Part shown: positions 1 to 29,058 of the stretch, one piece after another | Numbering within the stretch: position 1 is the stretch's first letter | Layout: each line of letters starts with the position of its first letter | Source of the DNA: a virus | Direction: 5' to 3' (one strand) | DNA length: 29,058 nucleotides | Virus record (IMG/VR): IMGVR_UViG_3300031688_000089 | Coordinates: 1-29,058 of that record | Program-made: the position numbers and the translations under genes | The notes under the pieces: model-generated | What the model was told of the DNA's origin: nothing | Database searches by the model: none | Seen by the model: the letters and a program-made list of their open reading frames with translations, nothing else

Positions 1-13
1 ATTGCGTAATTAG

Positions 14-25
14 GTTGGCACCAAC
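14..25. promoter_or_regulatory. Short inverted repeat upstream of the first gene
   Basis: GTTGG-CA-CCAAC, 5-bp arms around a 2-nt centre, lies about 50 nt before the DUF932 gene. It could be an operator for a small regulator, but no promoter boxes are recognisable next to it. The bases before it include an in-frame TAA at 7-9 that could end an upstream gene; this cannot be judged from so few bases. Confidence 0.2.
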
Positions 26-74
26 ACACATCAAATGAATAACTTTAAAAGCAAATTGTCTAGGAGGACAACGA

Positions 75-929
75 ATGCCATTAGATTTCTTACCACATAA
101 TAACTATAGCTTCCCCGTGGAGAAGCAGCCTGTGTTTACAGAACGCGGCGATGAGATCAAAGATCATCACTGTGTTGTGCGCACCGATACCAATGAGACA
201 TTAGGTATGCACGGTGGTCGATACAAAATCATACCGCATGATGACGTTGTCAATTCCATTCTTGATGGAGTCGCATCATCTAACTTATCTACTGACTACG
301 AAGTAAACGTAGATGTAATAGATAACGGGCGTAAGATACGTGGAGAGATAACCTTTGGTGACATCATCCAACAGCCATCAATAGGTGACATCATTAAGTA
401 TCGCATCAGTTTCTTTAATAGTTACGATGGATCATGGGCATTTTCACAGCAAGCAAATGCTCTTAGATTATGGTGTCTTAATGGATGCACCACACCAGAT
501 CCTATTGCTAGGTCACGCTTCAAGCACACAGCATCAGTCGATGTGCTAGGCAGTGCAGCTAAGGTAATCTCTGGCGCTCACCATTTCATGAATAGAGCAG
601 AAGAGTGGCAGTCATGGATGAAGTCACAGATTAACGACGATCAAGCCGAGAACTTCTTTCGCAGCACCTTATGTAAGGTTGTTACTCAGCAGAAGCTGGT
701 TGAGAAAACCAACGAGAAGCAATTAGAAAACCTGCTTAATGGCTGGCAAGATGAGGCCAAGCTATTGGGTCGCAACAAGTGGGCTTTGTACAACTGCCTT
801 ACATCATGGGCCACACACACCAACGATCTTAGCTCACCTCAAATAGCACGTTACAATCGTGAAGCTGCGATCAGCAATGCAATGCGCCATAACTTATGGA
901 CATCTATGAATGAAGGAAAAGTAATATGA
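75..929 (+). CDS. DUF932 family protein (phage/plasmid-like)
   Basis: The 284-aa product matches the DUF932 (phage/plasmid-like, TIGR03299-type) family by its general pattern: an N-terminal 'GRYKIIPHDDV' segment, a beta-rich middle with 'YRISFFNSYDGSWAF', a 'RLWCLNGC' segment and a helical C-terminal half. The biochemical role of the family is not established; members sit in early regions of phages and on plasmids near recombination genes, as here. The start is supported by a strong AGGAGG seven bases before the ATG. The stop overlaps the next start (ATGA), so the following gene is probably translationally coupled. Family assignment is by remembered pattern, without a profile search. Confidence 0.8.
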   Translation: MPLDFLPHNNYSFPVEKQPVFTERGDEIKDHHCVVRTDTNETLGMHGGRYKIIPHDDVVNSILDGVASSNLSTDYEVNVDVIDNGRKIRGEITFGDIIQQPSIGDIIKYRISFFNSYDGSWAFSQQANALRLWCLNGCTTPDPIARSRFKHTASVDVLGSAAKVISGAHHFMNRAEEWQSWMKSQINDDQAENFFRSTLCKVVTQQKLVEKTNEKQLENLLNGWQDEAKLLGRNKWALYNCLTSWATHTNDLSSPQIARYNREAAISNAMRHNLWTSMNEGKVI

Positions 930-1183
930 GAACACCAAGAATATATCGCGACATCCCCGTTCCACCTCGTCATGAGACCGACAATCGGAGCAAAGGTAAA
1001 TGGGTTAACTTGCTTAGGGATATGGACGTAGGTGACTGTGTTATCCTTACACATACTGAGTGCCTTTCTATTTATGCAACGGCTGCTCGTCATAAGATAA
1101 AGCTAGTTAAAAAGCTTGACCCAGACTTCATCGGTGAAGAGGATATGTACATGGTATGGAGGGTAGCAAATGAGAATGACTAA
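926..1183 (+). CDS. Small hypothetical phage protein
   Basis: The 85-aa product has an N-terminal Pro/Arg-rich part, a 'DVGDCVILT' segment, a short helix and a C-terminal 'YMVWRV' strand. That arrangement (M-x-VGD, Ala-rich helix, final WRV) recurs in many uncharacterised small phage proteins; no function is known to me. It begins in a 4-nt ATGA overlap with the DUF932 gene, with GAAGGAAAAG as ribosome-binding site. It overlaps the next gene by 14 nt, so it belongs to the same transcript. Confidence 0.7.
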   Translation: MRTPRIYRDIPVPPRHETDNRSKGKWVNLLRDMDVGDCVILTHTECLSIYATAARHKIKLVKKLDPDFIGEEDMYMVWRVANEND

Positions 1184-1397
1184 ACAGCATTATGAATTTA
1201 TTGCTGATGTGATGGGGCCACTAGTACCGTGGCCCACTCACTTACATTCAATAGCTGATAAGCTTGAGTCAACTAACCCTAAGTTTGACAGAGACAAGTT
1301 CATTCGGCGTGGCACTGACGCATGGGAGGCTAACTACAAAGGTCATCCAGAAACAGAGGAGGAATACAGGTATGAGGAAGATCAAGCTCATCAATAA
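1170..1397 (+). CDS. Small hypothetical phage protein
   Basis: The 75-aa product is soluble and acidic at its end. It begins 'MRMTKQHYEFIADVM' and has a middle 'NPKFDRDKFIRRG' segment of the kind seen in many small uncharacterised phage and plasmid proteins. GGAGGG lies seven bases before the ATG, inside the end of the preceding gene. A second ATG six bases downstream is possible but is spaced less well from that site. The last 26 nt overlap the zinc-finger gene that follows. Confidence 0.65.
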   Translation: MRMTKQHYEFIADVMGPLVPWPTHLHSIADKLESTNPKFDRDKFIRRGTDAWEANYKGHPETEEEYRYEEDQAHQ

Positions 1398-1593
1398 TCA
1401 TTTGCTTAAACGCTTACCAATTGCATGTCCTATATGTGGAGGTGGTGGCAGTCTTGAATGTGAGAAGCCGCGCGCGCAAAACTTTAACCGTGACGTAGGA
1501 GAAATGGATACTGTTGATGAAGCTTGCGATGCATGCGATGGGACAGGCATAGTAGAAATGGATGATGATGATGAGCTTGACAACGATGAGTGA
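1372..1593 (+). CDS. Small zinc-finger protein with two CxxCxGxG-like motifs
   Basis: The 73-aa protein has C19-P-I-C22-G-G-G-G and C52-D-A-C55-D-G-T-G, the arrangement of the DnaJ-type cysteine-rich (CxxCxGxG) zinc domain, plus a basic N-terminus and a very acidic tail. No J domain is present, so it is not DnaJ. It may be a small zinc-binding adaptor; no more specific role can be read. The frame stays open back to a TTG at 1264, but the ATG at 1372 has an excellent AGAGGAGG site, and this start leaves only a 26-nt overlap with the previous gene. Confidence 0.65.
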   Translation: MRKIKLINNHLLKRLPIACPICGGGGSLECEKPRAQNFNRDVGEMDTVDEACDACDGTGIVEMDDDDELDNDE

Positions 1594-1597
1594 TTCA

Positions 1598-1611
1598 CTG
1601 CATTAGTGCAG
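1598..1611. promoter_or_regulatory. Palindrome CTGCA-TTAG-TGCAG at the start of the HTH gene
   Basis: A perfect 5-bp inverted repeat with a 4-nt centre ends two bases before the ATG at 1613. It occupies the place where a ribosome-binding site would be, and no purine-rich Shine-Dalgarno sequence is visible. It could act as an operator for the HTH protein encoded immediately downstream, or as an RNA hairpin limiting translation. Both are inference. Confidence 0.3.
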
Positions 1612-1612
1612 C

Positions 1613-1897
1613 ATGAAATCGTATCTTAAGTTTATAACAGAGCAAGCAGACGAGGTTAACATCTCGCTGCTCAACGCCTTCAAAGAGGCTAAGATCCAAA
1701 CATCCACATACTATCGTGCGATCAACGGTGACACCGAGATACGGTATGAGACTGCGTTAAGGGTACACCATGCCATTGAAGGGTTACACTTACTACAACA
1801 GGCCCGTGAATATACCAAGAGATTACGAGCCGATGGTAAGCATGTTGATAAGCGCAAGGTTAAAGCAAGACTTAAGCCAAGAAAGACTAGCTCATAA
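1613..1897 (+). CDS. Small HTH protein, putative Cro/CI-like regulator
   Basis: The 94-aa protein begins with two helices and a segment around residues 18-50 ('LLNAFKEAKIQTSTYYRAING' then 'TALRVHHAIEG') that fits a helix-turn-helix of the lambda-repressor-like class. The C-terminus is strongly basic (KRKVKARLKPRKTSS). It probably binds DNA, and the palindrome touching its start suggests autoregulation. There is no clear Shine-Dalgarno sequence, so expression may be weak or coupled to the previous gene. Its last 128 nt overlap, in another frame, the next HTH gene. Family is uncertain. Confidence 0.6.
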   Translation: MKSYLKFITEQADEVNISLLNAFKEAKIQTSTYYRAINGDTEIRYETALRVHHAIEGLHLLQQAREYTKRLRADGKHVDKRKVKARLKPRKTSS

Positions 1898-2018
1898 GAT
1901 GGGCTGCACAACTTCACTTATCCACAAGTGGGAAACCCACAAGAGGATACCATCAGGGTTCATGTTAATATGTTGGTTAGATGCGTTAGGCTATGACATC
2001 ACGGTCACAAAAAGGTAA
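1770..2018 (+). CDS. XRE-family HTH transcriptional regulator (overlapping frame)
   Basis: The 82-aa product contains a clear XRE helix-turn-helix: 'LSQERLAHKMGCTTSLIHKWE' spans roughly residues 35-55, followed by 'RIPSGFMLICWLDALGYDITV'. This is a single-domain DNA-binding protein of the Cro/XRE type. The ATG at 1770 has AAGGG at good spacing and keeps the 'IPRDYEPMVSMLISAR' lead-in helix usual in this family. Starts at 1833 or 1842 would give a shorter but still complete HTH. From 1770 it overlaps the previous HTH gene by 128 nt in a different frame, and its end overlaps the next gene by 26 nt. Confidence 0.7.
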   Translation: MPLKGYTYYNRPVNIPRDYEPMVSMLISARLKQDLSQERLAHKMGCTTSLIHKWETHKRIPSGFMLICWLDALGYDITVTKR

Positions 2019-2280
2019 AACTGCTCTTTGCGTAGGGTGCAAAGAAGAATCATATTATTATGTAGCAATACATAAGGGGTATGGTGGATCAATGGAGAAA
2101 CATTGGTTCGTTTGTATGAACTGTTACGACCAAGACCTTTGGCAAGAAGCAGTATCTAAAATCAAACCCCCAACTAAACCAAGCAAACCTAAACGAATAA
2201 GAAAACCAAGCGTCAAGCTACAAGCTGGCGCGTGGGAAAACAGTATCAATGCAAACACCAAGCCGTCTGGTGATTGGTAA
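1993..2280 (+). CDS. Small zinc-ribbon protein with basic tail
   Basis: The 95-aa product has two CxxC pairs (C13-V-G-C16 and C41-M-N-C44) about 25 residues apart, as in a zinc ribbon. A lysine/proline-rich segment (PPTKPSKPKRIRKPS) follows and could contact nucleic acid. No specific family is recognised. The ATG lies inside the end of the HTH gene and its upstream region is only weakly purine-rich (TTAGG), so the start is less certain than the frame. Confidence 0.55.
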   Translation: MTSRSQKGKTALCVGCKEESYYYVAIHKGYGGSMEKHWFVCMNCYDQDLWQEAVSKIKPPTKPSKPKRIRKPSVKLQAGAWENSINANTKPSGDW

Positions 2281-2339
2281 GTTAATAGCCATTAAGTTAC
2301 CGATAAAAACTAATTATGTAACCTAGACAGGAGAGCAAC

Positions 2340-2810
2340 ATGCTTATCTATGGTATAGACCCAGGATTTACAGGTGCAGTAAGCTTATACTGGACAGACA
2401 CAGGTAAGCTTGAGTGCTACGACATGCCAGTATTTAAGAATGCTAAAGGTAAAACTTTAATTAACTTACATGAGTTGCTAAGAATACTAAGCAATGAGGC
2501 AGATGAGTCATGCCTAGCAGTGATTGAACGTGTAAGCGCCATGCCAAACCAAGGTGTAAGCAGCACGTTTAGATTTGGCCAAGGCTTTGGTCAACTAGAG
2601 ATGGGTATTGCAGCATGTAAGCTACCCATTCAATACGTCAGCCCCGCAGTGTGGAAGAAACACTTCGGATTAAACAGGGACAAAGGTGTCAGTCGTGGCC
2701 TAGCAACGCAACGTCTTCCACAATACGCCCACCTATTTGCTAGAGTCAAAGATGATGGTCGAGCAGAAGCCACACTTATTGCTCTCTATGCAGCAGAGAA
2801 ACTTATCTAA
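2340..2810 (+). CDS. RuvC-like Holliday junction resolvase
   Basis: The 156-aa protein fits the phage branch of RuvC-type crossover junction endonucleases (RNase H fold). The first strand carries 'GIDPGFTGA' with catalytic D7, the second acidic site is E63 in 'VIERV', and the C-terminal 'KDDGRAEATLIALY' supplies D139 and E143 in place of the usual final acidic pair. The length is close to that of RuvC. It is expected to cut branched DNA made during replication and recombination so that packaging can proceed. It lies upstream of the exonuclease and annealing genes. The start has CAGGAGAG at good spacing. Confidence 0.85.
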   Translation: MLIYGIDPGFTGAVSLYWTDTGKLECYDMPVFKNAKGKTLINLHELLRILSNEADESCLAVIERVSAMPNQGVSSTFRFGQGFGQLEMGIAACKLPIQYVSPAVWKKHFGLNRDKGVSRGLATQRLPQYAHLFARVKDDGRAEATLIALYAAEKLI

Positions 2811-2820
2811 GGAGAAGATC

Positions 2821-3039
2821 ATGGGAACTCAGAAGAAACAAATCAAAGCACACCTCGAAGGTGGCTATCGTATCACAGCAATGGATGCTCTTAATTCTTT
2901 CGGTTGCTTTAGATTAGCATCACGCATCAGTGATCTTAAATCAGAAGGCTATCCCGTAGATAAAGTTATGGTTGAGACAGATACTGGTTCGCGTATTGCT
3001 CAGTATTATAATCCAAATACAGTACGCGGAGGTATGTAA
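2821..3039 (+). CDS. Small helix-turn-helix protein (HTH_39-like)
   Basis: The 72-aa protein reads as a compact winged-helix/HTH unit: 'KKQIKAHLEGGYRITAMDALN' then 'RLASRISDLKSEGYPVD', with a short beta wing at the end. The pattern is that of the small phage helix-turn-helix domain (Pfam HTH_39-like). A role in regulation or as a replication accessory is inferred. TAAGGAGAAG before the ATG fixes this start; the frame is open further upstream, but that part overlaps the resolvase gene. Its TAA overlaps the next ATG by one base. Confidence 0.75.
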   Translation: MGTQKKQIKAHLEGGYRITAMDALNSFGCFRLASRISDLKSEGYPVDKVMVETDTGSRIAQYYNPNTVRGGM

Positions 3040-3302
3040 TGTATAAGCCTAAGCAAGTAGGCGCAGCAGCCAGCATCAATATGTGGGACGCTCATGTCAA
3101 CAAGGCCAACAGTTCACCTGTTCAAGCGCGTGAGTACAAGCGTTCATCCTATGAGTTAGTCAGCGACAAGATCATGGCAGATAGGATTCGTAACGGTGAG
3201 ACAATTGGTCAGCCGTATCTCAAAGGCGAGACAAAGAAACGCCTTAAGAAATTCCAGCACCTATCGGAAGAGGACTTCGATAAGTATGGCAAGCAAGAGT
3301 GA
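3039..3302 (+). CDS. Hypothetical basic protein
   Basis: The 87-aa product is basic and mainly helical by appearance, with 'YELVSDKIMADRIRNGETIG' followed by a lysine-rich stretch. I recognise no family. It starts in a TAATG overlap with the HTH gene, with GGAGG well placed. Its stop codon lies inside the palindrome described at 3299-3315. Confidence 0.65.
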   Translation: MYKPKQVGAAASINMWDAHVNKANSSPVQAREYKRSSYELVSDKIMADRIRNGETIGQPYLKGETKKRLKKFQHLSEEDFDKYGKQE

Positions 3303-3315
3303 CGCTACGTCACTT
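3299..3315. repeat. Copy 1 of the GTGACGCTACGTCACTT near-palindrome
   Basis: AGTGACG-CTA-CGTCACT is a 7-bp inverted repeat with a 3-nt centre and covers the stop codon of the preceding gene. The same 17 bases occur at 25333-25349 and their first 14 at 25312-25325. At RNA level it would form a short hairpin; at DNA level it resembles a dimeric protein-binding site. Confidence 0.6.
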
Positions 3316-3374
3316 GCAATTGATCTAACTGCGTATAAGCAGTAGGTTACTATCAGGAAACAAAGGAGAAAACA

Positions 3375-4187
3375 ATGGAACGCAAAGGTTTCATCGGAGG
3401 ATCTGACTGCGTAAAGATTATGCAGGGAGATTGGTTACAGCTATGGCAAATCAAGACAGGGCTAGTTGAGCCAGAGGATTTGTCGCGCAACGTAGCGGTG
3501 CAGATGGGCATACAAACTGAGGACTTTAATTTAAATTGGTTCGCTCATGAGTATGACTTTAATTTACATAACAAGCAGCTAAGTCAGTTGGGTGATATTA
3601 TGGACATACCTGTTAAGGGTACGTTTGATGCTATGGTTTACACAGACGACTCAATGTATTTGTCAGGTACTTCGATGCAGGAAGCACACATTGTCGAAGC
3701 CAAGCACACCAATGCTTACAATACTTTAGATAAAGTAATTGAATACTACATGCCACAGTTGCAGCTATACATACAGCTTGCAGATGCAAAGGGTGCGTAT
3801 CTATCTGTTATCTTTGGCAATAACAAATGGGAGTCTGCATATGTCAGCCGCAACAAAGAGTATTTCAGTTCTATGTGGGCGGTGGTGTCAGATTTCTGGG
3901 GTTACGTTGTTCGCAAACAAGAGCCAGTTGGTAATGACCAGCAAGTACAACTCTCAATTGACCAGATCAAGGTGGACAACATGGTGCGGAGAGACGCAGC
4001 CACAGACAACCACTTCGTTGACTTGGCCCATACATACACAACCCTCGAAGCAGATGCCAAAGCATATGAGTCAGCCAAAAAAGAACTCAAGCAAATGGTC
4101 GGTGATAACGAACGAGAAGTTTACTGCGATCAACTCACCGTCAAGCGAGATAAACGCGGATCACTCCGCATAACTAGGAGAATATAA
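3375..4187 (+). CDS. YqaJ-like recombination exonuclease
   Basis: The 270-aa product matches the YqaJ viral recombinase family of PD-(D/E)xK nucleases related to lambda exonuclease. The N-terminal 'IGGSD' is typical; candidate catalytic residues are E49, D85 (in 'GTFDAMV') and E108-x-K110 (in 'VEAKHT'), followed by the 'YYMPQLQLYI' helix. It should resect one strand of double-stranded DNA ends to expose single strands for annealing. The ERF annealing gene starts in a TAATG overlap with its stop, the usual exonuclease-annealase pairing. AAAGGAGAA precedes the ATG. A longer shadow frame at 3739-4173 is not convincing. Confidence 0.88.
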   Translation: MERKGFIGGSDCVKIMQGDWLQLWQIKTGLVEPEDLSRNVAVQMGIQTEDFNLNWFAHEYDFNLHNKQLSQLGDIMDIPVKGTFDAMVYTDDSMYLSGTSMQEAHIVEAKHTNAYNTLDKVIEYYMPQLQLYIQLADAKGAYLSVIFGNNKWESAYVSRNKEYFSSMWAVVSDFWGYVVRKQEPVGNDQQVQLSIDQIKVDNMVRRDAATDNHFVDLAHTYTTLEADAKAYESAKKELKQMVGDNEREVYCDQLTVKRDKRGSLRITRRI

Positions 4188-4669
4188 TGAACGACCTTGC
4201 AATCAAAGCGCTCATCAAAGCGCAGCAGAGCATGACCTCTGTAAAAAAAGACAGCATTAATCCTCACTTTAAAAACAAGTACGCCTCGCTTGAGGCAGTG
4301 ATCGAAGCTACATCAGATGCCTTTCAGACCAATGGCTTTGCTGTGATGCAGCCATGTGGACGCGATGAGCTTGGCGTATTTGTTGAGACTAGGCTCGTCC
4401 ATGTTACGGGCGGTGTGTTCTCAAGCAAAGTTTATCTAGCTTTAGATAAGCAGAATATGCAGGGCCTTGGCTCGGCAATAACCTATGGTCGTAGATACGG
4501 ACTGCTAGGCATGGCTTGCCTTGCGACTGAGGACGACGATGGCAACGATGCTAGTAAGCCTTCAAGTAGTGTTCAAATAACGAAAGGCTTGACATCAAAA
4601 GATACATCTCAGCCTAACAAGCTTACCGTTGATGGGTTCACTGCATCCACCCAGCCCAGCGAGTGGTAG
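4187..4669 (+). CDS. erf: ERF-family single-strand annealing protein
   Basis: The 160-aa product carries the ERF superfamily signatures: 'NPHFKNKYASLEAVIEA' at residues 25-41, 'GSAITYGRRYGLLGM' at 95-109 and the acidic 'ATEDDDGND' that follows. ERF proteins anneal complementary single strands in RecA-independent recombination. The last 35 or so residues are polar and probably disordered. It is somewhat shorter than P22 Erf (about 200 aa) but typical of phage short forms. The preceding exonuclease gene overlaps by one base, with TAGGAG as ribosome-binding site. Confidence 0.9.
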   Translation: MNDLAIKALIKAQQSMTSVKKDSINPHFKNKYASLEAVIEATSDAFQTNGFAVMQPCGRDELGVFVETRLVHVTGGVFSSKVYLALDKQNMQGLGSAITYGRRYGLLGMACLATEDDDGNDASKPSSSVQITKGLTSKDTSQPNKLTVDGFTASTQPSEW

Positions 4670-4682
4670 AGTAAGCATGACA

Positions 4683-4710
4683 GAGGCGGCATGTTTCTAC
4701 GAACCGCCTC
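4683..4710 (+). promoter_or_regulatory. GC-rich hairpin between the annealase and SSB-like genes
   Basis: GAGGCGG and CCGCCTC form a perfect 7-bp stem with a 14-nt loop. No T-run follows, so it is not a standard intrinsic terminator. It lies just upstream of the AAAGGAG site of the next gene and could protect or partly uncouple that gene from the upstream transcript. Confidence 0.45.
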
Positions 4711-4737
4711 ACTAATTTAATTAAAGGAGCCAGAAGC

Positions 4738-5124
4738 ATGGCAGATACATACGATGATACCAACAGAGGCGCAGCCTTTACTCCATTCCCAACACAACAG
4801 TTGATCCTTCAAGGTAAGGTCAATGTTGATGGCGTTGAAAAGAAAGTCTTGCTTGTTAGGGACGAGACTAAAGGTGGCAAGCAGATCATTGAGATGTATG
4901 AGAAGCTTGGCGTTTTCTTTGAGAACGATAAGAAAGGTAATGAGTCAGCGCCAGATTACAGTGGCCCAATGGGTGATGGATCTTCAAAGCGTATAGCTGG
5001 ATGGAAAAAGATGAAGGACAACAAGCCTTATATGTCCTTTCAAATCAGCGACAAGCAAGGTTCCGCCACTACTACATCTGCACCTGTAGATAATACCTTG
5101 TCAGATGACACAATCCCGTTCTAA
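4738..5124 (+). CDS. Putative single-stranded DNA-binding protein
   Basis: The 128-aa product ends in 'SDDTIPF', the acidic-tip pattern of bacterial SSB proteins (D-D-D-I-P-F) that recruits replication partners. The body has 'LQGKVNVDGVEKKVLLV', 'SAPDYSGPM' and 'RIAGWKKMKDNKPYMSFQIS', beta-strand-rich segments also seen in small phage proteins that fill the SSB role. It is not a close match to classical OB-fold SSB, so the function is inferred from the tail plus its place after the exonuclease and annealase. AAAGGAGCC precedes the ATG. Confidence 0.65.
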   Translation: MADTYDDTNRGAAFTPFPTQQLILQGKVNVDGVEKKVLLVRDETKGGKQIIEMYEKLGVFFENDKKGNESAPDYSGPMGDGSSKRIAGWKKMKDNKPYMSFQISDKQGSATTTSAPVDNTLSDDTIPF

Positions 5125-5139
5125 GATAAGGGTGTTCCT

Positions 5140-5162
5140 CGTTCGAGTCTCCTAGCTCGACG
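5140..5162 (+). promoter_or_regulatory. Hairpin ahead of the terminator
   Basis: CGTTCGAG and CTCGACG pair with one bulged T around an 8-nt loop. The 5' arm (GTTCGAGTC) resembles a tRNA T-loop by chance or ancestry, but no tRNA can be folded here. It lies 20 nt before the intrinsic terminator, within a 107-nt gap that otherwise holds nothing I can assign. Confidence 0.3.
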
Positions 5163-5185
5163 GACTATCTCTCCTGATATCAACT

Positions 5186-5211
5186 GGGCAGCCTTCGGGC
5201 TGTCCTTTTTT
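5186..5211 (+). terminator. Intrinsic (rho-independent) terminator
   Basis: GGGCAGCC-TTCG-GGCTGTCC forms an 8-bp stem (one G-U pair) capped by a stable TTCG tetraloop and followed directly by TTTTTT. It should end the plus-strand recombination transcript after the SSB-like gene. The gene at 5232 then depends on read-through or on its own promoter, which I cannot identify. Confidence 0.88.
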
Positions 5212-5231
5212 AACTAAAGAGGCAACGAATA

Positions 5232-5963
5232 ATGCAACCAGAAAAACTAATCGAACTGGTCAAGGCATCCGAGCATGGTCTAAGCAAAACAGAAGCAGCC
5301 GAAAGAACAGACATTCCATACAGGACAGTGCTGGTCTACGCCAAAAAATATAATCTAACCTTTGCTTGCGGAAAGAAGATTGCTCATGCCAGATACAGAG
5401 AAACCAAACACCACGAAGACCTACAGCGCCAGCAACTCAAACGCCTTGGCAGCTATGGACCGAAGCTACAGACTCTTGCGGATACTTATAGATCAAGCAA
5501 AGAGTCTGGGAAGATACAATCAGGTTCAGCGACTAGAGGAATTAGAGGCCCTACTATTCATAATAGATCAGCGCTCGAAGAAAAGCTAAGAGTCAAACTC
5601 TCTCAAGCCGAAACAAAATCTCAAAGAGAAGATGTTATCTACTGGTTCAAATGGTACTGCCATGAGAAAGATTTAATTAAAAGAAAGAAACGCCCACCGT
5701 TTCCAAGAATGGAACGTGAAGATTGGGAGCATCGGAACTTTGCAAAGCGTGAGTCTATCGCAAGACGTGGCAGAATACTGGACGCTTTATCTACAAAGCC
5801 ACAGACAGCAAATCAAATCTCAAGCATCACTGGTTTTGATTTAAGATCAACGTCATTGTTTATGCATAATTTATTTAGAGAAGGTAAGGTGGATCGTAAA
5901 ACAATCACCGCCCCTAAAGATAAAAAGAATAAAGTTTATTTATATACAGACACAGGAAGTTAA
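5232..5963 (+). CDS. Putative HTH/winged-helix regulatory protein
   Basis: The 243-aa product has an N-terminal HTH-like segment ('GLSKTEAAERTDIPYRTVLVY', about residues 16-36), a long basic polar middle, and a C-terminal winged-helix segment ('RRGRILDALSTKPQTANQIS' through 'LFREGKVDRKT', about residues 177-226) like those that control transcription. A DNA-binding role is inferred; no named family is recognised. Residues about 52-119 are low in hydrophobic pattern and share their DNA with a better-patterned frame (5386-5589). It is the last plus-strand gene, just after a terminator, with AAAGAGG as ribosome-binding site. Confidence 0.65.
   Translation: MQPEKLIELVKASEHGLSKTEAAERTDIPYRTVLVYAKKYNLTFACGKKIAHARYRETKHHEDLQRQQLKRLGSYGPKLQTLADTYRSSKESGKIQSGSATRGIRGPTIHNRSALEEKLRVKLSQAETKSQREDVIYWFKWYCHEKDLIKRKKRPPFPRMEREDWEHRNFAKRESIARRGRILDALSTKPQTANQISSITGFDLRSTSLFMHNLFREGKVDRKTITAPKDKKNKVYLYTDTGS
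5386..5589 (+). CDS. Candidate nested gene inside the regulator
   Basis: In the +1 frame of the regulator gene there is a 67-aa reading frame starting at ATG 5386, with GGAAAGAAG 8 or more bases upstream. Its product is patterned like a helical protein ('MDRSYRLLRILIDQAKSLGR', 'RLEELEALLFIIDQRSKKS') with regular hydrophobic spacing, more so than the overlapping part of the long frame. It may be a true overprinted gene, a remnant of a separate gene joined by a frameshift, or chance. No family is recognised. Confidence 0.35.
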   Translation: MPDTEKPNTTKTYSASNSNALAAMDRSYRLLRILIDQAKSLGRYNQVQRLEELEALLFIIDQRSKKS

Positions 5964-5970
5964 GGGTATC

Positions 5971-6068
5971 GTGTGGGTGGCAGCTTTAACGTTGGCACAT
6001 TTGGTAGCGCGTAACCAATAAACAACCAGACCCCGTGGTTTAGACTGTTGAGATTACACCACCCACAC
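5971..6068. other. Structured element between the convergent blocks
   Basis: GTGTGGGTGG (5971-5980) and CCACCCACAC (6059-6068) form a perfect 10-bp stem enclosing 78 nt. Inside are two further perfect 5-bp hairpins: TTGGT/ACCAA with an 8-nt loop and AACCA/TGGTT with a 7-nt loop. It occupies almost all of the gap between the last plus-strand gene and the last gene of the late operon. It could be a small structured RNA, a two-way transcription barrier or a DNA site. It does not satisfy tRNA rules in either orientation. Confidence 0.4.
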
Positions 6069-6073
6069 AAACT

Positions 6074-6529
6074 TTATACTACAAGTTCAAAATGAGGGCC
6101 ATCTATAAATGGCCTTCTACCCTGAGACCTTCGCAAATCAATATAACTATTCATAGCATCTTCCATGTTACCTTCGCTAAACTGTGCGATGTTAGGTACA
6201 GACCAAGCAGCACCCCACACTATAGGCACATCAATTTCACGAGCGGCCTCTGACATGGCATCCGCGATCTCGTCATAGAGATTGAGTTCCCATCTGCCAC
6301 CGTTAACGTAAGCCATTAGATCAACAGCCAAACCGTCAATGTGCTTAGACTTCATGGTCTGGCTTGCGCCCTTGGCAACCAAAACCTTTTGCTCTTCTAT
6401 GGTACGCATCCCACAAATCACAGAGAAGTCTTGCTTGGTGACACTGATTGCGTATTTAACAACAGCAATCATGCGCTCATCAATACCTTCAAGCTTAGAT
6501 ACACTACCTTTGCCTAGTTTATACGTCAT
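6074..6529 (-). CDS. Endolysin, M15 family peptidase
   Basis: The 151-aa protein matches the M15 zinc peptidases (VanY / L-alanyl-D-glutamate or D-Ala-D-Ala endopeptidases) used as phage endolysins. 'SKHIDGLAVD' gives zinc ligands H63 and D70, and 'FIDGPHFEL' gives the catalytic acid D143 and third ligand H146. R42 in 'CGMRTIEEQ' is also typical. It should cut peptide bonds in host peptidoglycan. No signal peptide is present, so release needs a holin; the holin gene overlaps just upstream (ATGA). It is the last gene of the late operon. AAAGGA precedes the start. Confidence 0.9.
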   Translation of the reverse strand: MTYKLGKGSVSKLEGIDERMIAVVKYAISVTKQDFSVICGMRTIEEQKVLVAKGASQTMKSKHIDGLAVDLMAYVNGGRWELNLYDEIADAMSEAAREIDVPIVWGAAWSVPNIAQFSEGNMEDAMNSYIDLRRSQGRRPFIDGPHFELVV

Positions 6530-6867
6530 TGTTTTAATCCTTTCATTGTACGAATCCCAAAGCTAGCTGCTATTGAGGCGTACATTGCCCAGCTAAACCA
6601 GCTTGGTGCTGCCTGTAGATTAATAAAGCCTTGCTCCATGTATGGCTGAAGGCCAGGAATAAAGCTACCTAACACTATGAATATAAAGCATAAAGTCCAA
6701 GCCTCATCCTTCCAAGAATCTTTGCTTGCTTCAATAGCTGACTGCTCCCAGCTTATTTCACCAGTAGCAATCTTCATTTTAGTTTGAGCCTCTGCTTTTT
6801 TTACAGCAGTCTTACCGTCTATATAACTAGTAGCTAACCCAGCTACACTATTTATAATGGCTAACAT
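6526..6867 (-). CDS. Holin, GTA 3TM-type
   Basis: The 113-aa protein has a helical N-terminal half rich in Lys and Ala ('DGKTAVKKAEAQTKMKIATG'), a 'SWKDEAWTLCFIFIVLGSF' segment entering a membrane helix (about residues 52-72), and a second membrane stretch around residues 88-106. This is the layout of the 'holin of 3TMs, for gene-transfer release' family (GTA_holin_3TM). It would form the membrane lesion that lets the adjacent endolysin reach the wall. GGAGG is well placed; the start overlaps the stop of the previous gene by one base. Confidence 0.75.
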   Translation of the reverse strand: MLAIINSVAGLATSYIDGKTAVKKAEAQTKMKIATGEISWEQSAIEASKDSWKDEAWTLCFIFIVLGSFIPGLQPYMEQGFINLQAAPSWFSWAMYASIAASFGIRTMKGLKQ

Positions 6868-7175
6868 TACTTACCTCCAATCTTAGAAAACCCAAAGAAA
6901 GCTCCGACTAATGCAGATACGGATACAAAATACACACCAGCTATAGAAGACAACGATTTAGTAGCCTGTTCTAATCCCAAGAAGGAGCAGAGAACAATAG
7001 CCAGAGGATACAGGAGCATGCCTGAGAGGGCAAACCATGTCATTCTGCGCTGTGCGTCCCGCATTGCATCAGCGTCATCTAGCACACGCCTCCTGTCCTC
7101 TAAGGCTAGTGTGTCCCATTCAGTTTTGCTTACACTTCCGCTTCCATCTAAGTCAGCGTTTTCAAACTCAGTCAT
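6867..7175 (-). CDS. Membrane protein with N-terminal EF-hand loop
   Basis: The 102-aa protein starts with a near-canonical 12-residue EF-hand calcium loop, D8-L-D10-G-S12-G-S-V15-S-K-T-E19, followed by a charged helix and two membrane segments (about residues 46-67 and 74-97). With the holin downstream and a TM/coiled-coil protein upstream, it probably belongs to the lysis or envelope set and may be a second holin or a regulator of one. Calcium binding is inferred from the motif only. GGAGAAAC precedes the ATG; ATGA overlap with the previous gene. Confidence 0.65.
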   Translation of the reverse strand: MTEFENADLDGSGSVSKTEWDTLALEDRRRVLDDADAMRDAQRRMTWFALSGMLLYPLAIVLCSFLGLEQATKSLSSIAGVYFVSVSALVGAFFGFSKIGGK

Positions 7176-7585
7176 AATGGTTTCTCCAACTCGTCAATCG
7201 CACCCCAAGTGCTGTCAATGTCTGCTTGTAAATCATTAAGCTTCTGGTCAATGCCGTTAGTAATTAGCTCTGCTCGTTCGACCTTTGATTTAAGTTCTAT
7301 TAGTGTTCGCTGCTGCTCTAAGATGTTGGTCATTTGCGTGCTGATTGTAGTCAGTTGTGTGTTTAAGCCAGCAACATTGTTCTGGTTTAATGTCTGCTCT
7401 ATAGTTTGTATTCGAGAGGTTGCATTGAGAACTTCAATTACAGATTCCTCTAAGCCATTGAAGCGAGAAATTGCATCGTAAGCATAATAAACACCGCCAC
7501 TAAGCCCAGATATGAAAGGCAAAGCAGCAGCAAGATACCACCCTCTAAAGACAAATCCGCCAGCTTTGATTTCAATGTCATCCAT
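7172..7585 (-). CDS. TM plus coiled-coil protein, possible inner-membrane spanin-like
   Basis: The 137-aa protein has a single membrane segment near the N-terminus (about residues 14-36, 'GWYLAAALPFISGLSGGVYY') followed by about 90 residues of heptad-like coiled coil ('IEQTLNQNNVAGLNTQLTTI', 'ERAELITNGIDQKLNDLQAD'). That topology fits an inner-membrane spanin subunit or a membrane-anchored scaffold of the lysis machinery, but the sequence gives no family proof. It lies directly after a secreted protein (stop and start adjacent) and overlaps the EF-hand gene by ATGA. Confidence 0.6.
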   Translation of the reverse strand: MDDIEIKAGGFVFRGWYLAAALPFISGLSGGVYYAYDAISRFNGLEESVIEVLNATSRIQTIEQTLNQNNVAGLNTQLTTISTQMTNILEQQRTLIELKSKVERAELITNGIDQKLNDLQADIDSTWGAIDELEKPL

Positions 7586-8365
7586 CTAATCACCTGTATA
7601 AAGCGTTTGAGCATGGTCATATAAATCCTCCGCGGATGTGTCATTGCCACTGGTGTACTGTGTCCATCCAGTTCCTTCACCCTGAGCGCCCCATGTAATA
7701 ACGTACTCATTGGTATCAAACTCAAAAGATACAGCGGTATACTCACCTATAGAAATATTATTTGTATTTGCATAAGTATCAATGCTTGATGTTAAAGCAG
7801 CATTCTGACTAGCAGCAAAGAAAGCACCTGACAATTGAGCCATACCGCTTACTGCACTTAGCGCTTGGTTATATGTGTCAACGTCAGCTTGCGTTACTTC
7901 AATGTTAGATAGCACAGTCTGCAACGCTAATCCCTCTGGTCTAGTGTCAGCAGTAGCAGCCATCTCAGCCACCACAGAGGTAGACATAAGCGCGGCACTT
8001 GCATCAGACAGTTCGTCAACGCTCATACCCAACTCAAGCATCGCGCTCTCGTACTCGGCAGTGAATAATTCAGATGCTGTTTCAGCTACAGAGAAATCCA
8101 TTGCTAATACCAGAGCGACAGAAGTTTGATAGTTATGCAACATGGCGCTTGTAACTAAAGCTTCTGCCAAGCTTTCGTCAGCAACAATCTGGCCTTGGCT
8201 TGCAAGATCAGTGGCAGCGTAAGCAAGGACAGCAGCTAACGAAACTTGCTGTTCAATTATCGACGCGGCTGCTTGCAGCCCCTGTACTTCCAGCGTCTGT
8301 TGCGCTCTTAGCCCTGAACCTGTCAGACAAAGAAGGGCCGTTATTACTTTTATTAATTTCAACAT
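7586..8365 (-). CDS. Secreted protein of unknown function
   Basis: From the ATG at 8365 the 259-aa product begins with a good signal peptide ('MLKLIKVITALLCLTGSG', likely cleaved near 'LRA-QQ'), then a long Ala/Ser-rich helical region and a short beta-like end ('EYVITWGAQGEGTGWTQYTSG'). It would be exported to the periplasm or envelope. GGAGTTACCTG before this ATG is much better than the sequence before the in-frame ATG at 8401, which would bury the signal peptide. Even so it overlaps the previous gene by 113 nt. Function not recognised; its place suggests a late envelope or lysis role. Confidence 0.65.
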   Translation of the reverse strand: MLKLIKVITALLCLTGSGLRAQQTLEVQGLQAAASIIEQQVSLAAVLAYAATDLASQGQIVADESLAEALVTSAMLHNYQTSVALVLAMDFSVAETASELFTAEYESAMLELGMSVDELSDASAALMSTSVVAEMAATADTRPEGLALQTVLSNIEVTQADVDTYNQALSAVSGMAQLSGAFFAASQNAALTSSIDTYANTNNISIGEYTAVSFEFDTNEYVITWGAQGEGTGWTQYTSGNDTSAEDLYDHAQTLYTGD

Positions 8366-8969
8366 CAGGTAACTCCTTGATATCCATTCGGAGAAAAACA
8401 TTCCAAAACGCTAAGTCATTGCTGTAACCTACTACATATATTAATGGATTTCTACGCATGGTTTCATACGCTGGTCTTCCAGTCAGAATACGTCCAGTTG
8501 TAATATCATATATAGGGCATGGCGTTGAAGACATAGCCATTGCTTTAAATACAACAGGTGAAGCACACATTACTGACAGTCCAGAAATCTGTAGGCCTAG
8601 CCCATGTGGCTGTGGCTGTCCCATTAGCCGCGCATCCTTGCGCCGATTGCATTCAGGATCTTGCTCCATGTTACCAGTTGCAAACCCAAATAGTGAAACC
8701 TGAACTCCGCTAGTCTTTGGCATGAGACAACTATCTGTTCCACCCGCGCCCATGACGGTAGGTGCGGAAGCTGTAGTGGCTGGCATAGAGTTTGGACTGC
8801 TCCCTGCTCCATTATATGTGTTAGATGTTGAGAAGCTTTCGTTGTTGCTCTCAACATTGCTTCCATTGTTTCCCGTGTTGCTGTTGAAGTCACCCTCAAC
8901 GCTCCCGTCTTGTGCAAAACATGGAGACATCAGCAAGATTAGGGATACTGCAACGCATCTGACCCGCAT
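8253..8969 (-). CDS. Secreted protein of unknown function
   Basis: The 238-aa product starts with a signal peptide ('MRVRCVAVSLILLMSPCFAQ', likely cleaved after CFA), followed by an Asn/Ser-rich linker (residues about 25-70), a Cys-containing core with 'GVQVSLFGFATGNMEQDPEC' and 'PVVFKAMAMSSTPCPIYDI', and a polar end. Four cysteines in the exported part (in 'DSCLM', 'DPECN', 'VMCAS' and 'TPCPI') could form disulfides in the periplasm. No family is recognised. GGAGGTGGA gives a strong start. Its 5' end overlaps the lipoprotein gene by 31 nt and its 3' end the next secreted-protein gene by 113 nt. Confidence 0.65.
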   Translation of the reverse strand: MRVRCVAVSLILLMSPCFAQDGSVEGDFNSNTGNNGSNVESNNESFSTSNTYNGAGSSPNSMPATTASAPTVMGAGGTDSCLMPKTSGVQVSLFGFATGNMEQDPECNRRKDARLMGQPQPHGLGLQISGLSVMCASPVVFKAMAMSSTPCPIYDITTGRILTGRPAYETMRRNPLIYVVGYSNDLAFWNVFLRMDIKELPDVEINKSNNGPSLSDRFRAKSATDAGSTGAASSRVDN

Positions 8970-9175
8970 TCCACCTCCAAAATGTTTCGGACGTTAGGAT
9001 TACTGCACATAATAATAAGCCCAGCATCAGCAAAACCCATTGCCGCCAAGGTTTCGGCTGCTTTCCTGTCCTCACAAAACTTCTCCCCCATGCAAATAGA
9101 AGGCAGTGAAACCGGAGTGGGCATTCTTATCTCTGCGCAGCCAATTAAAAATACTAAAGGGAATAACCATTTCAT
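8939..9175 (-). CDS. Small lipoprotein, possible outer-membrane spanin-like
   Basis: The 78-aa product has a lipoprotein signal 'MKWLFPLVFLIGC-AE' with lipobox L-I-G-C at residues 10-13, so C13 should be lipidated. The mature part is short, with three more cysteines (C28, C34, C57) and 'AAETLAAMGFADAGLIIM'. Size and lipobox would suit an outer-membrane spanin subunit, but it lacks the usual proline-rich stretch and it is separated from the TM/coiled-coil candidate by two genes. Only a weak AAAG lies before the start. Confidence 0.6.
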   Translation of the reverse strand: MKWLFPLVFLIGCAEIRMPTPVSLPSICMGEKFCEDRKAAETLAAMGFADAGLIIMCSNPNVRNILEVECGSDALQYP

Positions 9176-9202
9176 TTTATCTTTAAGGCTTCATCTATCA
9201 TC

Positions 9203-9394
9203 TTACATCTTCATCAGAACTGCGACTAAGAGCGCAATAATAGACCCAGTAGCAGCGAGCATGATACTTTCCATGCGCTTGACGCGACCAAACAAATCTT
9301 TGAATTGTATTTTAACCTCAGTTTTAATTGCGATCACCTCCTTTTCAAGTCCGTCTATGCGCTCATGCGCTGATGCTACTGTTCTTTTGTCCAT
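9203..9394 (-). CDS. XhlA-like membrane-associated protein
   Basis: The 63-aa product has a heptad-patterned amphipathic N-terminus ('ERIDGLEKEVIAIKTEVKIQ', 'GRVKRMES') and one C-terminal membrane helix (about residues 44-61) ending KM. This matches the haemolysin XhlA layout, a small coiled-coil/TM protein that works with holins in some phages. It lies at the start of the lysis/envelope run; its ATG overlaps the stop of the previous gene by one base (TAATG). Function by analogy only. Confidence 0.65.
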   Translation of the reverse strand: MDKRTVASAHERIDGLEKEVIAIKTEVKIQFKDLFGRVKRMESIMLAATGSIIALLVAVLMKM

Positions 9395-9738
9395 TAAGAT
9401 TCAACCTTATCCCAGCTTTCTGTGCCTTCGTTCCAATTGTACATCTTCCCGTCATCAGGCACATCTGTTGGCGCTTCCCAACAGCAGCTAGTGTTGTTCA
9501 ACGTCCAGCTTGGGTATGGTTGAGGTGCGTAAAAACCATCCCGTGTTGAATCGTATGTACCGCCAATACAAGCGTAGTTTTTACGCAAGGGTGTGCCGCC
9601 CCCAGAGTGGACACCATCGTGTGTATTATAAGAAGTCTGCACCCACAATACGCTGTCTTCAAGATTGTCTATAAAGGACTGGTCTGCCACGATTACTTGC
9701 GTGACAATCCCGTCAATTACTTTTGCAAAATGTGCCAT
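9394..9738 (-). CDS. Conserved small phage protein of the 'MAHFAKV' type
   Basis: The 114-aa product begins 'MAHFAKVIDGIVTQVIVADQ' and has 'DSVLWVQTSYNTHDG', 'LRKNYACIGGTYDSTRDGFY' and a 'PYPSWTLN...CCWEAPTDVP' end. Very similar small proteins are frequent in marine phages, especially T4-like cyanophages, usually near structural genes. They remain uncharacterised; an accessory virion or tail-fibre role is a guess. It lies between the glycine-rich fibre-like gene and the XhlA-like gene, with GAGG well placed. Confidence 0.75.
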   Translation of the reverse strand: MAHFAKVIDGIVTQVIVADQSFIDNLEDSVLWVQTSYNTHDGVHSGGGTPLRKNYACIGGTYDSTRDGFYAPQPYPSWTLNNTSCCWEAPTDVPDDGKMYNWNEGTESWDKVES

Positions 9739-9746
9739 ACTTTACC

Positions 9747-10727
9747 TCAAGTTAAATATCGTATAATGACAATTCCAGAACCACCAGCGTTAACGCCGTA
9801 GCTTGACGTTGCGCATCCCCCAGAACCGCCGCCGGAATTAGCACCGCCGCTGCCTAAGTTAGACCCAGCTCCTGGGAAAAATGCTCCGACTTGCCCTGCA
9901 TTTATGGCACTTCCACCGCCGGGCGCAGCACCAGAACCATCGTTTTGGCTATAATTACACATATTACCGCCGCCGCCGCCACCGATACCGCCGGGCCCAG
10001 ATCTAGTATAGTGTCCCGTTCCACCACCGCCGCCAGCCCAATAGTAGTTGTTCCCATCAATATTAACTTGAAGACCCGGTCCGCCGCCAGAGGCATCTCC
10101 TGTCAGCGCTAGGCCAATCCCTGCGGCTCCGCCACCGCCACCGCCGGCGTAGTTGCTAGTACCCCGCCCTATTGCTCCAGCGTAGCCTTGACCACTTGTG
10201 CCAGACCCTCCACTTGTGCCGCCGCCGCTGGAACCGCCGCCGCCGCCGCTACCGCCATTCATGCCAGCGCCATTATAGCCGCCGCCGCCGCCGCCGCCCT
10301 GTGAAGTTATGGCCGTGCCTGTCGTTTGCATGACAGAGCTGCCACCCTTTGCGCCCTGTCCGCCGCTTACTGAGGTACCCGACCCACCAGCCCCAACAGT
10401 AATCGAATAACTTGCTGCGTTTAAAGTTACGCGTGACTCCGCGCTGGCTCCACCGCCGCTGTTGGTCCCAACAAGAGAAGATCGAAGACCCCCACCACCA
10501 GCGCCAGCACTCCCTGTGTAACTACCGCCACCGCCGCCGCCGCCGCCACCAACAACAAGGTATTCTATGTTTTCAATTGCATTATTTATAACTTGAAAAG
10601 TTCCAGAGCTTGTGAATGTGTGTACTGTATAGGAACCAGAAGTTGTTTTTGTACCTCCAGTAGCCTCTGGTCGCGGACCAGTGGTCGCGCTGGTTCCGAA
10701 ACCTAATACTTGATAACCAAAACTCAT
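9747..10727 (-). CDS. Glycine-rich tail fibre/adhesin-like protein
   Basis: The 326-aa product has an N-terminal segment ('SYTVHTFTSSGTFQV', then 'IEYLVVGGGGGGGGG') typical of phage glycine-rich tail-fibre domains, followed by about 230 residues of Gly-rich blocks and a closing 'AGGSGIVIIRYLT' strand. Such polyglycine sandwich domains serve as receptor-binding tips in some phages, so host recognition is the likely role. It follows the T7-type fibre gene directly, suggesting it is a second fibre or a fibre tip. The gene is a run of GGN codons (CCG/CCA on the plus strand), prone to in-frame expansion. GGAG precedes the ATG. Confidence 0.75.
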   Translation of the reverse strand: MSFGYQVLGFGTSATTGPRPEATGGTKTTSGSYTVHTFTSSGTFQVINNAIENIEYLVVGGGGGGGGGSYTGSAGAGGGGLRSSLVGTNSGGGASAESRVTLNAASYSITVGAGGSGTSVSGGQGAKGGSSVMQTTGTAITSQGGGGGGGYNGAGMNGGSGGGGGSSGGGTSGGSGTSGQGYAGAIGRGTSNYAGGGGGGAAGIGLALTGDASGGGPGLQVNIDGNNYYWAGGGGGTGHYTRSGPGGIGGGGGGNMCNYSQNDGSGAAPGGGSAINAGQVGAFFPGAGSNLGSGGANSGGGSGGCATSSYGVNAGGSGIVIIRYLT

Positions 10728-10736
10728 GTTATACTC

Positions 10737-12296
10737 CTACGCATCGTTTGCGGCGTCAGTGGTAAAGAAGAATTTTACACCCAGCAGTCTAGCCGCCCCA
10801 GTTTGACCTGACGCACTTGCGTCATTGTTTATCTGGAAGAAACACAAGTCATTTGCAGCGGGTGAACCAGCAATTGTTACTGCGCCACTTTCTGCTGAAA
10901 CCATTAAGTCATTTGAAGTTCCAGAGTGAGCCAAGGCTGTAGTAGCGACCAGCGTTCCAAACGCTGTGTTTATGGTGTCATCAGAAGAAACGGCAATGCC
11001 ACCAAGCTGCCAAACCATAGTGCCTGTGTTTGTTCCAGTAACTGTCCAGAACGGTTGGTAGGTTACCGTTCCCTCGTTCCATGACTTTGGAAAAGCAATT
11101 GCGAACTGAGCAAAATCATCCGCCGCAGCAGCAAAGTCTAAGACCTTTAGGTCAGGGCGAAGGGCTGTAGTCTCAACCTGTGTTAAAGCAGAGCAACCGT
11201 TTGTGGTAGATGGGTACATAGCTGCAGCGGGAACCCAGATAGATTCCTTGCCAGCCTGTTTGAGTGTCCCCACACCGTCCAGTTTATTTATTTCGGTGGC
11301 AGTAGCCGTAACTACTACATTCTCGTTGATCTTTGGAGAGGTTAAAGTTTTGTTTGTCAGCGTATCAACAGACACTAATGATACGAGAGTTGAGTTACCA
11401 CCAGCGGGGAGCATGAGAGTATTATCAATACCCGCCGAATGAGGTTGACCAAATACTTTTTGACCGTGGCTGTTGGCACTACAGTTAAACATAATTGCGC
11501 CGCTGTTTGTATTCCCTCGGACTACTACTGTGCCAGTGCCGTTTGGCGCTAAGTCAAGCGTAGCGTTAGACGTTGTAACAATGTCCTTGCCATTCATGTC
11601 TAGGTTGCCACCTAGCTGTGGTGTCGTGTCAGAAACTATGTTTGCTAAACCACCACCAGCTTGACCCGTTGGCCCAGTTTGACCAGTGGCACCAGTAGGA
11701 ATACCTAATGCAAACGTAGCTGTGCCAGCAGAGTTAAGCGCAACTGTAGCAGTAGCAGAACCACCAACAGATACAGTAGAAACTGTAACTGCTGCTCCAA
11801 CTAAAGCAGTATCAGCTTGTGGGCTACCAGTTGAACTATTAAATCCTAAGAGCTTGCCTTTACGGCTAGCTAAACTTGGAAGAACTAAGCTTGGAGGTAT
11901 TTCAAAATCAGAAACAGTCATTGTGCGATTAATACGATCACGATTGTCAGCAGCTATAGCGGTAATCGTATCAAGCTGTGTGTTTAATGCGGCTCTATTA
12001 ATATCAGCGCCAGAAGAAAAGTCAGTAGTGCGCTCTATTACAGTAGCGCGAGTAATAGTAATCTTAGACCCACCAGTTATGCCAGTTAATGCACTGCCAA
12101 ACGTAACGGTGCCAGTTGATCCGCTTCCACCGCTTACCGCATAGTGAGTGCTAATACTTTTTAACGTATCATCGACATATACCTTAAGGTCAGAGTCCTC
12201 AAAGAACTCAAATGAAACAGTAAACGCTTGTTGCGATGAACCAGCGCCTAAAGAGTAAGTAACTCTAGCGGCATTTGCTGAAATATCTATTGTCAT
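10737..12296 (-). CDS. Tail fibre protein, T7 gp17-type N-terminus
   Basis: The 519-aa protein has a T7 tail-fibre-like attachment domain at residues 1-130 ('YSLGAGSSQQAFTVSFEFFE', 'LKVYVDD', 'TDFSSGADINRAALNTQLD', 'DNRDRINRTMTVSD'). A short collagen-like stretch (about 198-214, 'GIPTGATGQTGPTGQAG') and a beta-rich shaft and tip follow. The N-terminus should bind the tail tube while the C-terminus contacts the host. T7 gp17 is 553 aa. The C-terminal part ('WNEGTVTYQPFWTVTGTNTG') looks like a lectin-like fibre domain and is not T7-like. GAGGACGGG precedes the ATG. Confidence 0.85.
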   Translation of the reverse strand: MTIDISANAARVTYSLGAGSSQQAFTVSFEFFEDSDLKVYVDDTLKSISTHYAVSGGSGSTGTVTFGSALTGITGGSKITITRATVIERTTDFSSGADINRAALNTQLDTITAIAADNRDRINRTMTVSDFEIPPSLVLPSLASRKGKLLGFNSSTGSPQADTALVGAAVTVSTVSVGGSATATVALNSAGTATFALGIPTGATGQTGPTGQAGGGLANIVSDTTPQLGGNLDMNGKDIVTTSNATLDLAPNGTGTVVVRGNTNSGAIMFNCSANSHGQKVFGQPHSAGIDNTLMLPAGGNSTLVSLVSVDTLTNKTLTSPKINENVVVTATATEINKLDGVGTLKQAGKESIWVPAAAMYPSTTNGCSALTQVETTALRPDLKVLDFAAAADDFAQFAIAFPKSWNEGTVTYQPFWTVTGTNTGTMVWQLGGIAVSSDDTINTAFGTLVATTALAHSGTSNDLMVSAESGAVTIAGSPAANDLCFFQINNDASASGQTGAARLLGVKFFFTTDAANDA

Positions 12297-12370
12297 TTCT
12301 ACCCGTCCTCTTTTTTACACTGTCACACAAAATTGCCTTGATAACCAACGTACAAATTGTCTAGTACAAA

Positions 12371-15300
12371 TCAGTACCTCTTAAACCCGCGAAGCGGATT
12401 AGGGTCGTCGCCCTCTTTAAGCATATTTTCAAAATCGTTAAATGTACTTTTGGCAAACCAAAGGGCAGTGAATGGAGCGCTGTCAATAAGCTCTGCTACG
12501 CCATTACCTACGTTTCCAGTTACGATATCCTTAACACCTGTTGCTATCTCAGCGCCGATACTAACGCCAGCACCACCTAACCCAGAGACAGCATCTATTG
12601 CGCTTGGTTCTTGAGGAAATCTAGGCTCAAGAAGACCACCTGTTAAGTTAGGGCCGCCTAAAGCTAGGCTCGTAGACATAGCAGTATAGGCTATGTCTGA
12701 ATAAAGAGCCGCTGTTCCTGAGTAATCAAAAGATCTTGCAAGCTTATCTTGAAACGACATCTCAACCCAATCAGGTGTTTTGTATTGCAACACCATGTAG
12801 CCCAAGCCCATAGATATTGCTGTTCCAAGAAAGCGATCCTTTAATTGACCATGAGCGTGAGCCGCAGCAACCTTATTTACTGACGCAAGGCTGTAGCTGT
12901 AGAACTGAAACGGCAATGAAAGCAATCCGTTTTCAATCCTAGAGTAACCTTTAAATTCAGCGTCTTCCCTCATGCCAAATTGCTTTGCGATCCGCATTGG
13001 AATGTAAGCAATGCCATCTGTAATGATAGGTTTGTCAGCAGGCGTTCCCATGAGAATAGTATTTAAAACACCAGAGCTAAGTGCGCTACGGAAATCCCTA
13101 ACAGTCTCCGCGCTTGTCCTTGGTTGTCCCTCTATTTCCCTAACAGTAAGATCATTAATAGCATTTTCATAAGCAGCGTTAGATTTAGCTGTTTTGTTGC
13201 TGAAGCCAAGAGATTTAGCTGAGTTGTTAGAGTGCATAATTTCGTGCATTTTAATGAAAGCTACGTAATCATCAGGAGAGTTTATTATTCCATCTTTAAT
13301 TGGAGTTACGCCTTTTACTCTAGGGTTTTCCCACCCCCGCAAAGGCCACATAACATCTTTAATGTACTCTTCATCAATGTAAATCTTGTCTTGCTTTGCG
13401 TTATAAAATGCTGGTCTGTATCTGCCCTCTGGTGTTCCGTCTGCTGCAAAGGATTTAGTGTTGCCAGAAACAACTTCGGCTTTAGTTGCAGGGAATTGAA
13501 TTGTATCCGTCCAAGCCCCTGTATTGGCCATATACATACCATCGCTAGACTTTTCCCAAGGAGCAGCCGCAATCTTAGTCGCTAGGTCTAAATCTATATT
13601 ATACCTAAGCAAGTATTCTTGTTCCATTTTGGTGGCTTTACCTTTAGTCCACCTTACTGAGTAATCAATTAAAGTATCTGCACGAACCATTGCATCAAAG
13701 TCTTTAAGTAATTTTGTAATCGGGCCAAGACCGTTTAGCAAAAAGAATGGGTTTTTCATTTTGTCAAAAATGTCAGACCTAAATGGGTTATTGTTTAACT
13801 CATCAACAAGCCTAGTGTGGACTGAGTTCATTAAGTTATCTAAGCCCTCACCAGAAACCCTTAGCTCTCTACCCGCAAGTTTTAGCTTGTTGTCGTTTAA
13901 CACGCCAAATAAAGCCTTCATAGTTTTGCCTATGCCATGCTCCATCATGATCTTTGCTGGCTCTGTTAGCGTCATTAGACCAGCAGAGCCTAGAAAATTA
14001 AGCGTAGCTAAATCCCTCAAAATTTTAGCTGTTGTTTGATTTGCTGAGTCTGGATCTCTTAGCACTCCACCAACAACTCTTTTGTATAAATGCCTTATGT
14101 CTTTTAAAGCCGCATGGCTTTGCTGCATTGTCATGCCAGACTTAATCATTTCATCCATTGCATCGTCTAAAACATCGTCAATAGAGTTACCATTGAATTG
14201 CCTTGAAAATTCATAGCGAGGCCCAACGCGAGTTGTGTATGCTCTCATAACTGCTACTGGATTTGTTTGAATGTAATCTAAAATTAACCTGTTCGGTATA
14301 TCAAGAGATCTGTGTTTAAAATGTTTTGATTTACCCATGCCGTAATAGCCCATTTCTGGGTCAGTAATGTCTTTAAGTCCAAGAATGTTATCAGTCGTCT
14401 GGCTTGCCCTTAATCTTAATGACGCATCATCAGTGTTCATTACTGTTTTTTTAACTTTTCCAGCAGTCCTTCTAATTAATATTGGGTTATCTCTAAACCA
14501 AGCCATTAATATTTCTTCAAACTCAACTCTGTTTGCTTTTATAGAGTCGATGTCAAAGTAACGTGGCCTAAAGTTTATTTCATTAGGGGCATTTACAGGA
14601 GTGCTATCGCCAATATCTTCTAAATTTAACTTAGCCTCATCAAGCTCATCAGATAAGCGTTTAACATTACCTTCTAACTTTGCGATGTAATCAGCGCTTT
14701 TAGGGCGTCCGTTGCTGAGTATGTCTTGCGTCTTCTTTATTCTTATTTCCCTACCAGTAATAAACTTTTGAAGAACAGGCTTAGAACCAATCATGCCTTG
14801 CTCGTTAAGCCTAGTTTCCCAAGTCTTGTAAAAGTTATTCATCTTATCCATGACTTGAGATTCAATATTGTCAGCAGGCCTCTCACCTCTCATCGACTTC
14901 TTGTCAATGTTTTCTAACCATTTCTCAAAGCCAGATATATTTAAAGTATAATCAAACGCACTTGTTACACCTTTACCAGAAGACTCTCCCCATAAAGGCA
15001 TCAGATCATTCTGAAGAACAGCCCACTCGCCTTCAAATTGTTTTGAGTTCTGGTAAACTGACGAACCTATTTTTTGATTGTTGCGATTCATTGCAAGCAA
15101 TATTCCAGAGTCATTAACAATTTTTAACGTAGTCATTTTTACTGAGTTTGGTAAAATCTTGCTTTGAAGCACACGTTTCATAGGTGTTGTTACAGCTTTA
15201 AAAAGCCATGAGTCAGTAAAAACACTAGACGCAATGCTGCCATCTTTATCTATTGCTTCTCCAGCCGCATTAAGCGCAACTGGTCTTGGTCTAGTAGACT

Positions 15301-15925
15301 TAATAAAGTTTTTAAATTCTTTAGTAGCGCCTTTATGAACTGCGTTTGTACGGTTTGCTGGTATTGTAAGAAGTCCAGTAAGCGCACCTCCCATTACAAA
15401 TGAAGCCCCTAAATTAATAGCAACTTCTGTTTTTGTGGCCAATGGATCAGTTGAGTACCTAGCAGCCTCTTGCCCAGCTACTACCGCAGTTACGGAAGCA
15501 CCACCTTTTAAAAAACGTGTAGCAAACATACCAACTCTAGCAAAAGGAAGCGCAACAAAATTTACTGGATCAAGCAACTCAACTGCAAATTGTGTAATGA
15601 TTCCAGAGCCACTTAAATCCCTTCTATCTTGTGCGCTTTGGTTAATAGTAGAAACTATGTAGTCAAAATGTTTGTCATTAGTTGCTCTTAAAAGATCTGA
15701 GCTATACGCCATTAGCCCCCTAGGCCCATTCTTAATTCTTTTTTCAGCGTCAAAACCATCTTGTGGTTCGCTTGGAAAATTATTTCCTTCGTTTATGCGC
15801 CTTAATAATGAACCATACTTGTACCCCATAGAAGCCGATAAAGTTTTACCAATCCCAACCTCAGGGATTATGTCCTCCCTAACGCCTTCTTGAATTATCC
15901 TTGAGGCAGTAAAAGCATTTTCCAT
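12371..15925 (-). CDS. Large internal virion protein with zincin-like HExxH motif
   Basis: The 1184-aa product occupies the position of T7 gp16 (1318 aa), the largest ejected core protein. The N-terminal fifth has a 'LLDPVNFVALPFARVGMFAT' and Ala/Gly-rich hydrophobic region (about 110-190) that could enter the membrane. The long middle is helical. At 894-898 it has H-E-I-M-H, a zinc-protease HExxH motif, preceded by 'NAKQDKIYIDEEYIKD' and followed by E920 in 'NAAYENAINDLTVREIE', a possible third ligand. No lysozyme or transglycosylase motif like that of T7 gp16 is seen. The start overlaps no neighbour; GGAAATT precedes the ATG. Confidence 0.78.
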   Translation of the reverse strand: MENAFTASRIIQEGVREDIIPEVGIGKTLSASMGYKYGSLLRRINEGNNFPSEPQDGFDAEKRIKNGPRGLMAYSSDLLRATNDKHFDYIVSTINQSAQDRRDLSGSGIITQFAVELLDPVNFVALPFARVGMFATRFLKGGASVTAVVAGQEAARYSTDPLATKTEVAINLGASFVMGGALTGLLTIPANRTNAVHKGATKEFKNFIKSTRPRPVALNAAGEAIDKDGSIASSVFTDSWLFKAVTTPMKRVLQSKILPNSVKMTTLKIVNDSGILLAMNRNNQKIGSSVYQNSKQFEGEWAVLQNDLMPLWGESSGKGVTSAFDYTLNISGFEKWLENIDKKSMRGERPADNIESQVMDKMNNFYKTWETRLNEQGMIGSKPVLQKFITGREIRIKKTQDILSNGRPKSADYIAKLEGNVKRLSDELDEAKLNLEDIGDSTPVNAPNEINFRPRYFDIDSIKANRVEFEEILMAWFRDNPILIRRTAGKVKKTVMNTDDASLRLRASQTTDNILGLKDITDPEMGYYGMGKSKHFKHRSLDIPNRLILDYIQTNPVAVMRAYTTRVGPRYEFSRQFNGNSIDDVLDDAMDEMIKSGMTMQQSHAALKDIRHLYKRVVGGVLRDPDSANQTTAKILRDLATLNFLGSAGLMTLTEPAKIMMEHGIGKTMKALFGVLNDNKLKLAGRELRVSGEGLDNLMNSVHTRLVDELNNNPFRSDIFDKMKNPFFLLNGLGPITKLLKDFDAMVRADTLIDYSVRWTKGKATKMEQEYLLRYNIDLDLATKIAAAPWEKSSDGMYMANTGAWTDTIQFPATKAEVVSGNTKSFAADGTPEGRYRPAFYNAKQDKIYIDEEYIKDVMWPLRGWENPRVKGVTPIKDGIINSPDDYVAFIKMHEIMHSNNSAKSLGFSNKTAKSNAAYENAINDLTVREIEGQPRTSAETVRDFRSALSSGVLNTILMGTPADKPIITDGIAYIPMRIAKQFGMREDAEFKGYSRIENGLLSLPFQFYSYSLASVNKVAAAHAHGQLKDRFLGTAISMGLGYMVLQYKTPDWVEMSFQDKLARSFDYSGTAALYSDIAYTAMSTSLALGGPNLTGGLLEPRFPQEPSAIDAVSGLGGAGVSIGAEIATGVKDIVTGNVGNGVAELIDSAPFTALWFAKSTFNDFENMLKEGDDPNPLRGFKRY

Positions 15926-15928
15926 TTA

Positions 15929-18900
15929 TTAATTTCCTAACTCAGAAGGAGCAAACCTTTGAACAAGTTTAGCCCTATCTTGCTTGGCTACAAAATCAAT
16001 TAATTTTTGAGCGCTATTGGGATCATTGCGATCATAGCCTTGAGTTGCTTTGAACTCTTCACGAGCTTGTTTTTGTATTTTTGCATTTGCTCTAAGCGCT
16101 ATCAGCTGATCAATTCTACTCATTTGCTCGTTATCTGCTATTAACGAACCAACTGTTTCTTTGACGCCATAGCTTGCCCAGTAATCTACAGAACCCGCCG
16201 TACCTATAGGCACAGGTTTAATTACTGGAGGATTTAATTCTAAGCCAGCAGCTTCAACGGGAAACATAAGCGGTTGTAACTCGTTATTTTCGTCAACGTA
16301 AAAAGTCCTGTATCGAAGAACTGCCCCCGTGTCGTCAGGCTCAAGATAAATGTTTCCCTCTTCATTTCCGCTAAGGAATTGGTGGGTAGCTATTGTTTGT
16401 TCTGCTCTTTGGTCAGCGTTCTGTGTAAAAACTCTTGCTTGCAACATTCTTAAATCTGGAAACGTAGGGTCTATTGCATTCAGTTCTAATGCAAGATTTT
16501 TTACCTCAGTATCAATTACATCAATAAATATACCTCTGACTATAGGATCAGGCATAACTTTTTCAAGTGAATGTCTGGACATATGAATGGAGTCGTTTGG
16601 CATTGAGCTATCAACTATATACGGAGACTCTCGGTATTGTTCGCTTATAATTGCTTTTAATCTTTTATCGACCATCCTCTTAGTTGAGCCGTTAGCAGCA
16701 AGATATTCAACAAGTGGAGCAAGTTCTGTTGCCATGAGAGGGTTTTGTGTGCCAAAAAAACTAGTGGTATAATCACTGGTGTAGGCTAATGCTGATGGGA
16801 AATCACCTAGAACATTAATCAAGTTTAATTTTGCTGAATCTTTTGTCTTTACCGCTATAAGATTACCAATAATGTCTTGAATTGTTTTGCCTTCATTGGC
16901 CCCTGTTATTTTAAAAACATCAAACGCATCATCAAGTATTTCTCTGTCGGCTAGAGATATAGAATCACCAAGGAAATTAGCCCCCTGTGATGCTATTTCG
17001 GTTAAGCCTTCAGACAATAACTTGTAATAGCTCATTAGATCATTAGCGCCCTCTACTGGTAAACCTTTTGCCATTCGCTCCATGCTTTCAAAAAACGAAG
17101 AGGGAGGTGTAATTTTACCAAGTTCAATAACAAGCGCTCGTGTTTCTGCGTCCATGCTATTGAATGTTGCTAAATTTAAACCTTCTTTTTCAAAAACCTT
17201 AGTCATAAGGCTTCGGTCTTTTGCTTGAAGAACGTCTCCACCACCTGACAAAAGCGCTTCTATTTCTTGTGCCTCTCTAAATGCCTGCACTTCTACTGCT
17301 TGCCTTGCTTTTACTTCAGATAAAGATGCATTCATGTCAGAGGTTAAACCTTTTGTAAGGTCTTTGTCTAAAATAGAATTAGCGTAACCTTGCATTGTTT
17401 GGATTAAAAACTTTTGATGCTGTGTTAAATCTTCACCTTCTCCAGCGTCACTAAAATAACTTACAATTTGATTGGCCTGTGTTGAGCTTGGATTTGTTCC
17501 CAATATTTTTAGAAAAATGTTTTTAGCCCCAGCCAGCCTAAGCGCTTCCATTGCTGATGTTGCAACTTCTTGAGTTATCCCAGCTGTATTATAGATTTCA
17601 TTTTGTTTAATAATAAAAATGCCAGCAGCAGACTCAACACTTGGGCCAAAATTAGTTCCAATTAAATCCATATTACCTACTGTAAAAGCAGCATTGTTTG
17701 CGGCATTAATTTCACGTTGCTTATTCAGTGAGTCAATAGCTTTTGCGCCACCTTGTCTGTAGCTTTTTGTTGCGGCTTCAGCTTTTGACCATATGGTAGA
17801 ATCGCCACTTTTAGGATAAAGCTTTTCAAGAGCAATGAGAACTCCCAACACCTCTGCGCTTTCTGCGGTTGGCGATATATTAGGATCTCTTGCTGCAATA
17901 GCTAAAAGCTGTTGATCCGCTTGGGCAGAGGTTAAGCCCACTAGCATTCTATCAATGCTTCCATCTACCGTTGCAACAACAGACTCATCAATATTGTCAC
18001 CTATTGTTTTAGCAAGTTCAGAAAGACCTCTTGAATTTGCTATGTCCCTTTCAATTACTTGCTGTTCAATGTCTGCATAGAGACCAGTAACTAATTTGAC
18101 GCCATCTCTTGACTCAAAGGCATCTGTGTTAAATTGGCTCATTTCTTCGTTTGTGTATTCGGTCTTTGTTGCGTCAGCTAAATCACCAATCTCAAGTATC
18201 GTTTTAAGGCTAGCTATAGTTTCTGCCCTAACGGTTCCCGATGGGTCTGACGTAATTAAATCTTCAAGTTCTGAAATTAATTTAAGTGTTGCTTTATCGG
18301 CAACCTCTCCACCAAGTCCGTCAAGCTCAGATGAATCTCCTGTACTATAATATGAAATAATTTCTTTAATTTGATCCGGACGAAATCTTTTACTTGTTTT
18401 TTGGTTTTCAAATAAAATGGCCTTAGCAGTAGTTGATCTTATTAAGAGCGCTCTGTCTAAAAAACTTTGACCTAATGCAGCATTTGCTGGATTTAAATCT
18501 GTATCAAGAAATGCATTTCTTGCCCGATCGTCAAATGTTTCTGCTCTTCTATTATGATGTCTAGCAGCAGAACTTAAGTTTCCATTAAAGCCAGTACGAA
18601 TGCTTTGTCGTATACTCAATTCACTAGTAATACGATCTCGTGATAAATTCCAAGTTTGTTTTGCTTGATCGTTTAAAAGTTCATTTCTTTCTTCTTGCTC
18701 TCTTATGTTTGATAGCACTGCTATAGGTCTTAGATGCTCTGTTGCAAAGTCTGCAACATTTTCTAAGGCTGTAAAATCGTTTCCAAAATCAGTAATGTAA
18801 GTTTTTAAATACTTAAACTCTAAAGGAAGAAGATCTGGATTAGCGTTGTCAAACGCAGCCTCAATCTCAGTTAAATCTTCTGTGCTTGTATCTTCGGTTA

Positions 18901-19633
18901 TGCCCCTAAGTATTCCTTTTGTTTTGCTAACCATTAATGCAGTTCTTGCTTTAGCGATAGCGCTCTTAGGCAAAAGGTCAGCGTTTACAGCGTCAATAAC
19001 TCCCTGAATAGCGCCCTCTCCAAAGATTTCTGCTTGTTCTGGATTGGACGCATGTAAAGATTCAACAGCTTGATTGGCGTCAGTAAACGACTTTTGAGTA
19101 AATTCTATTAACTCTGTTCTTTCGCGTTCACTTTGCAGCAAAGCAAGCTTTTGAGTTGTAAGGTCACGGTAGGTCATACCCGTATCTTGAATGTAAGATT
19201 TATAGCCTGCCCCGTCTGCGGCCTCAACCATTGACTCAACGTAATCGCTCATGCTCTTGTGGTATAAGGATGCACCGTTGCGGTTGTATTTATATTTGCC
19301 AGAAAGCTCGTCGCCCTTAAGCTGTATCTCATTTTGTATTGACGTTTCAAATCTGTTTCTAGCAACCCTATCATAAGCATCGGATGCAATAGAGCCAAAA
19401 CCTTTTGGCGGAACAAGTGGTTGAGGCAAGCCAGTTTCTGGATCAATTACTATTGCACTGTAACCAGCGTCCGTTCCGATATCTTCAGCCCTTCTAGCCA
19501 TAGCCTCATATTGTATTTGGCCTACTGCACTTAGAGCTTCTGAGATTGATTCGTTTACTATGCTAGTATTGGCCGACCTTGTTACGCCAACAGGGCCGAT
19601 ACGGAAATTACGTTGCTCTCTAATTACGGCCAT
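15929..19633 (-). CDS. Large internal virion protein (gp15-like position)
   Basis: The 1234-aa product is almost entirely polar and helical, without signal peptide or clear membrane segments. It begins 'MAVIREQRNFRIGPVGVTRS' and has long Ala/Glu/Lys/Gln-rich stretches such as 'LALLQSERERTELIEFTQKS'. By position between the gp14-like and gp16-like genes it corresponds to T7 gp15 (747 aa), an ejected protein of the trans-envelope channel, but it is much longer and I see no sequence-level family proof. GGAAGG precedes the ATG, which overlaps the previous stop by one base. No enzyme motif was recognised. Confidence 0.72.
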   Translation of the reverse strand: MAVIREQRNFRIGPVGVTRSANTSIVNESISEALSAVGQIQYEAMARRAEDIGTDAGYSAIVIDPETGLPQPLVPPKGFGSIASDAYDRVARNRFETSIQNEIQLKGDELSGKYKYNRNGASLYHKSMSDYVESMVEAADGAGYKSYIQDTGMTYRDLTTQKLALLQSERERTELIEFTQKSFTDANQAVESLHASNPEQAEIFGEGAIQGVIDAVNADLLPKSAIAKARTALMVSKTKGILRGITEDTSTEDLTEIEAAFDNANPDLLPLEFKYLKTYITDFGNDFTALENVADFATEHLRPIAVLSNIREQEERNELLNDQAKQTWNLSRDRITSELSIRQSIRTGFNGNLSSAARHHNRRAETFDDRARNAFLDTDLNPANAALGQSFLDRALLIRSTTAKAILFENQKTSKRFRPDQIKEIISYYSTGDSSELDGLGGEVADKATLKLISELEDLITSDPSGTVRAETIASLKTILEIGDLADATKTEYTNEEMSQFNTDAFESRDGVKLVTGLYADIEQQVIERDIANSRGLSELAKTIGDNIDESVVATVDGSIDRMLVGLTSAQADQQLLAIAARDPNISPTAESAEVLGVLIALEKLYPKSGDSTIWSKAEAATKSYRQGGAKAIDSLNKQREINAANNAAFTVGNMDLIGTNFGPSVESAAGIFIIKQNEIYNTAGITQEVATSAMEALRLAGAKNIFLKILGTNPSSTQANQIVSYFSDAGEGEDLTQHQKFLIQTMQGYANSILDKDLTKGLTSDMNASLSEVKARQAVEVQAFREAQEIEALLSGGGDVLQAKDRSLMTKVFEKEGLNLATFNSMDAETRALVIELGKITPPSSFFESMERMAKGLPVEGANDLMSYYKLLSEGLTEIASQGANFLGDSISLADREILDDAFDVFKITGANEGKTIQDIIGNLIAVKTKDSAKLNLINVLGDFPSALAYTSDYTTSFFGTQNPLMATELAPLVEYLAANGSTKRMVDKRLKAIISEQYRESPYIVDSSMPNDSIHMSRHSLEKVMPDPIVRGIFIDVIDTEVKNLALELNAIDPTFPDLRMLQARVFTQNADQRAEQTIATHQFLSGNEEGNIYLEPDDTGAVLRYRTFYVDENNELQPLMFPVEAAGLELNPPVIKPVPIGTAGSVDYWASYGVKETVGSLIADNEQMSRIDQLIALRANAKIQKQAREEFKATQGYDRNDPNSAQKLIDFVAKQDRAKLVQRFAPSELGN

Positions 19634-20109
19634 TACCTTCCGCCTCCGCTTGCTGCTGTCTTCATCATATCGTTTAAGCCAGAAGCTACTGATATAAATG
19701 CTCTATACCTTGAGGCAACTAATGAGGCTTGCCCTTCGGCCCTTACTGCAAATATTTGTTGGTTGTATTTTAAAGACTCCGCTCTGCCCATTATATCTGA
19801 TCGGGCAGTGTCGTTAGTAGCAACATCCCTTTGCCTGTTAAGAAAAGCAGATACACTTTTAGTGCCTCTTCCAGGGGTTCTAAAGTCTCCAAGATCTCTT
19901 CCAGTAGCAGCAAACGCCGCAATGTTAGACGACAAATTAGATTTATATTGTTCAAGTCTATCGTTGTGACGTTGCTGAGACTCAACCTCACTCATTTTCT
20001 TTTCAGTGCCGAGTTTGTATGAGTTAAGATTAGCTACATTTTTAGCTCGTTTTCCCTCGTCAAGCTGGCTCTTTGCTTGCAGCGTCATTGTAAGTAATTG
20101 AAGGAACAT
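19633..20109 (-). CDS. Internal virion protein, gp14-like
   Basis: The 158-aa product is helical and rich in Gln, Asn, Ser and Arg ('LQAKSQLDEGKRAKNVANLN', 'ESQQRHNDRLEQYKSNLSS', 'SRYRAFISVASGLNDMM'). This composition and its position right after tail tubular protein B fit T7 gp14 (196 aa), the first internal core protein to be ejected into the outer membrane. The assignment rests on order and style, not on a motif. Start and stop overlap both neighbours by one base, so the three internal protein genes are coupled. Confidence 0.65.
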   Translation of the reverse strand: MFLQLLTMTLQAKSQLDEGKRAKNVANLNSYKLGTEKKMSEVESQQRHNDRLEQYKSNLSSNIAAFAATGRDLGDFRTPGRGTKSVSAFLNRQRDVATNDTARSDIMGRAESLKYNQQIFAVRAEGQASLVASRYRAFISVASGLNDMMKTAASGGGR

Positions 20110-22355
20110 TATATAATTAACTCCGCTATCAATCCATTTACCTGCAATGGCAATGGATCGGTTTGTTCAATAGTAATCTGTGGGTCACGACTGTATCCAA
20201 GAACTCTAACTTCTTTTTTACCGTTAAAACCTGATAGGCTTGAGAAGGTACGTCCGTTTACCTTTAAGGATCGAGCATTCTTTAAATCTAAAATAACACT
20301 ACTAACTCCACGGACGTTTCCAGTTTGTGGGCCAGACGCTGCGTTAACATCAATTGGGTTGGTAACTATTTTAGCTGTAAACTTTTTGCCTACATAGGCG
20401 TGTGTAAAGCCGTGACCTGCGTATGCTGTCAGGTCTACCTTGTTTGCGCTGTTTACTGTAAACGAACCAAGGTGCGACTCAACTGTTCCATTAGTAACAA
20501 CTACATCCACAACCTGTGTGTTTGTATATAAATCGCTTACATCCACAAGATTGTTACTAACAGCCTTAAAGAGATACATATCCAAACCAACGTCACCAGA
20601 AAATTCGCACAGTTGAAGCTTGTTGTACTCATCATATACATTAACAAAAAGTCTATTGCGTAACGCGACTACACCTGCAAACCTACCTTTGGTTGTAACT
20701 CTAGTCCATGAAGCTCTTTTCTCTGCACGGTTAGATGAGAAGATTGCGGCTTCGCCCCCGACCCTAACAAAAAACGCATAAGAGTCTGGTAGCTCAAAGC
20801 CGCCGTGTACAACGGCCATAGAGGCGGGGTTGTCAATTAGGTGCGATGATAGCGTAGAAACCGAAGTGGCCGTGTAGGCGTCCTCTGTGTCGGTGTAGAG
20901 GTATTCTCTGATAGACTTACCCCCGTGCTGCACAAAGATAGTTGCTCCATCAATTGACACAGGCTCAACAAACTCAGCGCCAAACGGCGTTTGCTTTCTG
21001 ATCTGGGCGTTAGTCGGCGTGATTGCTTGGTTTAAGTAAGTAGGAACGTACAGTTCGTTTGACGCTGTAAAGACTTGTAGGTCTCTGTTTGACACAAGGT
21101 ATCTAATTTCATTCACTTCGCCTGTTGCGGCAGTGAGAAAGATTGCGTCTATGTCGTCTGCTGCTCCTACATCAAAGTTAAAGAACTGTCCAATTTTGCT
21201 CATCCAAAGTGTGTCTGGCTCTGCTAGTGTTCCACCAAAGACAAGCCTGTTTTCATGAAAAGTAATAGCGGCAGGGTATCCACGTTTAGCTGAGTATGAC
21301 TGCTCTGACCAACCTCTTGTCGGCGCGTGAGTTCCTATTTTAACATTACCACCGCCATCTATTGCAGAGCTAGCATCGCCACCAGCCGTATAGGTATATG
21401 TGTTGTCGTCTATAATAGTGCTAGATATTGTTCTTGCGCCGTTTATATTTGATGTATTAATCCCGCCAATAGCTGTAGCGCCTACAATTGTAATTGCTTC
21501 ACCGCCAGCAAAGCCATGAGCAATATGAGTAACTTCGACTAATGCTGAACCAGCAGTTGTTCGCAACGGGTCAATTACCGCTAGCCTAACCTCTAGTGGG
21601 CTTACTATATTACCTGTAGCTTGTGTCGCAGATTGAACGCTAACTATTTCTATATCTGATTCGTGATACCTAATTGTAACTCCAACATGCTTAGAAGATG
21701 TATAGTTACCATTAGTAGCACTGCCTGTAAGATCCCAATAAGCAACGCTTGTTGTTAAAGTTGCGCCATCGCCTGATACTTTGCTGGGGTCTAAGGTTAC
21801 AGCTTGGTTCTGAAAAGAATTATATGGTTGATATATTTGCTTGCCATCAGCGCGTGAGTCAAAAGTAAACGTGCTTACGTCAAAGTTTGTTAAACTTGTC
21901 CTAGTAATTACTCTTGGTGCAAACAGAGGGTGGCATACAAAAAGAACGTCCCCATATTGGGCTGTTGTTATTTGAGAAAGATAGTCTTGGTCAAAAGGTA
22001 AGGCAGCATTACTAGTATCTGCCGTTACCGTATCAACTAATGATGTCGTAGTAGAGTTGACTAGCCTAAAAAACCTAAGCTTTTGATGCTCTATAGAAAC
22101 AACATACTGCTCGTTGTCGTCATATATAAAGTGAGTTAAGTGAGACTTGTTAGGATTAGAGGCGTCATAAGTTAAGTTGTACGAAGCCGCATACCTAAGC
22201 CCAAATCGTTTCTTTACAGAACCCTCGGCCATGACCAAGAAGTTTTCAACACGTTGTGCTGAACCTGCATAGATAGCAGTATCAGTACGCATGATAAGTG
22301 AATCACTTACTTCACCGTACTGAAAACTATTCATTGGGATTCTTATCTTTTGCAC
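20109..22355 (-). CDS. Tail tubular protein B (gp12-like)
   Basis: The 748-aa protein shows the conserved nozzle-protein beginning: 'FQYGEVSDSLIMRTD', 'QRVENFLVMAEGSVKKRFG', then 'THFIYDDNEQYVVSIEHQKL'. Further typical segments are 'WSEQSYSAKRGYPAAITFHE', 'RLVFGGTLAEPDTLWMSKIG' and 'LTAATGEVNEIRYLVSNRD'. T7 gp12 is 794 aa; it forms the tail nozzle below the adaptor. The start is GTG at 22355, overlapping the stop of the previous gene (TAGTG); an ATG seven codons later lacks a ribosome-binding site. Possible beta-rich insertions lie around residues 200-330. Confidence 0.9.
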   Translation of the reverse strand: MQKIRIPMNSFQYGEVSDSLIMRTDTAIYAGSAQRVENFLVMAEGSVKKRFGLRYAASYNLTYDASNPNKSHLTHFIYDDNEQYVVSIEHQKLRFFRLVNSTTTSLVDTVTADTSNAALPFDQDYLSQITTAQYGDVLFVCHPLFAPRVITRTSLTNFDVSTFTFDSRADGKQIYQPYNSFQNQAVTLDPSKVSGDGATLTTSVAYWDLTGSATNGNYTSSKHVGVTIRYHESDIEIVSVQSATQATGNIVSPLEVRLAVIDPLRTTAGSALVEVTHIAHGFAGGEAITIVGATAIGGINTSNINGARTISSTIIDDNTYTYTAGGDASSAIDGGGNVKIGTHAPTRGWSEQSYSAKRGYPAAITFHENRLVFGGTLAEPDTLWMSKIGQFFNFDVGAADDIDAIFLTAATGEVNEIRYLVSNRDLQVFTASNELYVPTYLNQAITPTNAQIRKQTPFGAEFVEPVSIDGATIFVQHGGKSIREYLYTDTEDAYTATSVSTLSSHLIDNPASMAVVHGGFELPDSYAFFVRVGGEAAIFSSNRAEKRASWTRVTTKGRFAGVVALRNRLFVNVYDEYNKLQLCEFSGDVGLDMYLFKAVSNNLVDVSDLYTNTQVVDVVVTNGTVESHLGSFTVNSANKVDLTAYAGHGFTHAYVGKKFTAKIVTNPIDVNAASGPQTGNVRGVSSVILDLKNARSLKVNGRTFSSLSGFNGKKEVRVLGYSRDPQITIEQTDPLPLQVNGLIAELII

Positions 22356-22939
22356 TAGCTTCGCCTTTCGCCAATAAACCTTGAGGTATTTAGCTTACGA
22401 GTTGTCTGCGTTTGCGAGTGCAGCCTGCGAGATTGAGCCATTTGGAACGCAGCTTTTTGCTCCATTAGGTTAGCAAGTTGTTGGTCACGCGCTACTGAGA
22501 CAGCTAAAACACCAGCCATCATATATTCAACAGCAGTTTTAAAGTAAGGAGGCCAATCTGTTTCGTTAGCTCTGTATACATAGTCAGCGATAACTACATC
22601 TGAAGACGAAGAATTACAGAATACTTTAGATCCGTATGTATCATAGGTTAAAGCAAACCCGTTTACCGTAACTGCTGATAGCATAATAGACTCAGATGGT
22701 ATTTGGTATGCCGCTTCCCAGCGTCCAGTTGGCGATTCCGCCAATCGGTTTAACACTGCTTGGTCTGTAGAAAATTTCCAACGGGTGTTTGTCAAAGCTG
22801 ACCTAGCCATGTCTTCGTACATTGCGTCACAAACTATTGCTTCCGCAGTGCCATCATCGAAAGATTGGATTACATCACCACCAATAAGAATAGAGGCGCG
22901 AGAACAAATCTTGATGGGTGTGTTTGCTACATCTGGCAT
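22355..22939 (-). CDS. Tail tubular protein A (gp11-like adaptor)
   Basis: The 194-aa product matches the T7 gp11 adaptor family (196 aa): 'ICSRASILIGGDVIQSFDDG', 'AIVCDAMYEDMARSALTNTR', 'WKFSTDQAVLNRL', 'RWEAAYQIPSESI' and a helical C-terminus 'LMEQKAAFQMAQSRRLHSQT'. It joins the portal to the tail nozzle. There is no clear Shine-Dalgarno sequence; a very GC-rich hairpin ends about eight bases before the ATG and may hold translation down relative to the capsid gene. Confidence 0.9.
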   Translation of the reverse strand: MPDVANTPIKICSRASILIGGDVIQSFDDGTAEAIVCDAMYEDMARSALTNTRWKFSTDQAVLNRLAESPTGRWEAAYQIPSESIMLSAVTVNGFALTYDTYGSKVFCNSSSSDVVIADYVYRANETDWPPYFKTAVEYMMAGVLAVSVARDQQLANLMEQKAAFQMAQSRRLHSQTQTTRKLNTSRFIGERRS

Positions 22940-22947
22940 TTTAAGGT

Positions 22948-22967
22948 CGGGGGGCCGAAACCCCCCG
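22948..22967 (-). promoter_or_regulatory. Very GC-rich hairpin between capsid-set and tail-set genes
   Basis: CGGGGGG and CCCCCCG form a perfect 7-bp all-GC stem around a 6-nt loop, in the only gap between the small virion gene and tail tubular A. No T-run follows on the minus strand. It could act as a partial terminator or a 3'-end block that stabilises the capsid messages, and its closeness to the next ATG could reduce translation of tubular A. Confidence 0.6.
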
Positions 22968-22973
22968 CTCTAT

Positions 22974-23243
22974 TTAATCGCCATCAGTATTAGTAACGAC
23001 AACGCCGTTAGTAATATCAACAGTCGAACCATTGTTTGCATTAACATAAGCATGAGTAATAACAGGCGTTCCGCCAGTAGATGTTACAGTCATGATTACA
23101 TCGTTGAGATTCAACATGCCTGCGGCAGCGTTGAAATACCCAGCAGTATTTGCGTCAGCAATGCTGTCTGCACTGGTGTAATACCAAAATGCTTGACCAG
23201 AACCACCGCCAATACGGATGAGGCTAGATGCTGTATAAGCCAT
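22974..23243 (-). CDS. Small virion/decoration-like protein
   Basis: The 89-aa product is beta-rich, with 'IGGGSGQAFWYYTSADSIAD', 'AGYFNAAAGMLNLNDVIMTV' and a repeat-like Thr/Val/Asn-rich end. The pattern 'YYTSADS...GYFNAA...LNLND' is common in small phage proteins encoded next to capsid or fibre genes. Because it follows the major capsid gene by 12 bases with a strong GGAGA site, high expression and a decoration or head-fibre role are likely, but not proven by motif. Confidence 0.65.
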   Translation of the reverse strand: MAYTASSLIRIGGGSGQAFWYYTSADSIADANTAGYFNAAAGMLNLNDVIMTVTSTGGTPVITHAYVNANNGSTVDITNGVVVTNTDGD

Positions 23244-23255
23244 TATTCAGTCTCC

Positions 23256-24065
23256 TTAGTTGTTGTCTAAGACTTCATAAACACCATCATCGTCAATAAC
23301 GATAGCGCCCATGGACATCATAGAGGTTGCGAGGTGTGAGACTTTTTCTGCCACATAGTTAACTTCAGTCGACACATCGGAGTTAATGCCAAGGCCAACT
23401 GCGGATGTGTGGTATGCAAAGTTTTTACCACCAGCTACAGCAGACGTTGAGAAGATCTTGAAGCCCAAGAACTCTTTCATTGTCATGCCGCCAGCAAACG
23501 GAAGGTTCTGTGGACCAACGAAGTCCGAAGAAGCAAACTCAGTAATTGCAAACAAGTCAGCAAAGCCAGCAGGTGACATAGCAAGATAGCGCTGTCCGTC
23601 TTCTGGAATATCGCCTAAACCAAATGTTTGGAACAATGAAAGTAAATCAGCTTTTTCAAGAGCAGAACTTGCGTCATGGATTTGAGTGCTGTTAGCACCA
23701 GCGTCCATAGCAGTAATGAGTATCTCATCAGTCTTGCGACCTAAAGCTCCAGCAGCAGATTGTGCAACAGCTTGACGTTCATTGATGTTAGTTTTCAATT
23801 CATCAAGTTTGTCGATATACTCTGGTGCATAGAAGTCAGCCATGGTTGCTTCCACGTTAGTGTGAGCAAGTTCCATTGGTGTTACGTTACCGTTGCGGGA
23901 TTTAGTAGTAGCAACGCCTTTTCCAATTACTTGGAAACGAGCAACTGAAGCAGATACATTTGTAGAACGTACTGTGTTACGGAGCTTAGACCCCATACGT
24001 TGATACGCTAAATGTACTTCTGTTTCAAACTGCTTGATAAAGGCTTGGTCAATAGTATTAGCCAT
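23256..24065 (-). CDS. Major capsid protein
   Basis: The 269-aa product is a HK97-fold coat protein of the short form: 'FIKQFETEVHLAYQRMGSKL', 'MADFYAPEYIDKLDELKTN', 'ERQAVAQSAAGALGRKTDEI', 'LFQTFGLGDIPEDGQRYLAM' and a C-terminal 'KIFSTSAVAGGKNFAYHTSA' strand region. It is shorter than T7 gp10A (345 aa). It sits after the scaffold and GNAT-like genes and has its own 79-nt leader with AGGACT near the ATG, the longest leader in the late block. No frameshift-extended minor form is visible. Confidence 0.92.
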   Translation of the reverse strand: MANTIDQAFIKQFETEVHLAYQRMGSKLRNTVRSTNVSASVARFQVIGKGVATTKSRNGNVTPMELAHTNVEATMADFYAPEYIDKLDELKTNINERQAVAQSAAGALGRKTDEILITAMDAGANSTQIHDASSALEKADLLSLFQTFGLGDIPEDGQRYLAMSPAGFADLFAITEFASSDFVGPQNLPFAGGMTMKEFLGFKIFSTSAVAGGKNFAYHTSAVGLGINSDVSTEVNYVAEKVSHLATSMMSMGAIVIDDDGVYEVLDNN

Positions 24066-24144
24066 TTTTTCAGTCCTATTATGAAGTTACAGTGTCAACG
24101 GGTGTCCGCTCTTTCACGTCAGCAAGGGTATCCTTTCGGGCCTT

Positions 24145-24741
24145 TCAGTGCATTACGGGCCGTAGTGATTCATTGTAAACAAGTTTTTTGGTTGGATTGC
24201 AACGCACAAACTCAACGTACTTGTAAGAGTTACGCTCAGTTACCCCAACAGCTTCAAAGCCAAGCCAAGAAGCCCAGTTTAAAATAGGCTCGTACTCAGC
24301 CAAAACACTCATGGTAATTATTTCTTCGGCTTGATCGAAGAAGTTTACTAAAAGCTTAGAGCCACGAGCTAGCGCATGAAAGTTTTGCTTTAAACCCTCA
24401 GAAAACATAGCAAACATTTGTGCGTCTTTAGTCCCATCGTACCAAAGTCCGCCAACCATTAGAAAGTTTTCGTCATTGCGCCTAGTAATGTAACACTCTG
24501 ATGATTCGTGCATTTCATAAAGCGCTTCTTTTACATTGGTGTGGCCTATAAGGATTAGCTCTCGCTTATTCTCTGAGCTTAGGTTTTCTGCCACCTCGTC
24601 TATGTGACCAAGCGTAAACGGGGTGAGATAGTAATCACCCCGCGTTAGTATTTTAACCTCGGTAGATCTGTTTGAAACCTTCTTCGACCTGTCGAACGAA
24701 GCTAGGATCTCTGTCTCTTGGGTTGTGGTATCTTGGGTCAT
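24145..24741 (-). CDS. GNAT-like protein, T7 gp13-type (DUF2833-like)
   Basis: The 198-aa product has an acetyltransferase-like (GNAT) course: 'LTRGDYYLTPFTLGHIDEVA' at the start of the domain, an 'SSECYITRRNDENFLMVGGLWY' two-strand segment, 'LVNFFDQAEEIITMSV' and a closing 'LNWASWLGFEAVGVTERNSY' where the usual GNAT 'LGF' motif is clear. T7 gp13 belongs to a GNAT-like family needed for virion morphogenesis; activity is not known. The start overlaps the scaffold gene by 89 nt but has GGAG seven bases upstream. The first 30 residues are polar and not part of the domain. Confidence 0.72.
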   Translation of the reverse strand: MTQDTTTQETEILASFDRSKKVSNRSTEVKILTRGDYYLTPFTLGHIDEVAENLSSENKRELILIGHTNVKEALYEMHESSECYITRRNDENFLMVGGLWYDGTKDAQMFAMFSEGLKQNFHALARGSKLLVNFFDQAEEIITMSVLAEYEPILNWASWLGFEAVGVTERNSYKYVEFVRCNPTKKLVYNESLRPVMH

Positions 24742-25393
24742 TCATCATCTCCACTAGTTTAGCCTCAGATAATCCAGCAGAAGATTGTGTGCTGCCAGAA
24801 AACGATCCATCTTTAAGGGCTTCCTGTATAGCCTCTAGGGCTATGATGCCTTCATGACTTTCGCACATGCGTTCAATTGCTGGCAAAGAATTTTCTGGAA
24901 AGAACTTCGTAGCAAACATAGACGCCGCTTCGATACGAGCATTAGCGTTTTCACCAAGCTGTGCAGCCTCGGCTTCTAGGTCAGGCCCATTACCCCCCAT
25001 AGACTCGCCGTACATTTCGATGCCCTTCTCAAACTCCTCTTGAGAAAAGCCATTTTCAAACGAATGCTCTGACCACCACTTTAATAGGTCGTTATCCACT
25101 GATGCTTCTTGGTCAACGGTGTCTGGAAGTTGATAGTCACCAGCAGTTTCTGGACGGTTTCCAATTGCTTCTGCCTGCAACTCCTCCATAAACTTAGCTT
25201 TAATGTCTTCATCCTTAGTGCCAAGCTTAGACTCAAGCTCCTTGTATGCTTTGGCTAGGTCTTCACCGCTGCTATATTTCTCAGGAAGCCAATCAGGCTT
25301 CTCGTCAACTGGTGACGCTACGTCAAAACCTTGTGACGCTACGTCACTTACTGGTTCGGCCTCAACTGTAGGCTCGATAAGTGATTCACTCAT
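24653..25393 (-). CDS. Scaffolding (capsid assembly) protein
   Basis: The 246-aa product is very acidic and helical, as T7 gp9-type scaffolds are (gp9 is 307 aa). It has 'KPDWLPEKYSSGEDLAKAYK' near the N-terminus, 'PETAGDYQLPD' and 'WWSEHSFENGFSQEEFEKGI' in the middle, and a C-terminal basic tip 'DPSFVRQVEEGFKQIYRG' for binding the coat protein. It lies before the capsid gene. Two copies of the TGACGTAGCGTCA near-palindrome in the N-terminal coding part encode '(S/F)DVAS' twice, seven codons apart. The start overlaps the previous stop (ATGA), with GGAGC upstream. Confidence 0.85.
   Translation of the reverse strand: MSESLIEPTVEAEPVSDVASQGFDVASPVDEKPDWLPEKYSSGEDLAKAYKELESKLGTKDEDIKAKFMEELQAEAIGNRPETAGDYQLPDTVDQEASVDNDLLKWWSEHSFENGFSQEEFEKGIEMYGESMGGNGPDLEAEAAQLGENANARIEAASMFATKFFPENSLPAIERMCESHEGIIALEAIQEALKDGSFSGSTQSSAGLSEAKLVEMMNDPRYHNPRDRDPSFVRQVEEGFKQIYRG
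25312..25325. repeat. Copy 2 of the GTGACGCTACGTCA near-palindrome
   Basis: This copy shares 14 bases with copies 1 (3299) and 3 (25333). It lies inside the scaffold gene, in frame with copy 3 at a 21-bp distance, and encodes part of '...FDVAS...' on the minus strand. Confidence 0.55.
25333..25349. repeat. Copy 3 of the GTGACGCTACGTCACTT near-palindrome
   Basis: This copy is identical over 17 bases to the one at 3299-3315. It lies inside the scaffold gene and encodes '...SDVAS...' on the minus strand, 21 bp from copy 2. Confidence 0.6.
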
Positions 25394-25650
25394 TTGTTTT
25401 TGCTCCGATGTGCGTGTGCAATACGTTGTTCGATAAGGCCAACAACATAGCGCTGACCCTCCAAGTGCCGTAATTCTTCTGTTGTAACATTAGGCCCATT
25501 AACCATTTCAATAGTAATTGAGCGAAGATACTTCAACACTGCTTGACCAGTAGGGGTCTGATATATTTGAGCAATGTTTTTACTTATCTGGGTATCAGCC
25601 GCTTTATCACGCTGATACCCGTCAATTCCGATGTTTATCTTGTTAGCCAA
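25390..25650 (-). CDS. Bbp19-like small phage protein
   Basis: The 86-aa product has 'TPTGQAVLKYLRSITIEM' and 'LRHLEGQRYVVGLIEQRI', the two segments expected in the Bbp19-like family found between portal and scaffold genes in many podoviruses. Its function is unknown; a role in head assembly is suggested by position. It starts with TTG, which overlaps the last 8 nt of the portal gene, with GAGG at correct distance; no closer ATG exists. Confidence 0.75.
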   Translation of the reverse strand: MANKINIGIDGYQRDKAADTQISKNIAQIYQTPTGQAVLKYLRSITIEMVNGPNVTTEELRHLEGQRYVVGLIEQRIAHAHRSKNK

Positions 25651-27184
25651 TAGGGGCCTCTTGTTGTTGCTGCGGTTGCTGCATCTGTTGTTCAGCCATT
25701 TGCTGCGCTAGTGCAGCTATTTGCTTACGCTGATCCTCATCACGAATCAAGCTTTCAGGTACACCAAACTTTTTAGCTAAATGTATGGCGGTTTTTTCAC
25801 CATCTACCAGCAATTGCAACATTTCTGGGCCAAACACCCCACCAATTAGTTCCAAGAATCTAGCAACTGTAGAAATATCTTGGTTCGACTGCGCTTGTGC
25901 AAGCGGAGAAACGGAACGAATCTTAACTTCACGACCATTTATGGTAGGAACTTCAATGCGTCCCTGCTTTTTAAGTATGTAAACCACACGCTGTAGCAGA
26001 GGTTGCACCAACTCTGCCTGCAATCTACCAAAAGCAGAACCCATACGGCGGGAAAGATCAGCCATACGTTCCGCAACTTCTGTTGCAGTGGCTGGTGTTT
26101 TGTTAGGATCGCCAAGCATATCATTATATAGCGCACGTTTAATGTTTAAACGCATGTCGCTAAGAACTAGCTGGGCAACATCAAAGTTACCTGCTGCTTG
26201 TATTGGCTGCAATCCAGCAGAACCCATAGCTTTAGGTATGATAGATCCTGGAACGAGTTGTATAGTATCTACGTTCATGACACCATCATCGTCAATTTGA
26301 TAGACGCCAGATATAGCCATTTGAGCGTTTTCTAGGATAAGCTCAATGGTTAAGTTTGTTGTTTTAATAGAAGATAGCGCGTTAACTAGTGGGCCACGAC
26401 CATAGACTTCGCCAGCGCACTTCGCCCAGCGGAAGCATATGAATGGATTAGAGCCAGATCCACTTATCTGCTTGGAATAAAGCAGGGTTTTTGTGTCCAT
26501 ACATATACCATAGTGGAAGTAAGCTTCTTCATTCTTCTTAGAATAGTCCTTGCACACTAGTTCAAGCACAGTTGTCTCTAAATCCCTGCCCATTTTAGCC
26601 ATAACTTTAGGGTCAAAGGTGGCTTTTGGATACAATTGAGACAACTGATCGAACTGAATATTCTTACGCTCACGGTAAACGTGGTCAATCTTGTCGTCTG
26701 GGCCTGTGTCCAACACAACATGCGGCAAAGGAATGGCGCTAAAGTTAATAGGATTAAGGGCATCTCCCTCTTCTACGCACAAAACACCAGTTCCAACTGC
26801 AAGATCCATAAAGGATTCATGCACTTCTTGGCTAAAGTTAGAGTTCTGTATAACCTCAAAGACGTAATCAGTTACATCATCAAGTTCATTATCAATAGCT
26901 TCACGTTCTTCTTTAGGAACTTCGCTACCTGACATAAGGTCGGCCCATCGTGCAAAGTTGGGAACAATGCCTGATTGCAAGCGGCTAGCAAACTCTTGCA
27001 CACCGACTACAGCAGTCTCGTCAAAGATTTTATCATCACGCCGTTGGCCTGCATCTTCTGTGTAGAAGGACTCACGTTGAGGCAGCGCATACTCATAACA
27101 CTCTTCAAACAATGGAACCCACCGTTCACGAAATGATTTAGCTTTTTGATACTTTTGTAAATACTGCTTTGCAATCTGATCCAT
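25643..27184 (-). CDS. Portal (head-tail connector) protein, gp8-like
   Basis: The 513-aa product is close in length to T7 gp8 (536 aa) and shows the family's typical parts: 'FRERWVPLFEECYEYALPQR' near the N-terminus, 'EFASRLQSGIVPNFARWADL', 'FICFRWAKCAGEVYGRGPLV' with the 'YGRGP' signature, 'KTPATATEVAERMADLSRRM' and a helical C-terminus ending in a glutamine-rich tail ('QQMQQPQQQQEAPIG'). It forms the dodecameric ring through which DNA is packaged and ejected. The ATG overlaps the stop of the previous gene by one base. Confidence 0.93.
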   Translation of the reverse strand: MDQIAKQYLQKYQKAKSFRERWVPLFEECYEYALPQRESFYTEDAGQRRDDKIFDETAVVGVQEFASRLQSGIVPNFARWADLMSGSEVPKEEREAIDNELDDVTDYVFEVIQNSNFSQEVHESFMDLAVGTGVLCVEEGDALNPINFSAIPLPHVVLDTGPDDKIDHVYRERKNIQFDQLSQLYPKATFDPKVMAKMGRDLETTVLELVCKDYSKKNEEAYFHYGICMDTKTLLYSKQISGSGSNPFICFRWAKCAGEVYGRGPLVNALSSIKTTNLTIELILENAQMAISGVYQIDDDGVMNVDTIQLVPGSIIPKAMGSAGLQPIQAAGNFDVAQLVLSDMRLNIKRALYNDMLGDPNKTPATATEVAERMADLSRRMGSAFGRLQAELVQPLLQRVVYILKKQGRIEVPTINGREVKIRSVSPLAQAQSNQDISTVARFLELIGGVFGPEMLQLLVDGEKTAIHLAKKFGVPESLIRDEDQRKQIAALAQQMAEQQMQQPQQQQEAPIG

Positions 27185-27429
27185 TAGTCAAACCTACCCA
27201 AGAATCCTTGACCGCCAGTGCTAAATAAAGACTTTCGGCCACTTCCACCACGCATGTTTTTGTTAGTATCGCGTGAGCTAATCGCTTCACTTATGTCGTC
27301 ACGCTTTTGATTGGCTCGGCGGGACGCTTCGTCTGCCCCTACAACATCTGCCTCAACTCTTGCTTCGGCTGCGGCTTCATTTTCTTTTGATGGGATGGGT
27401 GCAGCGGGTGCTGATGATCCAAAACACAT
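27184..27429 (-). CDS. Small conserved protein between terminase and portal
   Basis: From the ATG at 27429, which has a very good AAGGAGAA site, the product is 81 aa: 'MCFGSSAPAAPIPSKENEAA', a charged helical middle and a Gly/Ser/Arg-rich end 'GGSGRKSLFSTGGQGFLGRF'. Small proteins with this Met-Cys, Pro-rich start and basic Gly-rich end sit just before portal genes in many podoviruses. The function is unknown. The frame is open to an ATG at 27462, but that start lacks a ribosome-binding site. Confidence 0.65.
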   Translation of the reverse strand: MCFGSSAPAAPIPSKENEAAAEARVEADVVGADEASRRANQKRDDISEAISSRDTNKNMRGGSGRKSLFSTGGQGFLGRFD

Positions 27430-27489
27430 GATAATTCTCCTTATGTTATCTCTCGTAAGCACAAAACGGGATAAATCTCAATGCACAAA

Positions 27490-29013
27490 CTATAGCCTAG
27501 CCCACAATCCCTGCCTTTTGCGCTGGTTGGGCTTGCGATTAAACACATCAAAGTCCCTTTTTGCAATGCTAGCAACTGCTGGTTTCTGATTATTCATCAA
27601 AGCGCGGCCTTCACCAGCGCCAAGAAACAAGTATTGTGCTGCGTCATGTACGTGAGAAAACATATTCTTATCAGGCTTATCGTCAAAGCGCTCACCTGAA
27701 ACTTGCATTCTCTTATATGCGTAGCCTCCCTCAAATCCCTTAATGAGTTGAGTGCATCGCCTGTCAATTAATAATGCTGGCTTACCTTCTATCATCTTGG
27801 TTAGCTGGGAGGAGACAGCCTCAAGTCGAAGGTCAACAGAGTTGGAAGGCGCGGGGAACGCTCTCAAGCCAGCTCCGCGCATGATGTGAAAGGGAGTAGA
27901 CTCATCAGTTTGCGCGCGGAAATCTCCTGAAGGATCGCCATATATTATGACTTCACCCGCAGCGGCAAACCTTGTTGCCAATTCTTGTCGTAAAACCTCT
28001 GAGAATCTAACGATGCCCATGTCAATTGCTACAATTTCTGCTTGTAAAAACCACCTGCCACGGACTTTTTGCCCAATAACAGCGGCGGGAGTAAGCCCAA
28101 AGTCCACTCCAACGTACAAAGGGACGTTAGCGGCTACTGGTATTTCCTCTTTTGCAACGTGAACTTCTGCGGCGAACATAGGATACACAGGTTTTCCTTC
28201 TTGGATATGGCCAAGTCTATTCATAACATAGACATCAATCCATGATTTGGTCTTACCCTGCACTAGATTTGGGTAGTAACTCTTCATCATGTTCTTTTGA
28301 TTCTCCGCTCCCTTGCTGGGAACGTATCCTTCTATCTCACCTTGCTCGTCTTTTGTCTCAACCATGCCAGAGGGCTGGGTATAGAAACTCCAATTAGTCG
28401 GCTTGACCAACATCTTAGCTTGCTCACGCGGTATATGATCTGGGATTGGAACCTCACCAGACATAATCGGCCACCAGTGATCCTCTTCGGGAGCGTTGGT
28501 ATCGGCAATAACGCCAGTCCAAGAAGGGCCACCATCACGCATAGAAGGGTAACGGCCAACGCGCATCGTACAGGCATCAATAATGCTCTTAGGAATCTCC
28601 CTAGCCTCATTAATCCAGATACCAGTAAGCTCCAAGGAGAGTAATTTTTTAACATCTTCTGGCCTATCTAGGGCAAGGAATAGAACCTCTAGTTCTACGT
28701 CACCTTTTTTAATATTGTGAGTGTAGGGAACAGACCAAGTAAACTTCCCCCAATCAGCTTCGGGAAACCAATCCAACCAAGTCTTAATGGTTGTTGTTCT
28801 TAGCTGTGGGTTGGTGTTTCGTATAATAGCCCAACGGCTTTTACGCTTTCCATCGGGTGATTTCTCTTGTTCAAGAGCGCGGCGGAATACTTCGACACAG
28901 CAAGCAACAGATTTGCCTGAGCCTACGGGGCCTCTTATTCCACGAAAAAATGTTTGATCCTTCATGAAGTCCTTAATGGTAGCCCCATCAGGCTTATACT
29001 TAAAATCTGGCAT
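27490..29013 (-). CDS. terL: Terminase large subunit
   Basis: The 507-aa protein has both terminase domains. ATPase: Walker A 'GPVGSGKS' (28-35) and Walker B 'GIWINEARE' (131-139). Nuclease (RNase H-like): D304 in 'VGVDFGLTPA', D360 in 'IYGDPSGDF' and D457 in 'HVHDAAQYL'. It translocates DNA into the prohead and cuts it. It is somewhat shorter than T7 gp19 (586 aa). The start overlaps the stop of the upstream gene by one base (TAATG); a ribosome-binding site is weak (AAGAAG), which fits coupling to that gene. Confidence 0.95.
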   Translation of the reverse strand: MPDFKYKPDGATIKDFMKDQTFFRGIRGPVGSGKSVACCVEVFRRALEQEKSPDGKRKSRWAIIRNTNPQLRTTTIKTWLDWFPEADWGKFTWSVPYTHNIKKGDVELEVLFLALDRPEDVKKLLSLELTGIWINEAREIPKSIIDACTMRVGRYPSMRDGGPSWTGVIADTNAPEEDHWWPIMSGEVPIPDHIPREQAKMLVKPTNWSFYTQPSGMVETKDEQGEIEGYVPSKGAENQKNMMKSYYPNLVQGKTKSWIDVYVMNRLGHIQEGKPVYPMFAAEVHVAKEEIPVAANVPLYVGVDFGLTPAAVIGQKVRGRWFLQAEIVAIDMGIVRFSEVLRQELATRFAAAGEVIIYGDPSGDFRAQTDESTPFHIMRGAGLRAFPAPSNSVDLRLEAVSSQLTKMIEGKPALLIDRRCTQLIKGFEGGYAYKRMQVSGERFDDKPDKNMFSHVHDAAQYLFLGAGEGRALMNNQKPAVASIAKRDFDVFNRKPNQRKRQGLWARL

Positions 29014-29058
29014 TACTTCTTAGCTTTTTCAATTCTCTTTGCAACAATGTGCGCTTTT
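29013..29058 (-). CDS. 3' end of a gene, probably terminase small subunit (partial)
   Basis: Only the last 14 codons are in the window ('KAHIVAKRIEKAKK' then TAA, the stop sharing one base with the terL start). The basic helical end and the tight coupling to terL make the terminase small subunit the likely identity, but nothing diagnostic is visible. Confidence 0.5.
   Translation of the reverse strand, partial: KAHIVAKRIEKAKK

What the first reader, a model, noticed from the sequence alone, without database searches (positions are those of the whole stretch)
12371..15925. HExxH zincin-like motif inside the 1184-aa internal virion protein
H894-E-I-M-H898 followed by E920 has the spacing of a gluzincin-type zinc site, and the segment before it ('KIYIDEEYIKD') looks like a domain edge. 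T7 gp16 carries a transglycosylase instead. An ejected protein with a protease domain could cleave host envelope or cytoplasmic proteins on entry, or process core proteins.
Basis: partly seen in the sequence, partly recalled or inferred. Interest (0 to 1): 0.6.

Follow-up and report, generated by a model that had tools for sequence, protein, structure and literature searches.

The report
Swappable protease cassette in ejection protein
A large protein that a marine phage probably injects into its host carries a small zinc-protease-like domain, which related phages lack, swap for a different version, or carry at another place in the same protein; it looks like exchangeable cargo aimed at the host rather than part of the injection machine.

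Summary
The motif is real. The gene (minus strand, 12371-15925) encodes a T7 gp16-type ejection protein with HEIMH at 894-898 and Glu920. A backbone-only search gave 80 relatives: 55 carry an HExxH insert at this site, 24 join the backbone directly, 1 is truncated. Of the distinct sequences pooled from all searches, 73 of 73 inserts keep HExxH plus a downstream Glu, with synonymous codon variation; none of 19 insert-free proteins has HExxH anywhere. AlphaFold2 predicts a mini-zincin core; the best solved matches are zincins or the YbeY fold (IrrE, YbeY, ArdC), all below Z 8. The insert behaves as a cassette: two contigs 90-100% identical in DNA on both flanks carry zincins only 35% identical; related zincins sit at two other places in the carrier; some hold further nested inserts. 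A conserved, exchangeable catalytic site on a probably injected carrier best fits an effector peptidase acting in the host; self-processing or wall digestion fits less well. Zinc binding, proteolysis and substrate are untested. Zincins in injected phage 'polyvalent' proteins are known (N4 virion RNA polymerase, P1 DdrB); the gp16-type carrier with cassette exchange at several slots was not found in the papers searched.

The parts
12371..15925 (-). Gene for the 1184-aa gp16-type ejection protein (carrier), stop codon included
   Evidence: ORF; phrog_342 E 1.8e-45 over residues 16-713
13094..13510 (-). Zincin cassette, residues about 806-944, inserted between the backbone elements NTGAW and FRSAL
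   Evidence: Empty-site relatives with 8 residues here; AlphaFold2 model
13232..13246 (-). HEIMH, residues 894-898: two predicted metal ligands and the catalytic Glu
   Evidence: HExxH in 73 of 73 distinct inserts; codons vary synonymously; in helix 884-900 of the model
13151..13171 (-). YENAIND, residues 919-925, with E920 the predicted third metal ligand
   Evidence: Glu motif in every distinct insert, 72 by pattern and L156 by eye; in helix 913-933 of the model
13367..13387 (-). KIYIDEE, residues 847-853: core strand and start of the following helix
   Evidence: Model; I850, D851 and E852 invariant in the first homologue set
13787..15880 (-). gp16-type backbone, residues 16-713
   Evidence: phrog_342 match
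12374..13093 (-). C-terminal backbone, residues 945-1184, shared by insert-bearing and insert-free relatives
15236..15310 (-). Second slot, residues about 206-230: relatives L238, L239, L241, L242 and L243 carry a zincin here; empty in the window
14435..14470 (-). Third slot, residues about 486-497: relative L244 carries an HELHH domain here; empty in the window

Best explanation
Residues about 806-944 are a compact zincin-type metallopeptidase cassette (HExxH plus a downstream Glu) inserted into the C-terminal part of a T7 gp16-type ejection protein. The carrier is packaged in the head and ejected with the genome (inferred from the T7 family). T7 gp16-C is modelled on the cytoplasmic side of the inner membrane (PMC8954989), so the domain is probably delivered to, or to the edge of, the host cytoplasm (inferred). 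H894 and H898 with E920 would hold a metal ion and E895 would activate the attacking water (inferred from zincins in general). The domain then most likely cleaves one or a few host proteins early in infection; defence or stress-regulator proteins are plausible targets (inferred). Shown here: the insert, the invariance of the site, the predicted fold, the exchange of cassettes and the use of several slots.
For: 73 of 73 distinct inserts keep HExxH and a downstream Glu, while 0 of 19 insert-free relatives have HExxH anywhere. Backbone-only search, free of motif bias: 55 with, 24 without, 1 truncated. Synonymous codon variation at all four residues; dN/dS of the domain 0.01-0.18 in 12 pairs. Predicted zincin-like core with pLDDT 91-96 over most of it; top structural matches are IrrE, YbeY, ArdC, minigluzincins, lethal factor and Wss1. 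Exchange of zincin type on near-identical carriers, L156/L159 and L206/L208. Other slots in L238-L244. Backbone tree needs at least 5 changes of presence/absence.
Against: No zinc binding, proteolysis or substrate has been shown. All structural matches have Z below 8 and Foldseek E-values against PDB are not significant. Foldseek/VIA matches include YbeY, a metal-dependent RNase with a related fold. Virion location, ejection and side of the membrane are inferred from T7; the alignment to T7 gp16 is weak (probability 58%). In ArdC the related domain is dispensable for the tested function: E229A still works (PMC7213743). Exchange could also reflect ordinary recombination without selection by the host.
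Confidence: 0.6

Rival explanations
1. Self-processing peptidase: the zincin cuts its own carrier or neighbouring core proteins, before packaging or after ejection, as proposed for phage P1 DdrB.
For: Iyer et al. propose self-cleavage for the zincin of P1 DdrB and as one option for N4 (PMC5512222). The carrier is large and multi-domain.
Against: Relatives with the same backbone have no zincin and no HExxH at all. The domain is swapped for another zincin on near-identical carriers and sits at other positions in other relatives. N4 virion RNA polymerase is packaged uncut.
Confidence: 0.17
2. Envelope or cell-wall enzyme: the domain cuts peptidoglycan cross-links or envelope proteins to let the ejection channel through, doing the job of the T7 gp16 transglycosylase.
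For: The window protein does not match the first 215 positions of phrog_342, the family named for its endolysin domain, and T7 gp16 has a wall-cutting N-terminus (PMC8954989).
Against: L206 has an endolysin-like N-terminus (phrog_873, E 1.7e-10) as well as the zincin, and L167 has neither an N-terminal match nor HExxH. The domain lies in the half that is modelled as cytoplasmic in T7.
Confidence: 0.1
3. Metal-binding or partner-binding module whose peptidase activity is not what matters, as ArdC appears to be in conjugation.
For: ArdC E229A still promotes conjugation (PMC7213743); the region holding the N4 zincin is needed for packaging (PMC5512222).
Against: The catalytic base E895, which does not hold the metal, is as invariant as the ligands; the domain is absent from many relatives, so it is not needed for packaging the carrier.
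Confidence: 0.12
4. Chance motif in a structural protein, with no metal site.
For: A single HExxH can arise by chance; T7 gp16 itself has one at residue 559, in a different context.
Against: Invariant in every insert, strictly tied to the insert, and predicted zincin-like fold.
Confidence: 0.01

Closest known systems
Zincin-like MPTases of polyvalent proteins (Iyer et al. 2017, PMC5512222; Pfam PF18818), with ArdC of plasmid R388 as a solved example
   Same: Small core with HExxH on one helix and a Glu on the next; variable inserts between those helices; carried in large proteins that enter the cell with the DNA; ArdC is among the structural matches (Z 5.3, rmsd 3.0, 88 residues, 19% identity)
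   Different: The window domain has no Pfam match (relative L208 E 0.031, below the cut-off). The carrier is a T7 gp16-type ejection protein, and the domain is exchanged at several slots of it; neither gp16 nor 'internal virion' is mentioned in that paper
N4 virion RNA polymerase, C1 domain (PMC12633501; PMC5512222)
   Same: An HExxH zincin-like domain in a phage protein that is ejected into the cell
   Different: No detectable sequence relation beyond the motif; carrier is an RNA polymerase, not gp16; described as almost always present there, not optional
IrrE/PprI and ImmA-type peptidases (M78)
   Same: Best structural match with the window model: 3dti Z 7.0, rmsd 2.4, 85 residues; IrrE cuts one regulator protein, DdrO (as cited in PMC7213743)
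   Different: No significant sequence match (relative L208 E 0.1); not free-standing or part of a regulator
T7 gp16 and its swappable transglycosylase domain (PMC8954989)
   Same: Carrier of the same type (phrog_342); precedent for an enzyme domain that moves between ejection proteins
   Different: Here the enzyme is a zincin, inserted in the C-terminal half, optional and exchangeable; the review does not contain the words peptidase or protease

Membership tests
Zincin metallopeptidases | HExxH on a helix, conserved in the family | tested here: met
Zincin metallopeptidases | Third ligand downstream, on a separate helix | tested here: met
   Conserved E920 in helix 913-933 of the model; distances to H894/H898 not measurable here
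Zincin metallopeptidases | Small sheet plus helix before the active-site helix | tested here: met
   Strands 817-820, 839-842, 847-850 and helix 852-862 in the predicted model; a prediction, not a solved structure
Zincin metallopeptidases | Fold match to solved zincins | tested here: inconclusive
   Top list is zincins or YbeY but all Z below 8; Foldseek not significant
Zincin metallopeptidases | Bound metal and proteolysis | not testable with these tools
   Needs protein
Gluzincins | Glu as third ligand on the helix after HExxH | tested here: met
   E920 conserved in every distinct insert
Gluzincins | Glutamate-helix motif (E,H)xx(A,F,T,S,G), as given in PMC7213743 | tested here: not met
   Residue +3 from E920 is Ile923, invariant in 30 sequences; so 'gluzincin-like', not filed as a gluzincin
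Metzincins | HExxHxxGxxH/D | tested here: not met
   HEIMHSNNSAK
MPTase-PolyVal (PF18818) | Score above the Pfam cut-off | tested here: not met
   No hit for the window protein or alignment A1; L208 14.8 bits against 27.5
MPTases of polyvalent proteins (described features) | Variable inserts between the HExxH and Glu helices, in a large phage protein encoded beside virion genes | tested here: met
   Gap from 13 to 254 residues; gene lies among virion genes
Peptidase M78 (IrrE, PF06114) | Score above the Pfam cut-off | tested here: not met
   No hit for the window; L208 12.9 bits against 22
T7 gp16-type ejection proteins | Profile match to the internal virion protein D family | tested here: met
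   phrog_342 E 1.8e-45
T7 gp16-type ejection proteins | Gene order after gp14-like and gp15-like genes | tested here: inconclusive
   gp14-like neighbour phrog_418 E 1.6e-4; the 1234-aa protein in the gp15 position has no match
T7 gp16-type ejection proteins | N-terminal transglycosylase (phage-specific, not universal, per PMC8954989) | tested here: not met
   Match to phrog_342 starts at profile position 216
T7 gp16-type ejection proteins | Presence in the virion and transfer into the cell | not testable with these tools
   No isolate and no proteomics used here

The most novel reading that the evidence does not exclude
gp16-type ejection proteins of marine podoviruses act as delivery platforms with several docking slots, at which zincins, some with further domains nested inside them (one related to a domain found in polyvalent proteins), are exchanged by recombination; the zincin is an injected peptidase that removes host defence or regulatory proteins, and cassette type follows the host.
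Probability: 0.3. Interest if true: 0.8.

Novelty: new variant of a known kind. Interest (0 to 1): 0.62.

Why it matters
The role of zincins in injected phage proteins is unsettled: self-processing, structure or attack on the host. Here nature supplies the controls: nearly identical ejection proteins with one zincin or with a different one, close ones with none, and zincins moved to other places in the carrier. That argues against a structural or self-processing role and makes the effector idea testable by comparing matched phages. The nearest sequenced isolate by terminase (Hodr, 64% identity) infects SAR11, so the host may be a SAR11-like marine bacterium, which is a guess. If the zincins are effectors, gp16-type proteins become a place to look for early host-takeover factors.

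Tried and rejected
Genome-contig scan with A1: 54 pattern hits, none a relative by tblastn, so nothing was found in bacterial genomes at that sensitivity. The nested 234-aa insert of L041/L190 looked like an ADP-ribosyltransferase by eye, but Pfam and PHROGs scans and tblastn against phages gave nothing and a viral-contig scan found only its own two contigs; left open. The A3 versus A4 profile comparison was discarded because the two alignments share rows; the independent A1 versus A4 comparison gives probability 96.7%, E 3.3e-10 over 51 columns. N4 zincin versus this family: no match beyond the motif. Sequence searches of solved structures gave no zincin. Foldseek against PDB gave nothing significant for either model. 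Fold match to YbeY, an endoribonuclease: rejected as a guide to function because the window has HExxH...E, whereas YbeY carries a three-histidine motif (own knowledge). The careful tree did not finish; the quick tree was used, so counts of changes are approximate. T7 gp16 has an HERLH at 559 in a different context; treated as unrelated. Searches failed through wrong input; an hhalign run failed on file format.

Full report
THE OBSERVATION. The ORF at 12371-15925 lies on the minus strand and encodes 1184 residues. HEIMH is at 894-898, and E920 follows 22 residues after H898. With 12 His and 61 Glu, 0.006 HExxH motifs are expected by composition. The protein matches phrog_342, 'internal virion protein with endolysin domain', at E 1.8e-45 over residues 16-713, starting at profile position 216; the N-terminal part of that profile is not matched. 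Neighbouring genes include a gp14-like protein (19633-20109, phrog_418 E 1.6e-4), a tail protein (20109-22355, phrog_376 E 3.5e-96) and a terminase gene (27490-29013; matched records are annotated as terminase), so the window is most likely from a short-tailed phage. The closest isolate by terminase is Pelagibacter phage EXVC031P Hodr, 64% identity.

CONSERVATION. 52 IMG/VR loci encode relatives. They keep H894, E895, H898 and E920; the one row without them is Hodr, about 26% identical, which lacks the region. Those searches used patterns that include the motif, so an unbiased search was made with a backbone segment that excludes it (residues 640-800, alignment A2). Of 80 loci, 55 have an insert with HExxH, 24 join the backbone with at most 31 residues, and one is truncated. 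Pooling all searches and removing duplicates, the stretch at this site has 8 residues in most insert-free sequences (8-31 in 19) and 125-371 residues in 73, with HExxH in all 73. The Glu motif was found by pattern in 72 of them and read by eye in the last, L156 (YEKRIDDLA). The 19 insert-free proteins have no HExxH anywhere. Within the insert, the invariant columns of 30 diverse sequences are Phe890, HExxH, Tyr919, Glu920 and Ile923; one further relative, L192, has Asn in place of the Tyr. Codons of the four key residues vary synonymously, and dN/dS of the domain is 0.01-0.18 in 12 pairs against 0.02-0.10 for the backbone.

FOLD. AlphaFold2 on residues 788-1000 with 30 sequences gives mean pLDDT 77.9 and pTM 0.65 overall, with ten-residue blocks of 91-96 over most of residues 838-927. 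Strands lie at 817-820, 839-842 and 847-850 and helices at 852-862, 884-900 (HEIMH) and 913-933 (E920). A second look at Foldseek's matches puts IrrE/PprI (3dti: Z 7.0, rmsd 2.4, 85 residues), YbeY (1oz9: Z 6.8, rmsd 3.9, 103 residues), ArdC (6i89: Z 5.3, rmsd 3.0, 88 residues), abylysin, selecase, anthrax lethal factor and Wss1 at the top. No Z reaches 8 and no PDB Foldseek E-value is below 0.2, so the support is the agreement of the list with the motif, not any single score. Coordinates are not returned, so ligand distances were not measured. Pfam, NCBIfam and PADLOC give nothing significant; relative L208 gives sub-threshold matches to MPTase-PolyVal (E 0.031) and Peptidase_M78 (E 0.1).

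A CASSETTE. Some relatives carry a different zincin at the same site, with HELHH or HEMMH and YExRI[DN]. The two types are related around the catalytic helices (profile comparison without shared rows, probability 96.7%, E 3.3e-10 over 51 columns). A model of the second type has mean pLDDT 90.0 and pTM 0.86, with HELHH and the Glu again on two successive helices; its leading matches are YbeY (Z 7.0) and dipeptidyl-peptidase III (Z 6.5), and the list becomes mixed below that. L156 (HELHH) and L159 (HEIMH) are 90-100% identical in DNA per 60 bp over 600 bp on each side of the site, while their inserts are 35% identical in protein; L206 and L208 show the same pattern less sharply. L187 lacks the insert although its backbone is 81% (before) and 92% (after) identical in protein to L184, which has it. 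A quick tree of the backbone needs at least 5 changes of presence or absence and 9 changes of type (the careful search did not finish, and the tree cannot tell gain from loss). A search with the second type found it at two other places in gp16-type carriers: at about window residue 206-230 in L238, L239, L241, L242 and L243, and at about 486-497 in L244. The original site is empty in L238, L241 and L244 (read directly); for L239, L242 and L243 this follows from the blastp coordinates. L244 keeps HELHH but not the YExRI motif.

NESTED INSERTS. L041, L190 and L191 have about 234 extra residues between HExxH and the Glu, on a carrier 95-97% identical to L188 (L191 compared); L117 has 92 extra residues before the core strand, on a carrier 94-100% identical to L043. 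Relatives of the L117 insert occur in large proteins of other phages, one of which carries ART-PolyVal and another LPD22. So a domain from the polyvalent-protein repertoire appears inside the zincin.

MECHANISM. T7 gp16 has an N-terminal transglycosylase in the periplasm, two membrane regions (243-410 and 1119-1290) and residues 411-1118 modelled in the cytoplasm (PMC8954989). Window residues 79-159 align to T7 294-380 (probability 58%), and the window's hydrophobic stretches lie at 108-190, so all three slots would follow the first membrane region, on the cytoplasmic side. This mapping is weak and is inference. The chemistry is inferred from zincins in general. The choice of a host substrate rests on the domain being dispensable, exchangeable and position-independent while its catalytic residues, including the base E895, do not vary. 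Self-processing is disfavoured by the same facts. Wall digestion is disfavoured because L206 has both an endolysin-like N-terminus and the zincin, and L167 has no HExxH and no match to the N-terminal part of the profile. The ArdC precedent, where E229A still functions in conjugation (PMC7213743), is a real caution.

KNOWN OR NEW. Iyer et al. [quoted passage not shown] N4 virion RNA polymerase has an ejected HExxH domain (PMC12633501). Neither 'gp16' nor 'internal virion' occurs in the former, and the ejection-protein review has no mention of a peptidase or protease. Only open-licence papers were searched. What is added here is the gp16-type carrier, the empty-site comparison, the exchange on near-identical carriers and the alternative slots. 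I rate it a new variant of a known kind.

Noticed in passing
L041, L190, L191 (between HExxH and the Glu motif): About 234 extra residues sit inside the zincin loop on a carrier otherwise 95-97% identical to L188; the sequence resembles an ADP-ribosyltransferase by eye only, with no database match.
   Followed up: partly
L117 (insert before the core strand); relatives L213-L227: A 92-aa insert (IRVYHGG...GRWVSTNRDYAENYG) has relatives in large proteins of other phages, some with ART-PolyVal or LPD22 domains.
   Followed up: partly
L206 and L208, N-terminus: These gp16-type proteins begin with about 170 residues; in L206 they match an endolysin family (phrog_873), on top of the C-terminal zincin.
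   Followed up: partly
window 6867-7175 (-): 102-aa protein with apparent membrane segments and an EF-hand-like loop (DLDGSGSVSKTEW), next to the endolysin gene; possibly a holin.
   Followed up: no
window 6074-6529 (-): Endolysin of the M15 peptidase type (Pfam PF13539 E 2.2e-05; phrog_465 E 1e-43).
   Followed up: no
window 15929-19633 (-): 1234-aa protein in the gp15 position without any convincing Pfam or PHROGs match.
   Followed up: no
window 2340-2810 (+): 156-aa protein starting MLIYGIDPGFTGAVSLY looks like a RuvC-type Holliday junction resolvase.
   Followed up: no
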